Source: Thermodesulfobacterium geofontis OPF15
Lineage (GTDB): Bacteria > Desulfobacterota > Thermodesulfobacteria > Thermodesulfobacteriales > Thermodesulfobacteriaceae
DNA length: 64,000 nt
Direction: 5' to 3'
NCBI RefSeq assembly: GCF_000215975.1
Contig: NC_015682.1
Span: forward strand, 1,240,001 to 1,304,000
Shown here in pieces: positions 1-64,000 of this stretch. The stretch's first letter is position 1. Each line of letters begins with the position of its first letter. The translations under genes were made by a program, and so were the position numbers. A model generated the notes under the pieces. It saw nothing but the letters and a program-made list of their open reading frames with translations, did not search any database and was not told where the DNA came from.

Positions 1-702
1 GATAAAAGAACAAACTATCTTATTCAAACAGAAAAGTTGGCAACCTTGGGAACTTTCCTTTTTGGTTTAACCCACGAGCTAAATAATCCTCTTAATAATA
101 TTTATACTACTTGTCAAGTACTAAAAGAGGAATTAAAAGGAGGGAATTTTTCTCAAGAATTTATGGAAGATTTGCTTACTGAAATGGAAAAAGAAATAGA
201 ACGAATTAAAAGATTTGTAAAGGGAATTTTAGATTATTCTAAGCCTGGAGAAAAGAGAGAGATAGAACTAAAAGAATTGGTGGAAGAAACAAAATTTTAT
301 TTAAAAGGTGCTATACCTCACCGAATAGAAGTTAAACTTGAAATACCAGAAAATTTAAAAATTTGGGTTGATCCTCAACAGATGAAACAAGTTTTTATTA
401 ACCTTTTTAAAAATTCAATTGATGCTATAGAAAATGAGGGTCAAATAAAAATTTCAGCTGAAGAAAAGGAAAATCAAATAGTTATATATTTTTCAGACAC
501 TGGTAAAGGGATTCCAGCTGATATACTACCTAAAATTTTTGAACCATTCTTTACTACTAAAAGCGGTGACAGAGGTTATGGGATAGGAATGTTTATTGTT
601 TATCATCTTATTAAAAATCATGGAGGCACTATAGAGGTAGAAAGTGAAGTAAATAAAGGTACTACCTTCATTATAAAGCTCCCCAAAAAGGAAATGGTTT
701 AA
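1..702 (+). CDS. Sensor histidine kinase, C-terminal part (5' end outside window)
   Basis: Catalytic core of a two-component sensor kinase that autophosphorylates on His and passes the phosphate to a response regulator. The frame is open from base 1 (the residues before the TTG at 37 continue the usual EKLATLGT helix), so the sensor part lies upstream of the window and no real start is visible. Seen: H-box HELNNPLNN, N-box around NLFKNSIDAI, G-boxes DTGKGIP and GYGIGMFIV of the HATPase_c fold. No membrane segment is present in the visible part. It ends 3 bases before a sigma-54 response regulator, so the two are almost certainly a cognate NtrB/NtrC-like pair. The signal sensed cannot be read from this fragment. 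Confidence 0.93.
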   Translation, partial: DKRTNYLIQTEKLATLGTFLFGLTHELNNPLNNIYTTCQVLKEELKGGNFSQEFMEDLLTEMEKEIERIKRFVKGILDYSKPGEKREIELKELVEETKFYLKGAIPHRIEVKLEIPENLKIWVDPQQMKQVFINLFKNSIDAIENEGQIKISAEEKENQIVIYFSDTGKGIPADILPKIFEPFFTTKSGDRGYGIGMFIVYHLIKNHGGTIEVESEVNKGTTFIIKLPKKEMV

Positions 703-705
703 GCT

Positions 706-2070
706 ATGGAACAACAATTTAAAATTTTAGTAGTAGATGACGAGAAACTTACTTTAAAAAATTTAAAATATATCTTAACTAAAGAAGGATATGAAGTAAA
801 AGCAGTTGATAACGGAATGAGTGCTTTAAATCTTCTAAAAAATGAAGAATTTGATTTAGTGATTACTGATCTTAAAATGGATATGGTTTCAGGTTTGGAT
901 ATTTTAGAAAAATGTAAAGAATGGTATCCAGATACAGAGGTAATTATGATTACTGCTTATGGATCAATTGATTCTGCAATCCAAGCTATGAAATTGGGAG
1001 CCTATCATTATATAACTAAGCCTTTTAGACTGGATGAACTTAAAATATTAGTTAAAGAGGCTTTGGAAAAAGTAAGAATTAAAAAGGAAAATAAAAGATT
1101 GAAAGAAGAATTTGAAAGATTAAAAGGTACTGTAGTTCATATAATTACTCAAAATCCAGAAATGAAAAAAATTTTGGAGTTAGCTGAAAAGGTAGCTCCC
1201 ACTGATTGCCCAGTTTTAATACTTGGAGAAACAGGTACAGGAAAGGAACTTTTAGCTCGTTATATTCATCAACATAGTAGACGAAAAGATAAAGTTTTTT
1301 TAGCTATAAACTGTGGAGCCTTTACAGAGGAACTTTTAGCTAATGAACTTTTTGGACATGAAAAGGGAGCCTATACTGGGGCGGTTTCTACTAAAAAAGG
1401 TCTTTTAGAGGTAGCTTCTGGGGGAACTTTATTTTTAGATGAAATTACTGAAATGAGTCCTACTATGCAAGTAAAATTTCTAAGAGTACTTCAAGAAAAA
1501 GAGTTTATAAGATTAGGAGGTACAGAACCTATAAAGGTTGATGTAAGAATAATTGCTGCTACAAATAGAGATATTAAAAAGGAGATTGAAAAGGGCAGGT
1601 TTAGAGAGGATTTGTATTATAGGTTAAATGTGATTTCTTTTAACCTTCCACCTTTATGCCAAAGAAAAGAAGATATTCCACTTTTGTGTTATTACTTTCT
1701 AAACAAATATGCTAAAGAAATGAACAAAGAGGTAAAGGAGATTTCAGAAGAGGCTATGGAATTACTTTTAAGTTATGATTATCCAGGTAATGTAAGGGAG
1801 CTCGAAAATATTATTGCTCGAGCTGTAGCTTTAACTAACTCTTCAAAAATAGAACTTTCTCATCTACCAGAAGATCTTAAAAAATTTAAAATATTTACAT
1901 TTCGCAAAAAAAATTTTCCATTACCAACTTTAGAAGAACAAGAAAAGGAATATATTAAAATGGTTCTTAAGGAAGTAGGAGGGAATAAGACTTTAGCTGC
2001 CCAGATTTTAGGCATTGACCGTGCAACCCTTTGGAGAAAGCTCAAAAAATACTCCTTAGAAAATGAATAA
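706..2070 (+). CDS. Sigma-54-dependent response regulator, NtrC family
   Basis: Enhancer-binding activator of sigma-54 RNA polymerase. Domains in order: receiver (about 1-122, phospho-acceptor Asp55 in ITDLKMD, Lys105 in TKPF), AAA+ domain (about 145-385) with Walker A GETGTGK at 174-180, the sigma-54 contact loop as GAYTGA at 221-226 (a common variant of GAFTGA), Walker B TLFLDE at 241-246, and a Fis-type helix-turn-helix at the C-terminus (about 412-452, NKTLAAQILGIDRATLWRKL). Length 454 is normal for the AtoC/ZraR/NtrC class. It starts 3 bases after the kinase stop and is surely co-transcribed. Targets are unknown. It is a second candidate for the sigma-54-like promoters near glnA, but the NifA-like gene at 13485 is closer. 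Confidence 0.95.
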   Translation: MEQQFKILVVDDEKLTLKNLKYILTKEGYEVKAVDNGMSALNLLKNEEFDLVITDLKMDMVSGLDILEKCKEWYPDTEVIMITAYGSIDSAIQAMKLGAYHYITKPFRLDELKILVKEALEKVRIKKENKRLKEEFERLKGTVVHIITQNPEMKKILELAEKVAPTDCPVLILGETGTGKELLARYIHQHSRRKDKVFLAINCGAFTEELLANELFGHEKGAYTGAVSTKKGLLEVASGGTLFLDEITEMSPTMQVKFLRVLQEKEFIRLGGTEPIKVDVRIIAATNRDIKKEIEKGRFREDLYYRLNVISFNLPPLCQRKEDIPLLCYYFLNKYAKEMNKEVKEISEEAMELLLSYDYPGNVRELENIIARAVALTNSSKIELSHLPEDLKKFKIFTFRKKNFPLPTLEEQEKEYIKMVLKEVGGNKTLAAQILGIDRATLWRKLKKYSLENE

Positions 2071-2217
2071 ATAATTTAAATCTTAAGAAATCTTATCAGC
2101 TTTTTCCTCTCAATAAGAGACTTTTCAGTAACTCATATCAAATTTTTTAAAATTAAAAAAAGAAAATGTGAAAAAAATACTATTTTAGTAAAAAAGATAG
2201 TTTCTACAGGTTTTTAG

Positions 2218-2246
2218 TTTACAAGCTTACGTTTTTAATTTATAAT
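2218..2246 (+). promoter_or_regulatory. Sigma-70 promoter of trmO
   Basis: TTTACA at 2218-2223, 17-base spacer, TATAAT at 2241-2246: a near-perfect housekeeping promoter. Transcription would start about 2253, only some 10 bases before the trmO ATG at 2263, and no Shine-Dalgarno sequence is visible, so the mRNA may be nearly leaderless. The rest of the 2071-2262 gap is AT-rich with nothing I can assign. Confidence 0.65.
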
Positions 2247-2262
2247 AAAGCAAATAATAAAA

Positions 2263-2688
2263 ATGAAAAAAGAAGAGTATATTTTTAAACCTATCGGATA
2301 TGTAAAAACCTCTGCTACTTCCATTCCAAGGCACTGGAGTTGTTCTGATGTAGAAGGAGAAATAATTTTAGATCCTGAATATAAAGAAGGACTTAAAGAT
2401 ATAAAACCAGGAGATAAAATAGTTGTTCTTTTTTGTTTTCATAAATCTCCCTCTTTTACTAAAGATAAATTAATCCAAAAACCTCCTCATAAAGATAAAC
2501 CTACAGGGGTATTTAATACTTGTTCTCCTATTAGACCAAATCCTATTGGGCTTTCTGTATTAGAGGTTTTAGATATTAAAGATAATATCATAAAAGTTAA
2601 AAGGATAGATATGTTTGATGGGACTCCTGTTTTTGATATAAAACCATATAAGGCTTATTCAGAAATTGTTGAGAGGGAAGAAAATTAA
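2263..2688 (+). CDS. trmO: TrmO/TsaA family tRNA (N6-threonylcarbamoyladenosine37-N6)-methyltransferase
   Basis: SAM-dependent methyltransferase of the UPF0066/TsaA family; the characterised E. coli TrmO methylates t6A37 of tRNA-Thr. The family signature is clear: IGYVKT near the N-terminus, then IPRHWSCSDVEGEI, and the conserved SAM-site block GVFNTCSPIRPNPIGLS at about residues 83-99, followed by DMFDGTPVFDIKPY. At 141 aa it has only the beta-barrel methyltransferase domain and lacks the C-terminal extension of the 235-residue E. coli protein, as in many archaeal and deep-branching bacterial members. Family assignment is firm; the exact tRNA substrate is inferred. A decayed DUF169 gene follows at once. 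Confidence 0.9.
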   Translation: MKKEEYIFKPIGYVKTSATSIPRHWSCSDVEGEIILDPEYKEGLKDIKPGDKIVVLFCFHKSPSFTKDKLIQKPPHKDKPTGVFNTCSPIRPNPIGLSVLEVLDIKDNIIKVKRIDMFDGTPVFDIKPYKAYSEIVEREEN

Positions 2689-2699
2689 AAAGGAGGAGA

Positions 2700-3028
2700 A
2701 TGGAACAAGGAAAATTAATCCTCACCAACTTTCAGCTCTTATTGTACTTGCAAATTATGGAAGAGAAAGTTTTAATAATGTGATTATTCCTTGGGCTGCA
2801 GGATGTCAAACAATCGGGATATGTGCTTATAAGGAATGTTACTCAAAACCTCAAAAAGCTGTAGTAGGGCTAACGGATCTTTCAGCCAGAAAAAATGTTA
2901 GAAAACAGCTTGGAGATAATATTTTTACCTTTGCTATTCCTTTTGAAATGTTTTTGGAAATGGAAGAAAATATAGAAAGTAGCTTCTTATATAGAAACGT
3001 ATGGAAATATCTTTCTAAGTTTTTATAA
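2700..3028 (+). pseudogene. DUF169 protein remnant (C-terminal half only)
   Basis: The readable frame matches only the C-terminal half of DUF169 (COG2043) proteins: HQLSALIVLANYGR, IIPWAAGCQTIG, VVGLTDLSARKNVRKQLG, and FEMFLEMEENIESSFL. Members are normally about 230-260 aa, so the N-terminal half is missing. A good ribosome site (AGGAGG at 2691-2696) and ATG at 2700 survive just after trmO, but that ATG is out of frame with the DUF169 residues and stops after 28 codons. The homologous frame has only a TTG inside trmO (2666) as start. This looks like a deletion that fused the gene's own start region out of frame to its C-terminal half. A short functional protein is possible but unlikely. Confidence 0.75.
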
Positions 3029-3119
3029 AATTTCAAAAAATATTCTTTTACCTCTGTTTTTATTAAAATTTGATGTTAAAATATGACAATTTTGGAAATC
3101 TTTTGGAAAGGAGTTAAAA

Positions 3120-4487
3120 ATGGAGGAGAAAAAAATATTGCTTTCAGAGAGGGAATTGCCTACTGAATGGTATAATGTTCTACCTGATTTACCTGAACAA
3201 TTACCTCCACCTATAAATCCAGCAACAGGAGAACCTATTAAACCAGAAGATTTACTTCCAGTTTTTCCTATCTCTCTTATAAAACAAGAAATATCTCAAA
3301 ATAGATGGATCCCTATACCTGATGAGGTTTTAGAGGTATATAAATTATGGAGGCCTACTCCTCTTGTTAGAGCCTATGAGCTTGAAAAATATTTAAATAC
3401 ACCTGCAAGAATATATTATAAAAATGAAAGTGTATCTCCTACAGGAAGTCATAAGCCTAATACAGCAGTTGCTCAAGCTTACTTTAATAAAATTGAAGGG
3501 GTAAAGAGATTAACTACTGAAACCGGTGCAGGACAATGGGGTTCAGCATTAGCATTTGCATGTAATATCTTCGGTCTTAAATGTAGAGTTTATATGGTAA
3601 AAGTTAGTTATTATCAAAAACCTTTTAGAAAGTCATTAATGCATATATGGGGTGCTGAAGTTTTTCCATCCCCTACAAATTTAACTAACGCAGGAAGAAA
3701 AATTTTAGCAGAGGATCCTGATTCTCCAGGTTCTTTAGGTATTGCTATTTCTGAAGCAATTGAAGATGCTGTAACCAATGAGGATACTAAATATTCCTTA
3801 GGAAGTGTTCTTAATCATGTATTACTTCATCAAACAATTATAGGTCTTGAAACCAAAAAACAATTGGAACTTATTAATGAAAAGCCTGATATTTTAATAG
3901 GATGTGTAGGTGGGGGAAGTAATTTTGGAGGATTTATTTTGCCCTTCGTTCCTGAAAAACTCAAAGGTAAAAGCGAGGTTAAATTTTTAGCAGTTGAGCC
4001 TACTGCCTGTCCTACCCTTACAAAGGGTTTATATCTTTATGATTTTGGAGATACTGTAGGACTTACTCCCCTTCTTAAAATGTATACCTTAGGACATAAT
4101 TTTGTGCCTCCTAAAATTCATGCAGGTGGATTAAGATATCATGGAGATGCACCAATTCTTTGTTATCTTGTTTATAAAAATTTAGTTGAAGCAGTTGCAT
4201 ATACACAAAAAGCTGTATTTGAGGCAGCAATTATTTTTGCTAAAACTGAGGGTATATTACCAGCCCCTGAGACTGCACATGCTATAAAGGCTGTCATTGA
4301 TGAAGCTATAAAATGTAAAGAAACTAAAGAGGAAAAATGTATAGTATTTAATTTCAGTGGTCATGGGTATTTTGATATAAATGCTTATGATCAATATTTA
4401 GAAAGTAAACTTGAAGATGTTGATTATGCAGATGAAATGATAAAGAAGACCTTAGAAGAAATTAAAAAATTACCAGGTAATGTTTAA
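3120..4487 (+). CDS. trpB: Tryptophan synthase beta chain, TrpB2 type
   Basis: PLP enzyme joining serine and indole to make tryptophan. Length 455 and the N-terminal block ([19 protein letters not shown]) are those of the TrpB2 subgroup, not the about 400-residue TrpB1 that partners TrpA. The PLP lysine lies in SPTGSHKPN (Lys112); the phosphate-binding glycine loop is [10 protein letters not shown] (about 262-271). Clear ribosome site (AAAGGAG at 3108-3114) before ATG 3120. No trpA or other trp gene is nearby, which is usual for TrpB2; this form is thought to work alone, salvaging indole or using phosphoserine in some species. The function in this cell is inferred. Confidence 0.93.
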
Positions 4488-4493
4488 TAATTT

Positions 4494-5297
4494 TTATATA
4501 GAATCAAGATAAAGCATTATATAGAACCCTAAGAAAAATCCTGCAGTAATTAATAGTTCATTATCTTCACCTTTGTATATTTCTGGAATTAGTTCTTTTA
4601 TTGTAACATAAAGCATAGCTCCCCCTGCTAAACTCAATCCATAGGGAAGAAGGAAGAAAAATTCTTTAAAAAATAAAGCACCTATAATTACTGTAATAAA
4701 TTCTGCAACCCCACTTAATATCCCCAGAAAAATGGGCATAAATCTTTTTTGTTGGAGACTTGCTAAAGGTAAAGCTACCACTGCTCCTTCAGGGGCATCT
4801 TGTATACCTATAGCTATAGTTGTAATAAGACCATCCTTTGTATCAAAAGCTAAACTGGTTCCTACAGCTAATCCCTCTGGAAGATTGTGTACAATCATAG
4901 CAAATATAAGAAGCCAAGCTAATTTAAATTTATCTTTTAGTTCTTGAGGACCTTCATATCCTTTAATTAAATGTTCATGAGGAATTAGTCTGTCAATTAT
5001 TAAAATTAACATAATTCCTAAAAACATCCCTATTGCTGTGGGGAAAAAACTATTTGTTATTTTTATGGAAGGTAAGATTAAACTTGTAAAGCTTGCAGTA
5101 AGCATTATTCCTGCAGCAAAGGAAAGATTTAGATTTATACCCCAAGAAGGGATTTTCTTAGAGAAAATAGCTATTAAAGCACCTAAAGAAGTCATAAGAG
5201 TTAGAAATAAACCTGCAATAAGCATGATAATTATTAAGTTATTATTAGATATAATTAGAAACCAATTAATTAAGAACCTGAGAAATTCTTCTGGCAT
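4494..5297 (-). CDS. ZIP family metal transporter (ZupT-like)
   Basis: Integral membrane protein of the ZIP family importing Zn2+ and related divalent metals. About eight hydrophobic helices can be seen over 267 aa. The two metal-site helices carry the family motifs: VHNLPEGLAVG (TM4; His, Asn, Glu ligands) and QDAPEGAVVALP (TM5, with Asp where many members have His or Asn-His). Ribosome site GAGG about 9 bases before the ATG. It converges with trpB2, leaving 6 bases between stops. A ZnuCB-like ABC system sits elsewhere in the window (50680-52225). Metal preference cannot be read from the sequence. Confidence 0.9.
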   Translation of the reverse strand: MPEEFLRFLINWFLIISNNNLIIIMLIAGLFLTLMTSLGALIAIFSKKIPSWGINLNLSFAAGIMLTASFTSLILPSIKITNSFFPTAIGMFLGIMLILIIDRLIPHEHLIKGYEGPQELKDKFKLAWLLIFAMIVHNLPEGLAVGTSLAFDTKDGLITTIAIGIQDAPEGAVVALPLASLQQKRFMPIFLGILSGVAEFITVIIGALFFKEFFFLLPYGLSLAGGAMLYVTIKELIPEIYKGEDNELLITAGFFLGFYIMLYLDSI

Positions 5298-5477
5298 AAT
5301 CTTTATCCTCTTTTTTAAATTTCAGTTTTTTAAATTTTTTATAATAAAAATTAGAAATAAATCAATTCTATATGTAAATTTTAATACTAAATTAAAAATA
5401 TTAATAATAATTACTATTTTAAAAATTTTAATAAGAAATACTTGATTTTTCTTTAAAGTTTTTAAAAATTATAATAT

Positions 5478-5960
5478 ATGAAAATAAATTTTGAACAAGA
5501 GAAGATTTTTGAAGAACCAATTATTTTTCACTTAGTTGTAACTGCCAAATGTCAAGGTAAATGTAAAGGTTGTATTAATACTTTTTATGTTGCCTTTTAT
5601 GGTGGAGAACCCTTATTAGAGTTGGATAAGATTTTAAAAGTAAAAAAGATTTTAGATAGTTATTATAATTTTAAATACATTATTTACACTAATGGTTTAT
5701 TATTAAGAAATTTTATAAAATTTAAAGAGGAAGTTCTTGATTTTAAGTTTATAATCGTTTCAATTGATGGGAAAGAAAAACAACATAATATGGTAAGACC
5801 AAAAATTGATTATAAAAAAAATTTATCATAATTTAAAGTACTTTAAGCAAAAATTTAATAAAAATTCTATAATAATGCGGTCAACCTTTATATTCATTAT
5901 CTTAGGGTAGGGGAGATAAGATTTGTTTTCCCTGGATATTTTACCGAGGTAGTTCCTTAA
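5478..5960 (+). pseudogene. Radical SAM protein remnant (internal deletion, frameshift)
   Basis: Begins like a radical SAM enzyme of the SPASM/peptide-maturase type: the 4Fe-4S motif CQGKCKGC (CxxxCxxC) then FYGGEPLLE. The stretch that normally separates these (about 30-40 residues) is absent, so there is an internal deletion at CIN/TFY. The frame stops at 5831; the similarity seems to continue in another frame (YHNLKYFKQKFNKNSIIMRSTF region, about 5827-5885) and a further frame ends FPGYFTEVVP before a stop at 5958-5960. A -10-like TATAAT lies at about 5470, only 3 bases before the ATG. I read this as a dead gene; no partner precursor peptide gene is visible. Confidence 0.7.
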
Positions 5961-5985
5961 TTAGATTTATTATTAAAATTGAAAT

Positions 5986-6293
5986 TTAAGTCCTTAATTT
6001 TAAGTAATAAATTATTTTTAAGTAATTGTCGAAAAGGTTTTTTTCCAATTGACAATAGCTCCATTTAAAGCATCTATTTCCATTGATTTCCTATTTTTAA
6101 GATCGTAATACATGATTTTCCCATCAATTTCTGCTTTTTTATTGCCAAAGAGTCCTGTCATTTTAAGAGTTTTACCTTTAAGTAAGGATAAATGTTTTTC
6201 TTTAACAAAGGCATTTACTTGATGTCCTGCACTCTTTAGAGCTACAGCAAATACTGTACCAAGAGCTCCTAAACCAAAAATAAGAACTTTCAT
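5986..6293 (-). pseudogene. Ketopantoate reductase (PanE/ApbA) remnant, N- and C-terminal pieces joined
   Basis: The first about 55 residues are the NADP-binding start of ketopantoate reductase (MKVLIFGLGALGTVFA, GxGxxG). Directly after IDGKI comes MEIDALNGAIVNW, which belongs to the C-terminal substrate domain (usual motif EIDALNGAVV about 230 residues in). So roughly 150 residues are deleted in frame, removing the catalytic lysine region. The frame ends at 6018; a shift of frame would allow a few more C-terminal-like residues to a stop at 5986-5988. It cannot be an active PanE. It lies tail to tail with the radical SAM remnant, so this 0.8-kb stretch is a small gene graveyard. Confidence 0.75.
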
Positions 6294-6500
6294 AATTTTA
6301 TTTAATCTCTTGTTAAGATTTTCATTAATTATAACATTTTTTCTAAAACAACGAAGTTTAAAATAACTTCCGATAATATATATTATGTAAAATAACTCGA
6401 AATAAAAAACTGAAAATCTTTTAATTATTTTTAAAAATTTAAAAATTTAACGCTCAGACTTTTACAGAATTAATAAAGATAGAAGCCGAAGAAGAAAAAT

Positions 6501-9500
6501 TTAACCTTCTCCTCCAGCTTCTTTAATTTCTAATACATGTTTATGATATTGTTCTAATGGAATGATTTTGAAAAATTTATTTAAATAGATATCAAAATTA
6601 TCAAGAATATGTTTTGCCCATAAACTTTGAGTATAGTTATAATGTCTTGTTATAAGTTCTTTTAGTTCTTTTACTTCAGCTTCTATTAAAAGTTCCCTTA
6701 AAGTTACATAAGAATAATTGAGTCTATTTTCTAACTTACCATCAAGATTTAATACATAGGCATATCCTCCGGTCATACCAGCTCCAAAATTAAAACCTAC
6801 ATTCCCAAGAACTACCACTATTCCTCCAGTCATATATTCACAACAATGAAGACCGGCTCCCTCTATTACTGCTATAGCCCCACTATTTCTAATAGCAAAT
6901 CTTTCTCCCGCTTTTCCAGCTGCATAAAGTTCACCACCTGTAGCACCATAAAGACAAGTATTTCCCATTATTACGTGATTTTGTGAATCCTCAATCCCTA
7001 CAGGTTTTATAATAATTTTTCCTCCATACATACCCTTTCCTACATAATCGTTAGCTTCTCCAATTAAGGTTAAAGTCAATCCCCTATGATTAAAAGCTCC
7101 AAAACTTTGTCCAGCTGTTCCAAAAAAAGTCAAGTTAATAGTATCCTCTGGTAGACCTTTATCTTTATATTTCACAGCTATATAATAGTTAAGTCTTGTA
7201 GGAATACTTCTGTCTACATTTCTTATAGGATATTCTTTAAAAACTTTCTCTTCTCTTTCTATATAAGGAACTATTTCTTCTTCAAGTTTTTTAGCAAGCT
7301 CTGATCTTCTTGGATTATCATTTCTTTTTACTAAACACCTTAAGGGTTTGTCTTTAGGATAATCATCTATAAGGAATTTTTTTAGTTTAATTCGTTTAGA
7401 CCCAGGATATTCCTCAAAAGTTTTTATTTCTAAAAGGTCTCTTCTTCCAATAATTTCATCTAAACTTTTGACTCCTATTTCGGAAAGAATTTCTCTAACT
7501 TCTTGAGCTACAGCTCTAAAATAAGCCATCACTTCTTCTACTTTGCCTTTAAATTTTTTTCTATGTTCACTATCTTGAGTTGCAATTCCTGTAGGACATT
7601 TATTAGTATGACAACTACGGCACATAATACATCCAAGAGCAACCATTGCAGCTGTTCCAAAACCAAATTCTTCTGCTCCAAAAAGCGCAGCTATAACTAT
7701 ATCTTTTCCTGTTCTAATAGCTCCATCAGTTTTGATAATTACTTTATCTCTAAGGTCGTTTTCCATTAAAATTTTTTGCGTCTCTGCAAGTCCGATTTCC
7801 CAATAATTTCCAGCATACTTGATAGAAGAATAAGGACTGGCACCTGTTCCCCCTTCTCCTCCACTAATTTGAACCAAATCAGCATATCCTTTAGCTACCC
7901 CAGCTGCAATTGTTCCTACTCCTGTTTCTGCAACCAATTTTACACATACTTTAGCTTTTGGATTAGCTTCTTTTAAATCATTAATTAACTGAGCAAGGTC
8001 TTCAATTGAATATATATCATGATGTGGAGGGGGAGAAATTAAGGTAACTCCTGGTTGAGAATGTCTTAATCTTGCTACGTAATCATTAACTTTATGTCCG
8101 GGGAGTTGCCCTCCTTCTCCTGGTTTTGCTCCTTGAGCTATTTTTATTTCTATTTCTTCAGCCGAAGCTAAATAAGTAGGAGTTACACCAAATCTACCAG
8201 AAGCAACTTGTTTAATAGCAGAATTTTTAATAGTCCAATATCTTTTAGGATCTTCTCCTCCCTCTCCTGAATTACTTCTCATACCTAATCTATTAGCAGC
8301 TTCAGCTAAAGTTTCATGAGCTTCGGGAGAAAGGGCTCCTAAGGACATAGCGCTTATCACGAATCTTTTTAAAATATTTTCAATAGGTTCAACCTCTTCT
8401 ATTGGTAAAGGTTTTTCTGCTTTTTTATAAGTTAAAAGATCTCTTATGAATACAGGACGGGTATTATTTGCAATTTTGGAAAATTCTTTATAATCTTCAT
8501 ATTTTTTTGTTTTTAAAAATTTATGTAATGCCTTTATTAAATAAGGGGACCAAGCATGCCATTCTCCTCCCTTTTTAAATCGCATCTCTCCCCCAATAGG
8601 GATTTCGGGTTTTTCATGTTCAAAAGCCCATTTATGTCTTTTTCTTACACTTTCTTCAATTTCTTGAATTCCATCAGCTTCTAAAGTTACTGGAGTATCA
8701 GGAAAATACTTCTCAACAAAGTCTTTATTTAGACAAACTGTTTCAAAAATTTTCCCTCCGTGATAAGAATTTAAAGTTGAAATACCCATTTTGGAGAGAA
8801 TTTTTAAAATCCCAGCTTCTAAAGCTTTTTTATAATTTAAGATAGCTGTCTCAACTTCATTTTTGATTTCTCCTTTTTCACAAAGCTCACGAATAATTTC
8901 ATAAGCTAAATAAGGATACACAGCACAAGCTCCATAACCTATAAGACAACAAATTTGATGAGTGTCTCTTGCTTCTCCTGTTTCAATTATTATGGAGACT
9001 TTTGTAACCAAATTTTTTTTCCACAAATAATGAAAAATTCCTGAAACAGCAAGCAAGCTCGGGACAGCTATTTTATCAGAAGAAATGTCTTTGTCCGAAA
9101 GTACAAGTATTTCGGTACCTTCTTTTACTAATTTTTCAGCTTCTTTAAAAAGTTCCTCTAATCCCTCCTCTAAAGTTTTATCCTTAGAAAAAAGAATAGG
9201 AAGTTTATTAACTTTAAATTGTTTTTGTTCTAATATAGCTAAAAATTCTGAAGGAAGCAAAATTGGACTATCTATTTGGAGTTTTTTAGCATGAAAAGCG
9301 GTTTCCTTTAAAAAATTACCTTTACGACCTAATGCCATATATAAAGACATTATCTTTTTTTCTCTAATGGGATCTATAGGAGGATTGGTAACCTGAGCAA
9401 ATTTTTGTCTAAAATATTTAAAGAGTAAAACTGGGTTTTCAGAAAGAGGAGGAATAGGTGTGTCGTTACCTGCAGAGAAGGTAAGTTCACTTCCATTTTC

Positions 9501-10901
9501 AGCCATGTATTTAATAACTTCATTTATATCTTCTTTAGTATAACCAAAAGCTACAAGCTTTTCCAAAAATTTGTTCTCTTTTTTAGTAAAGAAAATTTTA
9601 TTTTTAGGAACAAGTTTAGAAAGTCTTACAAGGTTTTTTTCAATCCAATCTCTATAAGGTTTAGAAGAAGCAAGTTCTTCCAAAATTTCTTCAGTCTTTT
9701 TAATAATTCCTTTTTTTAAATCTACTAAAATACTATCTCCAGGACCTAACCTACCCTTTTCTTTAATCTTTTTATTTTCCAAATCAATCATTCCCACTTC
9801 GGAACCTAATATTACAACTCCATCTTCAGTTATAATGTATCTACAAGGACGTAATCCATTTCTATCCAAGTGTGCTCCAATAGTTTCTCCATCAGTAAAA
9901 GCTATTGCTGCAGGTCCATCCCAAGGTTGCATCATAAAAGATTGGAATTCAAAAAATAAACGGACCTTTTCTGAAATATCAGGAACGTTTTCCCAAGCAG
10001 GAGGAATTAACATATTTATAGCATGGATAGGAGAATATCCAGCTAAACAAAGCAATTCAAAAACTCTGTCTAAGGATGCAGAATCGCTTTCTTCAAGAGA
10101 TACAAGAGGATCTATTAATTTTATATTTTCTCCAAAAAATTCATGCTCCAATTCATTTTGTAAAGCTAAAATCCAATTTCTATTTCCTTGCAAAGTATTT
10201 ATTTCTCCATTATGAGCTAAATATCTCAAAGGTTGAGCAAGTTTCCAATTAGGTAAAGTATTTGTAGAATAGCGCTGATGAAATAGGCATAAACTGGATT
10301 CTATAGATTCATCTTTAAGTTCAGGATAAAATTTGTCCAATTGAGGGGCTACAAACATTCCTTTGTATACTAATGTTTTAGAAGAAAGAGAAGCTATATA
10401 TACGTCATCCATTAACTCTGGATCTTTTTCAATTTTTCTTCTTAAAATATAAAGTTCTATTTCAATTTTATTTTTTTCAAGTTTTTCGACATCAAGTAAT
10501 AAATGATAAATTTTAGGCATAGTTTTTAAAGCTGCTTCACCTACTGCTGAGGTATCAACTGGAACTTCTCTCCAAGCAATAAACTTGATAGGTGTATTCT
10601 CAATATACTTTTCAATTTTTCTTTTTAAATCTTCCTTATATAGAAAAACTACACCTACAGCTAAATTATTTATATGAGAAATTTGAAGTTTATTTTTTTC
10701 TAAATATTTTGAAAAAAATCTACGTGGAATTTTTATAAGAATTCCTGCTCCGTCACCTGTTTTCCCATCTCCCCCGATAGCCCCACGATGTGTCAAATTT
10801 TTAACTGCTTCTAATCCCCATTTTACAATTTGATGACTTTCCCTATTTTTAATATCACATACAAAACCTACTCCACAGGAAGAATGGTCTAAAATTTTCA
10901 C
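6501..10901 (-). CDS. gltB: Glutamate synthase, large subunit
   Basis: Makes two glutamates from glutamine and 2-oxoglutarate. Domains in order over 1466 aa: class II glutaminase (about 9-430) with nucleophile Cys9 in SSCGVGF after an unusually short 8-residue leader, central domain (about 480-770), FMN-binding synthase domain (about 800-1170) with the 3Fe-4S cluster motif CIMCRSCHTNKCPTG near 1090-1105, and the GXGXG beta-helix (about 1200-1440). Start is GTG at 10901, about 10 bases after GGAGG. It follows nadE on the same strand after an 84-base gap and is probably in its operon. No gltD (NADPH subunit) is in the window, so the electron donor may be ferredoxin or a distant GltD. Confidence 0.97.
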   Translation of the reverse strand: MKILDHSSCGVGFVCDIKNRESHQIVKWGLEAVKNLTHRGAIGGDGKTGDGAGILIKIPRRFFSKYLEKNKLQISHINNLAVGVVFLYKEDLKRKIEKYIENTPIKFIAWREVPVDTSAVGEAALKTMPKIYHLLLDVEKLEKNKIEIELYILRRKIEKDPELMDDVYIASLSSKTLVYKGMFVAPQLDKFYPELKDESIESSLCLFHQRYSTNTLPNWKLAQPLRYLAHNGEINTLQGNRNWILALQNELEHEFFGENIKLIDPLVSLEESDSASLDRVFELLCLAGYSPIHAINMLIPPAWENVPDISEKVRLFFEFQSFMMQPWDGPAAIAFTDGETIGAHLDRNGLRPCRYIITEDGVVILGSEVGMIDLENKKIKEKGRLGPGDSILVDLKKGIIKKTEEILEELASSKPYRDWIEKNLVRLSKLVPKNKIFFTKKENKFLEKLVAFGYTKEDINEVIKYMAENGSELTFSAGNDTPIPPLSENPVLLFKYFRQKFAQVTNPPIDPIREKKIMSLYMALGRKGNFLKETAFHAKKLQIDSPILLPSEFLAILEQKQFKVNKLPILFSKDKTLEEGLEELFKEAEKLVKEGTEILVLSDKDISSDKIAVPSLLAVSGIFHYLWKKNLVTKVSIIIETGEARDTHQICCLIGYGACAVYPYLAYEIIRELCEKGEIKNEVETAILNYKKALEAGILKILSKMGISTLNSYHGGKIFETVCLNKDFVEKYFPDTPVTLEADGIQEIEESVRKRHKWAFEHEKPEIPIGGEMRFKKGGEWHAWSPYLIKALHKFLKTKKYEDYKEFSKIANNTRPVFIRDLLTYKKAEKPLPIEEVEPIENILKRFVISAMSLGALSPEAHETLAEAANRLGMRSNSGEGGEDPKRYWTIKNSAIKQVASGRFGVTPTYLASAEEIEIKIAQGAKPGEGGQLPGHKVNDYVARLRHSQPGVTLISPPPHHDIYSIEDLAQLINDLKEANPKAKVCVKLVAETGVGTIAAGVAKGYADLVQISGGEGGTGASPYSSIKYAGNYWEIGLAETQKILMENDLRDKVIIKTDGAIRTGKDIVIAALFGAEEFGFGTAAMVALGCIMCRSCHTNKCPTGIATQDSEHRKKFKGKVEEVMAYFRAVAQEVREILSEIGVKSLDEIIGRRDLLEIKTFEEYPGSKRIKLKKFLIDDYPKDKPLRCLVKRNDNPRRSELAKKLEEEIVPYIEREEKVFKEYPIRNVDRSIPTRLNYYIAVKYKDKGLPEDTINLTFFGTAGQSFGAFNHRGLTLTLIGEANDYVGKGMYGGKIIIKPVGIEDSQNHVIMGNTCLYGATGGELYAAGKAGERFAIRNSGAIAVIEGAGLHCCEYMTGGIVVVLGNVGFNFGAGMTGGYAYVLNLDGKLENRLNYSYVTLRELLIEAEVKELKELITRHYNYTQSLWAKHILDNFDIYLNKFFKIIPLEQYHKHVLEIKEAGGEG

Positions 10902-10985
10902 CTTATATCATCCTCCAATAACCTTTATTAGAAAAATATTGAAATTATAAAATTAAATTTTAAGAAAACAATATTCCTCATAAAT

Positions 10986-11750
10986 TTAAATTTTGGGAAA
11001 TGATGGCAAATTACGCTTGTGTTTGCTTCTTTTTATTAGGTTTTCTACATATATAATTCTTTCTAAGGGGATATTTAAATCCTTAGCTATATCCTTCTTT
11101 TTCATTTTTAAATCTATTAATCTATAAAGAATTTTATCAAGAAGATCATATTCTATTCCCAATTCATCTTCATCTGTTTGTCCTTCCCATAAACCTGCGG
11201 TAGGTTTTTTTGAAATAATTTTTTCGGAAACTCCCAATATTTTAGCTATCTCTTTTACTTCAGTTTTATATAAATCCAAAAGGGGAGCTATATCACTTGC
11301 TCCATCACCCCATTTAGTAAAATATCCTACTAAAAATTCAGTTTTATTTGAGGTACCTAAAACTAAATATTTTTTTGCATTAGCAATTCCATAAAGAATA
11401 ACCATTCTACTCCTTACCATTAGATTACCCTTAGTTATTTTATCTATTTCAAATCCTAAAGCTTCTTCAAATTTATTAACTATCTCTTTTATACTTATTA
11501 TTTTATAATCAATGTCTAAATTTTTACATACAAAAATTGCATCTTCAAATTCTTGATTTTGATAATAAGGCATTATTACTCCTAAAACTTTTTCTTTGCC
11601 TAAGGATTTAACAGCAAGATAAGAAGCTGTTGCACTATCAATTCCACCACTTACCCCTAACACAACGCCTTTAGCTTTACTTTCTTTTACTTTTTTTCTT
11701 ATAAAATTAACAATTTTTTCAATTACAAAATAATAATCAAGATTCCGCAT
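10986..11750 (-). CDS. nadE: NH3-dependent NAD+ synthetase
   Basis: Amidates deamido-NAD to NAD+ with ATP. The PP-loop of the adenine-nucleotide alpha-hydrolase fold is [14 protein letters not shown]. Further family motifs are [20 protein letters not shown] and [18 protein letters not shown]. There is no N-terminal nitrilase/glutaminase domain, so free ammonia is the expected amide donor. I chose the ATG at 11750 (MRNLDYYF) with GGGGA about 10 bases upstream over the TTG at 11765. Placing an ammonia-using NAD synthetase first in a nadE-gltB unit, divergent from glnA, fits a nitrogen-responsive block. An operator-like site overlaps its promoter (see 11784-11811). Confidence 0.95.
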
Positions 11751-11783
11751 AAATATTTTCCCCAAAATATCTGGCTTCTCAAA

Positions 11784-11811
11784 ATCTTATTACAAAATTT
11801 ATACCTGTCAA
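11784..11811 (-). promoter_or_regulatory. Sigma-70-like promoter of nadE-gltB with overlapping operator-like site
   Basis: On the minus strand TTGACA (11811-11806), 16-base spacer, TAAGAT (11789-11784), about 34 bases before the nadE ATG. Inside the spacer is AAATTTTGTAA (11800-11790), an 8-of-10 match to the ACAATTTTGT half-sites found upstream of glnA. If bound, it would lie between -35 and -10 and so repress. Confidence 0.45.
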
Positions 11812-11868
11812 ATTAATATTCCGATTTTTTTTCTAAAACTTTTTTATAAAATAAGCTATTTTTGTTAA

Positions 11869-11878
11869 ACAATTTTGT
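11869..11878. promoter_or_regulatory. Single ACAATTTTGT dyad in the nadE/glnA intergenic region
   Basis: ACAATTTTGT (ACAANNTTGT dyad) identical to the promoter-proximal glnA site, about 53 bases upstream of the paired sites. It could serve as a third activator site for glnA or a site for nadE. The rest of the 319-base nadE-glnA gap holds only the features listed separately. Confidence 0.4.
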
Positions 11879-11930
11879 AGTAAAATTTGAGAAGAAAATC
11901 AAATAAAACTAAATAGAAAAAGGTGTTGTT

Positions 11931-11958
11931 ACAAAATTGTTACTTTTAACAATTTTGT
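11931..11958 (+). promoter_or_regulatory. Paired activator sites upstream of glnA (ACAANNTTGT twice)
   Basis: ACAAAATTGT (11931-11940), 8 bases, ACAATTTTGT (11949-11958). The larger unit is a perfect 14-base inverted repeat (TTACAAAATTGTTA / TAACAATTTTGTAA) around CTTT. The pair ends 49 bases before the GG of the sigma-54-like element, a usual distance for an enhancer-binding protein. The same pair with the same 8-base gap and 48-base distance occurs at 17642-17669 in the other orientation, which is strong evidence that this is a real operator. The binder is inferred to be the NifA-like protein at 13485. Confidence 0.7.
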
Positions 11959-12004
11959 AATAATGATTAAGACTGAAAAAATTTGAAATATCTAATAAGA
12001 ATTT

Positions 12005-12022
12005 ATAGGCATAGATTTTGAT
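12005..12022 (+). promoter_or_regulatory. Sigma-54-like promoter of glnA
   Basis: ATAGGCATAGATTTTG followed by AT: GG at 12008-12009 and G at 12020 are separated by 10 bases, as in the -24/-12 consensus TGGCAC-N5-TTGC. The -12 element reads TTGA instead of TTGC. The 16-mer is repeated exactly on the minus strand at 17596-17581 behind the same paired operators. It ends 49 bases before the glnA ATG. Confidence 0.6.
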
Positions 12023-12069
12023 ATTTAAGAAAATTTAGAAATTCTTAAAATTAAAAGAGGAGGGTTTAT

Positions 12070-13407
12070 ATGTTTCAAGAAAAGCCAAGGGATAAAAAAG
12101 ATGTGATGGAATTGGTGAAACAGTATGATGTTAAATTTGTAAGATTGTGGTTTACAGATGTTCTTGGACAATTAAAGAGTTTTGCTGTACCTGTAGAGGA
12201 ATTAGAAATGGCTTTTGAAGAGGGTATGGGATTTGATGGTTCATCTATTAGAGGATTTGCAAGGATTGAGGAATCGGATATGATTGCTCGACCTGATCCT
12301 ACTACTTTTGCTATACTTCCATGGAGACCCAAAGAGAAAGCTGTAGCCAGAATGTTTTGCGATATTTACAATCCCGATGGAACACCTTATGAAGGGGATC
12401 CGAGATATGTTTTGAAAAAGAATTTAGAGAAAATGAAAAAAATGGGATTTACCCATTTTTATATTGGTCCTGAACTTGAATTTTTTTATTTTAAAAGTGA
12501 TAAAGCTCCAGAAATTTTAGATAAAGGTGGTTATTTTGATTATCCTATGGATGCAGCTGAAGACCTAAGAAGAGAAACTATTTTTTGTTTAGAGCAAATG
12601 GGAATCAGAGTTGAATATTCTCATCATGAGGTAGCTCCATCTCAACACGAGATAGATTTAAGATATGCTGAAGCTTTAGAAATGGCAGATATTGTAATGA
12701 CTTATAGAGTAGTGGTAAAGGAAGTTGCTAAAAAATATGGAGTTTATGCTACCTTTATGCCTAAACCAATTTTTGGAGTAAACGGAAGCGGAATGCATAC
12801 TCATCAATCTTTATTTATAGGAGATAAAAACGCCTTTTTTGATCCTAATGATCCTTTTCATCTTTCTGATGTAGCCAAAAAATACATTGCAGGGTTATTA
12901 ACCCATATTAAAGAAATAACCTTAGTGTTAAATCAATGGGTAAATTCTTATAAAAGACTTGTTCCTGGTTATGAAGCTCCAGTTTATATTGCCTGGGCAA
13001 GAAGAAATCGTTCAGCTCTTATAAGAGTTCCTATGTATAAACCTGGTAAAGAAAAGGCAACACGTATTGAGTTAAGAAGTCCTGATCCAGCTTGTAATCC
13101 CTATTTAGCTTTTGCCTGTATGCTTGCTGCAGGACTTGAAGGTATTAAAAAAGGATATAGATTACCTGATCCCATTGAAAAAGATATTTATCATTTAAGT
13201 GAAGAAGAAAGAAAAGCTTTAGGAATAGATAATCTTCCTGGAAGTCTTGGTGAAGCTATAGAATATGCTGAAAAAAGTGAATTATTAAAAGAAACTTTAG
13301 GAGAACATGTTTTTAAAGAACTTTTAAATAATAAAAAGCTTGAATGGGATGAATATAGAATTCAAGTTTTTCCTTATGAAATAGAAAAATATTTACCCAT
13401 TTTATAA
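12070..13407 (+). CDS. glnA: Glutamine synthetase, type I
   Basis: Condenses ammonia and glutamate to glutamine with ATP; forms dodecamers. 445 aa with beta-grasp N-domain and catalytic C-domain. Signatures: FDGSSIRGF, the metal-site EVAPSQHEIDLRY, NGSGMHTHQSL, and RSPDPACNPYLA. Where adenylylated GSI-beta enzymes have NLYDLPPEE, this one has KDIYHLSEEERKALGI and ends in the YRIQVFPYEIEKYL pattern of the GSI-alpha group, so feedback inhibition rather than adenylylation is expected. Strong ribosome site GAGGAGGG. The promoter region carries paired operators and a sigma-54-like element. The NifA-like gene follows after 77 bases. Confidence 0.97.
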   Translation: MFQEKPRDKKDVMELVKQYDVKFVRLWFTDVLGQLKSFAVPVEELEMAFEEGMGFDGSSIRGFARIEESDMIARPDPTTFAILPWRPKEKAVARMFCDIYNPDGTPYEGDPRYVLKKNLEKMKKMGFTHFYIGPELEFFYFKSDKAPEILDKGGYFDYPMDAAEDLRRETIFCLEQMGIRVEYSHHEVAPSQHEIDLRYAEALEMADIVMTYRVVVKEVAKKYGVYATFMPKPIFGVNGSGMHTHQSLFIGDKNAFFDPNDPFHLSDVAKKYIAGLLTHIKEITLVLNQWVNSYKRLVPGYEAPVYIAWARRNRSALIRVPMYKPGKEKATRIELRSPDPACNPYLAFACMLAAGLEGIKKGYRLPDPIEKDIYHLSEEERKALGIDNLPGSLGEAIEYAEKSELLKETLGEHVFKELLNNKKLEWDEYRIQVFPYEIEKYLPIL

Positions 13408-13484
13408 AATGCATATTCACAAAAACTATGACTGTATGAAAAAGAAAGAAATAAAAGCAAAGTATTTAGTGAGTGAAAAAAATT

Positions 13485-15038
13485 ATGAATGCTCTTGAAA
13501 GAAAGAATGCGGAATTAACAGCTCTTCTTGAAATAAGTAAAATTTTGAGTTCATCCTTTGAACTTGAAGAAAATATCTACAGAGCACTTAAAGTTCTTTC
13601 TGATTCTCTTCATATGACAAGAGGTACTGTAACTCTTCTTGATCCAGAAACATCAGAATTGAGAATAGCTGTAGCTTATGGTCTAACAAGAGAACAAATA
13701 GCAAGAGGAAAATATAAAATAGGAGAGGGTATCGTTGGAAAGGTTGTTGAAACAGGTTCACCCATTGTTGTCCCTGATATCGGGAAAGAGCCTTTATTTT
13801 TAAATAGAACAAGAGCAAGAATTAATAAAGATAACATATCCTTTCTTTGTGTACCCATAAAGATAAATGAAGAAATTCTTGGTGTCCTCTCTGTAGATAA
13901 AATTTTTGATAAAAGTATAGATTTTGAAGAGGACTTAAGGGTGCTAAATATTGTAGCTACCCTTATTGGACAGGCAATTAAACTTTATCGGAGGTTTTCA
14001 GAAGAAAAACTTAAAAGAGAGGAGCTTACCTTAGAGCTTAGGAATCGCTTTAGCATTCAAAATATTATTACTGTTTCTGATAGGATGCATGAAGTTATAA
14101 AGACTGTAATTAAGGTATCAAAAAGCAAGGCAACAGTATTACTCAGGGGAGAAAGTGGAACAGGAAAAGAGCTTATCGCTAAGGCAATTCATTTTGAAAG
14201 TCCCAGAGCAAAGGGACCTTTTATTGCTGTTAATTGTGCTGCTATTCCTGAAACCCTCCTTGAAGCAGAATTATTTGGATATGAAAGAGGAGCTTTTACA
14301 GGTGCAGTAACAGCAAAACCAGGTAAATTTGAACTTGCCAATGGGGGAACCCTCTTTCTTGATGAGATTGGAGAAACGAGCCCTGCCCTTCAAGCAAAAC
14401 TTTTGAGAGTGATTCAAGAATATACCTTTGAAAGACTTGGTGGTACAAAATCAATAAATGTTGATGTTAGAATAATTGCAGCAACAAACAAAGATTTAGA
14501 GGATATGGTAAAGAAAGGACTCTTTAGGGAAGACCTTTACTGGAGATTAAATGTAGTTTCCATATTTCTTCCACCTTTAAGAGAAAGAAAGGAAGATATA
14601 CCCCTACTTATAGAACACTTTCTAAAGAGATTTAATAAGGAATATGGAAGAAGAATATCTATTTCTTCTCAGGCGATGGAGAAACTAATAAGATATTCAT
14701 GGCCTGGTAATGTTAGAGAACTTGAAAATACTATTGAAAGACTCGTTATCCTTGCTGAGAAAGAAGAAATTACTGTTGAAGATCTTCCCATTCATATCAG
14801 GTCCGAAATGTTAAAAACTCTTAATCCTAGTAATACCTATTCTTTAAAAAAAGAAATTGAGGAATTAGAGAAGAGAAGAATAGAGGAGGCTCTAAAAAAG
14901 TGTGATTATAATCAAGCTCGTGCTGCTCGCTTGCTTGGTATTACCCAAAGACAAATTGGGTATAAAATAAAAAAATATAAAATTTTAATTCCTTCATTTC
15001 GAGCTTTTGCCTCTCTTCAAGTAGGAAACATTAAGTAA
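13485..15038 (+). CDS. NifA-like sigma-54-dependent transcriptional activator (GAF-AAA+-Fis HTH)
   Basis: Activator of sigma-54 promoters. GAF sensor domain (about 10-175, residues such as GIVGKVVETGSPIVVPDI), AAA+ domain (about 195-420) with GESGTGKE, the contact loop GAFTGA, GGTLFLDEIGE and the arginine-rich FREDLYWRLNV, and a C-terminal helix-turn-helix ARAARLLGITQRQIGYKIKKY, which resembles NifA more than NtrC. There is no receiver domain. Start: GTG at 13473 or ATG at 13485; I prefer 13485, with GTGAGTG about 9 bases upstream. It sits between glnA (77 bases upstream) and a convergent glnB operon, so control of both is likely. No nif structural genes are in the window, so a general nitrogen role is more likely than nitrogen fixation alone. 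Confidence 0.9.
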   Translation: MNALERKNAELTALLEISKILSSSFELEENIYRALKVLSDSLHMTRGTVTLLDPETSELRIAVAYGLTREQIARGKYKIGEGIVGKVVETGSPIVVPDIGKEPLFLNRTRARINKDNISFLCVPIKINEEILGVLSVDKIFDKSIDFEEDLRVLNIVATLIGQAIKLYRRFSEEKLKREELTLELRNRFSIQNIITVSDRMHEVIKTVIKVSKSKATVLLRGESGTGKELIAKAIHFESPRAKGPFIAVNCAAIPETLLEAELFGYERGAFTGAVTAKPGKFELANGGTLFLDEIGETSPALQAKLLRVIQEYTFERLGGTKSINVDVRIIAATNKDLEDMVKKGLFREDLYWRLNVVSIFLPPLRERKEDIPLLIEHFLKRFNKEYGRRISISSQAMEKLIRYSWPGNVRELENTIERLVILAEKEEITVEDLPIHIRSEMLKTLNPSNTYSLKKEIEELEKRRIEEALKKCDYNQARAARLLGITQRQIGYKIKKYKILIPSFRAFASLQVGNIK

Positions 15039-15699
15039 AAAAGGTCTCGTAAAACAGATCCGCTCTTAGACGGTATCTTGGATAAAATTTTTCTGTATTT
15101 TTTAATATTTCTTGTAAGTCTTCTCTATCCTGAAACCATTCCTTTATGATATCAGGCGTAACCTCTATATGGAACTGAAGAGCATAGGAATTATTATACT
15201 TAAAAGCCTGATTAGGATAATTCTTTGAACTTGCAAGCTTAACTGCACCTGATGGAATATCAAAAGTATCTCCATGCCATTGTAAAACCATAGTATAACC
15301 AATTGGCTCAATAAGTTGTCCAAAGATCTTATCTCTTACTCCATTAATAGTTGGTTCAATTGGTAACCAACCAATCTCCTCCTTATGTCCTCGATATACT
15401 TTTGCACCAAGAACATAAGCTATTAATTGAGCACCAAGGCATATGCCAAGGACTTTTTTATTCATCTTAAGAGCCTTTTCTATTGTACTGGCTACATCTT
15501 TAAGGAAAGGATATTGCTCCATTTCATAAACAGCCATAGGGCCACCCATTATGACAATTGATGAGAAAGTATTCAGGGAAGGAATTGGCTCACCAAGGCT
15601 TGCCTCTACAACTCTAAAAGAAATATTATTGTTTTTCAAAAAATCGAGAATTGTTCCTGGTCCTTCCGAAACAACATTTTTTATAATTAAGACTTTCAT
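15031..15699 (-). CDS. Class I glutamine amidotransferase (GMP-synthase-like)
   Basis: Glutaminase domain of the GATase1 family, stand-alone (222 aa). Nucleophile Cys in LGICLGAQLIAY, catalytic His-Glu in LQFHIEVT, oxyanion region VIMGGPMAVYE. I chose ATG 15699 because GAGG lies 6 bases upstream; an upstream start at 15711 would run through this ribosome site. It is 52 bases downstream of glnB and probably co-transcribed. It overlaps the 3' end of the NifA-like gene by 8 bases, tail to tail. Similar proteins are annotated as GMP-synthase-like without a known acceptor. Its place in a glnA-glnB block suggests glutamine hydrolysis or a regulatory role, but that is inference. Confidence 0.88.
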   Translation of the reverse strand: MKVLIIKNVVSEGPGTILDFLKNNNISFRVVEASLGEPIPSLNTFSSIVIMGGPMAVYEMEQYPFLKDVASTIEKALKMNKKVLGICLGAQLIAYVLGAKVYRGHKEEIGWLPIEPTINGVRDKIFGQLIEPIGYTMVLQWHGDTFDIPSGAVKLASSKNYPNQAFKYNNSYALQFHIEVTPDIIKEWFQDREDLQEILKNTEKFYPRYRLRADLFYETFFT

Positions 15700-15751
15700 A
15701 ATAAACCTCAATTTAGTATCTTTTCAAAATATTGCTAGCTTTTATCTTGGG

Positions 15752-16129
<378 letters not shown>

Positions 16130-16169
16130 TTAATACCTTTTGGGTTATATTATAAAGTTGTAGCTTGCA

Positions 16170-16310
16170 AAATAGAGAGGGACAGGGACTCCATTTTTTG
16201 TAGGCCTTTGAGCCTCCAAAGGAGTATGTCCCTCTGTCCCTCAACACCCGATAAGTTGGTTGGGCTAAAAAAGCCCCAGCTACTCGGGAGGATGGTGTGA
16301 GGGACTTCAA
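16170..16310 (+). ncRNA. Candidate IS110 bridge RNA (non-coding left end)
   Basis: Two strong stem-loops fill the region between the inferred left end and the transposase. Hairpin 1: GAGGGACAGGGAC (16177-16189) pairs with GTCCCTCTGTCCCTC (16228-16242, 2-base bulge), then TCC/GGA, an internal loop, and AGGC/GCCT (16202-16215). Hairpin 2: ACACC/GGTGT (16244-16298), CCGA/TCGG, an internal loop, and GGGC/GCCC (16262-16276). Two hairpins with internal loops match the known architecture of IS110 bridge RNAs, in which such loops bind target and donor DNA. Transcript ends and guide pairing are not established. GACTCCATTTT at 16187 resembles GACTCCTTTT at the right end (17551). Confidence 0.55.
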
Positions 16311-16334
16311 AAATCTTAAATCGGAGGTAGCAAA

Positions 16335-17531
16335 ATGCAATACTACGTAGGTATTGATATCTCTAAAGATTCTTTTCATTTCTGCATCCTTAATAACTCT
16401 GCTCAAACCATTGCTTCCGGCAACCTCCCTATGTCCCTTGAAGGCTTTAAATCCCTCCTTAACACCCTTAAGTCTCTCCCAGAGCCAGTTGTTGTCATGG
16501 AATCCTCTGGTAGATTCCATATCCCACTTTATCTTTTCCTCACCGAAAATAACATCCAAACTTTCATCCTTAACCCTAAGATCGTACGCAGATTCTTTGA
16601 GTTTATCTCTGCTAACAATCCCTCTAAACAAGATAAAAAAGATGCCAAAATCCTTGCTCTCTTTGCTCTTAGTAACCCCCAATTCCTTAAATCCTATCCT
16701 AAAAACTCTGAACTCCGTACCCTTTCCCGTCTCATCCAAAAACTTAAACATGATTGCTCCCGCAAAAACCTAAATCAAATACGCTCTTTCCTGATCTCCC
16801 CAGAAGCTGAAAAACACTTCAATATCTACTCCCACTCCTTCCTTAACATCCTCCTTGAATACCCTTCTGCAAAAGCTATCAAAAAAGCTAAACCCTCCGA
16901 AATCTCCGAAATCATTAAATCCTCTATACAAAAGGGTAAATCCCCATCTTTCACCCCTGAAGAACTTATCTCCCTTGCTAAATGCTCCATAGGTGTCGAT
17001 GACCCCTATCTTTCTCAAACCCTCGTATTCTACATCGAAAAACTCTTCTTCCTTGAACCAAGAATTAAAAAGCTTGAAAACATGCTTATAGAAAAATTGG
17101 ATGAAAACCAACAAGAACAAATTAAATTCATTTCCTCTATAAAAGGTATTTCTCCAAAACTTGCAAGCCTCTTTTTGGTTGAAATCGGAGATATAAAAAG
17201 ATTTTCCAATGCAAAAAAGCTTATAAAGTATGCTGGCACAGATCCAGTAATAAAACAATCTGGTAAGTATAAAGTCAAGATGAGTATATCTAAGCAAGGT
17301 TCGAGCTTCCTCAGAAATGTTCTTTTCCAAATGGCTGTAGGTGTAGTAAAATGGAATTTTTACTTCAGGTCTTACTTTTTGCGTAAGAAGAAAAATTTTG
17401 GCAGTTATAAGAAAGCAATGATAGCAGTTGTAAACAAACTCGTAAGAGTCATTTATGCAATTTGTACAAAAGGAACCTTCTTTAACCCTTCTTTTTCTAA
17501 TTTCCCTTCTCAGGAGGTCTCTCATGTTTAA
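16335..17531 (+). CDS. IS110-family transposase (DEDD recombinase)
   Basis: RNA-guided recombinase of IS110 elements. N-terminal RuvC-like DEDD domain: Asp8 (GIDISKD), Glu56 (VVMESSG), Asp100 and Asp103 (KQDKKDAK). C-terminal Transposase_20 domain with GISPKLASLFLVEIGDI and the conserved serine Ser309 in IKQSGKYK. 398 aa, ribosome site GGAGG before ATG; the gene looks intact. It is transcribed against glnB. Base use changes within the gene: to about 17080 Ile is mostly ATC and C-rich codons dominate, after it ATA and AGA/AGT codons typical of the host take over, which suggests a mosaic origin. Long antisense frames here are by-products. Confidence 0.93.
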   Translation: MQYYVGIDISKDSFHFCILNNSAQTIASGNLPMSLEGFKSLLNTLKSLPEPVVVMESSGRFHIPLYLFLTENNIQTFILNPKIVRRFFEFISANNPSKQDKKDAKILALFALSNPQFLKSYPKNSELRTLSRLIQKLKHDCSRKNLNQIRSFLISPEAEKHFNIYSHSFLNILLEYPSAKAIKKAKPSEISEIIKSSIQKGKSPSFTPEELISLAKCSIGVDDPYLSQTLVFYIEKLFFLEPRIKKLENMLIEKLDENQQEQIKFISSIKGISPKLASLFLVEIGDIKRFSNAKKLIKYAGTDPVIKQSGKYKVKMSISKQGSSFLRNVLFQMAVGVVKWNFYFRSYFLRKKKNFGSYKKAMIAVVNKLVRVIYAICTKGTFFNPSFSNFPSQEVSHV

Positions 17532-17580
17532 TTCCTATTTCCTGATAGTTGACTCCTTTTCTTAATTTCAATTAAAGATA

Positions 17581-17596
17581 CAAAATCTATGCCTAT
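17581..17596 (-). promoter_or_regulatory. Sigma-54-like promoter, displaced from glnB
   Basis: Minus strand ATAGGCATAGATTTTG, identical over 16 bases to the glnA element. It points left, toward the 3' end of the transposase, with no minus-strand gene until glnB 1.5 kb away. With the inferred IS removed it lies 55 bases from the glnB ATG. As things stand its transcript would be antisense to the transposase. Confidence 0.6.
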
Positions 17597-17641
17597 TTGT
17601 AAGTAATTGTTTTTTAGATAGTTTTTATAAAAGGACAGATT

Positions 17642-17669
17642 ACAAAATTGTGTTTAATTACAAATTTGT
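17642..17669 (-). promoter_or_regulatory. Paired activator sites of the displaced glnB promoter
   Basis: On the minus strand ACAAATTTGT (17669-17660), 8 bases, ACAATTTTGT (17651-17642), ending 48 bases before the GG of the sigma-54-like element. This is the same pair, gap and distance as upstream of glnA. The rest of the gap 17563-17847 is AT-rich; it must also hold the promoter of the FadL-type gene, but I see no clear -35/-10 pair. Confidence 0.65.
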
Positions 17670-17847
17670 CTGAAATTAATCATTTCAGTAAAAATATATC
17701 AAAATTTTGAAAAAAATAAAATTATTTTCCTAAAAATTTCTAAATTCTATTTATTTTTTAAATAATTTATTCTTGATTTATAAATAAAGTTTTGTTAAAA
17801 TTCTGAAAATTTTTTATTACCACTAAACCTTAAAAGTGAGGTGGATT

Positions 17848-19158
17848 ATGTTTTTAAACATACTTTTAGTCATTTTATGTTTTATTTCCTGTTTGGTAGT
17901 AAAAGCTTATGGAGCTGGTATTGCTATCTATGAGCAAGGAGTAAGTGGAATTGGGAATGCCTATGCAGGAGCTGCAGCTTCTGCTGAAGACGGAAGCACC
18001 ATTTTCTATAATCCTGCAGGCTTAACCAAACTCACTAAACCAGATGTTTCTCTTGGAGCCCATGTGATTATACCTAACGCTCATTTTAAAAATACAGGCT
18101 CTATAGGATATAACCCTATTACCAGATCTACCTACCCTCTTACTGGAAATAATGGGGGCAATGCAGGAGTAACAGTGGTAGTGCCTAATTTTTATTTTTC
18201 GGCTCCAGTAAGTGAACGTTTAGTGTTAGGTTTAGGAGTTAATTCTCCTTTTGGGCTTCAGACTGAGTATGATAAAAACTGGGTAGGTCGTTATCATGCC
18301 ATAAAATCTAAATTTATAACTATAAACCTTAATCCAACTATTGCTTATAAAGTAACTCCCAAATTTAGTTTAGGCTTAGGAATAAACTTTCAGTGGGCAG
18401 AGGCAGAATTAACTAATGCTTTAAACCCTATTGCTTTTTTAAGATTTGGAGACATAACTACTCAAGATGGTTTTGCTAAATTAGAAGGGGATGATTGGTC
18501 CTTTAATTGGAATGCAGGGCTTCTTTATGATCTTTCGGAGAAAACCAGAATTGGTCTTTCTTACCGAGCTAAACTAACCCATGTTTTTAGAGGCGAGGTT
18601 AATTTTTCAAACATTCCTTCAAATTCAACAAATGTCTTTAAAAAAGATGATGCTAAGGCAAGACTTAACCTTCCTCCAATGATTTCTTTTAGCGGGTTAC
18701 ATAAAATAAATAAAAACTGGACTATCCTTGCAGATGTTACCTGGACTGGCTGGAGTAGGTTTGAAGAACTAAGGATTAAGTATGAGACCCTCATTACAGG
18801 TGATACAGTTATTACTACTAAATGGGAAGATTGTTTTCGTTACTCCCTTGGACTCACTTATCAACCTAATTCCAAATGGACTTTTCGCACAGGAATAGCC
18901 TATGATGAAACTCCTATATCTTCTGATAAATACAGAACCCCGAGAATACCAGATACTGATAGATTTTGGTTAGCCTTTGGGTTAGGTTATAACCTTTCTG
19001 AAAATGCAAAGTTTGATTTAGGCTATGTGCACATTTTTTTTAAAAAATCTCATATAGACAAAGACCCGGTGAGAGAAGATCTTTTAAGGGGTGGATTAAA
19101 GGGTTATTACCGTGGGCATGTTGACATAATAAGCGTACAGCTACGTTATAATTTTTAA
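17848..19158 (+). CDS. OmpP1/FadL/TodX family outer membrane transport protein
   Basis: Outer-membrane beta-barrel for uptake of fatty acids or other hydrophobic compounds. A signal peptide is clear (MFLNILLVILCFISCLVVKAYG, cut probably after YG or AYGA). The mature N-terminus AGIAIYEQGVSGIGNAYAG...AEDGSTIFYNPAG carries the plug motif of the family (NPAGL), and the sequence ends in the aromatic SVQLRYNF pattern of an outer-membrane barrel. I chose ATG 17848 (GAGGTGG just upstream) over GTG 17836 because the signal peptide starts there. The next gene, an acyl-activating enzyme 24 bases on, fits joint uptake and activation of fatty acids. Confidence 0.92.
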   Translation: MFLNILLVILCFISCLVVKAYGAGIAIYEQGVSGIGNAYAGAAASAEDGSTIFYNPAGLTKLTKPDVSLGAHVIIPNAHFKNTGSIGYNPITRSTYPLTGNNGGNAGVTVVVPNFYFSAPVSERLVLGLGVNSPFGLQTEYDKNWVGRYHAIKSKFITINLNPTIAYKVTPKFSLGLGINFQWAEAELTNALNPIAFLRFGDITTQDGFAKLEGDDWSFNWNAGLLYDLSEKTRIGLSYRAKLTHVFRGEVNFSNIPSNSTNVFKKDDAKARLNLPPMISFSGLHKINKNWTILADVTWTGWSRFEELRIKYETLITGDTVITTKWEDCFRYSLGLTYQPNSKWTFRTGIAYDETPISSDKYRTPRIPDTDRFWLAFGLGYNLSENAKFDLGYVHIFFKKSHIDKDPVREDLLRGGLKGYYRGHVDIISVQLRYNF

Positions 19159-19182
19159 AACTTTAGAATAAGGTTAAGAAAG

Positions 19183-20709
19183 ATGCAACTTCATGAAAAA
19201 TTTATTTATACTGCTAAAACCTATTCTAATAAAATAGCTATTGTAGATAAGCTGATTGAAAAAAGATTTACCTACCAGCAAACTTTAATTGCAAGCCTTA
19301 TTTTTTCTCGAAAAATAAAAAGGTTTAGAGAGCGGTTAATAGGGATTATGCTTCCAAACTCTGCTGTGGCTATTTTTACCGTTATAGGAACTCTTATGGC
19401 AGAAAAAATTCCTGTGATGCTTAACTATTCTACTGGAGCTGAATATAACCTAAAATATGCCAGAGAAAAGTGCAATTTTCGTACTGTGATTACTTCTCAA
19501 AAATTGCTTGAAAGGGTAAATTGCCCAATATTAGAAAACATGGAATTTGTAGAAAATTGGATAGAAGAGATAGACCTAAAAGAGAAAGTTATAGCTTCTT
19601 TTATCTCAAAACTCCCCTTAAAGTTTTTGATGAGCTATTGTGGTGTTGATGGAGATCCTGAAAAAACAGCAGTTATTTTGTTTACCAGTGGAACTGAGAA
19701 GGATCCTAAAGCAGTAGAATTAAGTCATAAAAACATTCTTAGCAATATAGAAGGCTTTAGCCAAATGGCTAAACTTACTGAAAAAGATGTCATCATGTCT
19801 ATTTTACCTTATTTTCATGTGTTTGGACTTACAGTAAATCTCTGGACCCCTCTTTATCATGGTATGACCTTAATTACCTATCCAACACCGCTTGATTACC
19901 AAAAAATATGTCAGATTGTCAAAGGAGAAAAACCTACACTTATGGCAGCTACTCCCAGTTTTTGGTGGGGATACCTTAAAAAATCAGAACCAGGTACCTT
20001 TGACAGCTTAAGGCTTATGATAAGTGGTGCAGATAAATGTCCTCAACCCCTTAGAGATACCTTTTGGGAAAAACATAAAAAACTTCTTTTAGAAGGTTAT
20101 GGAACTACAGAAACTTCTCCTGTCATTTCCGTTAATATGCCCGATGCTTACAAACCTGGAAGTGTAGGAAAACCACTTCCCAATCTTGAAGTAATGATAG
20201 AAAACTATGAAACAGGAGAAAAATGTGGTCCTAATGAGATAGGAAGGATATTAGTAAGGGGTCCCAATGTTATGAAAGGTTATTTTAACGACTTAGAAGA
20301 AACATCTATGAGGATAAGACACGGATGGTATGATACAGGAGATATGGGATATTTAGACGAAGATGGGTATTTATGGCATGTAGGAAGACTTAAGAGGTTT
20401 GTCAAAATAGGTGGAGAGATGATTTCTTTAGTAAAGGTGGAAGACGAGTTAGAAAAGGTTTTGCCTAAGAATGTAGAATGTTGCGTAGTGGAAATACCTG
20501 ACGAAGTAAAAGGAGCTAAAATTGTTGCTGTAGTAAGCCAAAAAATAGATGAAAAAGCAATTTTAAAACAACTTGCTAAGGTTCTTCCTAATTTAGCTAT
20601 TCCAAAACACTTTGTAGTAATGGAAGACCTTCCTAAAATGGGGAGCGGAAAGATAGACTTTCGAAAGGTTCAAGAACTGATAATGGAAAAATTAGGTCTT
20701 AAAGTCTAA
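19183..20709 (+). CDS. AMP-dependent acyl-ACP/acyl-CoA synthetase (Aas-like)
   Basis: Adenylate-forming ligase that activates a fatty acid as acyl-AMP and transfers it to a thiol. Motifs: P-loop FTSGTEKDPKAVELSH (about 166-181), YGTTETSP (about 306-313), DTGDMGYLDEDGYLWHVGR (about 384-402) and C-terminal lysine region KMGSGKIDFRKV. The block PVMLNYSTGAEYNLKYAREKC and overall pattern resemble the synthetase half of Aas (2-acylglycerophosphoethanolamine acyltransferase/acyl-ACP synthetase), so the acceptor may be ACP. Co-directional with the FadL-type porin 24 bases upstream. Substrate chain length is unknown. Confidence 0.88.
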   Translation: MQLHEKFIYTAKTYSNKIAIVDKLIEKRFTYQQTLIASLIFSRKIKRFRERLIGIMLPNSAVAIFTVIGTLMAEKIPVMLNYSTGAEYNLKYAREKCNFRTVITSQKLLERVNCPILENMEFVENWIEEIDLKEKVIASFISKLPLKFLMSYCGVDGDPEKTAVILFTSGTEKDPKAVELSHKNILSNIEGFSQMAKLTEKDVIMSILPYFHVFGLTVNLWTPLYHGMTLITYPTPLDYQKICQIVKGEKPTLMAATPSFWWGYLKKSEPGTFDSLRLMISGADKCPQPLRDTFWEKHKKLLLEGYGTTETSPVISVNMPDAYKPGSVGKPLPNLEVMIENYETGEKCGPNEIGRILVRGPNVMKGYFNDLEETSMRIRHGWYDTGDMGYLDEDGYLWHVGRLKRFVKIGGEMISLVKVEDELEKVLPKNVECCVVEIPDEVKGAKIVAVVSQKIDEKAILKQLAKVLPNLAIPKHFVVMEDLPKMGSGKIDFRKVQELIMEKLGLKV

Positions 20710-20714
20710 AATTT

Positions 20715-20912
20715 TTATTCTTCCTTCCAAGAGATTGCTCCTACAGGACAACTATTTATAGCTTCTTCACAATTACATTGAGAACAGGCATCTTGATTTT
20801 TTACTTGTGCTTTCTCAATTGATTCATTAAGCTCAAAAACTTCAGGACATATTTCTACACAAGTTCCACATCCTATACAAAGTTCCTCATCAATAGTTAA
20901 AATTTTAGCCAT
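20715..20912 (-). CDS. Ferredoxin, 4Fe-4S type
   Basis: Small electron carrier, 65 aa. CIGCGTCVEICPEVF provides three cluster cysteines and the distant NSCPVGAI the fourth, the pattern of single 4Fe-4S ferredoxins. The extra cysteines (C22 and those in CSQCNCEE) may form a disulfide or, less likely, part of a second cluster. Ribosome site AGGAGG before the ATG. It is the last gene of a minus-strand unit with a flavodoxin-like gene and mrp. Confidence 0.93.
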   Translation of the reverse strand: MAKILTIDEELCIGCGTCVEICPEVFELNESIEKAQVKNQDACSQCNCEEAINSCPVGAISWKEE

Positions 20913-20996
20913 TTCAAACCTCCTAAGTGTTTTTAAATTAAAAATAAATCATAAATTTTAAAAATCAATAACTTTACTAAATAAATTTTAAAAGTA

Positions 20997-21422
20997 TTAA
21001 ATTTTAATTTCTTTATAAAATCCTGAATCCCAAAGTTTTTTCTTAATAAAGATTATTTTAATTTCTTGAGCTATTTTTGAGGTAATTTTATAATATAACC
21101 AATAATAAAATTTTTCTCCCCAGCCCCTATAACTTATTATCATAACAAGGGTTTTAAAATGCTTATTTTTAAGCTTTTTTAGAAAATAGGTTACAGGTGG
21201 GCAATTAAAAGTCCATTTAGGAAAGCAAAGAATTATCGTATCACTTGAAGGAGGTTCAAATTTTGCTTTGAAAGGTAAATAAGGGATAAAAGAAAGGATA
21301 AGCCAAATAAAATAAGGTAATTTATAGGTTTTTATTTCTCTTGGTTTTATTTTAAATTTCTTGCCTAAATGATCTGCTATCTCTTTTGAAGTCCCTGTAT
21401 AGGTAAAATAATAAATCTCCAA
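20997..21422 (-). CDS. Flavodoxin-like protein
   Basis: Resembles the flavodoxin domain of EFR1-type proteins. The phosphate loop YFTYTGTSKEIADHL (about 4-19, cf. TGTG/TGNT in flavodoxins) binds FMN phosphate, and FPKWTFNCPPVTYFL and VMIISYRGWGEKFYY are in the places of the other FMN-contact loops. At 141 aa it is the flavodoxin fold alone; the ferredoxin half of EFR1 proteins is absent, though a separate ferredoxin gene follows 84 bases downstream. It starts 17 bases after mrp ends. The redox partner is unknown. Confidence 0.75.
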   Translation of the reverse strand: MEIYYFTYTGTSKEIADHLGKKFKIKPREIKTYKLPYFIWLILSFIPYLPFKAKFEPPSSDTIILCFPKWTFNCPPVTYFLKKLKNKHFKTLVMIISYRGWGEKFYYWLYYKITSKIAQEIKIIFIKKKLWDSGFYKEIKI

Positions 21423-21439
21423 TTTTAAGTACTTTTTAA

Positions 21440-22606
21440 TTAATGAAGTTGTTTTTCTTTTAAATACTCTTCAATTAAGCTATCTGGGGTTTCAGTTGAA
21501 GTATCTGTAACCAAAACTTTTATTTCATTTTGAGAGAGATAATCTGCTAATTCCTTTGGAGGATCAAAAAGAAGGACATGGGTAACTACCTGTTCTTTTA
21601 AAAAATCAATTAGTCCTTGATTTTCTGCTTTTTTTACTACATCCTTTACTAAAATTTTATTATTTTCTACATCATAAAGGGCAAAAAGTTCAAATTTTTC
21701 TGGATCAGTTTCAATTTTAGAGGGTGTGCTTATAGGAATAGCTATCCTCATAAATTTTTCTTCTAAAATATCTTTTTTCATCTCTTCCGTAGCAACAATT
21801 ATATTTCTAACCAATTCTTCAAAAGCTTTAGCAGTTACACTTTCCGGATAAGCTGCTATTAATGGTTTACCCGCATCTCCAGTATCTACTATACGTGGGT
21901 CTACAGGAATTCTACCTAAAAATCTAATTCCTAATTCATCAGCTAATTTTTGTCCCCCACCCTTTTTAAAAATATCAACTGGTTTCCCGCAATGAGGGCA
22001 AATAAAACCACTCATATTTTCAACTATACCGAGAATTCTTAATTTTATTTTTTGACAAAATCTTATTGCTTTTTTAACATCTATTAAAGATACTTCTTGA
22101 GGGGTTGTTACTATAAGAGCATAGGCATCAGGTATAGTTTTTGCGACTGTTAAAGGTTCATCACCTGTTCCAGGAGGTGAATCAATTACTAAATAATCCA
22201 GTTCTCCCCAGTCTATATCTCCTATAAACTGCCTTATAGCAGAATGCTTAATAGGTCCTCTCCAGATAATAGCTGTATCTTCAGAAGGTAACAAAGGCTC
22301 AATAGAAAGAAACTTTAAATTAGGAGAATATTTAATTGCACCTAATCTTCCATCAGGTCTTCTTGAAAGTTTCAAATCTCTTGCACCAAGCATTTTAGGA
22401 ACATTAGGACCGTGTAAATCCACATCTAAAAGTCCTACCATAAAATCCTGTAAAGACAAACCTACTGCTATATTTACTGCTACAGTGCTTTTCCCTACCC
22501 CACCTTTCCCAGACATAACAAGTATTTTATGTTTTATTTTGGAAAGCTGTTCTCTTAATTTTTTATCTTGTTGTTCCATAATGAAACTTTTTTCTTTTTT
22601 AATCAT
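21440..22606 (-). CDS. apbC: Mrp/ApbC-type Fe-S carrier ATPase fused to a NifX/NafY-like domain
   Basis: Mrp/NBP35 P-loop ATPase (about 20-275) that carries Fe-S clusters: deviant Walker A GKGGVGKST, DLHGPNVPKMLG, DSPPGTGDE, and the cluster-binding CxxC in ICPHCGKP. After about residue 285 (MRIAIPISTPSKIETD) a second domain follows that looks like the NifX/NafY dinitrogenase-cofactor fold, ending with LVTDTSTETPDSLIEEYL. Such fusions occur in anaerobes. Start ATG 22606 is set by GGAGGTG 7 bases upstream. It leads a unit with flavodoxin-like and ferredoxin genes, fitting Fe-S or electron-transfer work in the cytosol. Confidence 0.9.
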   Translation of the reverse strand: MIKKEKSFIMEQQDKKLREQLSKIKHKILVMSGKGGVGKSTVAVNIAVGLSLQDFMVGLLDVDLHGPNVPKMLGARDLKLSRRPDGRLGAIKYSPNLKFLSIEPLLPSEDTAIIWRGPIKHSAIRQFIGDIDWGELDYLVIDSPPGTGDEPLTVAKTIPDAYALIVTTPQEVSLIDVKKAIRFCQKIKLRILGIVENMSGFICPHCGKPVDIFKKGGGQKLADELGIRFLGRIPVDPRIVDTGDAGKPLIAAYPESVTAKAFEELVRNIIVATEEMKKDILEEKFMRIAIPISTPSKIETDPEKFELFALYDVENNKILVKDVVKKAENQGLIDFLKEQVVTHVLLFDPPKELADYLSQNEIKVLVTDTSTETPDSLIEEYLKEKQLH

Positions 22607-22642
22607 TTTATTTCACCTCCAAAGATTGATTATCAGATTTAG

Positions 22643-22664
22643 CTTGAGTATTTTAATACCCAAG
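22643..22664. promoter_or_regulatory. Inverted repeat upstream of mrp
   Basis: A 22-base imperfect palindrome with arms CTTGRGTATTW (9 of 11 positions symmetric), centred 47 bases before the mrp ATG. It has the shape of an operator for a dimeric regulator of the Fe-S/flavodoxin/ferredoxin unit. I cannot name the regulator; no convincing -35/-10 pair is tied to it. Confidence 0.35.
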
Positions 22665-22785
22665 TTATCTTTTGTCAAATTTTTAAAATAGAAGAAATTA
22701 AAGAATCTCTTGAAATTATTCTAAATTCAATTATTATTTAAATAACTCTAAAATTAAATAATTTAGTAAAGAGGTGAAGCTTTAG

Positions 22786-23775
22786 ATGAATTTAGAAAAC
22801 GTAAAAGAGGAAGTTATTACTAAAGAACTTGTATTTGAAGAATACCCTATTTTGCGCTCTCTTTATGGAGAAAGAGGGGCTCATTTTAAAATATTGGAAA
22901 ATATTTTTAGAGTCCAACTCACCTTAAAGGGGAATCATGTTTTCATTACAGGAGAACCTATAGATTCTGAACTTGCAGAGAAAACTATAGAGGAATTATA
23001 TTTTCTCATTAAATCAGGTTATAATCTTTATCCTTCAGATGTAGAATATGCATCAAAAATTATTTTAGAAAACCCTAAGGCTAATTTAAAAGATATATTT
23101 TTGGATACAATATTTGTAACCTCAGGAAGAAAAGTAATAACTCCTAAGGGAGTAACTCAAAAAAAATATATAGAAGCTATAAGAAAATCTGAGATAGTTT
23201 TTGGAATAGGACCTGCCGGAACAGGAAAGACTTATCTTGCTGTAGCTATGGCTGTTTCATTTCTTATGAAAGGTGAGATAAACAGAATAATTTTAGTAAG
23301 ACCTGCTGTTGAAGCTGGAGAAAAATTAGGATTCTTACCAGGAGATATTACAGAAAAAGTAAATCCCTATTTAAGACCCCTTTATGATGCGCTCTATGAT
23401 ATGCTTTCTTTTGATAAAGTAGTTAGACTTTTCCAAAAGGGTGCTATAGAAATAGCTCCTCTTGCCTTTATGAGGGGAAGAACTTTAAATGAAGCTTTTA
23501 TTATTCTTGATGAAGCTCAGAATACAACTTCAGAACAGATGAAAATGTTTCTTACCCGTTTAGGACAAAATTCAAAAGCTGTAATTACAGGAGATATAAC
23601 TCAGATAGATCTTCCAGATCCTAAAAAATCAGGACTTCTTGAAGCTATAGAAATATTGGAAGGTATACCAGGAATTACTTTTGTCTACTTCACTAAAAAT
23701 GATGTAGTAAGGCATCCTATAGTACAAAAAATTATTGAAGCTTACGAAAATAAGGGAAAATCTTTTAATACTTAA
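22786..23775 (+). CDS. phoH: PhoH family ATPase
   Basis: Cytosolic P-loop ATPase of the PhoH/YbeZ group, probably in RNA metabolism or ribosome maturation. About the first 120 residues form the KH-like N-terminal part. PhoH core (about 120-325): TPKGVTQKKYIEAI, Walker A GPAGTGKTYLAV, RPAVEAGEKLGFLPGD, PLAFMRGRTLN, and Walker B IILDEAQNTT, with TGDITQIDLP. Ribosome site AGAGGTG before ATG 22786. Usually phoH is followed by ybeY; here yggT, yggU and an RNA methyltransferase follow, with a gap of only 3 bases to yggT. Confidence 0.94.
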   Translation: MNLENVKEEVITKELVFEEYPILRSLYGERGAHFKILENIFRVQLTLKGNHVFITGEPIDSELAEKTIEELYFLIKSGYNLYPSDVEYASKIILENPKANLKDIFLDTIFVTSGRKVITPKGVTQKKYIEAIRKSEIVFGIGPAGTGKTYLAVAMAVSFLMKGEINRIILVRPAVEAGEKLGFLPGDITEKVNPYLRPLYDALYDMLSFDKVVRLFQKGAIEIAPLAFMRGRTLNEAFIILDEAQNTTSEQMKMFLTRLGQNSKAVITGDITQIDLPDPKKSGLLEAIEILEGIPGITFVYFTKNDVVRHPIVQKIIEAYENKGKSFNT

Positions 23776-23778
23776 AAA

Positions 23779-24060
23779 ATGAAAATTCTTCTAAGTTCAT
23801 TTATTCAATTAATAGACTTATTATTATCCATTTATATATGGATAATAATAGCGCGAGCTATAATTTCTTGGATAACCCCTTATCCTTACCATCCTTTGGT
23901 TAGATTTCTTTATAAGGTTACAGAACCAGTTTTAGCTCCTATACGCAAAATAATTCCTCCAATCGGAGGAATTGATATAAGCCCTGTTATTGTTATTTTT
24001 ATTATATTTATTGTTCAAAATCTTTTACACCGTCTTTTAATAAATTTAATGATATTTTAA
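23779..24060 (+). CDS. YggT family membrane protein
   Basis: 93 aa with two hydrophobic helices (about 5-30 and 63-88) around the family motif ARAIISWITPYPYHPLVRFLYKVTEPVLAPIRKIIPPIGG, split here by position: ARAIISW about 24-30, PVLAPIRK about 52-59. YggT proteins are inner-membrane proteins linked to osmotic response or cell-division/envelope positioning, with no proven biochemistry. It starts 3 bases after phoH and abuts yggU with no gap. Confidence 0.9.
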   Translation: MKILLSSFIQLIDLLLSIYIWIIIARAIISWITPYPYHPLVRFLYKVTEPVLAPIRKIIPPIGGIDISPVIVIFIIFIVQNLLHRLLINLMIF

Positions 24061-24335
24061 ATGCTTTTAGAAATAAAAGTAAAACCAGGATCATCAAAAG
24101 ATAAACTTCTTCAATTTAAAGAACCCAATTTTTTAGAAATTTCTTTAAAGGCGCAACCAGAAAAGAACAAAGCTAATGAAAGTTTATGTGAGTTTTTGGG
24201 TAATATTTTTAAAATCCCTAAAAAGGAGATTAAAATTTTAAAAGGAAAAACTTCCAGAAATAAAATTGTAAAAATTGAAGGAATTATAGAAGAAAAAGCT
24301 ATAAAAATAATTAAAGAAATATTAAATTTAAAGTA

Positions 24336-24336
<1 letters not shown>
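24061..24336 (+). CDS. DUF167/YggU family protein
   Basis: Small cytosolic protein (91 aa) of the COG1872 family, often next to yggT as here. Conserved patterns LEIKVKPGSSKDKL at the N-terminus, LKAQPEKNKANESLCEFLG in the middle and ILKGKTSRNKIVKIEG near the C-terminus. The ATG directly follows the yggT stop. Molecular function is unknown. Confidence 0.9.
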
Positions 24337-26643
<2,307 letters not shown>

Positions 26644-26647
26644 TTTT

Positions 26648-28039
26648 ATGAAAGAAAGAGTCCTTATAGCAAATAGAGGTGAAATTGCATTAAGAATAAT
26701 GGAAGCTTGTAAAGACTTAGGTATAGATTATGTAGCAGTTTATACTAAAGAAGATCAAGATTCTCTTCATGTTAGATTCGCAGATAAAAAATATAGAATT
26801 TCAGATTACAGAGATATGAATGATCTTTTAGCGGTAGCTGACGAAGCTAAATGTACAGCAATTCATCCTGGATATGGTTTTCTTTCTGAAAACTATAGAT
26901 TTGCAAGAAGGGTAGTTAAAAGAGAGCGTCCTTTAATTTTTATAGGTCCTTCTTGGGAGGCTATAAAAGATCTTGGAAACAAGCTTTTTTTAAAAAAAGT
27001 AGCCAAAAATTTAGGTATACCCGTTATTCCTGGAACTACAGAGCCTATTTATAACGAATTTGAAGCAGAATTAAAAGCTGAAGAACTTTATGAGAGTTTG
27101 AATTCTGAGGGAATTTATAATTTAGCCTTTTTAATTAAAGCTGCTGCTGGCGGTGGTGGGATGGGAATTGCAGAGGTAAAGGATTTGGAAGAATTACGCC
27201 CTACTTTTAGAAAAATAAGAGCTTACGCTAAAAGATTTTTTGGAGACGAAGGAATTATCATAGAAGTAAAAATTCCATCCATACAACATGTAGAAGTCCA
27301 AATCCTTGGAAGTAAACACGGAGAATATGTTCATTTTGGGACAAGAAATTGTACCATTCAAAGCATTCACAAGCAAAAGAGAATAGAAATTGCTCCAGGT
27401 TTTAATGAGAATGCTTCTTATGCTTTTGATTATAAAGAAGTAGAAAAGAAAATAATTAAGTATTCCTTAGAATTAGCTAAATATTTTAATTACGATAGTG
27501 TAGGAACTTGGGAATGGTTAATCACTCCAGAAGGAAATTACTATCTTATGGAAGTAAATACAAGAATTCAAGTAGAGAATGAAATTTCTGCTAAAATTTC
27601 CTTTGTTAAAAATAAGCAAATAAATTTAATAAAAGAACAAATAAGAGTTGCTTTTGGAGAAAAATTAGGATACTCTCAAGAGGATATTCATTTTAAAGGT
27701 GTAAGTATTGAATTAAGATTAATTGCCGAAGATGTAAAAAGAGGATTTTTACCTCTTAGTGGAACTATTACTAAATTTTCTTGGACTCCAAAACCTTGGC
27801 TTACTGTGAGAACACATGTTCCTCAAGATAAACCTTATACCATTCCTACTCAATTTGATCCTAATTTAGCTTTAGCCATAATTTATGGAGAAACTTTTGA
27901 AGAGGCAAAAAAAAGAAGCTTTGAATTTTTAGATGATGTAATAATAGAAGGGTATACCCCAAAGGGAGATAAGCTAATTACTAATATAGAATTTTTGAAA
28001 GAAAAATTAGAATTCCTTTATAAATTTTTAGAAACTTAA
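26648..28039 (+). CDS. accC: Biotin carboxylase subunit (acetyl-CoA carboxylase type)
   Basis: ATP-grasp enzyme that carboxylates biotin on a carrier. N-domain ERVLIANRGEIALRIMEA, HPGYGFLSEN, ATP-grasp glycine loop KAAAGGGGMGIAEV, HVEVQILG, and active-site EVNTRIQVEN. 463 aa; no carrier domain is fused. I chose ATG 26648, 4 bases after the purA stop, over an in-frame TTG inside purA. It opens a four-gene unit: carboxylase, fused carboxyltransferase, carrier-like protein, biotin ligase. The carboxyl acceptor (acetyl-CoA most likely, propionyl-CoA possible) cannot be read here. Confidence 0.93.
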   Translation: MKERVLIANRGEIALRIMEACKDLGIDYVAVYTKEDQDSLHVRFADKKYRISDYRDMNDLLAVADEAKCTAIHPGYGFLSENYRFARRVVKRERPLIFIGPSWEAIKDLGNKLFLKKVAKNLGIPVIPGTTEPIYNEFEAELKAEELYESLNSEGIYNLAFLIKAAAGGGGMGIAEVKDLEELRPTFRKIRAYAKRFFGDEGIIIEVKIPSIQHVEVQILGSKHGEYVHFGTRNCTIQSIHKQKRIEIAPGFNENASYAFDYKEVEKKIIKYSLELAKYFNYDSVGTWEWLITPEGNYYLMEVNTRIQVENEISAKISFVKNKQINLIKEQIRVAFGEKLGYSQEDIHFKGVSIELRLIAEDVKRGFLPLSGTITKFSWTPKPWLTVRTHVPQDKPYTIPTQFDPNLALAIIYGETFEEAKKRSFEFLDDVIIEGYTPKGDKLITNIEFLKEKLEFLYKFLET

Positions 28040-28045
28040 AAGCTT

Positions 28046-30262
28046 ATGAAAATTGAATGGCACAGAAAAATTAAAGACCTGTTAGACACAGCTATTTATA
28101 TAAAAGATATAAAAGGTGAAAACTTTTTTAATATTTCTTCTCTGATTGAGGATATATCAAAAGTTTATGAAGATTTTTATCAATATGATGAGAAATTTAT
28201 AGAAAATTTTATTGTTCAAGTGGAAAATAGGCTCAAATTTATAATTGATGAGGGAGAAAAGACTCTTACTCCATATGAAATTGTTAAAATTGCAAGGCAT
28301 CCTCAAAGATTTACTCTTCAAGATATTTTGGAAAATGTTTACGATTCTTATATAGAATTGGGAGGAGAAGGGGAATTAAATATAGATCCTGCTGTAGTAT
28401 GTGCCAAAGCAACTATAGTTAGAAAGGTAGGAAATGAACTTTATTTTCATCAAGTAATGGTTATTGGGCATGAGAAAGGACATGGAGAAGATTTTCGTCA
28501 AGGTGGTAGTGCAAAGCCCTGGGGGAATGAAAAAGCTCTTCGTTATATGAAAATGGCAGAAACAGAAGGGATACCAATACATTTTTTTATTTTTACTCCC
28601 GGAGCTTATCCTATTGAAGATTATCCTGGTTCAGCTCAACAGATTGCAAGAAACTTATATTATATGGCAAAACTTAGAGTCCCTACTGTAGCTTTTATTT
28701 CTGAGGGTGGTTCAGGAGGTGCAGAAGCTATAGGACTTGCTGATAAAAGATTAATGGCTGAAAAGGGATATTATTCAGTTATTAGTCCTGAAGGAGCTGC
28801 AGCTATTGAAGCTAAAATAAAAGATGGTAGACCACCAAGGGAATTGGTAGAAAAATGTGCCAAAGCTTTAAAATTAACTGCTAAAGATAATTTAGAATTT
28901 GGAGTCATAGATAAAATTATTCCTGAACCTCCACTTGGAGCAAGAAGGAAAGATTATGAATTTTTTAAAAAACTGAGATTTGAATTAATAAAGGCGACTG
29001 ACGAAGTTATTTTACAAACAAGAAGTTTAAAAATTTTGAGAAAATATGCTCTTTCAAAACAAGATACAGAAGAATTTAAGTTTTTTGTTAATTGGGATTT
29101 AGATGAAGATGAAATAGAGATTTTGATAGAAAATAGATATAAAAAATATAGAAAAATGAGTCAATGGGCAGTTTGTGAACCAAAAAGTGTATTTAAAACT
29201 TTTTTTGATTTAGGACACACTTTTAGCTTAAAATTTAAAAACGAAATTAAATACAGAATTCTTAAACCTAGTCATAAAACTTTCAAAAAATTCTTTGATG
29301 AATTAAGCAGTGAATCTTCTTTACTTTTAAAGCCAGTTTCAGATCCTGTAAAAACAGTTTACAATCTTATAGTAGGTAAGAAAATTAAAACTAAATTGCC
29401 TACGCCTATTTTAATTGAAGAAGAAATTACTCCTTATACAAGTCCTTTGGCTTTAGAGGATAAAACTGTAACTTGTCCGGAAGCTGAGAAATACGGATGT
29501 CCTGATTTGTGGGTCCCTGATCTGTATGGAGAATTTTGTGGAGTCTGCCCTAATTGTGGATATCATTTTCCATTAGAATATAAATGGTACCTAAATAATA
29601 TTTTTGATAAAAATAGTGTAAAAACTTTTAATGATGATATAGCTTCAGGGAATCCTTTAGGATATGAAGGTTATGCAGAAAAATTGAAAGAAGCAAGAGA
29701 AAAAACAAATTTAAAATCTGCCCTTTTATCTTTTGAAGCAAAAATTGGAGGGATTTCTTTAGTTGCAGTTATGTTAATAGGAGATTTTAGACAAGGTACT
29801 GTGGGAGTTGCTGAAGGAGAAAAGTTTATAAGAGCTATCGAACTTGCTAAAATAACACGTCGTCCTTTTTTAGCTCTTGTTCACACCACAGGTGGAATAA
29901 GGATACATGAAGGAACTCTGGGATTAATTCAAATGCCAAGATGTACAATGGCTGTAAGAGATTATGTTGATGCAGGTGGTTTATATATAGTGATATACGA
30001 TAATAATTCCTATGCCGGACCAGTAGCAAGTTTCTTAGGTTCAGCACCTTATCAATTTGCTCTTAAATCTACCAGATTAGGCTTTGCAGGACCAAGGGTA
30101 ATAAGAGAAACAACAGGTCAAGACGTTGCTCCTGATTATCATAGTGCAGAAAATGCTTTAAAAAGGGGACATATTCAAGGAATTTGGGATAGAAGAGAAC
30201 TTAGGAAAAATTTATTTAAAGCTTTATTAACTATGGGAGGGAAAAATCTTTATTATAGGTAA
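28046..30262 (+). CDS. Fused carboxyltransferase (AccA-like then AccD-like halves)
   Basis: Transfers the carboxyl group from carboxybiotin to an acyl-CoA. The N-terminal half (about 50-340) is AccA-like: HEKGHGEDFRQGGSAKPWG, TPGAYPIEDYPGSAQQ, SEGGSGGAEAIGLAD. The C-terminal half (about 470-738) is AccD-like and opens with a zinc ribbon (cysteines in CPEAEKYGC and CGVCPNCGYHF), then TTGGIRIHEGTLGL and GFAGPRVIRETTGQ. The order alpha-beta in one 738-residue chain differs from the separate E. coli subunits. Related fused proteins occur in sulfate-reducing bacteria. It starts 6 bases after accC. Confidence 0.9.
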   Translation: MKIEWHRKIKDLLDTAIYIKDIKGENFFNISSLIEDISKVYEDFYQYDEKFIENFIVQVENRLKFIIDEGEKTLTPYEIVKIARHPQRFTLQDILENVYDSYIELGGEGELNIDPAVVCAKATIVRKVGNELYFHQVMVIGHEKGHGEDFRQGGSAKPWGNEKALRYMKMAETEGIPIHFFIFTPGAYPIEDYPGSAQQIARNLYYMAKLRVPTVAFISEGGSGGAEAIGLADKRLMAEKGYYSVISPEGAAAIEAKIKDGRPPRELVEKCAKALKLTAKDNLEFGVIDKIIPEPPLGARRKDYEFFKKLRFELIKATDEVILQTRSLKILRKYALSKQDTEEFKFFVNWDLDEDEIEILIENRYKKYRKMSQWAVCEPKSVFKTFFDLGHTFSLKFKNEIKYRILKPSHKTFKKFFDELSSESSLLLKPVSDPVKTVYNLIVGKKIKTKLPTPILIEEEITPYTSPLALEDKTVTCPEAEKYGCPDLWVPDLYGEFCGVCPNCGYHFPLEYKWYLNNIFDKNSVKTFNDDIASGNPLGYEGYAEKLKEAREKTNLKSALLSFEAKIGGISLVAVMLIGDFRQGTVGVAEGEKFIRAIELAKITRRPFLALVHTTGGIRIHEGTLGLIQMPRCTMAVRDYVDAGGLYIVIYDNNSYAGPVASFLGSAPYQFALKSTRLGFAGPRVIRETTGQDVAPDYHSAENALKRGHIQGIWDRRELRKNLFKALLTMGGKNLYYR

Positions 30263-30268
30263 AAAATT

Positions 30269-30931
30269 ATGGAAATAGAGCATCAAAAATTAAACTTAAT
30301 GTTACAAAAGTTTAAAGTTAATCCATATAAAATTTATCCAGTATTAACTCCTCATACAGGATATATAAGAGAATTTAAAGTTAAAGAAGGGGATTTAGTT
30401 AAGGGACCTTCTGGTAAATGGCTTGAAAAACCAGGTACTCCACTTTTTATTTTAGAAAGAGAAAGAAATCAAAAAATTATTAGGGCTAAAATAAGTGGAG
30501 TGGTTCAAAAATTAAGAATAGATCTTTTAGATAAATTTGTAGAAGCTGAAGAAGTAGTTTTAGAAATAAAACATCCTCTTTCTCAAGAAGAAATTATTTC
30601 AGAAATTTTACTCTCAACCCTTTATATTATAAAAGCTCCTGAAACAGCAAGATATATTTTAAGCCCTTCCCTTGCTTCAAAACTTGAAAAACAGGGATTA
30701 GGAAAAGTTAAAGTTAAAAAGGGAGAAGAAATTTTAACTATGGCTTTCATGAAAAGAGAAACTCCTATTTATTTTCCAGAAGAGGGGAATTTTGTATTAT
30801 ATCACATTTATTTCACACCTTTCCAATTAGTGGAAAGGGATCAACCTTTAATTGGTTTTTGTTTAGAAGAAAACCTTCCATATTTGCAAAAAATTATAGA
30901 AAGAATAAAAGAAGAATGGCCTAATTCTTAA
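30269..30931 (+). CDS. Biotin/lipoyl-carrier-like protein without a canonical MKM motif
   Basis: By position this should be the biotin carrier of the carboxylase. Barrel-like repeats are visible: LTPHTGYIREFKVKEGDLVK (about 27-45), KISGVVQKLRIDLLDKFVEAEE (about 74-95) and YFPEEGNFVLYHIYFTPF with VERDQPLIGF (about 172-200). The biotinyl-lysine motif EAMKM is missing; the nearest equivalent is VLEIKHPL with Lys101. So either Lys101 is biotinylated in a divergent context, or this is a scaffold and the true carrier is elsewhere. 220 aa, 6 bases after the carboxyltransferase and 2 before the ligase gene. Confidence 0.6.
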   Translation: MEIEHQKLNLMLQKFKVNPYKIYPVLTPHTGYIREFKVKEGDLVKGPSGKWLEKPGTPLFILERERNQKIIRAKISGVVQKLRIDLLDKFVEAEEVVLEIKHPLSQEEIISEILLSTLYIIKAPETARYILSPSLASKLEKQGLGKVKVKKGEEILTMAFMKRETPIYFPEEGNFVLYHIYFTPFQLVERDQPLIGFCLEENLPYLQKIIERIKEEWPNS

Positions 30932-30933
30932 AA

Positions 30934-31716
30934 TTGGATTACTCTATATACTTTCCAGAAATAGGTCAAGAAATTTGGCATTTTAAAAGTCTCCCCAGAG
31001 CAATGGAATTTGCTAAAGAGTTAATTTATTTTTTACCAGAAAAAGCTAACGGAAGAATTGTTAAAGCCGATTTTTTATCCGAAGCTAAAGGTAGATTTGA
31101 TAGAAAATGGTTTGCTCCAAAAGGTGGGCTCTGGATGGCAATTAGCATTTATGATGAATTTTTAATAGAGCACTCATCTCTTATTTCTCTGATTTTCGGT
31201 TTGGCTATGTGTAGGTGTGCAAATTATTTTGGTATAAATGAAGCTAAAATTAAATGGATTAATGATCTTCACTTTAATGGGAAAAAAATTGGAGGAGTAT
31301 TAATTGAAAAATTTGACCATTGGTATATTGCTGGTATAGGACTTAATGTTAATAATGCCTTACCATCAAATCTTCCTGCAATAAGTTTTAAAGAAATATT
31401 AGGCAAAGAAATATCCATTTTTCAAGTTTTAGAAAATATTCTTTATTGGTTAAGATATTACTTTGGCTTTTTAAGGTTTTATGAAAGAAAAAAACTTGAA
31501 GAAGAAAATTTAACTAATCTAATAGTAGAAGATTTTAAATTATTTTCAGATACAATAGGAAGATGTATAATTTACACCCATGATCTCGATGAAGAAGAAA
31601 TTTTAGCCATAGGAAAAGCTTTTGATATTACAGAAAAAGGCACCCTTTTAATAAGAGATACTTCTTCAGAAGAAATTTTAGAAATTTTTTCTGGAGAAAT
31701 TTTTTATATTTTATAG
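30934..31716 (+). CDS. birA: Biotin--protein ligase (catalytic domain only)
   Basis: Attaches biotin to a carrier lysine via biotinyl-AMP. Recognised by [31 protein letters not shown] and GIGLNVNN. The adenylate loop usually GRGRxGRxW reads [10 protein letters not shown], a diverged form. There is no N-terminal DNA-binding domain, so it is not a BirA-type repressor. The only start next to the previous stop is a TTG at 30934 with no strong ribosome site, suggesting translational coupling. The 3' end overlaps carB (opposite strand) by 13 bases. Linkage to the odd carrier suggests the two co-evolved. Confidence 0.83.
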
Positions 31717-34700
31717 AATTTATAGAATTTATAATCCAAATAGGTATAATATTTTTGTAGGGGAGTGAAAGAAAAGGATTTTACTTTTAATGTTTTAATA
31801 CTTTCTACCATAGCTTTTGCACAAGAAAGAGTAGTAGCATATGGTATATCCAATTCCATAGTATATCTTCTTATAAGATAGGCATCATCTTTGCTTTCTT
31901 TACCTTTAGCAGTATTAATAGCTAAGGCTATTTCTTTATTTTTTAATAAATCTAATATATTAGGTCTTATATGTTCAGAAATTTTAGGAACCTCTGTTAC
32001 TTCTATTCCAAAAGATTTTAAAAACTGAGCAGTCCCTTTAGTAGCAATTAATTTAAAACCAAGGTCTTCTAAAGTTTTAGCAATAGGAACTACTAAAGGT
32101 TTATCTTCGTCTTTAATAGAAATAAAGACCTTTCCCTCGGTTGGTAATTTCATTCCTGCAGCTAATTGAGCCTTAGCATAGGCCAAAGCAGGGTCCCAAT
32201 CTATACCCATTACCTCACCCGTAGATTTCATTTCGGGTCCTAACATTACATCAACTTGAGGAAATCTCTTAAAAGGGAAAACCACTTCTTTTACTGAATA
32301 ATAAGGTGGTATAACTTCTTTTGTAAATCCTATATCTTTCAACCTTTCTCCTATCATTATCCAGGTAGCAAGCTTTGCAAGAGGAACCCCTATAGCTTTA
32401 GAAACAAAGGGGATAGTTCTTGAGGCTCTTGGATTTACTTCTAAAACATAAAGTTCATTATTTTTTATAGCATATTGTACATTAATAAGTCCTTTAACTT
32501 CCAATTCTTTAGCTAAAAGTGTAGTTGCTTCTTTTATTTCATCTATTAATTTAGGAGGAATATGTAAGGGAGGTAAAATACATGCTGAATCTCCCGAATG
32601 AATTCCTGCTTCTTCAATATGTTCCATTATACCTGCTACTACAACTATTTCTCCATCTGATATAGCATCAACATCAATTTCTATAGCATCTTCTAAAAAC
32701 TTATCTATTAAAATTGGATATTCAGGATTAACTTTAACTGCAGTTTCTATAAAGCTTTTAAGTTCTTCTTCTGTATAAACAATTCTCATTGCTCTACCAC
32801 CAAGTACATAAGAGGGACGAACAAGTAATGGATAACCTATTTTTTGCGCTACCTTGATAGCTTCATCAACACTATAAGCGGTCCCTGCTTTTGGTCTTTT
32901 AAGTCCAAGTTTTTCTAAAAGTTTGTCAAATTTTTCTCTATCTTCAGCTCTATCTATATTTTCAGGAGAAGTCCCGAGAATCTTTACTCCAGCTTTATAA
33001 AGAGGGACAGCTAAATTTAAAGGAGTTTGCCCTCCAAATTGAACTATTACTCCCTCAGGATTTTCTTCTTCACAAATGTTTAGTATATGTTCTAAAGTTA
33101 AGGGTTCAAAATAAAGTCTTGTTGAAATGTCATAATCAGTTGAGACAGTTTCAGGATTTGAATTTACCATAATAGACTCTATACCACGTTCTTTTAATGC
33201 TAAAGAAGCATGCACACAGCAATAATCAAATTCAATCCCCTGCCCTATTCTATTTGGTCCTCCACCAATTATCAAAATTTTTCTATTTTTTGAAACCCTT
33301 GATTCATTTTCTACTTCCCAAGAAGAATAATAATAAGGTGTATATGCCTCAAATTCTGCAGCACAAGTATCTATTAATTTAAAAGTAGGCTTTATTCCTA
33401 AGGATTTTCTATATTCCCTAACTTCAAATTCGGTTGTTCCTGTTAAAAAAGCTATTTGATAATCAGAAAAACCCATTTGTTTTAGTTCCCTCATTTCCTC
33501 TTCACTAATTTCTTTTAAAGATTTACCCTTTAAAGCTTCACTTTTATCAAAAATTTCTTTTAAATGATATAAAAACCAAGGATCAATGTAAGTTAAGTTA
33601 TAAATTTCTTCAATAGTAAATCCTGCTTTAAAAGCTTCTTTTATATAAAATAACCTTTGACTATTGGGACGCACAAGTTTTTCTCTAATCAAATCCTTTG
33701 GTAAAATAATTCCTTGATCTGAAGGAGACTTGCCATCAGCTCCAAATCCAAATCTACCAATTTCTAATCCTCTAATAGCTTTCTGTAAAGCTTCTTTAAA
33801 AGTTCTACCTATAGCCATTGTTTCACCAACTGATCTCATAGAAGTAGTTATTTCATCTGGACACTCTGGAAATTTTTCAAAAGTAAATCTGGGAATTTTT
33901 ACTACTACATAATCTATAGTTGGTTCAAAGGCTGCTTTAGTCTCTTTAGTAATATCATTTGGCAATTCATCTAAGGTATAACCTACAGCTAATTTAGCTG
34001 CTATTTTAGCAATAGGATAACCAGTAGCTTTACTTGCAAGAGCAGAAGAACGAGAAACTCTTGGATTCATTTCTATAACTACCATATCTCCATTTTTAGG
34101 ATTAATTGCAAATTGAATATTTGATCCTCCTGTTTCAACACCAATCTCTCTAATTATAGCTTGTGCAGCGGTTCTCATTCTTTGATATTCTTTATCTGAA
34201 AGGGTTTGGGCAGGTGCAACTGTAATAGAATCTCCTGTATGAACTCCCATAGGATCAAAATTTTCAATAGAGCAAATAATTACTACATTATCCTTAAAAT
34301 CTCTCATTACCTCAAGTTCAAATTCTTTCCATCCAATAACTGATTCTTCAAGCATTACTTGATGTATTAAAGACATTTCAAGACCCATCTCTACAATATC
34401 TCTTAATTCTTCAATATTATAAGCTACTCCTCCCCCTGTTCCACCAAGGGTAAAACTTGGCCTAATTATTACAGGAAATCCAATTTCTTTAACAACTTTT
34501 TCTGCTTGAGAAACTGAATGTACAATTGCACTTTTAGGTACCTTTAAACCTATATTTTCCATAGCTTTTTTGAAAAGCTCTCTACTTTCTGCTTTTTCAA
34601 TAGCTTCGGCTTTAGCTCCTATAAGTTCCACTTTATATTTTTCAAGAACACCTTTTTTAGCTAAGGCAAATGCTATATTAAGCCCTGTCTGGCCACCTAA

Positions 34701-34967
34701 GGTTGGAAGCAAGGCATCGGGACGTTCTTCCTTTATTATATACTCTAAAGTCTCAGGAGTTAGAGGTTCTATATAAGTTCTATCTGCCATTTCTGGATCA
34801 GTCATTATAGTTGCAGGATTAGAATTAACTAAAACAATTTCATATCCTTCTTCTTTAAGAGCCTTACAAGCTTGACTACCAGAATAATCAAATTCACAAG
34901 CTTGTCCAATTATTATAGGACCAGAACCAATGATCAAAATTCTTTTTATATCCGTTCTTTTAGGCAT
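31704..34967 (-). CDS. carB: Carbamoyl-phosphate synthase, large subunit
   Basis: Makes carbamoyl phosphate from bicarbonate, ammonia (from CarA) and two ATP for arginine and pyrimidines. Full 1087 aa: two homologous ATP-grasp halves, each opened by a nucleotide-binding segment ([19 protein letters not shown] and [19 protein letters not shown]), glycine loops [12 protein letters not shown] and the second-half equivalent [11 protein letters not shown], and a C-terminal MGS-like regulatory domain (about 945-1087). carA is not in the window. It is transcribed toward birA. Confidence 0.97.
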
Positions 34968-35022
34968 ATTTATTTTATAATTTCTCCTTTGAATAAAAAT
35001 TTAAATTTAAATTAGAAATAGA

Positions 35023-36843
35023 TTAAAGTTTTTCAAAAATTGGATAAATTTTAATTTTGGCTCTTTCTCTCAAAAGTTGATACCAAGTCTTAAACCATGT
35101 TTCTCTTTTTTCTCTTAAAAGATCTAAAAAGGCTTCTGAAAGCTCATTTTCTTTAATTTCTCCCTCAAAAGGTAGAATCTTTTGTATAAAAAATATCTTT
35201 AAATCATCCTTTTCCCAAAAAGTTTTTTCTATAAGCCCGCTCTTTCCCACATTACTTAGTTCTTGAGAAATTAAAGGAGAAAAGATTTCTTTTAATTGAT
35301 ATCTATTTATTCTAAATTCTTTAGTATTAAAATCTTTAAGAATTGGATCATTTGGAGTTATTTTATCTTTGCTTTTTAAGTCTGAAATTAGAAGTTGGGC
35401 TTTATTTTCGCATAATTCTTTACCTTTATCATTTAAAAAATCCTTTTTAACTTTTTCTTTTGCTTCCTCAAAAGACAGGATTCTTTCAGGTTTTTTATCC
35501 TTTATTTCAATTAATAATATCCCTTGTGGTGTATCTACAGGAGCAAAAAATTCTCCTTTAGGAGAATTAAATACCTTCTGGGCTAATTTAAAATTATTAA
35601 ATTTCTCACCCAATTCTTTTTGGGTAATCCAATCAGTTTCTTTTAAGCTAACGTTATTTTCTTTAGCCCAAAGAGTTAAGCTATTTGCTTTAACTATTTC
35701 AGAATAAATTTTGTTTGCTTTTTCCTTAGCTTCATTCATTATCTTTTCTTTTTCTAAGAACTTACGAATTTCTGACTCTACTTCAGAAAGTTTTAAAATC
35801 TTTTGAGGTTGTATTTCTTCAATTCCTAAAATTAAATATCCAGAAGGAGTTTTAATAGGTCCAATAATATCTTTAGGATGGGAAGCTTTAACAATTTCCT
35901 TAATAGTATCTGGGAGAGCAGATTCTTCAAACCATTCACTTTTAATTTCTCCAAATTTTGAAAAGTCAGAAAGTGATTTTAATTCAGATCTAATAGTTTT
36001 GGCTTTTTCAAAAGCATTAGGTTGATCAGCAGAAATAAAAATTCTTTTTAATTTAACTCTTAAAGGAGCTCTGAATTTTTCTATATTTTCTTCATAATAT
36101 TTTCTAATTTCATCTTCTGTAACCTTTGCCTTAGCTTCATAAGGTATTAGAAGATAAGTTAGTTTAACCTTTTCATTTTCCTTATAAAGACCTCTATGAG
36201 CAAGATAATAATTTTCAAGATCTTTTTCAGTAAAAGCTACTTTTTGGATACATGTTTTTATAGGGAGGTCAATTTCTAAAATTTCTAAGGTTTGCTTATT
36301 ATATTTCAGATATTCTTTTATTTCACTTTCTGAAACCATAATAGGTGCAGTAAGAAGAAATTTTAGCCTCTGATAAATCAAATCAGATTTAATTAATTTT
36401 TCAAAAAACTCAGGAGAGATTCCAAGTTCTCTTAAAATATATTGGTATTTTGTAGGACTAAACTTTCCATTTTCTTGAAAAGAAGGTATTTGAGAAATAG
36501 CATAGGTAACTTCTACAGGTGTTATTCTTATTTTCAATTTTTCAGCTTGATCTTCAAGAAGTTTTAATTTTATAAGCTCTTCCAGAACCTGTTCCTTTAA
36601 TTTTAAATTAGCTAAATCTTTGCTTGAAATTTCTCCAAAGGTTTGCTTTAATCTTGAAATTTGGAAATTATAATATTCTTGAAATTCTTTTAAAGTAATA
36701 GGAATTCCATTAACCTTAGCTACTAAATTTTTCCTTTCTGAGGTAAAGCTACCTATTCCCCAAAATATAAAAACAATAACAATGATTATAAAAAAAAGCT
36801 TGACATATAAAGAGGTGGCACCCTTTCTTAAGAATCTTAGCAT
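35023..36843 (-). CDS. ppiD: PpiD/SurA-like peptidyl-prolyl isomerase, membrane-anchored
   Basis: Periplasmic folding helper. One N-terminal membrane helix (about 13-31, LYVKLFFIIIVIVFIFWGIG) anchors it; the SurA_N-type chaperone region follows (VAKVNGIPITLKEFQEYY, about 40-190). A parvulin-like rotamase region lies about 230-345 (VKLKRIFISADQ, IIGPIKTPSGYLILGIEE). 606 aa matches PpiD. Catalytic parvulin residues are poorly conserved as far as I can judge, so chaperone work may dominate. It lies 55 bases upstream of carB on the same strand. Confidence 0.88.
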   Translation of the reverse strand: MLRFLRKGATSLYVKLFFIIIVIVFIFWGIGSFTSERKNLVAKVNGIPITLKEFQEYYNFQISRLKQTFGEISSKDLANLKLKEQVLEELIKLKLLEDQAEKLKIRITPVEVTYAISQIPSFQENGKFSPTKYQYILRELGISPEFFEKLIKSDLIYQRLKFLLTAPIMVSESEIKEYLKYNKQTLEILEIDLPIKTCIQKVAFTEKDLENYYLAHRGLYKENEKVKLTYLLIPYEAKAKVTEDEIRKYYEENIEKFRAPLRVKLKRIFISADQPNAFEKAKTIRSELKSLSDFSKFGEIKSEWFEESALPDTIKEIVKASHPKDIIGPIKTPSGYLILGIEEIQPQKILKLSEVESEIRKFLEKEKIMNEAKEKANKIYSEIVKANSLTLWAKENNVSLKETDWITQKELGEKFNNFKLAQKVFNSPKGEFFAPVDTPQGILLIEIKDKKPERILSFEEAKEKVKKDFLNDKGKELCENKAQLLISDLKSKDKITPNDPILKDFNTKEFRINRYQLKEIFSPLISQELSNVGKSGLIEKTFWEKDDLKIFFIQKILPFEGEIKENELSEAFLDLLREKRETWFKTWYQLLRERAKIKIYPIFEKL

Positions 36844-36938
36844 AAAAATTTGCCTTTAAAATTTTTCTAAGTATAACAAAAAGAATTAAATTGTCAAAAG
36901 ATTTGTTAAAATAAAATTTTTAATTATAATAATTTGCA

Positions 36939-37604
36939 ATGGCCTTAATAACTTTACAAAATGTAAGCAAAATTTATCCTCCCTTTTTTAAAGCTCTTAT
37001 AAACATTAGTTTAGAAATCTATAAGGGAGATTTTATAGTTCTTACAGGTCCTACAGGAGCAGGTAAAACAACTTTACTCAAACTTATTTATAGAGAAGAA
37101 AGACCCACCTCAGGTGAAATATTTTATGAAAATATCCCCTATTCCAAACTTAAATCAAAAGAACTAAGTCTTCTTAGACAAAATTTAGGAATTATTTTCC
37201 AAGATTATAAACTTTTTCCAGAATTAACAGTTTATGAAAATATTAAGATTTCTTTGGTTCTCTCTAAAAAAATTATTAAAGATACAAAATTTCTTATTTA
37301 TGAATATTTGGAAAGATTCAATCTTTCTCAAAAAGCTCAAAAAAAAGTAAAAGAGCTTTCCGGAGGAGAGCAACAAAAAGTAAGCATTATTAGAGCTATT
37401 ATAAGAGACCCAGAGGTTCTAATTGCTGATGAACCAACTGGAAATTTAGATCCAATAAGTATAAATGAAATACTGGAAATTTTCAAGGATTTTAATAAAG
37501 AAGGAAAAACTATTATTCTTGCTACTCATGATCCTGTTATTTTAAATCAAAATTTAGGAAAAATTGTTAGACTTAATAGAGGTGAATTAGTAGAAAATGT
37601 TTAG
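36939..37604 (+). CDS. ftsE: Cell division ATP-binding protein FtsE
   Basis: ABC ATPase that with FtsX controls septal cell-wall hydrolysis. Walker A TGPTGAGKTTLL (about 33-44), Q-loop FQDYKLFPELTVYENI, signature LSGGEQQKVSIIRAI, Walker B LIADEPTGNLD, and H-loop ATHD. 221 aa is normal for FtsE. It overlaps ftsX by 8 bases. No ribosome site is obvious before its ATG. Confidence 0.95.
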   Translation: MALITLQNVSKIYPPFFKALINISLEIYKGDFIVLTGPTGAGKTTLLKLIYREERPTSGEIFYENIPYSKLKSKELSLLRQNLGIIFQDYKLFPELTVYENIKISLVLSKKIIKDTKFLIYEYLERFNLSQKAQKKVKELSGGEQQKVSIIRAIIRDPEVLIADEPTGNLDPISINEILEIFKDFNKEGKTIILATHDPVILNQNLGKIVRLNRGELVENV

Positions 37605-38463
37605 GTATTTAAGTAAAATTGAGTTAAAACAAAGTATTTTTTACTATTTTTTCCTTTTTATTTTTTTCTTTTTTTGGAATTTTTTCTCTTTATTTATTGT
37701 TTTCTTTTATTTAAATATTCAAAATCTTTTGCAAACCTATGAAGACAAATTACCCATAAATTTACTTATTTTTTCTGAAACTAATCCATTGAATATTTTA
37801 AATTTATCTTCAGAGATAAAAAAATTTCCTTACGTAAAAAATATAGTAGTAATTCCTCCAGAGGAATTATTAGAAAAATCAAAAAAAGATCTCCCTCCTG
37901 AAATATTAAAAATTTTTTCTAAAGAGGAGTTGAAATCTCAATTCCCATATATTCTTAAAATTTATCCCTCCTCTATAAAAGATTATCCCGCATTAAAAAC
38001 TCAACTTAACCTTTTAACCAAAACAAATCCCAATATAGAAATTTCAGAACTTGGATTTTTCAAATTAATATATTTTGCTTATTTTTTTAAACTGGGTTTT
38101 TTAGTTCTTGCTATTACATGGGCTTTATTTTATTTAATTTTTCTTTATTTTTTAAATACTTTGATAAACTCCTATTTAAAGAGTCAAACCCAGATATTTC
38201 TTCTTTTAGGAGGAACTCTTAAAAAATTTAAATTATTAAGATTCATTTTTGTTGGGTCAATTTTAACTATGGCCTTTGTATATTCAGCCTTTATATATTT
38301 TTACATTTCAGATAGCATATCTTCTATAATTCCATTTTTTAAAATTTATCCCAATTTTTCCCAAAAATATCATCTTTTATATTTCGGGATTTATATATTT
38401 TTAACTGTATTTTTCTTTCCCTGGTTAACTATAATATTAAGTTATAAAAAGTATGAAATTTAA
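37597..38463 (+). CDS. ftsX: Cell division protein FtsX
   Basis: Permease-like partner of FtsE with four membrane helices: one near the N-terminus (about 18-42), three in the C-terminal half (about 165-190, 215-240, 258-282). The large periplasmic loop between helices 1 and 2 (about 45-160) includes VKNIVVIPPEELLEK and is where EnvC-like activators bind in other bacteria. 288 aa. It overlaps ftsE by 8 and the next gene by 11 bases, so the three are translated together. Confidence 0.92.
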   Translation: MFRYLSKIELKQSIFYYFFLFIFFFFWNFFSLFIVFFYLNIQNLLQTYEDKLPINLLIFSETNPLNILNLSSEIKKFPYVKNIVVIPPEELLEKSKKDLPPEILKIFSKEELKSQFPYILKIYPSSIKDYPALKTQLNLLTKTNPNIEISELGFFKLIYFAYFFKLGFLVLAITWALFYLIFLYFLNTLINSYLKSQTQIFLLLGGTLKKFKLLRFIFVGSILTMAFVYSAFIYFYISDSISSIIPFFKIYPNFSQKYHLLYFGIYIFLTVFFFPWLTIILSYKKYEI

Positions 38464-39157
38464 ACTATATTTTTTAATATTTATAATTTTTATTTTTTTT
38501 TATATGAGTATTTTACAAGCTTTTAAAAAAGATACAAGTCAAAAGATTGAATATAAAAAAAACCAATTAGTTGAACTTGAAAAAAAGAAAGAAATATTAA
38601 AAAAAGATAAAGAAAAATTTCTTAAATTATATATAACTTTTTATGTAAAAAAACTTTATAGTAAAGATTCTTCTGAGTTTTTTAAAAATCCAGATTATTT
38701 AACCTTCCTAAACGAAGAAGAAAGGTTTAAATTTATAGAAAAAGCTCTAATAAGAAAAATACTTAGTATTGAAAAAGAAGAAAATACTATAACATTTGCG
38801 TATAATAAAATTTTAAAAAATATAGAAAAAGAAAAAGCAAAAGTCCAAAAAGCTCAAAAAGTTTACGCAGTAAATCCCTTAGATGGGAAACCTATAGAAC
38901 TTGGAAATCATATTTTAAAAACTAAAGGACCTCTTTCTATTTTAGCACCAATTGCTGGTATTATTAAAGGTATAGGTTACAAACAAAATAATATTCATAT
39001 AGTTATAGAAAATGAGCAATGTAAAGCTACAATTTTAGGACTTGATGAAGTTATTGTTAATGTAGGAGATAAAGTATTAAGAAATCAAATAATTGGAAAT
39101 GTAAAGGGTGAAAAAAATTTATCTTTTTCTGTAAAATGTGAAAAACCTGTTTCTTAA
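38453..39157 (+). CDS. EnvC-like coiled-coil protein with degenerate LytM domain
   Basis: Probable septal murein-hydrolase activator working with FtsEX. N-terminal membrane helix or uncleaved signal (about 4-22), a short Lys/Glu-rich coiled coil (about 28-60 and 95-140), and a C-terminal LytM/M23-like fold (about 160-232; SILAPIAGIIKGIGYKQNNIHIVIE, split, and VNVGDKVLRNQIIGNV). The zinc ligands of active M23 peptidases (HxxxD, HxH) are absent, as in E. coli EnvC, so it would activate amidases rather than cut peptides. At 234 aa it is about half the length of E. coli EnvC. Confidence 0.75.
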   Translation: MKFKLYFLIFIIFIFFYMSILQAFKKDTSQKIEYKKNQLVELEKKKEILKKDKEKFLKLYITFYVKKLYSKDSSEFFKNPDYLTFLNEEERFKFIEKALIRKILSIEKEENTITFAYNKILKNIEKEKAKVQKAQKVYAVNPLDGKPIELGNHILKTKGPLSILAPIAGIIKGIGYKQNNIHIVIENEQCKATILGLDEVIVNVGDKVLRNQIIGNVKGEKNLSFSVKCEKPVS

Positions 39158-39163
39158 AGGTTT

Positions 39164-39625
39164 TTATAAATTTTTTAAAACTTTAGGTTCTAAGTAAGAG
39201 AAAAGCTTACCAGGTAAATAAAGCCCACATCCAAGTATCCAGTGTTTATCTTTTAAAATCACATACCCGGGCTCTAAATCAAGTTCTATTTCTACTTTAT
39301 TTCTCTCTTTAAGAATTAAAATGACCTCTTCTGGAAGGGTAATTATATTTTTTTTAGCTAAATAACCAAATCTTTGAAGGAAGGCTGAGGTAGGTTTTAA
39401 ATATTTAGAAACTTGTCTCAAAAATAAAAGTCCTACTGTTTGAACTTGAAGATTTTTAAGTTTTTCTAAATAAAAAGTTTTCGGAAAAAGCCAAAAATTA
39501 GAAACTCCTCTTAAAATTTCGTATTTTTCAAAATAAAAGGGTTCTATACCAAACCTATCTTCTAAATATTTTAAAATCTCTTCTCTTTCCTTTTCTGAAA
39601 CCTTTTGAGGAAATCTACCTTCCAT
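39164..39625 (-). CDS. Stand-alone PUA-like RNA-binding protein (COG3270/RsmF C-terminal type)
   Basis: 153 aa resembling the C-terminal extension of RsmF/NOL1-type rRNA methyltransferases, which occurs alone in archaea. Characteristic segments: GLLFLRQVSKYLKPTSAFLQ (about 69-88), FGYLAKKNIITLPEEV and the closing PUA-like strand GYVILKDKHWILGCGLYLPG. The catalytic protein at 24336 lacks this part, so the two may act as a split enzyme; that is an inference. It ends 6 bases from the EnvC-like gene, tail to tail. Confidence 0.7.
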   Translation of the reverse strand: MEGRFPQKVSEKEREEILKYLEDRFGIEPFYFEKYEILRGVSNFWLFPKTFYLEKLKNLQVQTVGLLFLRQVSKYLKPTSAFLQRFGYLAKKNIITLPEEVILILKERNKVEIELDLEPGYVILKDKHWILGCGLYLPGKLFSYLEPKVLKNL

Positions 39626-39723
39626 AGTTATTTTATATTTTATCTAAAAATCTTGTTTTTGACAAAATGTATTATAAAATTTAGGCATTTAAAGATTATA
39701 TAATTATATAAAGAGGGGAATTT

Positions 39724-40779
39724 ATGAGTATAGCAGAAAAATATAAATCTGCTGGTGTTGATTTAGAAAAGGCAGTTCTTTTGGTAGAAATTGTAAAAAA
39801 ATTTACTGCCAATCTTCCCCAAAAAGGGATTATATCAGAGATTGGCGGTTTTTCCGGTCTTTTTTCTTTAGATATTTCTTCTTATAAAAATCCTGTACTT
39901 ACAGCCTCAACAGACGGAGTAGGTACAAAAATTAAGGTAGCAATTAAAGCGAATAAACATAAAGGAATTGGAATAGACCTTGTTGCTATGTGTGTAAATG
40001 ATATCATTACTTCTGGGGCAAAGCCTTTATTTTTTTTAGATTATTTAGCCTTTGGTAAATTCAATGAAAAGGTCTTTTCAGAGTTAATAGAAGGAATTGT
40101 TGAAGGATGTAAAATTTCTGAATGTGCACTTTTAGGCGGTGAAACTGCTGAAATGCCAGGATTGTATGCCGAAGAAGATTACGATTGTGCTGGCTTTGTT
40201 GTAGGTATTGTAGAAAGGGATAAAATTATAGATGGTTCTAATATTTCTATTGGAGACATACTTTTAGGAATTCCCTCAAGCGGGCTTCATAGCAATGGTT
40301 TTTCTTTAGTAAGAAAGATTCTATTTGAGGAAAACAAATTTAGTTTAGATTATATTCCTGAAGAATTGGAAAAACCTCTTGGAGAGGAAATTTTAACTCC
40401 CACTAAAATTTATGTTCCTTTTATTAAAACTATTCTTAGTAAAAATCTTCCTATAAAAGGATGTGTTCATGTTACAGGTGGGGGCTTTATTGATAATATA
40501 CCAAGAATATTACCTAAAAACTGTAAAGCAGTTATTGAAAAAGGTTCCTGGGAAATCTTACCTATTTTTGATTTTATTCAAAAATTAGGAAATATTTCTG
40601 AGGAAGAAATGTTTAGAGTTTTTAATTGTGGAATAGGTTTTATTTTAATAATAAGTGAAGATATATTAGAAGAAATTAAGAACCTCATTTTGGCTCTTGG
40701 TGAAAAATGTTATGTTATTGGTTATATTGATAAAAGAGATGAAAAAGAAAATCAAGTAATTTTTGTTGAGAAAAGATAA
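39724..40779 (+). CDS. purM: Phosphoribosylformylglycinamidine cyclo-ligase
   Basis: AIR synthetase, fifth step of purine synthesis. Begins MSIAEKYKSAGVDLEKA; ATP-site STDGVGTKIKVA, DLVAMCVNDI, GGETAEMPGLY, and C-terminal CVHVTGGGFIDNIPRILP. 351 aa, complete; ribosome site AGAGGGG before ATG. It abuts glyQ with no gap and so heads a purM-glyQ-glyS-selB unit. Confidence 0.96.
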   Translation: MSIAEKYKSAGVDLEKAVLLVEIVKKFTANLPQKGIISEIGGFSGLFSLDISSYKNPVLTASTDGVGTKIKVAIKANKHKGIGIDLVAMCVNDIITSGAKPLFFLDYLAFGKFNEKVFSELIEGIVEGCKISECALLGGETAEMPGLYAEEDYDCAGFVVGIVERDKIIDGSNISIGDILLGIPSSGLHSNGFSLVRKILFEENKFSLDYIPEELEKPLGEEILTPTKIYVPFIKTILSKNLPIKGCVHVTGGGFIDNIPRILPKNCKAVIEKGSWEILPIFDFIQKLGNISEEEMFRVFNCGIGFILIISEDILEEIKNLILALGEKCYVIGYIDKRDEKENQVIFVEKR

Positions 40780-41625
40780 ATGTATTTTCAAGAAGTAATA
40801 GCAACTCTTAATAAATTTTGGGCAGAAAAGGGATGTGTCATTTTACAGCCATACGATATGGAAGTTGGAGCTGGAACTTTTCATCCTGCTACATTTTTAA
40901 GAGCTCTTGGTCCTAAACCTTTTTCAGCAGCCTATGTAGAACCTTGTAGAAGACCAACAGATGGAAGATATGGAGAAAACCCAAATAGACTCCAACACTA
41001 TTATCAGTATCAAGTTATTATAAAACCCTCTCCAGATGGCATTCAAGATATTTATTTGGAAAGCTTAAAAGCTCTTGGTATAGACCCAAAAGAACATGAT
41101 ATAAGATTTGTAGAAGATGACTGGGAATCTCCTACACTTGGAGCTTGGGGTCTGGGATGGGAAGTTTGGCTTGATGGAATGGAAATTACCCAGTTTACCT
41201 ATTTTCAACAAATCGGAGGATTTGATTGTAATCCAGTTACTGTAGAAATCACTTATGGACTTGAAAGAATTACTATGTATCTTCAAGGAGTAGAAAATGT
41301 ATTTGATATAAAGTGGAATAAAAATATAACCTATAGAGATATTCATTTTAGAGGAGAAGTAGAATATTCCATCTACAATTTTGAAGAAGCAGATGTTTCT
41401 CTCCTAAAAGATCTTTTTAACAAATTTGAGAAGGAAGCTAATAGACTTTTAGATCGTGGACTTGTTTTACCAGGATATGATTATGTTATAAAATGTTCAC
41501 ATATCTTTAATCTTCTTGATGCAAGAGGAGTTCTTTCTCCTATAGAAAGAGCTAATTATATAGGTAGAGTTAGAGGAATAGCTAAAAAAACAGCTGAAAA
41601 ATGGCTTGAGACTGAGGAATATTAA
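40780..41625 (+). CDS. glyQ: Glycyl-tRNA synthetase alpha subunit
   Basis: Catalytic subunit of the bacterial alpha2beta2 glycyl-tRNA synthetase (class II). Motifs [24 protein letters not shown] (split), [23 protein letters not shown] (motif 2 region), and the C-terminal [19 protein letters not shown]. 281 aa. The ATG directly follows the purM stop, and its stop directly precedes glyS. Confidence 0.97.
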
Positions 41626-43698
41626 ATGGGTAAAAATTTACTTTGGGAGATAGGAACCGAAGAATTACCTGCAAGATTTATTATTCCAGCTTTAGAAAGT
41701 TTAAAAATTTTGACAGAAAAAAAATTAAAGGAAAGTCTTTTAAACTTTGAAGAAATAAAAACTGCAGGAACGTTAAGAAGGCTTACTCTCTTTGTTAAAA
41801 ATTTATCCGAAAAACAAGAAGAAATAGAAGAAGAAATTCTTGGTCCTTCAGTAAAAATAGGAATTGATGAAAAGGGAAATTATACTAAACAAGCCTTAGG
41901 ATTTGCTAAAAAATACGGATTAACTCCTGAAAATTTAACTATAAAAAGAACAGAAAAAGGAGAATACCTTTGTTTAAAAAGAAAAATTCCAGGTAAAAAA
42001 ACTATAGAAATTCTTCCACAAATTCTTTTAAATATCCTCCAAAATATTTATTTTCCAAAATCTATGAGATGGGGTAATTATGAAATAAAATTCGCAAGAC
42101 CCATAAGATGGGTATTATGTCTATACGGAAAAGAAGTAGTTCCCTTAAAAGTAGCTAATATTGAAGCATCTTCATTTACCTTTGGACATAGATTCCTATC
42201 AGAAAAACCTATCCAAATTTCTGAAGCAGATTGGGAAACTTATGAAGTACTTTTAGAAAAAAATTATGTAATTGTAGATCCAGAAAAAAGAATTCTTAAA
42301 ACTAAAGAAGAAATTTTAAAAGTTTCTAAAAATATAGGCATTCCAGAAATGGAAAAAGATTTATTAGAAGAAAATGCCCATTTAGTTGAATATCCTTTTC
42401 CTATAGTTGGAGAATTTCCTAAGGAATTTTTAAGACTCCCCGAACCACTTGTCATTACAGCCTTAAAAGAACACCAAAGATATATATGCTTAAAAAATAA
42501 AAAGGGGAAACTTATAAACTATTTTATAGCAGTAAATAATAATTTTCCTAAAAATTTAGAGGTACTTAAAAAAGGGCATGAAAGGGTTACCAAAGCAAGG
42601 CTTGAGGATGCTAAGTTTTATTTTGAAAAAGATTTAAAGGAATCCTTAGAAAAAAAAGTAGAGAAATTAAAAGGAATAGTTTATCATATAAAATGTGGAA
42701 CTTTATGGGATAAGACTCAAAGACTTATTGAGCTCGGAATTTATTTAGCTCAAAAAATAAACTCTCATATAGATTTAGAAAAAGTTAAAAAGGTTTGCTT
42801 TTATGCTAAGGCTGATCACGCCTCTGAAGTAGTTAAAGAATTTACTTCTCTTCAAGGAATAATGGGAAGCATATATGCAGATTATTTTGGAGAAAAGGAA
42901 ATAGCCTCAGCCTTATATGAACAATACCTTCCTTCTCCACAAAATGAAAGTTTACCTCAGACTTGGGAAGGAACGATTCTTTCTTTAGTAGATAAGATCG
43001 ATCACCTTGTTTCTCTTTTCGGAAGTGGTGAAAAACCTACAGGGGAGGCAGATCCTTATGGACTAAGAAGAGCAGCTTATGGAATTATAAAAATACTTAT
43101 TGGAAAAAATATTTTTCTTGATTTAGACAATATTTTTAATTATGCTTTAAAAGTCCTTGAAAAACAAAGTTTTTTAAGAGAAAAAGAAGCTTTAACTGAA
43201 ATTTTAGAATTTTTCAGAAAAAGATTAGAAGGTGAATTTTTAAATTTAGGTTTTAATAAATTACTCATTAGTGTGATCATAAAACTTCCTCTTAATCCCT
43301 TTGATCAATTTTTAAGAATAAAAGCTTTAAAAAATTTTCAAGATAGAAAAGATTTTATTGATCTTATTACGGGATTTAAGAGGGTTTCTCAAATACTAAA
43401 AGGAATTGAAATAGAAAAACTTCCAAATTTAGACCCTACCCTTTTTAAAGAAAAAGAAGAAAATGAGCTTTATTTTAAAATGTTAGAATTACAACCAAAG
43501 TTAGAAGATTTTTTAAATAAAAAAGAATACATAAAATATTTGGAAACACTTCTTGAATTTAAGGAATTAATTGATCGGTTCTTCGACAATGTATTTGTTA
43601 TGGTTGAGGATAAAAAAATAAGAGAAAATAGACTCAAACTTTTAGCAGAAATTTCAATTCATTTCAATTCTTTTGGAGATTTTACATATCTTATGTAA
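41626..43698 (+). CDS. glyS: Glycyl-tRNA synthetase beta subunit
   Basis: tRNA-binding and editing-like partner of GlyQ. Starts NLLWEIGTEELPARFI, with the family blocks MRWGNYEIKFARPIRW, EHQRYICLKNKKGKL, KARLEDAKFYFEKD and DKIDHLVSLFGSGEKPTGEADPYGLRR (split). An HD-like domain and a C-terminal anticodon-binding region follow. 690 aa, complete; starts immediately after glyQ. Confidence 0.97.
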   Translation: MGKNLLWEIGTEELPARFIIPALESLKILTEKKLKESLLNFEEIKTAGTLRRLTLFVKNLSEKQEEIEEEILGPSVKIGIDEKGNYTKQALGFAKKYGLTPENLTIKRTEKGEYLCLKRKIPGKKTIEILPQILLNILQNIYFPKSMRWGNYEIKFARPIRWVLCLYGKEVVPLKVANIEASSFTFGHRFLSEKPIQISEADWETYEVLLEKNYVIVDPEKRILKTKEEILKVSKNIGIPEMEKDLLEENAHLVEYPFPIVGEFPKEFLRLPEPLVITALKEHQRYICLKNKKGKLINYFIAVNNNFPKNLEVLKKGHERVTKARLEDAKFYFEKDLKESLEKKVEKLKGIVYHIKCGTLWDKTQRLIELGIYLAQKINSHIDLEKVKKVCFYAKADHASEVVKEFTSLQGIMGSIYADYFGEKEIASALYEQYLPSPQNESLPQTWEGTILSLVDKIDHLVSLFGSGEKPTGEADPYGLRRAAYGIIKILIGKNIFLDLDNIFNYALKVLEKQSFLREKEALTEILEFFRKRLEGEFLNLGFNKLLISVIIKLPLNPFDQFLRIKALKNFQDRKDFIDLITGFKRVSQILKGIEIEKLPNLDPTLFKEKEENELYFKMLELQPKLEDFLNKKEYIKYLETLLEFKELIDRFFDNVFVMVEDKKIRENRLKLLAEISIHFNSFGDFTYLM

Positions 43699-43709
43699 AT
43701 TTTTTAAAA

Positions 43710-45626
43710 ATGCGTAGAGTTATAATAGGAACTGCTGGTCATATAGATCATGGAAAAACTTCTTTAGTAAAAGCTCTCACAGGAATTGATACAGATCGTC
43801 TCAAGGAGGAAAAGGAAAGAGGTATTACTATTGATTTAGGTTTTGCTAACCTTTTACTTCCTTCAGGAACACTTGCTGGAATTGTTGATGTTCCTGGGCA
43901 TGAAAGATTCATAAGAAATATGGTTGCTGGAGCAACTGGTATAGATTTAGTTATTTTAGTTATAGCTGCGGATGAAGGGGTTATGCCTCAAACTAAAGAA
44001 CATCTTGAAATCTGTGAACTTTTGGGAATAAAAGACGGGGTTGTAGTTATTACTAAAATAGATTTAGTTGATAAAGAATGGTTAGAAATGGTAAAAGAAG
44101 AAGTAGAAAAATTTTTAAAGGACACTTTTTTAAAAAATGCACCTATAATTTATTTTTCTGCTGTTACAGGAGAGGGAAAAGAAGAACTTTTAAAAATATT
44201 AGATGAAAAAGCTTCCCAAATAATTATGAAGCCTGAAGATCAACCATTTAGACTACCTATTGACGGGGTTTTTACTATTAAAGGGTTTGGAACTGTAGTA
44301 AGAGGAACAGCTATCTCTGGAAAAATAAGTATAAATCAAATAGTTAAAATATATCCTAAGGAACTGGAAAGTAAAATAAGAAATATACAGGTTCATGGAA
44401 AAAATGTAGAAACAGCTTATGCTGGTATGAGAGTAGCTTTAAACCTTCAAGGGATAGAAAAGGAAGAGTTAGAAAGAGGTGATGTAGTTGCTGAACCAGA
44501 TGTCTTAAAACCTTCACAATGGTTAGATATAAAAGTTACCTCATTAAAAAATATAAAACCCTTTATAAGAAACTTTGAAAATCTTCTTTTTTATGTTGGT
44601 ACTTCAGAAGTTCTGGGTAAAATTATTCTCTTTGGAAAGGATGATTTAAAACCAGGAGAAACTGATATTGCTCAAATATTTCTTCAAAAACCAGTTACTG
44701 TATGGAGAGGTGATAGATTTATTTTAAGAAGAGCATCCACTAATACTACTGTTGGTGGAGGAGAAATAATAAATCCAGTTTCTTATAGAAGAAAAAGGAC
44801 TAAACCTTGGGAAAGAAAAGAACTCGAATTTATTTCTCAAGCTGAAACCCCAGAGCTTATCAAATATTATGTAGAAAAAAAGGGATTCCTGGGTATAGAA
44901 GAAAGGGATTTACAACTTGCTGTTTCTGTTTTTGGTGAAAAATTCAAAGAGTTAATAGATCACCTTTCTCAAGAAATAGTTAAATTAAAAGAAAAAGAAA
45001 AAGTTTTGTATTTCTCAAAAAATGCTAAAGAAAAACTTCAAAATAAAATAATTGATACTTTAAAAGAATATCATAAAAATAACCCTTTTAGTCCTGGATT
45101 GACTAAAGAACTTTTAAAAATGAGAATTTCTTCTTTTATTCCTGATGTATTTTTAAATTATGTAATAGACGAACTTATACAAAAGGGAATTTTAAACAAA
45201 GAAAAAGAAATACTATTTCTTTCTGAATTTAAGATGATTGATTCTACAGAAAAAGAGGAGCTTAAAAAACAAATTGAAGAAAAAATATTAAAAGAGGGGC
45301 TAACTCCAAGAGATTTTGATGAAATTCTTTTAGATTTTAAAGATAAATATAAAGCTGCAAAAGAACTCTCACAAACTCTCTTAAAAGAAGAAATTTTGGT
45401 TAAGGTTTCTGAAAAATTAGTTTATCATAAAAATATTCTTCAAGAAATTGAGAAAAAAGTAATAGATTTTTTAACCAAAAATAAAGAAATGACTTTATCT
45501 GACTTTAGAAAAATATTGGGTTCTGAGATAAGCAGAAAATACTTAATCCCCTTAGCAGAGTATCTTGACAAAAAGAAAATAACTTTAAGAATTGGAGATA
45601 AAAGAATTTTAAGAAAAAAACTCTAA
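43710..45626 (+). CDS. selB: Selenocysteine-specific elongation factor SelB
   Basis: EF-Tu-like GTPase that brings selenocysteinyl-tRNA to UGA codons marked by a SECIS hairpin. G1 [17 protein letters not shown], switch [19 protein letters not shown]3 [13 protein letters not shown]4 TKIDLVD; domains II-III to about 340, then winged-helix repeats (about 400-635) that bind the SECIS. 638 aa. It shows that the organism makes selenoproteins; none is in this window, nor selA, selC or selD. Starts 11 bases after glyS. Confidence 0.95.
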
Positions 45627-47992
45627 CTTTTTAATTTTTTAGAAGTTTTTGTTTTCTTTTTAGTCTTTTTTTCTTTTTCTTTACTTAATTGATAAAGTTT
45701 TTTTAATCCTTTAGCTACCTCTTTATGAAATTTTTCAGGTTTGTATCCTGTAAGAATTTCTATAACATCATCAATAGTTTCTACTGTATATATATGAAAT
45801 TTACCGTTTTTAATATCTTCTAATACATCGTCATCAAGAAGAATGTTATCAAAATTTTTTGCAGGAACAATTACTCCTTGCTCACCTGTAAAATTAGTAA
45901 GTTTGCACACTCTATAAAACCCTTCTATCTTTTCCTTTATTCCCCCTACCGGTTGTATATTACCAAACTGATCAATAGAACCTGTTACTGCTATATCCTG
46001 TCTTATAGGAATTTTAGAAATAGCTGAAAGTATAACCATAAGTTCTGCAGCCGACGCACTATCTCCTTCTACAGGTTCATAAGCTTGTTCAAAAGTAAGG
46101 GTACAAGATAATTGAAGAGGAAAATCTGTGCTATATTTGTTATATAAATAAGAAGAAAGAATAAGGACCCCTTTTGAATGGATGGGGCCACTCATATCTA
46201 TTTCTCTTTCAATATTAATAACTCCTTTTGTTCCAGGAAAAACATTGGCTGTAATTCTTGAGGGTTTACCAAAACTATGATCTCCTAAAACATAAACACT
46301 TAACCCATTAATTTGCCCTGTCTTTTTCCCCTCTATATCTATAATTATTTTACCTTCCTTTATAAGTTCTCTTATTTTTTCTTCTAACAAATTAACTCTA
46401 AATATTTTCTCTCTAAGGGCTTGTTTTATTTCTTTTTGAGTAATAATTTCATTTTTAGAAAGGATATCTGCTTCTCTAAGCAGGTCTATAATATTTTTCA
46501 AAACAACATTTATTTTTTTTCTATCTCCCGCTTGATAAATGGCATATTTAAGAACTTCGGAAAGTCCAGAGGCATCAACTTCTTTTAAATTTTCTTCTTT
46601 AATGATTTTTTTAATAATTTTGGGAAAGCTCTCTATTACTTTATTATTTATTTCTATTATTGGATTAAATTCTGCTTTTATCTTAAATAATTCAATAAAT
46701 TCTGGATCGTAAAAACTTAAAAGATAATAAAGAAAAGAATCTCCTATTAAAAATACTTTAGCAGAAAAAGGTACTGGTTCTGGAAGAAGTCCTACATGAG
46801 GAACAGGAATTTCTTCTATCATTCCTCCCATAAGATATAGTTTTTTATGAAGAAGGGTCCTTTTAAGTAAAATCCAAACATAGGGATTTTTAAGAACCTC
46901 CCAGAGATCTAAAACAAGATAACCTCCGTTAACTTTGTGAAGTGTCCCAGGAGCAAGACTTAAATGATCAGCATAAAGTATTCCCATTTCAGCCCTATAA
47001 TTAATCTGCCCAAAAAGACCTTTTAAAGTAGGCACTTTTTCATATATTACAGGAGCTCCTTCAGTTTTTGTATTATCTACTAAAACATTTACTCTAAAAA
47101 CATTAAGAGCCCTATTAATACTATTTTGAATAACCACATTACCTTTAGCTTTTTCCCATTCAATAAAAAGATGAATATTTTTAACTAATTCTTCTTTTAC
47201 TTCAGAAATAAATTCTTTTACCTCTTCTATATCTTTAAATTCTGCTTCCAACTTTTCAAAAGCTTTATTTACAATATTAGTAGCTATTTTTTTTCTCAAA
47301 TTGACTAAATTTTCCCCTAAGGCACTATCAAGTTCACGAAGTTTTCTCATATATTGTCTGAAAGTAGGTTCAAAGGCATTTAAATTTCTTTGATATTCTT
47401 CCCTAAATTGTGGACTCTCCAATAATTGTTCTTGGGCTACAGGAGTTTCAATTTTAAAAATAGGAAGAAGTCTTACTCCTTCTGGACCAAAAAGAACCAT
47501 TAAATTATATTTTTTAGCTTCTTCTATTAATTCATTTATAACCTTTTCTTTTTGAGAATCTATTTCTTTAGTAAGGGCACTTAGTTCCTCTTCATATTCT
47601 TTTCCTTCAAAAGCTTTAAAAGTCTCCCTTTTTAAAAATTCCAAAACTTCTTCAATATAATCTGCTAATTTCCTTCCGTAACCTGCCGGTAATACTATAG
47701 CTTTTGGACGATAAAAATCTTTGAAATTGTTTACATAACAAATATCCGAAGGTTTTGCTTTAGTCGGAGTTATTTCTTGAAGCCTCTTTAAGGTATATCT
47801 ACTTCTTCCTATTCCATTTGGACCACATACATAAACATTATAACCTTCCTTATCAAGTTGTAGGGCTAAATCAAAAGCCCTCTCCACCCTTTCTTGTTGA
47901 ATAAAAATTTCTTCTTCTTGATATTCTGAAGTTCCAGAAGAATAACTAAAATCAATTATTAAATTTTCAAAATTTAGTCTTTTCCAAGCCAT
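45623..47992 (-). CDS. Lon-like S16 protease (LonC/AAA_32 type)
   Basis: Protease with an AAA_32 region and a C-terminal Lon proteolytic domain. The P-loop position reads CGPNGIGRSRYTL, with Arg where Lys is usual; GxGR is frequent in this subfamily, so ATP use is uncertain. A long helical insertion (about 120-300) is followed by DHLSLAPGTLHKVNGGYLVLD. The proteolytic dyad is Ser in EPVEGDSASAAELM (about 668) and Lys in GGIKEKIEGF (about 711). The C-terminus is very Lys-rich. 789 aa; not classical Lon. Overlaps the selB end by 4 bases, tail to tail. Confidence 0.9.
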   Translation of the reverse strand: MAWKRLNFENLIIDFSYSSGTSEYQEEEIFIQQERVERAFDLALQLDKEGYNVYVCGPNGIGRSRYTLKRLQEITPTKAKPSDICYVNNFKDFYRPKAIVLPAGYGRKLADYIEEVLEFLKRETFKAFEGKEYEEELSALTKEIDSQKEKVINELIEEAKKYNLMVLFGPEGVRLLPIFKIETPVAQEQLLESPQFREEYQRNLNAFEPTFRQYMRKLRELDSALGENLVNLRKKIATNIVNKAFEKLEAEFKDIEEVKEFISEVKEELVKNIHLFIEWEKAKGNVVIQNSINRALNVFRVNVLVDNTKTEGAPVIYEKVPTLKGLFGQINYRAEMGILYADHLSLAPGTLHKVNGGYLVLDLWEVLKNPYVWILLKRTLLHKKLYLMGGMIEEIPVPHVGLLPEPVPFSAKVFLIGDSFLYYLLSFYDPEFIELFKIKAEFNPIIEINNKVIESFPKIIKKIIKEENLKEVDASGLSEVLKYAIYQAGDRKKINVVLKNIIDLLREADILSKNEIITQKEIKQALREKIFRVNLLEEKIRELIKEGKIIIDIEGKKTGQINGLSVYVLGDHSFGKPSRITANVFPGTKGVINIEREIDMSGPIHSKGVLILSSYLYNKYSTDFPLQLSCTLTFEQAYEPVEGDSASAAELMVILSAISKIPIRQDIAVTGSIDQFGNIQPVGGIKEKIEGFYRVCKLTNFTGEQGVIVPAKNFDNILLDDDVLEDIKNGKFHIYTVETIDDVIEILTGYKPEKFHKEVAKGLKKLYQLSKEKEKKTKKKTKTSKKLKS

Positions 47993-48106
47993 TATGTTTT
48001 AAAATTTTAAAAAAATATTTATAAAATACAAGGCTTTCTGTTGCAATTTTTTATAATAAAAGTAAAATTTTCTTTCTGTTAGCTTTCAAAGAGAGAGGTT
48101 AAACTT

Positions 48107-49396
48107 ATGAAAAAACGTCCTATGACCTTAGCAGAAAAAATTTTAGCAACCAAATTAAAAAGAGATTATGTAGAACCTGGAGAATTAGTAGAAGTTCCAG
48201 TAGATTTAACATTGGCAAATGATATTACAGCCCCTTTAGCTATTAAAATTTTTGAGTCTACAAACATTGGAAAAGTTTTTGATCCAGAAAAAATAGTTCT
48301 CGTAATGGATCATTTTACTCCTAATAAAGATATTAAAAGTGCAGAACAAGTAAGACTTTGTAGAGAGTTTGCCAGAAAATATAAGATTTCACACTATTAT
48401 GAAGGAGGAAACTGTGGTATTGAACATGCTTTACTTCCAGAACTGGGTTTAGTAGGACCAGGGGATATCGTAATCGGAGCTGATAGCCATACTTGTACTT
48501 ATGGAGCTTTAGGAGCTTTTGCTACAGGAGTTGGTTCAACAGATCTTGCAGCTGCTTGGATTACCGGTAAAACATGGTTTAAAGTTCCAGAAACTATTAA
48601 ATTTGTTTACTATGGAAGACCTAAACCTTGGATTACTGGAAAAGATCTTATTCTTTATACTATAGGAGATATAGGAGTTGACGGAGCACTTTATAAAGCA
48701 ATGGAATTTACAGGAGAAACAATAAAAAAACTTTCTATGGCTGAAAGATTTACTATGGCAAACATGGCTATTGAGGCAGGAGGGAAGGTAGGTTTAATAG
48801 AACCTGATAAAATAACCTTGGCTTATATAAAAAATCGTTTTAAAAGGGAACCGGTTATTTTAAAAGCTGACAAAAATGCTAAGTACATAGAAATTAGAGA
48901 ATATGATGTTTCTAAAATAGATCTTCTTGTTGCCCTACCTCATCTTCCTTCTAATGTAAAACCAGTTAAAGATCTGCCTGATAAAATTTATATTGATCAG
49001 GTAGTAATTGGATCTTGTACCAATGGAAGAATTGAAGATTTAGCAATTGCTGCAAAAATTTTAAAAAATCGTAAGGTAAATCCTAATGTAAGATGTATTA
49101 TTATACCAGCAACGCCCAAAATTTACTATGAAGCATTGAAGAGAGGTTATATTAGAGTATTTATAGAAGCTGGGGCTATTGTATCACCTCCCACCTGTGG
49201 CCCCTGTCTTGGTGGACATATGGGAATTTTAGCAAAAGGAGAAAAGGCTGTGGCAACCACTAATAGAAATTTTGTGGGAAGAATGGGACATCCTGAGAGT
49301 GAGGTATATCTTTCTGGACCTGCTGTTGCAGCTGCAAGTGCAGTACTTGGATATATAGGAACTCCGGAAGAATTGGGACTTAGAGAGGAGGATTAA
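48107..49396 (+). CDS. leuC: 3-Isopropylmalate dehydratase large subunit (homoaconitase-type family)
   Basis: 4Fe-4S dehydratase of the aconitase family in leucine synthesis. Cluster cysteines: GSCTNGR (about 303) and [10 protein letters not shown] (about 363 and 366). Active-site segments [24 protein letters not shown] and MTLAEKILA at the start. At 429 aa it belongs to the short LeuC2/HacA group rather than the about 466-residue E. coli LeuC type, so substrates could include homoaconitate or citramalate-derived acids. It is 2 bases before leuD. Ribosome site GAGAGAGG. Confidence 0.93.
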
Positions 49397-49398
49397 AA

Positions 49399-49896
49399 AT
49401 GGATAAAATTAAAGGAAAAGCTTGGAAATTTGGAGACAATATAGATACAGATGTAATAATTCCTGCAAGATATTTAAATACTACTGATCCGGAAGAATTA
49501 GCTAAACACTGCATGGAGGATGCGGATCCAGAATTTCCAAAAAAAGTTAATAAGGGTGATATTATTGTAGCAGGAAAAAATTTTGGATGTGGCTCCTCCC
49601 GTGAACATGCACCTATTGCCATAAAAGCCTGTGGAATAGCCTGTGTTATAGCTGAAAGTTTTGCAAGAATTTTTTACAGAAACGCCTTTAACACCGGGCT
49701 TTTGATTTTGGAATGTCCTGAAGCAGTTAAAGAAATAGACACCGGAGATGAATTAGAAATTTATCCTGAGGAAGGAAAAATAATTAATCTAACCAAAAAT
49801 AAAGTATTTTTTACTAAACCTTTACCTCCTTTCATGAAAGAAATACTTGATGACGGTGGCTTAATTCCCCACATTATGAAAAAATTTAAAAATTAA
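49399..49896 (+). CDS. leuD: 3-Isopropylmalate dehydratase small subunit
   Basis: Swivel domain that completes the active site of Leu[43 protein letters not shown] and [16 protein letters not shown] are the family signatures. The loop after ARYL (NTTDPEELA), which sets substrate choice in the family, is of the archaeal-type isopropylmalate/homoaconitate group. 165 aa, complete. Confidence 0.94.
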
Positions 49897-49901
49897 CAAT
49901 C

Positions 49902-50699
49902 ATGAAGATAGAAAAAGAAAAGGCTGATTTTTATACACTTTGGGATATTATAAAAGCTTTAAGAAGTGAAAATGGGTGTCCTTGGGATAAAAAACAAACC
50001 CCCCAAAGTTTAAAAAAATATCTTATAGAAGAGGTTTATGAAGTTTTAGAAGCTATAGATAAAAGCAATCCAGAAGAAATAAGAGAAGAGTTGGGGGATC
50101 TTTTATTTCTTCTTCTTTTTATTATATACCTTTATGAAGAAGAAAAGCTTTTTACTTTAAAAGATCTTCTCTATTTAACAGCCCAAAAAATGATACGAAG
50201 ACACCCACATGTTTTTGGAGAAGAAGTGGCTAAAAGTGCTGAAGAAGTAATTAAGCGCTGGCAAAAAATTAAAAAAGAAGAGGGAAAAGAGCCTTCAATA
50301 CTTGGAAATATTCCAAAAAGTTTACCAGCTTTACAAAGAGCTTTTAGATTAGGAGAAAGAGCTGGTAGAGTCGGATTTGATTGGGAAAAAGGAGAAGAGG
50401 TTCTTGAGAAAATAAAGGAGGAAATAGAAGAAATTAAAGAATCTTTAAATAATCTTCCTAAGGAAAAATTGAAAGAAGAAATAGGAGATCTTTTATTTAG
50501 CATAGCTAATTTTTCAAGAAAACTTGAAATTAATCCTGAAGAAGCTTTAAAACTTGCTTTAAATAAATTTGAAAACCGTTTTAAATTACTTGAAAAAGAA
50601 ATAGAAAAAAGAGGACTCTCTTGGGAAAAATTAAATATTAAAGAGCTTGATCAAATATGGGAAGAAATAAAGAATCATTATGAGCCAAACAATTATTGA
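49902..50699 (+). CDS. mazG: Nucleoside triphosphate pyrophosphohydrolase MazG
   Basis: House-cleaning all-alpha NTP pyrophosphatase. Two MazG domains are present: first (about 15-110) with ENGCPWDKKQTPQSLKKYLIEEVYEVLEAI and metal-binding EELGDLLF (split here), second (about 145-250) with RVGFDWEKGEEVLEKIKEE and EEIGDLLFSIANF. 265 aa, as in E. coli MazG. It starts 5 bases after leuD and overlaps the next ABC gene by 20 bases. Confidence 0.94.
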   Translation: MKIEKEKADFYTLWDIIKALRSENGCPWDKKQTPQSLKKYLIEEVYEVLEAIDKSNPEEIREELGDLLFLLLFIIYLYEEEKLFTLKDLLYLTAQKMIRRHPHVFGEEVAKSAEEVIKRWQKIKKEEGKEPSILGNIPKSLPALQRAFRLGERAGRVGFDWEKGEEVLEKIKEEIEEIKESLNNLPKEKLKEEIGDLLFSIANFSRKLEINPEEALKLALNKFENRFKLLEKEIEKRGLSWEKLNIKELDQIWEEIKNHYEPNNY

Positions 50700-51411
50700 A
50701 GTACAAAATCTCTATTTTTCTTATGAAGATCACCTTATTCTTGAAAATATTAATTTAAAAGTAGAAAAGGGGGATTTTTTAGCTTTAATCGGACCAAATG
50801 GAGGAGGAAAAACCACCCTTGCAAGATGTATTCTTGGATTTTTAACTCCCACTAAAGGAAAGATATTTCTTTGGGGAGAAGAAATCAGAAATTTTAAAAA
50901 TTGGCATAAAATAGGCTATGTACCTCAAAGAGCAGGAGACTTAATAGATTCCTTAACACCTCTTTCTGTTAAAGAGTTCCTTTTGCTTCCCTTTAAATGG
51001 TATAAAGTTTCTCTAAAACCTTCTTTATTAGATAAATTAACAGAAAAGTTTGGTATGAAAAATCTTCTTAATAAAAAAATCGGTGAACTATCCTATGGAC
51101 AACTTCAAAGATCCTATATAGTAAGAGCACTTATTTTAGACCCGGAAATTTTGATACTCGATGAACCCTCTGTAGGATTAGATTTTTTTACTCAGGAGGT
51201 TTTTTACGAAACCTTAGGAGAATTTCATAAAAGGGGACTTACCATTATCCTAATAACTCACGAAACTTGGCTTTTAACTAAATGGGTTAATAAAGTAGCT
51301 TGTATTAATCAAAAACTTTATTTCCATGGAGATCACGAAAGCTTTTGTATTATGGCTAAAAAATTAGAATTCTTCCCAGAACATCATAAAATTGAACATA
51401 CCCATTGGTAA
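50680..51411 (+). CDS. Metal ABC transporter ATP-binding protein (ZnuC-like)
   Basis: ATPase of a zinc/manganese-type ABC importer. Walker A GPNGGGKTTLARC (about 37-49), Q-loop YVPQRAG, signature LSYGQLQRSYIVRAL (a variant of LSGGQ), Walker B LILDEPSVGLD, H-loop ITHE. The ZnuC/MntB class is indicated by size (243 aa), the His-rich end (EHHKIEHTHW) and the following ABC-3 permease. The start lies inside mazG, overlapping 20 bases, so translation is probably coupled. No metal-binding lipoprotein gene (znuA) is next to it. Confidence 0.9.
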   Translation: MSQTIIEVQNLYFSYEDHLILENINLKVEKGDFLALIGPNGGGKTTLARCILGFLTPTKGKIFLWGEEIRNFKNWHKIGYVPQRAGDLIDSLTPLSVKEFLLLPFKWYKVSLKPSLLDKLTEKFGMKNLLNKKIGELSYGQLQRSYIVRALILDPEILILDEPSVGLDFFTQEVFYETLGEFHKRGLTIILITHETWLLTKWVNKVACINQKLYFHGDHESFCIMAKKLEFFPEHHKIEHTHW

Positions 51412-51415
51412 GAAT

Positions 51416-52225
51416 ATGGAATTTTTTCTTGATTCTATAAATTTAATAAAATGGGGACTTTTATCAGGAATGTTATTAGGACTATCTATTTCCTTTACTT
51501 CCCCCTTTCTTATTTTAAAAAGAAATGCCCTTTTTCCTCATGCTTTAACTCATATATACTTTTTGGCTGTAATTATCACTTCTTTAATTTTAAATAATTT
51601 GCCTTTTTTTCTTTCCTTTCCTTTTATAGTTATTTTTACCCTCCTTTTTACTTCCTTAATCTGGATTTTAAAAAAATACACCAAATTTTATGAAGATACT
51701 GCTACTTCTATTATTGCACATTTAGCTTTAGGATTAGCCTTGATAGTAGCTGCAAAAACTTACCAATATGATGCAAGAATCCTTTCTTATCTTTTTGGAA
51801 GTTTACTTGGCATCACTTATAAAGATTTTTTTGAAAGCTTAATAGTTCTTTTCTTTACTTTATTCTTGTTTTATAGATTTTATCCTTTATGGATAGCACA
51901 AATCACTGATAAAGAACTTCCAGGGCTTAATTTCAAATTAGCTAATTTTTCATTTTTAATCTTAATCACTTTGCAAATTATAATTGGAGTAAAATTAATG
52001 GGAATTTTATTGGTTTCGGTTTTATTCGTATTTTCAACTACTTTTGTTTTACAATTTATAAAAAGTTTTAAATTTTTAATAATAGTTATTTGTTTTTTGA
52101 ATATTATTGGAATTTTAGGAGGAGCTTTAATATCTATTTTTTTTGATATTCCATTTTCTGGGGCAGTAGTTATATTTATGAGCTTATATATTTTAATTTC
52201 TTTAATCAGAGGCTTTTTGAGATGA
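51416..52225 (+). CDS. Metal ABC transporter permease (ZnuB-like, ABC-3 family)
   Basis: Membrane channel partner of the ATPase at 50680. Seven to eight hydrophobic helices over 269 aa, with the ABC-3 pattern FTSPFLILKRNALFPHALTH near the N-terminus and GILLVSVLFVFSTTFVLQF in the second half. I take the ATG at 51416, 4 bases after the ATPase stop, over an upstream TTG at 51392. It overlaps tatD by 4 bases. Confidence 0.88.
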   Translation: MEFFLDSINLIKWGLLSGMLLGLSISFTSPFLILKRNALFPHALTHIYFLAVIITSLILNNLPFFLSFPFIVIFTLLFTSLIWILKKYTKFYEDTATSIIAHLALGLALIVAAKTYQYDARILSYLFGSLLGITYKDFFESLIVLFFTLFLFYRFYPLWIAQITDKELPGLNFKLANFSFLILITLQIIIGVKLMGILLVSVLFVFSTTFVLQFIKSFKFLIIVICFLNIIGILGGALISIFFDIPFSGAVVIFMSLYILISLIRGFLR

Positions 52226-52998
52226 AACTTATTGATACCCACGCCCATTTAAATTTTTCAGATTTTTTTAAAAAGGATTTAGAAGAAGTAATAAAAAGGG
52301 CAAAAGAAAATGGAGTTATTCATGTTATAGTAGTAGGGATAGATCTTACTACTAACCAAAGAGCTTTGGAATTATCTAAACTTTATCCTGATTTTATAAC
52401 ACCTGCGATTGCCTTTCACCCTCATGAAGTAAAAAAAATTAAAGAGCAAGATTATAAGTTTTTAGAAGAAAATATAGAAAAAGTTTGCGCTATAGGAGAA
52501 ACTGGTCTTGATTGGGTTAAAGAATATTCACCTAAGGAAGCCCAAATAGAGCATTTTCTGAGACATTTAGAATTGGCTAAAAAATATAATAAACCTGTAA
52601 TTCTTCATTTAAGAGGAGATGACCTTTTTTGGAAAGAGGCTTTAAAAATTTTGAAGAATTATTCGGATTTAAAACTTCTTTTTCATTGTTATACCTCTCA
52701 TAAATTTATTGCTTCTAAAATTCTTGATTTAGGTGGTTTTATTTCCGTTCCAGGAGTAGTAACTTTTGAAAAGGCTGAAATTTTAAAAGAAGCTGTTAAA
52801 TTTATTCCTAAGGATAGACTTATGTTAGAAACAGATAGCCCCTTTTTAGCACCTCATCCCTTTAGAGGAAAAAGAAATGAACCGGCATTTTTAATCTATA
52901 TAGCTCAAAAGGTTGCAGAAATTAAAAATATGGATTTAGAAGAGATTTCAGAAAAAACTACAGAAAATGCAATCAAATTTTTTAATTTAAAAATTTAA
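52222..52998 (+). CDS. tatD: TatD family metal-dependent hydrolase
   Basis: TIM-barrel DNase/hydrolase with two metal ions. Ligand motifs in order: IDTHAHLNF, Glu in CAIGETGLDWVKEYS, His in PVILHLRGDD, LLFHCYTS and the Asp of MLETDSPFLAPHPFRGKRNEP. 258 aa, complete. Starts 4 bases inside the permease gene and is followed by aspS after 19 bases. Confidence 0.93.
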   Translation: MKLIDTHAHLNFSDFFKKDLEEVIKRAKENGVIHVIVVGIDLTTNQRALELSKLYPDFITPAIAFHPHEVKKIKEQDYKFLEENIEKVCAIGETGLDWVKEYSPKEAQIEHFLRHLELAKKYNKPVILHLRGDDLFWKEALKILKNYSDLKLLFHCYTSHKFIASKILDLGGFISVPGVVTFEKAEILKEAVKFIPKDRLMLETDSPFLAPHPFRGKRNEPAFLIYIAQKVAEIKNMDLEEISEKTTENAIKFFNLKI

Positions 52999-53017
52999 AA
53001 GGGGGTTAAAGTAATAG

Positions 53018-54814
53018 ATGAAGTTAAAAAGAACTCACTATATAGGAGAACTTGACAATACTTTTATTGGCAAAGAAATCATAATTTCAGGTTGGGTTTT
53101 AAGAAGAAGGGATCACGGAGGAGTAATCTTTTTAGACGTAAGAGATAGAACTGGGCTTTTACAGGTAGTTTTTGAAGAAGGAATTGACCCTGAAATCCAT
53201 AATTTAGCAGATTCTATAAGAATAGAGTATGTAATAAGTGTTAAGGGTTTAATAAGAAGAAGACCCCCTGGTATGGAAAATCCCAAAATACCTACAGGAG
53301 AAATAGAGCTTGTAGCAAAGGAAGTAGAAATTTTAAATATTTCTAAAACCCCTCCCTTTCCCATGGATGAAGATCTTTCTGAAATTTCAGAAGCAATTCG
53401 TTTAAAGTATCGATATTTAGAAATGAGAGCCTTAGATGGCTTAAAACCTTTTATTTTTAGACACAAAGTAAATCAAATTATTAGAGAATTTTTAAATAGT
53501 AAAGGTTTTTTAGAAATTGAAACTCCTTTCTTAACCAAAAGTACACCTGAGGGAGCAAGAGATTATTTAGTTCCAAGTAGACTTTACCCAGGGAAATTTT
53601 ATGCCCTTCCCCAATCTCCTCAGCTTTTTAAACAGATTTTAATGGTAGCAGGGGTAGATAAATATTATCAAATAGTAAGATGCTTTAGAGACGAAGATTT
53701 AAGAGCAGACAGACAACCAGAATTTACTCAACTTGATATAGAAATGTCTTTTGTAGAAGAAAATGATGTAATGAGTATTGTTGAAGAGTTGTTGGCTTAT
53801 CTTTTTGAAAAAGCATTAAATATTACCTTAGAAACCCCTTTCCCAAGACTTTCCTATGAAACTGCTTTAAGAGATTATGGAACAGATAGACCAGATATCA
53901 GGTTTGATATGAAATTAAAAGACCTTTCTCATCTCTTTAGAGAGACTACTTTTAAAGTTTTTAGAGATGCTTTAGAGTCTGGTGGTATAATAAAGGGCTT
54001 AAAAGTTCCTGCTAATTTTTCCAGAAAAGAACTTGATGAGTTGACTAAATTTGCTCAAGAATTAGGTGCTAAAGGACTTGCCTGGATAAAATATAATAAA
54101 AATGCAAGCTCCTTTGAAGAAAAATGGAGTTCTCCTATTGTTAAATTTTTTGAAATTTCAATTTTAGAGAAACTTGAAGAAGTCTTTAATCCTTTAGAAG
54201 ATCTTGCTACTTTCTTTTTTGTAGCAGATAAAGAAGATGTTGTAAATAGTGTATTATCAGAATTAAGAATTCACTTAGCTAAAAAAATAAATCTCGTCCC
54301 AGAAAATAAATTTAATTTCGTTTGGATAACAGATTTTCCTCTTTTTGAATGGGACGAAGAGGAAAATCGTTTAGTTTCGGTACACCATCCTTTTACTCAT
54401 CCTAAGGAAGAAGACATCCCTCTTCTTGATACTGATCCTTTGAAAGTAAAATCAAAAGCCTATGATATTGTCCTCAATGGAGTAGAAATAGGTGGAGGAA
54501 GTATCCGTATCCACAAAAGGGAACTCCAAGAAAAAATTTTTAAACTTTTAAATATACCCCTGGAAGAGGCTCAAGAAAAATTCGGGTTTTTACTTACTGC
54601 TTTAGAATATGGTGCTCCACCTCATGGAGGTATTGCTTTTGGACTTGATCGTTTAATTATGCTTATGCTTGGTAAAAAGAGTATAAGAGAAGTTATTCCC
54701 TTCCCAAAGACCCAAAGAGCTCAGTGTTTGCTTACAGGAGCTCCCTCAGAAGTAAAAATTGAACAAATTTTAGAATTGCATCTATTACCTGGTTGGAAAA
54801 AAGATAAAACTTAA
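53018..54814 (+). CDS. aspS: Aspartyl-tRNA synthetase
   Basis: Class II synthetase of bacterial type. N-terminal OB-fold anticodon domain (about 1-110; GWVLRRRDHGGVIFLDVRD), catalytic core with motif 2 FRDEDLRADRQPEFTQLDIEMSF (split) and motif 3 GIAFGLDRLIMLM, and the GAD insertion domain (about 290-420). 598 aa. Whether it is discriminating or also charges tRNA-Asn cannot be decided from the sequence here. Ribosome site GGGGG about 15 bases before the ATG. Confidence 0.96.
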   Translation: MKLKRTHYIGELDNTFIGKEIIISGWVLRRRDHGGVIFLDVRDRTGLLQVVFEEGIDPEIHNLADSIRIEYVISVKGLIRRRPPGMENPKIPTGEIELVAKEVEILNISKTPPFPMDEDLSEISEAIRLKYRYLEMRALDGLKPFIFRHKVNQIIREFLNSKGFLEIETPFLTKSTPEGARDYLVPSRLYPGKFYALPQSPQLFKQILMVAGVDKYYQIVRCFRDEDLRADRQPEFTQLDIEMSFVEENDVMSIVEELLAYLFEKALNITLETPFPRLSYETALRDYGTDRPDIRFDMKLKDLSHLFRETTFKVFRDALESGGIIKGLKVPANFSRKELDELTKFAQELGAKGLAWIKYNKNASSFEEKWSSPIVKFFEISILEKLEEVFNPLEDLATFFFVADKEDVVNSVLSELRIHLAKKINLVPENKFNFVWITDFPLFEWDEEENRLVSVHHPFTHPKEEDIPLLDTDPLKVKSKAYDIVLNGVEIGGGSIRIHKRELQEKIFKLLNIPLEEAQEKFGFLLTALEYGAPPHGGIAFGLDRLIMLMLGKKSIREVIPFPKTQRAQCLLTGAPSEVKIEQILELHLLPGWKKDKT

Positions 54815-54819
54815 GTAGA

Positions 54820-55272
54820 ATGGAATTTTTTCTTGAAGCAGGACTTAAAGGTTTAAATAAATGGCTAAGATTTTTTGGTTACAAAACTCAAGTTTGTGAA
54901 AATAAAATTGATAAAGAAATAATACTCAAACATAAAGACAAAATTTTTCTTATAACCAGTCCTTCTACCGCAAAATTACTGGAAAAAGCAGGAATTAAAT
55001 ATTTATTATTACCAAGAGAAAGCTTAAAAGCCCAATTAACTGTTCTTGTTCATAAATTAAATTTAAACACAGAACTAAAACTTAACTTATGCAGTATCTG
55101 TGGAGAAGAATTAATATCAGTTAAAAAAGAGGACTTTAAAGAGCTTATTCCACTTAAGGTTTACCAGTTTTATAATGAATTTAATTATTGTCCCAAATGT
55201 AAAAAACTTTATTGGGAAGGTGATCACATTAAAAGATTGAAAGAAAGATTGAAAAATCTTATTAAAGATTGA
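54820..55272 (+). CDS. Mut7-C RNase domain protein
   Basis: Stand-alone Mut7-C (PIN-fold RNase-like) protein, 150 aa. N-terminal part begins FFLEAGLKGLNKWLRFFGYKT, as in the family (usual DxxLgkLarwLRlLGyd); the first acidic residue is Glu (MEFFLEA) instead of the common Asp. The C-terminal zinc ribbon is CSICGEEL and CPKCKKLYWEGDHIKRL. Possibly an RNase; no target is known. Starts 5 bases after aspS and overlaps the next gene by 4 bases. Confidence 0.83.
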   Translation: MEFFLEAGLKGLNKWLRFFGYKTQVCENKIDKEIILKHKDKIFLITSPSTAKLLEKAGIKYLLLPRESLKAQLTVLVHKLNLNTELKLNLCSICGEELISVKKEDFKELIPLKVYQFYNEFNYCPKCKKLYWEGDHIKRLKERLKNLIKD

Positions 55273-55826
55273 AAATGAATGAGGATTTGGAAAAATTAAA
55301 TGAAGAAATCAAAAATTGTAAAAAATGTGATCTTTGGAAATTAAGAAATAATGCGGTCCCGGGAGAAGGTCCATCTTCTGCAAAAATTATAATTATAGGT
55401 CAAGCTCCTGGTGTTCAGGAAGATAAAACTGGAAGGCCCTTTGTTGGGCCAGCTGGAAAATTTTTAAATTATCTTTTAGAGCTTGCTGGCCTAAAAAGAG
55501 AAGAAGTTTTTATAACCTCTCCCTTAAAATGTTTACCTCAACCCCCAATTAATAGAAAACCTAAAAAGAAAGAAATTGAAAGCTGTCTTCCTTGGTTAAA
55601 AAAACAAATAGAAATTATTAACCCCCAAAAAATTATTTTATTAGGTGAAGTAGCTTTTTCTGTATTTTTCCCAGATAAAAATTTAAAAGATTTTAGAGGA
55701 AAAAAGATAAAAAAAGAGGGTAAAGAATTTTTTATTACTTATCATCCAGCAGCAGGCTTAAGATTTCCAAAAATTAGGAAAATTTTAGAAGAGGATTTTA
55801 AAAAATTTAAGAACCTACTTACTTAG
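55269..55826 (+). CDS. Uracil-DNA glycosylase, family 4-like, with 4Fe-4S cluster
   Basis: Removes uracil from DNA, typical of thermophiles. Cluster cysteines in NCKKCDLW and in KCLPQPP and SCLPW. The substrate loop reads IIGQAPGVQEDKTGRPFVGPAG; family 4 enzymes mostly have GEAPG, so Gln replaces Glu here, a variant that also occurs in related UDG groups. Leu-His segment YHPAA is the second motif. 185 aa, complete; overlaps the Mut7-C gene by 4 bases and the convergent etfA by 12 bases. Confidence 0.88.
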   Translation: MKMNEDLEKLNEEIKNCKKCDLWKLRNNAVPGEGPSSAKIIIIGQAPGVQEDKTGRPFVGPAGKFLNYLLELAGLKREEVFITSPLKCLPQPPINRKPKKKEIESCLPWLKKQIEIINPQKIILLGEVAFSVFFPDKNLKDFRGKKIKKEGKEFFITYHPAAGLRFPKIRKILEEDFKKFKNLLT

Positions 55827-56822
55827 TTTTTTTAATAATAAATCTAAAATTTTTTCTGCATCACCTATAAGAGCTAAATTTGCCATTTTAACCAAAGGGG
55901 CTTCTTTATCAGTATTTATAGCAATTATATATTCTGAATTTTCCATTCCTACAGTATGTTGAAGAGCTCCTGAAATACCAAATCCAATATAAACTTTTGG
56001 TCTAACAATTACTCCACTAATCCCTATCATTCTTTCCTCTTCTACCCAACCTTCATAACATACCGGACGTGTTGCTCCAACTTCAGCACCCAAAATTTCT
56101 GCAAGTTCAAAAAGTTTTTGAAAATTTTCTTTATTTTTTAAACCTCTACCTCCTGCAACTATTACTTTTGCTGTAGAAAGTTTAGTAGGTTTCTTCTTAA
56201 AAGGTGTAAAATTTCTTATTTTTAGTTTACTTTTCCAAACAAAATCTTTAGGAAAAACTATTTCTTTCATTAAAGGTTCTTCTATTCCATATTTAATACT
56301 AAAAGCTCCTAAGGATATAGTTGCCATAACAGGAGTACTTTTAGAAATAAGTTTAGCTATAATATTTTCTCCGTAAGTTGGTCTTGCCATTACAATTTGA
56401 TTATCCTTCACCTCTAAACTATTTACATGAGCACAAAGACCTATATTTAAAGCACCTGCAATCCTTGGTGCTAAAGACATTCCTATTTTAGTTGCCGGAA
56501 AGAAAAATCCATAAGGTTGAGAAGATTCTATTATTTTAACAAGAACTTCGGCATAAAGATCTTCCCTAAAATCTTTTAATTCTTCATTTATTACAAACCA
56601 TACTTCATCTGCTAAAGATTTTCTAATTTCCTCTAAATTTTTAATATCTTTTAAGGAATCTATTAAACAAACCAAGACAAGCTTTTTATTTAAAGTTTTC
56701 CCAATTTCTTTTAAAGGAGAAAGTATCTCTAAGCTTGAGGTATTTAATTCTCCTCTATAGATTTCTCCGTAAGCTACAATATTTCCTTTGGATAAATTTT
56801 CTAATTCCACTTTCTCGAGCAT
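55815..56822 (-). CDS. etfA: Electron transfer flavoprotein alpha subunit
   Basis: FAD-binding half of ETF, which takes electrons from acyl-CoA dehydrogenase. C-terminal FAD domain: VIVAGGRGLKNKENF, EVGATRPVCYEGW, IGISGVIVRPKVYIGFGISGALQHTVGM (split), and IIAINTDKEAPL. 335 aa. It follows etfB after 9 bases in the unit acyl-CoA dehydrogenase - etfB - etfA. No extra ferredoxin domain, so there is no sign of an electron-bifurcating type. Confidence 0.95.
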   Translation of the reverse strand: MLEKVELENLSKGNIVAYGEIYRGELNTSSLEILSPLKEIGKTLNKKLVLVCLIDSLKDIKNLEEIRKSLADEVWFVINEELKDFREDLYAEVLVKIIESSQPYGFFFPATKIGMSLAPRIAGALNIGLCAHVNSLEVKDNQIVMARPTYGENIIAKLISKSTPVMATISLGAFSIKYGIEEPLMKEIVFPKDFVWKSKLKIRNFTPFKKKPTKLSTAKVIVAGGRGLKNKENFQKLFELAEILGAEVGATRPVCYEGWVEEERMIGISGVIVRPKVYIGFGISGALQHTVGMENSEYIIAINTDKEAPLVKMANLALIGDAEKILDLLLKKLSK

Positions 56823-56831
56823 TTTTTAACC

Positions 56832-57626
56832 TCAAAGCCTGATTAATCCTTTTTCTTTAAAAATTTCTAACAATTTCTCTGCAAGTTCTTCAGGATTCCC
56901 TTCTAAAATAATTCCCTTAGCTTCTATTTTCTTTTCAGAAACTTCAACTACTTGGGTTGGCGAACCTTGAAGCCCCAATTTTTGGGGATCTAAATCTAAA
57001 TCTTTTGCTTGCCAAACTAAAGGTTCTTTACTTTTAACTTCTATTAACTTTTTTAAAGAAGGAGGTCTTATGTAATCAAAAGCTGTAGGAGAAATAGATA
57101 CAACCAAAGGTGGCTCAACTTCAACCTCCTCTTCTCCGTAATCAATTTCTCTAATAGCTATCCATTTATTATTTTCCAAAAAAAGATTTTTAACATTAGT
57201 AAGAGAGGGTATACCAAGCAAACTTGCTGTTTCTGGAGGAACTTGAGCTGTCTCTCCATCTATTGATTTAAGTCCCATTAAAACAAGAGAAAAAGGAGAA
57301 AGTTTTTTAATGGCTTTTGCTAAAACATAGCTTGTTGCAAGTGTATCCGATCCTGCAAAGGCTTTATCAGAAAGAAGTATCATCTGATCAGCACTTAGGG
57401 CGTAGGCATGTTTTAAAAGGGGAACTACATTGGGAGGACCCATGGAAATAACTATTACTTCAGTATTATAAGTATTTTTTAATCTTCCTGCCATCTCTAA
57501 AGCTACTCTATCATTGGGATTTAAAATAAGTTCCAAACTTTCTCTTTTTAAAGTACGCGTTTCAGGATCAACTTTTATAGTTCCTGGTTTAGGAACACCT
57601 TTTATACATACTATTATCTTTTCCAT
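56832..57626 (-). CDS. etfB: Electron transfer flavoprotein beta subunit
   Basis: Partner of EtfA, binding AMP (or a second FAD in bifurcating forms). Starts IIVCIKGVPKPGTIKVDPE; family motif NPNDRVALEMAGRLK; VLMGLKSIDGETAQVPPETASLLG (split). 264 aa, complete. It lies 10 bases after the acyl-CoA dehydrogenase stop. Confidence 0.95.
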   Translation of the reverse strand: MEKIIVCIKGVPKPGTIKVDPETRTLKRESLELILNPNDRVALEMAGRLKNTYNTEVIVISMGPPNVVPLLKHAYALSADQMILLSDKAFAGSDTLATSYVLAKAIKKLSPFSLVLMGLKSIDGETAQVPPETASLLGIPSLTNVKNLFLENNKWIAIREIDYGEEEVEVEPPLVVSISPTAFDYIRPPSLKKLIEVKSKEPLVWQAKDLDLDPQKLGLQGSPTQVVEVSEKKIEAKGIILEGNPEELAEKLLEIFKEKGLIRL

Positions 57627-57636
57627 TTTTAGAGCC

Positions 57637-58788
57637 TTATTTGTAATATTTGATAAGCTCTCTTGCTATTATATTTCTTTGTATTTCATTTGTTCCTTCG
57701 TAAATTTGGAGGCATTTTGCATCTCTAAAATATTTTTGGACAGGATAGTCTCTCATATATCCGAAACCACCCATCATTTGGATAGCCCTTTCGGTGATCC
57801 ACATAGCAACGTCACTGGTAAAGCATTTTACTATAGAGGATATCCCTGTAATATCTTTAGCACCACTATCGATATATTTTGTGGCATTATAAACTAAAGC
57901 TCGTGCTGCTTCTAATTTAATAGCCATTTCAGCAAATGTATGACTTACTGCCTGAAAATTATAAATGGGCTGTCCAAATTGTATTCTTGAATTAGCATGT
58001 TTTAAAGAAATTTCCATAGCAGCTTGAGCTATTCCAAGAGCTTGAGCCCCTACTCCACATCTTCCAAAATCTAAGGTTCTTAAAGCAACTATAAATCCCA
58101 TCCCTTCCTTCCCAAGAAGTCTATCTTTAGGAATTTTACAATCATTGAAAAAAAGTTCAGTAGTAACAGAAGCTCTTAATCCTAATTTTTTTTCTTTTTT
58201 CCCTACAGAAAAACCGGGATCGTTTTTTTCTACAATAAAGGCACTTGCACCTCTTGCCCCTTTTGCAGGATCAGTCATTGCAACCACAATATATATATCT
58301 GCAATGCCTCCATTTGTGATAAAATGTTTCATTCCGTTAAGTATATAAAAATCACCTTCTTTTTTTGCTATAGTTTTTATAGCAAAGGCATCACTTCCTG
58401 CTTGAGGTTCTGTTAAGGCAAAAGCACATATCATCTTTCCTCTTGCTATTTCAGGAAGATATTTTTTCTTTTGCTCCTCATTTCCAAAAAGAATTATGGG
58501 ATAACTTCCAAGAAAAGTTGCCGCATAAGTGGTAGTAACTCCTGCACAATAATAAGAAAGTTTTTCCACTGCAAGACACATTTCAAAACTTCCCCAACCT
58601 AACCCACCATATTCTTTGGGAATAATTATTCCAAAAAGATCTGCATCTGCTAAAGCTCTGATAGGTTTTTCATCAAAAACTTCTTCTTCATCCCATTTTA
58701 ATGCATAAGGTTTTATATATTCTTCTCCAATCTGAGTAACTAAATCAACTAAAATTTTTTGTTCTTCAGAAAGAGAATATTTAATCAT
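57637..58788 (-). CDS. Acyl-CoA dehydrogenase
   Basis: FAD enzyme oxidising acyl-CoA to enoyl-CoA and passing electrons to ETF. ALTEPQAGSDAFAIKT and the family signature QMMGGFGYMRDYPVQKYFRDAK are present, and the catalytic Glu lies in LQIYEGTNEIQRNIIA (about residue 366). 383 aa, short/medium-chain class by length and by the Glu position. First gene of the unit with etfBA. Points to beta-oxidation or branched-chain acid breakdown; substrate unknown. Confidence 0.94.
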   Translation of the reverse strand: MIKYSLSEEQKILVDLVTQIGEEYIKPYALKWDEEEVFDEKPIRALADADLFGIIIPKEYGGLGWGSFEMCLAVEKLSYYCAGVTTTYAATFLGSYPIILFGNEEQKKKYLPEIARGKMICAFALTEPQAGSDAFAIKTIAKKEGDFYILNGMKHFITNGGIADIYIVVAMTDPAKGARGASAFIVEKNDPGFSVGKKEKKLGLRASVTTELFFNDCKIPKDRLLGKEGMGFIVALRTLDFGRCGVGAQALGIAQAAMEISLKHANSRIQFGQPIYNFQAVSHTFAEMAIKLEAARALVYNATKYIDSGAKDITGISSIVKCFTSDVAMWITERAIQMMGGFGYMRDYPVQKYFRDAKCLQIYEGTNEIQRNIIARELIKYYK

Positions 58789-58881
58789 ACCCTTTACTTT
58801 TTTAAATTTTTAAATATTTAAGTTAATTTAAGTTAAAAAAGATTTAAAAAATTTTACTAAAAATTTTTAATAAAACAAGTC

Positions 58882-60144
58882 ATGAATGTGAAAAGAGTTG
58901 TAGTTACAGGAATGGAAGTTATTACTCCTCTTGGGATAGGATTAAAAAGTTGTTGGGATAATTTAAAAAATGGTGTTTCTGGAATTAAGAAAATTAGTTT
59001 TTTTGACCCAAAAAACCATAAATGCCAAATTGCTGGTGAATGTAGAGATTTTAAAGCTGAAGATTTTTTAGATCCCAAGTTTATTAGAAGATATGATAGA
59101 ATGTTTCATCTCTTCGTTTCTGTAACACTTCTTACAGCTGAAAATTGGAATTTTAAAAAAGATTTGGTAAAAAATCCTTTTAGATTTTCAGTAATCGGGG
59201 CAAGTGCTTTGGGGGCTCCTTCAACCTTTGAAGAAATAATCTTACAATATTTAAATTTTGGTCCCAAAAAAGTTTCACCTATGGCTGTTATTAATTTATC
59301 AGCAAATACTGCAGCAGGAGAAGTAGCAAGAATTTTTAATGCTAAAGGTCCTCAATATTTTTTACAAGAAGCTTGTTCTGCTGGAACAAAAGCTTTAGGA
59401 TTAGCTTATGAATTAATAAAAAATGATGTGATTGATATTGCTTTTGTTATAGGAGCTGATTCAGGGATTAGACCTGCTGTAATGGCAAGTTTAGAAAATT
59501 TAGGAGCTATTGTAGATGCGAAATGGAATGAAACTCCAGAAAAAGCGAGTAGGCCATTTGATAAATTACGAAGCGGATTTGTACCAGCAGAAGGTTCAGG
59601 TTGTGTTATTTTAGAATCTTTAGAAAATGCTTTGAATAATGGAAGAACTCCACTTGCTGAAATAATAGGATTTGGAGCAACCTGTGATGCTTATCATCCC
59701 ACTGCTCCTGAACCCTCAACTCAAAGTATAATAGAATGTATAAAAATGGCTTTAAAATCTGCCAAAATTAAACCAGAAGCTATAGATTATATAAATGCTC
59801 ATGGAACAGGGACTCTTTTAAATGATGTTGCAGAAACAAAAGCCATAAAAGAAGTTTTTGGAGAATATGCTTATAAGATCCCTATTTCAGCTAATAAATC
59901 AATGATAGGACATACTTGGGGAGCAGCAGGAATCATTGAAACTATTTTTTCTATAAAAACTATCTTAGAAGAAACTATTCCACCAACCATAAATTTAGAA
60001 TACCCTGATCCAGAATGTGATCTTTATTATGTTCCTCAAAAGGCAATTAAGAAAAAAGTTAAAACTGTTTTAAAAAATTCCTTTGGTTTTGGAGGAATAA
60101 ATGCGTGCTTAATATTAAAAGCTTGGGAAGGAGGTGAAAAATAA
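58882..60144 (+). CDS. fabF: 3-Oxoacyl-ACP synthase II (FabF family)
   Basis: Condensing enzyme of fatty-acid chain elongation. Nucleophile Cys about 164 in QEACSAGTKALG, His about 306 in NAHGTGT, Lys about 338 and His about 343 in ANKSMIGHTWGAAG; FGFGGINACLIL at the C-terminus. 420 aa. It is divergent from the acyl-CoA dehydrogenase and overlaps the following ligase gene by one base, so it may serve a special pathway rather than bulk synthesis (no fabD, fabG or acpP nearby). Confidence 0.92.
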   Translation: MNVKRVVVTGMEVITPLGIGLKSCWDNLKNGVSGIKKISFFDPKNHKCQIAGECRDFKAEDFLDPKFIRRYDRMFHLFVSVTLLTAENWNFKKDLVKNPFRFSVIGASALGAPSTFEEIILQYLNFGPKKVSPMAVINLSANTAAGEVARIFNAKGPQYFLQEACSAGTKALGLAYELIKNDVIDIAFVIGADSGIRPAVMASLENLGAIVDAKWNETPEKASRPFDKLRSGFVPAEGSGCVILESLENALNNGRTPLAEIIGFGATCDAYHPTAPEPSTQSIIECIKMALKSAKIKPEAIDYINAHGTGTLLNDVAETKAIKEVFGEYAYKIPISANKSMIGHTWGAAGIIETIFSIKTILEETIPPTINLEYPDPECDLYYVPQKAIKKKVKTVLKNSFGFGGINACLILKAWEGGEK

Positions 60145-61781
60145 TGTACACCTATGATGTTGAATATTTTAAGAGACTTTTCGAAAAGAACTTCCTTTAT
60201 ATCAGAACTTTTATGAGAAATGTAGAAAGATATAAAAATAGAATTGCTCTAATTGATGCAGAAAAAGATAAAAAATGGAGTTATGAAGCTTTAAATTCTG
60301 AGGTTAACAAACTTGCCTATGCTTTAATTGAAAGTGGAATAAAACCTGGTGATGTGATAGTTTATCAATTAATGAATTTACCTGAATTTGCCTTTATTTA
60401 TTTAGCTTCCCAAAAAATAGGAGCTATAAATTGTCCCATAAATTATAGACTTTCTCCAGGAGAGACTGCTTATATTTTAGACGATTCAAAACCTTATGTA
60501 TTTATTTTTCAAGCTTCCTTAGGTGAAAAAGTTAAAAATGCCTTAGAAATAGCTCAACATAAACCGAAAGTATTAATATATGTAGAAGATGGAAAATGTG
60601 ATTTGGGAATTTCTTACACTGAGTTTATTAAAGATAAGCCCTTATCTGAACCACCTGAGCCTTCTTATGATGCATGGGCTGAAGTTACAAGACTTTACAC
60701 CTCAGGAACAACAGGAAGACCTAAAGGAATCCCATTTAATAATGTTAATGAAGTATTAAGTTGTTTGGATGTAATTATTTATTTAGGATTAAATAAAGAA
60801 GATATTCTTTTCAATCTTTCTCCTTGGTTTCATAGAGGTGGCATCCATTTAGGTGGACCTGGTCCAGGTTTATTCTTAGGAGCTGCAATTGTAGCTATGA
60901 AAACCTTTTCTCCTAAAAGGGCTTTAGAAGTCATAGAAAAATATAAAGTTACTTTTACTGTAGGAGTCCCAAGTATGTATAAACTATTAATAGAAGAACA
61001 AAAGAAATTTTCTTATAATATAAAATCTCTTAGGGGCGCCTTAAGTATGGGAGCTCCTCTTGATAAAAGTCTTTGTATAGAGATGAAAGAAATTTTAACA
61101 CCTAATATTTTTAATGGCTACGGAACCTCAGAAACCTTTTTAAATACTTTACTTATACCAGAGGATTTACCTGAAAAAGCAGGAACTGCAGGAAGAAATA
61201 TAACCTTTTTTGCTGATGTAAGAGTAGTAAAAGTTTATCCAGATAAATTCGCAGAACCTGAAGAATTAGTAGAAAGAAACAATCAGGAAGTAGGAGAAGT
61301 AATTATGAGAAGTTTAACAGGACCTTATGATTACTATAATAAACCTCAAGAAAGAGCAAAAAGAGTTTATAAAGATTGGTTTTATTGTGGTGATCTGGCT
61401 ACTTGGGATGAAGAGGGATACCTTACCATAGTTTCAAGAAAAGATGATATGATAATTGTGGGAGGTGAAAATATATATCCTGTACAAATTGAAGAAGCTA
61501 TTCAAGAACATCCTAAGGTACTTCAGTGTGCTGTTGTAGGTGTGCCTGATGAATTGAGAGGACAAGCTATAGTTGCTTATGTGGTCAAAAAAGACGAATC
61601 TCTAACTTTAGAGGAACTTAAAGAATTTATTAGTAAACATCCTATGATTCCACCTCATAAAAGACCTCGCTATTGGGCATTTGTTGATGAACTTCCAATG
61701 ACTGCAACAGGAAAAAAACAACATTATAAACTTAGAGAAAAGGTTTTAGAAGATCTTAAAAAGGGTCTTTTAATGCGCTAA
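60144..61781 (+). CDS. AMP-dependent acyl-CoA synthetase
   Basis: Activates a carboxylic acid as acyl-AMP, then acyl-CoA. P-loop LYTSGTTGRPKGIPF (about 181-195), NGYGTSETF, YCGDLATWDEEGYLTIVSRKDD (split), GGENIYPVQIEEAI and the catalytic lysine in MTATGKKQHYK. 545 aa. Translation is coupled to fabF (TAATG overlap, GGAGGTG just upstream). Substrate unknown; pairing with FabF and a porin suggests a long-chain or unusual acid. Confidence 0.92.
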   Translation: MYTYDVEYFKRLFEKNFLYIRTFMRNVERYKNRIALIDAEKDKKWSYEALNSEVNKLAYALIESGIKPGDVIVYQLMNLPEFAFIYLASQKIGAINCPINYRLSPGETAYILDDSKPYVFIFQASLGEKVKNALEIAQHKPKVLIYVEDGKCDLGISYTEFIKDKPLSEPPEPSYDAWAEVTRLYTSGTTGRPKGIPFNNVNEVLSCLDVIIYLGLNKEDILFNLSPWFHRGGIHLGGPGPGLFLGAAIVAMKTFSPKRALEVIEKYKVTFTVGVPSMYKLLIEEQKKFSYNIKSLRGALSMGAPLDKSLCIEMKEILTPNIFNGYGTSETFLNTLLIPEDLPEKAGTAGRNITFFADVRVVKVYPDKFAEPEELVERNNQEVGEVIMRSLTGPYDYYNKPQERAKRVYKDWFYCGDLATWDEEGYLTIVSRKDDMIIVGGENIYPVQIEEAIQEHPKVLQCAVVGVPDELRGQAIVAYVVKKDESLTLEELKEFISKHPMIPPHKRPRYWAFVDELPMTATGKKQHYKLREKVLEDLKKGLLMR

Positions 61782-61802
61782 AAAATTAAAAAGGGGTGGC
61801 AA

Positions 61803-63254
61803 ATGAAAAGATTAATACTATTATTTTCAATCCTTTTAATCTCTTTTTTTTATAAAGTTTTTTTTGCCTTTTGTATAGAACATCAACCAGGAATAGGAAT
61901 TAGATTAAGAGAGGAAACCTTAGATAATTATCTATTTTTAAAAACTGCCCCTTTACTTTCTTTCTGGGATGATTCAAGTGTTTTAAGATTTAAAGTTAGT
62001 TTATGGGATAAAATAAAAATAAACAATAGCACTTCAATCTACTTAAGATTAGTAACTGAACCAAGATACTATATAGGACCTCATGAGGTAACCCTTGACC
62101 ATGCTCACAATATTAAAAATTTTGATCAGGATGAAATTTTAATAGATAATTTTTATTTAGAAGTCAAAAAACCCTTTAATCTTCCTTTAGATTTAAAGAT
62201 AGGAAGACAAGATTTTCTTGGAGAAGATATGTATGGAGAAGGCTTTTTAATTTTTGATGGAACCCCTGGAGATGGATCAAGGACCTTCTTTTTTAATGCT
62301 ATAAGAGCAAGATGGTTTATACAAAAAAATCATACCTTAGATTTTGTATTTATTTCAAATCCCAAAACAGAAAGATATTTTCCTATTATTCATCCATCTT
62401 ATAAAGATTTTACTTCCGAATATTTTATGCTTTATTACCATGGCAAAAAAAGACTCATTGCAACTGATGAAAAGGGACTTATGATTTATGGAAAAAGTAA
62501 GCTCTTTAAAAATTTAACCTTAGAACCTTACTATATTTTTAAGGAAGAAGAAAGTTGGGGATTTAATCCCAATTTACATTTACATACCTTTGGCATAAGA
62601 GGAGTTTTAAATTGGAAAGAATGGGGATTAAGAGGTGAAATTGCTACTCAAAATGGAAGATATTCAGGCACAAAAGATGTTTCAGGATTAGGAGGATATA
62701 TTTATCTTAATAGGATTTTTAAAGAAATTCCTTTTTCTCCAAAGTTTGAAATAGGCTATGTTTATCTTTCTGGGGATAATCCTCATACTAAAAAAGATGA
62801 AGGTTGGAATCCTTTGTTTTCAAAGGGTGCATTTATAAATGAGCTATATAGTTATGTAATTTTAGTTGAAAACATTTTTAAAAACGGTCCCATGCCAGCA
62901 TATTGGAGTAATTTAAGAAGTTTAGTTTTCAATCTTTATTTATCTCCCTACAAAGACCTTAAATTAAGACTTTCCTATCAAAAAATGTGGGCTGTAAGAA
63001 CACCTTACTTTCCTTTAACTGCGGAGCAAATGGCAATAGATCATGAAGCAGCACTTCTAAGATTTTTTTGGGGGGCAATGATTTCAGGAGAAGATAAAGA
63101 TAGAGGACAGGGTTTTACCATTGAAGGAAGCTATAAGTTTAAACCTAATATCACAGGTCTTTTAAAATATGAACACTTTGACCCAGGAAATTTTTATACT
63201 TCAAAGACAAGGGATGCTAAATTTTTAAGAATACAATTAGAGATGAAATTTTAA
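61803..63254 (+). CDS. Alginate-export-family outer membrane protein
   Basis: Outer-membrane beta-barrel with N-terminal signal peptide (KRLILLFSILLISFFYKVFFA). Family features: an early GIRLREETLDNY, central KIGRQDFLGEDMYGEG and FLIFDGTPGDGSRTFFFNAIR (split), and a final strand of alternating residues ending in LRIQLEMKF. 483 aa. Proteins of this family are common in Aquificae and sulfate reducers that do not make alginate, so the name gives no substrate. It is 21 bases after the ligase gene, same strand, suggesting uptake or export linked to that pathway. Confidence 0.88.
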   Translation: MKRLILLFSILLISFFYKVFFAFCIEHQPGIGIRLREETLDNYLFLKTAPLLSFWDDSSVLRFKVSLWDKIKINNSTSIYLRLVTEPRYYIGPHEVTLDHAHNIKNFDQDEILIDNFYLEVKKPFNLPLDLKIGRQDFLGEDMYGEGFLIFDGTPGDGSRTFFFNAIRARWFIQKNHTLDFVFISNPKTERYFPIIHPSYKDFTSEYFMLYYHGKKRLIATDEKGLMIYGKSKLFKNLTLEPYYIFKEEESWGFNPNLHLHTFGIRGVLNWKEWGLRGEIATQNGRYSGTKDVSGLGGYIYLNRIFKEIPFSPKFEIGYVYLSGDNPHTKKDEGWNPLFSKGAFINELYSYVILVENIFKNGPMPAYWSNLRSLVFNLYLSPYKDLKLRLSYQKMWAVRTPYFPLTAEQMAIDHEAALLRFFWGAMISGEDKDRGQGFTIEGSYKFKPNITGLLKYEHFDPGNFYTSKTRDAKFLRIQLEMKF

Positions 63255-63303
63255 TTTTTTAATTTAAAGTTACTTAAAATTATTTAAAAACTTGGGGTGA
63301 AAA

Positions 63304-64000
63304 ATGGAAAAAAAAGAAATTTCAAATTTATTAAGAGAAAATCCTAAGGAAATAGATAGGTTAATTTATAGAGCTGTTTTTGAGGACTCACAACTACTTA
63401 AAACCCTTCAAGAAGTTTTAAAAGATTTCAATTATAAAGGATTTTCTATTTATCCTCTTTATCAAGAATTTTCCAAAAAATTTTTAGGTTTTACAGTTCC
63501 TGCAATCAATATAAGAGGAATGACCTATGACGTTGCAAGGACAGTCTTTAAGGTAGCAAAAAGATTAAAAGTAGGGGCTTTTATTTTTGAAATCGCCAAA
63601 TCTGAAATGGGTTATACTAAACAATCACCTTTAGAATATGCTACAGTCATTCTTTCAGCTGGTTTTAGGGAAAATTTTGACGGACCCATTTTTATTCAAG
63701 GAGACCACTTTCAATTTAATAGAAAATCCTATTTTACAGATCCGGAAAGAGAAAAAAATAACATTAAAAATCTTATAAATGAAGCTATCCTTTCTCAATT
63801 TTATAACATTGACATTGATGCTTCAACTCTTGTTATTCTTGAAAAAGAAGATCTTAATGCACAACAAAGGCATAATTATGAAGTTACTGCTGAAATTGCT
63901 GAATTTATTAGAAGTATAGAACCAGAAGGAATAACTGTAAATCTCGGTGGAGAAATAGGAGAAATAGGAGGACATAATAGTACTCCTGAAGAACTACGAG
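63304..64000 (+). CDS. Class II aldolase-like protein, 5' part (runs off the window)
   Basis: Open from ATG 63304 (GGGGTG just upstream) to the end of the window, 232 codons. It looks like a zinc-dependent class II fructose/tagatose-bisphosphate aldolase relative: FIFEIAKSEMGYTKQSPLEYA, the metal-site IQGDHFQFN, FYNIDIDAST, and VNLGGEIGEIGGHNSTPEE (Glu ligand). The N-terminal about 60 residues are an additional helical part. The remaining metal ligands would lie beyond the window. Sugar phosphate substrate not known. Confidence 0.78.
   Translation, partial: MEKKEISNLLRENPKEIDRLIYRAVFEDSQLLKTLQEVLKDFNYKGFSIYPLYQEFSKKFLGFTVPAINIRGMTYDVARTVFKVAKRLKVGAFIFEIAKSEMGYTKQSPLEYATVILSAGFRENFDGPIFIQGDHFQFNRKSYFTDPEREKNNIKNLINEAILSQFYNIDIDASTLVILEKEDLNAQQRHNYEVTAEIAEFIRSIEPEGITVNLGGEIGEIGGHNSTPEELR

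Follow-up and report, generated by a model that had tools for sequence, protein, structure and literature searches.

The window, by which we mean the whole 64-kb stretch of DNA analyzed from T. geofontis, a thermophilic sulfate reducer, contains two copies of a predicted promoter module, termed module 1 and module 2. The order from left to right is nadE (10986-11765, minus strand), module 1, glnA, the gene for a NifA-like protein, a glutamine amidotransferase (GATase) gene, glnB, an IS110 transposase gene and module 2. The glnA gene (12070-13407, plus strand, ATG at 12070) codes for a type I glutamine synthetase (TIGR00653, 551.8 bits). It is followed by the gene for a NifA-like one-component activator (13473-15038, plus strand, with an ATG codon at 13485), which consists of a GAF domain, an AAA+ sigma-54 interaction domain and a Fis-type HTH. 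The glnB gene (15752-16093, minus strand, PF00543) is the sole PII gene found in the genome, and the gene for the IS110-family transposase (16335-17531, plus strand) is inserted between it and module 2. The stand-alone class-I glutamine amidotransferase (15031-15711, minus strand) is a recurrent neighbor of glnA or glnB in relatives.

Two Modules with the Same Layout

Module 1 starts with a promoter-distal dyad, ACAAAATTGT (11931-11940, plus strand), which is separated by a spacer of eight nucleotides (period 18) from the promoter-proximal dyad, ACAATTTTGT (11949-11958, plus strand). A gap of 49 nucleotides lies between this dyad and the GG of the predicted sigma-54 -24/-12 element of glnA, ATAGGCATAGATTTTG (12005-12020, plus strand). 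Module 2 is located on the minus strand and contains the distal dyad ACAAATTTGT (17660-17669), the proximal dyad ACAATTTTGT (17642-17651) and, after a gap of 48 nucleotides, a predicted sigma-54 -24/-12 element (17581-17596) that is identical to the 16-mer of module 1. The layout shared by both copies is ACAAWWTTGT-N8-ACAATTTTGT-N48/49-GGCATAGATTTTG. An earlier sequence-only reading of this DNA had reported the sites, spacers and distances of both modules, and these are exact to the base. A third, isolated dyad, ACAATTTTGT, was found between nadE and glnA (11869-11878).

The agreement between the two copies had been judged very unlikely by chance, and our counts bear this out: the window contains two exact dyad pairs, while dinucleotide shuffling gives an expectation of 0.04 even at two mismatches. 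Genome-wide (1,634,377 bp, one contig), the exact dyad pair occurs only at modules 1 and 2, and the reversed pattern does not occur. At three mismatches, 31 real matches compare with 44 matches to the reversed pattern. Since the real count is not above this control, only the exact pairs stand out; looser dyads across the genome were rejected as extra sites, and the genome offers no basis for claiming additional, diluted members. Rfam families were not found in window positions 9000-22000, and neither a plasmid search nor a genome-contig search with the NifA-like protein as query yielded a match.

The second module had been described as lying upstream of glnB. Its orientation toward glnB is correct, but the IS110 element intervenes, so that module 2 aims at glnB across it. 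The element extends from approximately 16145 to 17540 and is present in one full copy in the genome; a 116-bp fragment from the left, non-coding part recurs at genome position 1181217. The IS110 insertion may have separated the module 2 promoter from glnB and thereby orphaned the module. An ammonium transporter was not found in the T. geofontis genome, though PII is present. The amt gene adjoins glnB in several relatives, and an amt remnant at the IS110 site was considered and rejected, as tblastn revealed none. For nadE, we also considered AGGTATAAATTTTGTA (minus strand) as a sigma-54 promoter. This reading was not adopted, as the GG is missing in the G008 ortholog and both sequences retain TTGACA, in agreement with a sigma-70 promoter.

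Conservation of the Module in Relatives

For the comparison with relatives we used a set of 16 nitrogen-gene promoters from 14 genomes, comprising 11 glnA promoters, glutamate synthase promoters, the NAD synthase promoter of G024 and module 2. Five of the 16 entered the set because the dyad search found them; the 11 glnA promoters did not. When all 4-mer inverted repeats with spacers of 0-14 were counted without bias, ACAA-N2-TTGT ranked first: it is present in 13 of the 16 promoters versus 0.19 expected from dinucleotide shuffles. A chance origin of the modules was rejected on the basis of the shuffle, genome-wide and inverted-repeat counts. Among the glnA promoters, all of which come from genomes with an ortholog of the NifA-like protein, nine of 11 contain at least one perfect ACAANNTTGT dyad and all 11 contain a sigma-54-like element.

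Downstream of the dyads, a sigma-54-like element was identified in all 16 promoters. Its consensus, WGGCATrnnTTTTG, closely resembles the motif published for sigma-54, TTGGCATNNNNNTTGCT (PMC6615313). The GG and the -12 G were demanded by the element finder, so only the other positions, which were scored and not required, count as evidence; here, the AT after GGC and the TT before the G are both present in 16/16 promoters. Every promoter of the set likewise shows GG-N10-G with a GGCA/TTG core, and the two copies in the window do not differ in it. The rpoN gene is present in the T. geofontis genome (PF04552 match at G000:C1:1388561, E 1.5e-62). Both modules are most likely sigma-54 promoters with upstream dyads, as predicted from these elements.

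Conservation in relatives had been proposed as a check, and dyads together with a GGCATnnnnTTTTG sigma-54 element indeed recur there ahead of glnA and of further genes for nitrogen assimilation. The module is also present beyond the family, in the MAG L036 (Syntrophorhabdaceae, class Syntrophorhabdia, GC 43%), which contains ACAATTTTGT-N8-ACAATTTTGT, followed after 45 bp by GGCATTACTTTTGC. It is located there upstream of a small ORF, a GATase gene and glnA, with the gene for a 68% NifA homolog nearby. A second dyad with TGGCACAGTATTTGA lies between the NifA homolog gene and a gene run that includes amt and glnB. The predicted L036 module is a recurrence independent of the family. In G009 (92% complete), both glnA promoters are without dyad and without sigma-54 element, and the NifA-like ortholog was also not found.

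The NifA-Like Protein as Candidate Reader of the Dyads

The NifA-like protein reaches 576.3 bits on the NCBI nifA model TIGR01817 (cut-off 528.85), and the GAF domain, the Sigma54_activat domain with its GAFTGA motif and the HTH_8 domain are all present. Its best match in the structural database is 9qq6, a full-length Nif-specific regulatory protein. A search of solved structures with the GAF domain only identified Aquifex Nlh1 (4g3k) as the best match with 103 bits, compared with 78 for Nlh2 and 72 for the GAF domain of NifA. In the T. geofontis genome, no nifH above the cut-off was found by HMM search (best 26 bits). The nifA-model match without detected nitrogenase (window 13473-15038) represents an annotation trap.

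Orthologs with 61-70% identity adjoin glnA or a glutamate synthase-glnA operon in most relatives, and their recognition helices share T-x-RQ-x-x-Y, which is of the NifA type. Because of this synteny, the NifA-type helix and the absence of the protein from G009, which also lacks the module, the NifA-like protein is probably the best candidate reader of the dyads. The same three points favor the earlier proposal that the NifA-like gene at 13485 encodes the likely binder. It is unlikely that the dyads are real sigma-54 enhancers read by another enhancer-binding protein (a response regulator) and that the NifA-like gene is a mere neighbor: although a first look at the genome yielded 18 candidates for other enhancer-binding proteins, the recognition helices of the three T. 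geofontis activators examined (SRKQLRTKM, SYKTFWYRL and NRTTFIEKL) are unrelated, linkage of the NifA-like gene with dyad-bearing promoters was seen across many genomes as well as in a MAG from another class, and regulator and module are missing together in G009. A different reader would fit the dyad pairs with sigma-54 elements that also precede a cytochrome gene, including in one genome where no NifA-like ortholog was detected.

This gene encodes a small single-haem c-type cytochrome (approximately 81-84 amino acids) and is preceded by a dyad pair with a period of 21-23 and a sigma-54-like element in G005, G020 and G022. A very similar promoter is present in G003, where the reading frame was not recovered (promoters in L217, L218, L223 and L226, around position 1440-1550). 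In addition, a single ACAANNTTGT dyad with a sigma-54-like element was found upstream of the gene for a conserved secreted protein, for which no Pfam family was found, in G014, G020, G022 and G024 (L118, L119, L132 and L137, around position 1500-1580). Nitrogen genes are thus not the only ones preceded by the putative operator dyad. The NifA-like ortholog was not found in G005, where glnA is located at a contig end. Since the cytochrome dyads of G005 occur without a detected regulator, a further activator may recognize this dyad; alternatively, the regulon may be wider.

Relatives also encode a more distant NifA paralog (47-50% identity) with an HTH resembling structure 2m8g. The glnB promoter beside this paralog contains TTGTTAACATGTTAACAA or close variants and a sigma-54-like element in G005, G018 and G020; sites of this type, found upstream of glnB in L146, L147 and L197, have the TGT-N10-ACA arrangement. 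In G003, glnB is located beside the same kind of paralog and has a ACAAAATTGT dyad instead. Three promoters stand behind the resulting suggestion that two NifA-type proteins use different operator geometry. A paralog with a very similar recognition helix adjoins glnA copies whose promoters are without perfect dyads, which counts against the NifA-like activator as reader of the dyads.

Geometry of the Dyads

The start-to-start distance of the dyads is 17-20 bp in one set of promoters and 28-30 bp in the other, and the gap between them is 7-10 or 18-20 bp (8 in the window). Outer dyads 28-30 bp apart were found in G003, G007, G018, G022 and G024. Conservation is equally high in the outer and the inner half-sites. 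The phase concentration at periods of 10-12 bp was reached by none of 20,000 uniform random sets, a result to be taken as indicative, as the promoters are related and few of them are independent. The proximal dyad is located 44-57 bp upstream of the GG in most promoters and 69-103 bp upstream in G018, G020, G022 and G024.

Since the gap varies while the dyads persist, and since the outer half-sites are equally conserved, the 10-bp dyad is the unit. The sequence-only reading had described a specific, repeated site that differs from TGT-N10-ACA, and this part stands. Its definition of the operator as TGT-N8-ACA was rejected, as the gap varies from 7 to 20 across species with the 10-bp dyad intact. 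The conserved outer half-sites also argue against a dimer that bridges the two dyads across their gap (TTGT-N7..10-ACAA, a shortened form of the NifA site), in which case the 10-bp dyads would be by-products of overlapping sites. So do the five genomes with outer dyads 28-30 bp apart, in which the gap shifts by a whole turn and the dyads persist. A gap-spanning dimer is rather improbable to us, even though TTGT-N8/9/10-ACAA is also enriched (three, four and three promoters, respectively), classical NifA reads TGT-N10-ACA (PMC10590331) and Desulfovibrio activators read TGT/ACA 9, 11 or 12 bp apart (PMC4641369).

That the dyads are repressor operators and the sigma-54-like element is fortuitous is highly improbable: in seven relatives, the divergently oriented nifA-like gene does have a dyad that overlaps its sigma-70 promoter and may repress there, but the sigma-54-like element is found in 16/16 promoters at a distance from the proximal dyad that is usual for a UAS, and inspection of the alignments by eye showed no conserved sigma-70 element for the glnA transcripts.

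Discussion

We assign a probability of about 0.75 to the overall reading that a two-dyad upstream activating sequence (UAS) and a sigma-54 promoter, read by the NifA-like activator, govern ammonium assimilation. The two modules would most likely be copies of a conserved sigma-54 nitrogen-assimilation module that is read by an Nlh1-like activator. From the sequences, their conservation, the synteny, the co-occurrence and the presence of rpoN we infer binding, activation, signal and feedback as follows. The module would be a sigma-54 promoter with a UAS of two 10-bp ACAAWWTTGT palindromes, each of which would be bound by one dimer of the neighboring GAF-domain one-component activator. The two dimers, placed on roughly the same helical face by the period of 17-20 or 28-30 bp, would seed an AAA+ oligomer, which would open the sigma-54 polymerase complex approximately 50 bp downstream. 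The predicted regulon is ammonium assimilation, with glnA and in relatives also glutamate synthase, glnB and the glutamine-dependent NAD synthase. The NifA-like activator thus probably regulates nitrogen assimilation and not fixation.

Nitrogen status is probably reported by the GAF domain rather than by PII. HMM searches of G002, G004, G007 and G008 gave no match for PII, though regulator and module are present, which suggests that the GAF domain might sense the nitrogen signal directly and that PII would not be needed. The regulator gene of T. geofontis comes directly after glnA, and the DNA between the two shows no terminator-like site; it is possibly co-transcribed with glnA, which would result in positive feedback. 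Seven relatives have regulator gene and glnA in divergent orientation, and their distal dyad, whether perfect or degenerate, is located within a TTGCAC-N16/17-TATAAT-like sequence just before the regulator start codon. The dyad would there lie within the regulator's own sigma-70 promoter, making self-repression probable.

In the control of glnA by NtrB/NtrC, a pair of neighboring activator dyads likewise precedes the sigma-54 promoter of glnA. The NifA-like protein differs from NtrC in that it has a GAF domain and not a phosphorylated receiver domain, and the operator sequence is another one. With the NifA of diazotrophs it shares the domain order, a score above the nifA model cut-off, 9qq6 as best structural match and a similar helix (T-P-R-Q-I-A-Y in NifA, T-Q-R-Q-I-G-Y here). 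It differs in that no nitrogenase was found here, in its predicted assimilation targets and in the ACAA-N2-TTGT dyads, which take the place of TGT-N10-ACA. Nlh1 of Aquifex aeolicus, for which a role in nitrogen assimilation rather than fixation has been speculated (review, PMC9866876), is likewise a one-component GAF-AAA+-Fis sigma-54 activator and has the closest GAF domain (4g3k). Operator, targets and neighbors are predicted here by comparison, whereas no Nlh1 operator was found in the literature examined. DVU1949 of Desulfovibrio vulgaris is a single-component sigma-54 activator with predicted control of nitrogen metabolism and transport operons (PMC4641369). It resembles the present case as a one-component sigma-54 nitrogen activator in a sulfate reducer; its gene context, iorAB, is different.

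The analysis provides a predicted operator and regulon for proteins that automated pipelines label NifA although nitrogenase was not detected in their genomes. It is also a warning that a nifA annotation should not be taken as a sign of nitrogen fixation. Defined DNA sites and thermophile proteins now allow the proposed assimilation role of Nlh1 to be tested directly. Genomes with regulator and module in which PII was not detected suggest a nitrogen sensor that is simple and direct. We tentatively propose, as a possibility that we hold with less than even confidence, that a PII-independent one-component NifA-type activator with ACAAWWTTGT sites could serve non-diazotrophic Thermodesulfobacteriota as their general switch for ammonium assimilation, and that the paralog beside glnB-amt could read a TGT-N10-ACA-like site. 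If this is true, two NifA-type proteins would split one regulatory task by a changed operator geometry, and the NifA of nitrogen fixation could be a later specialization of an assimilation regulator.
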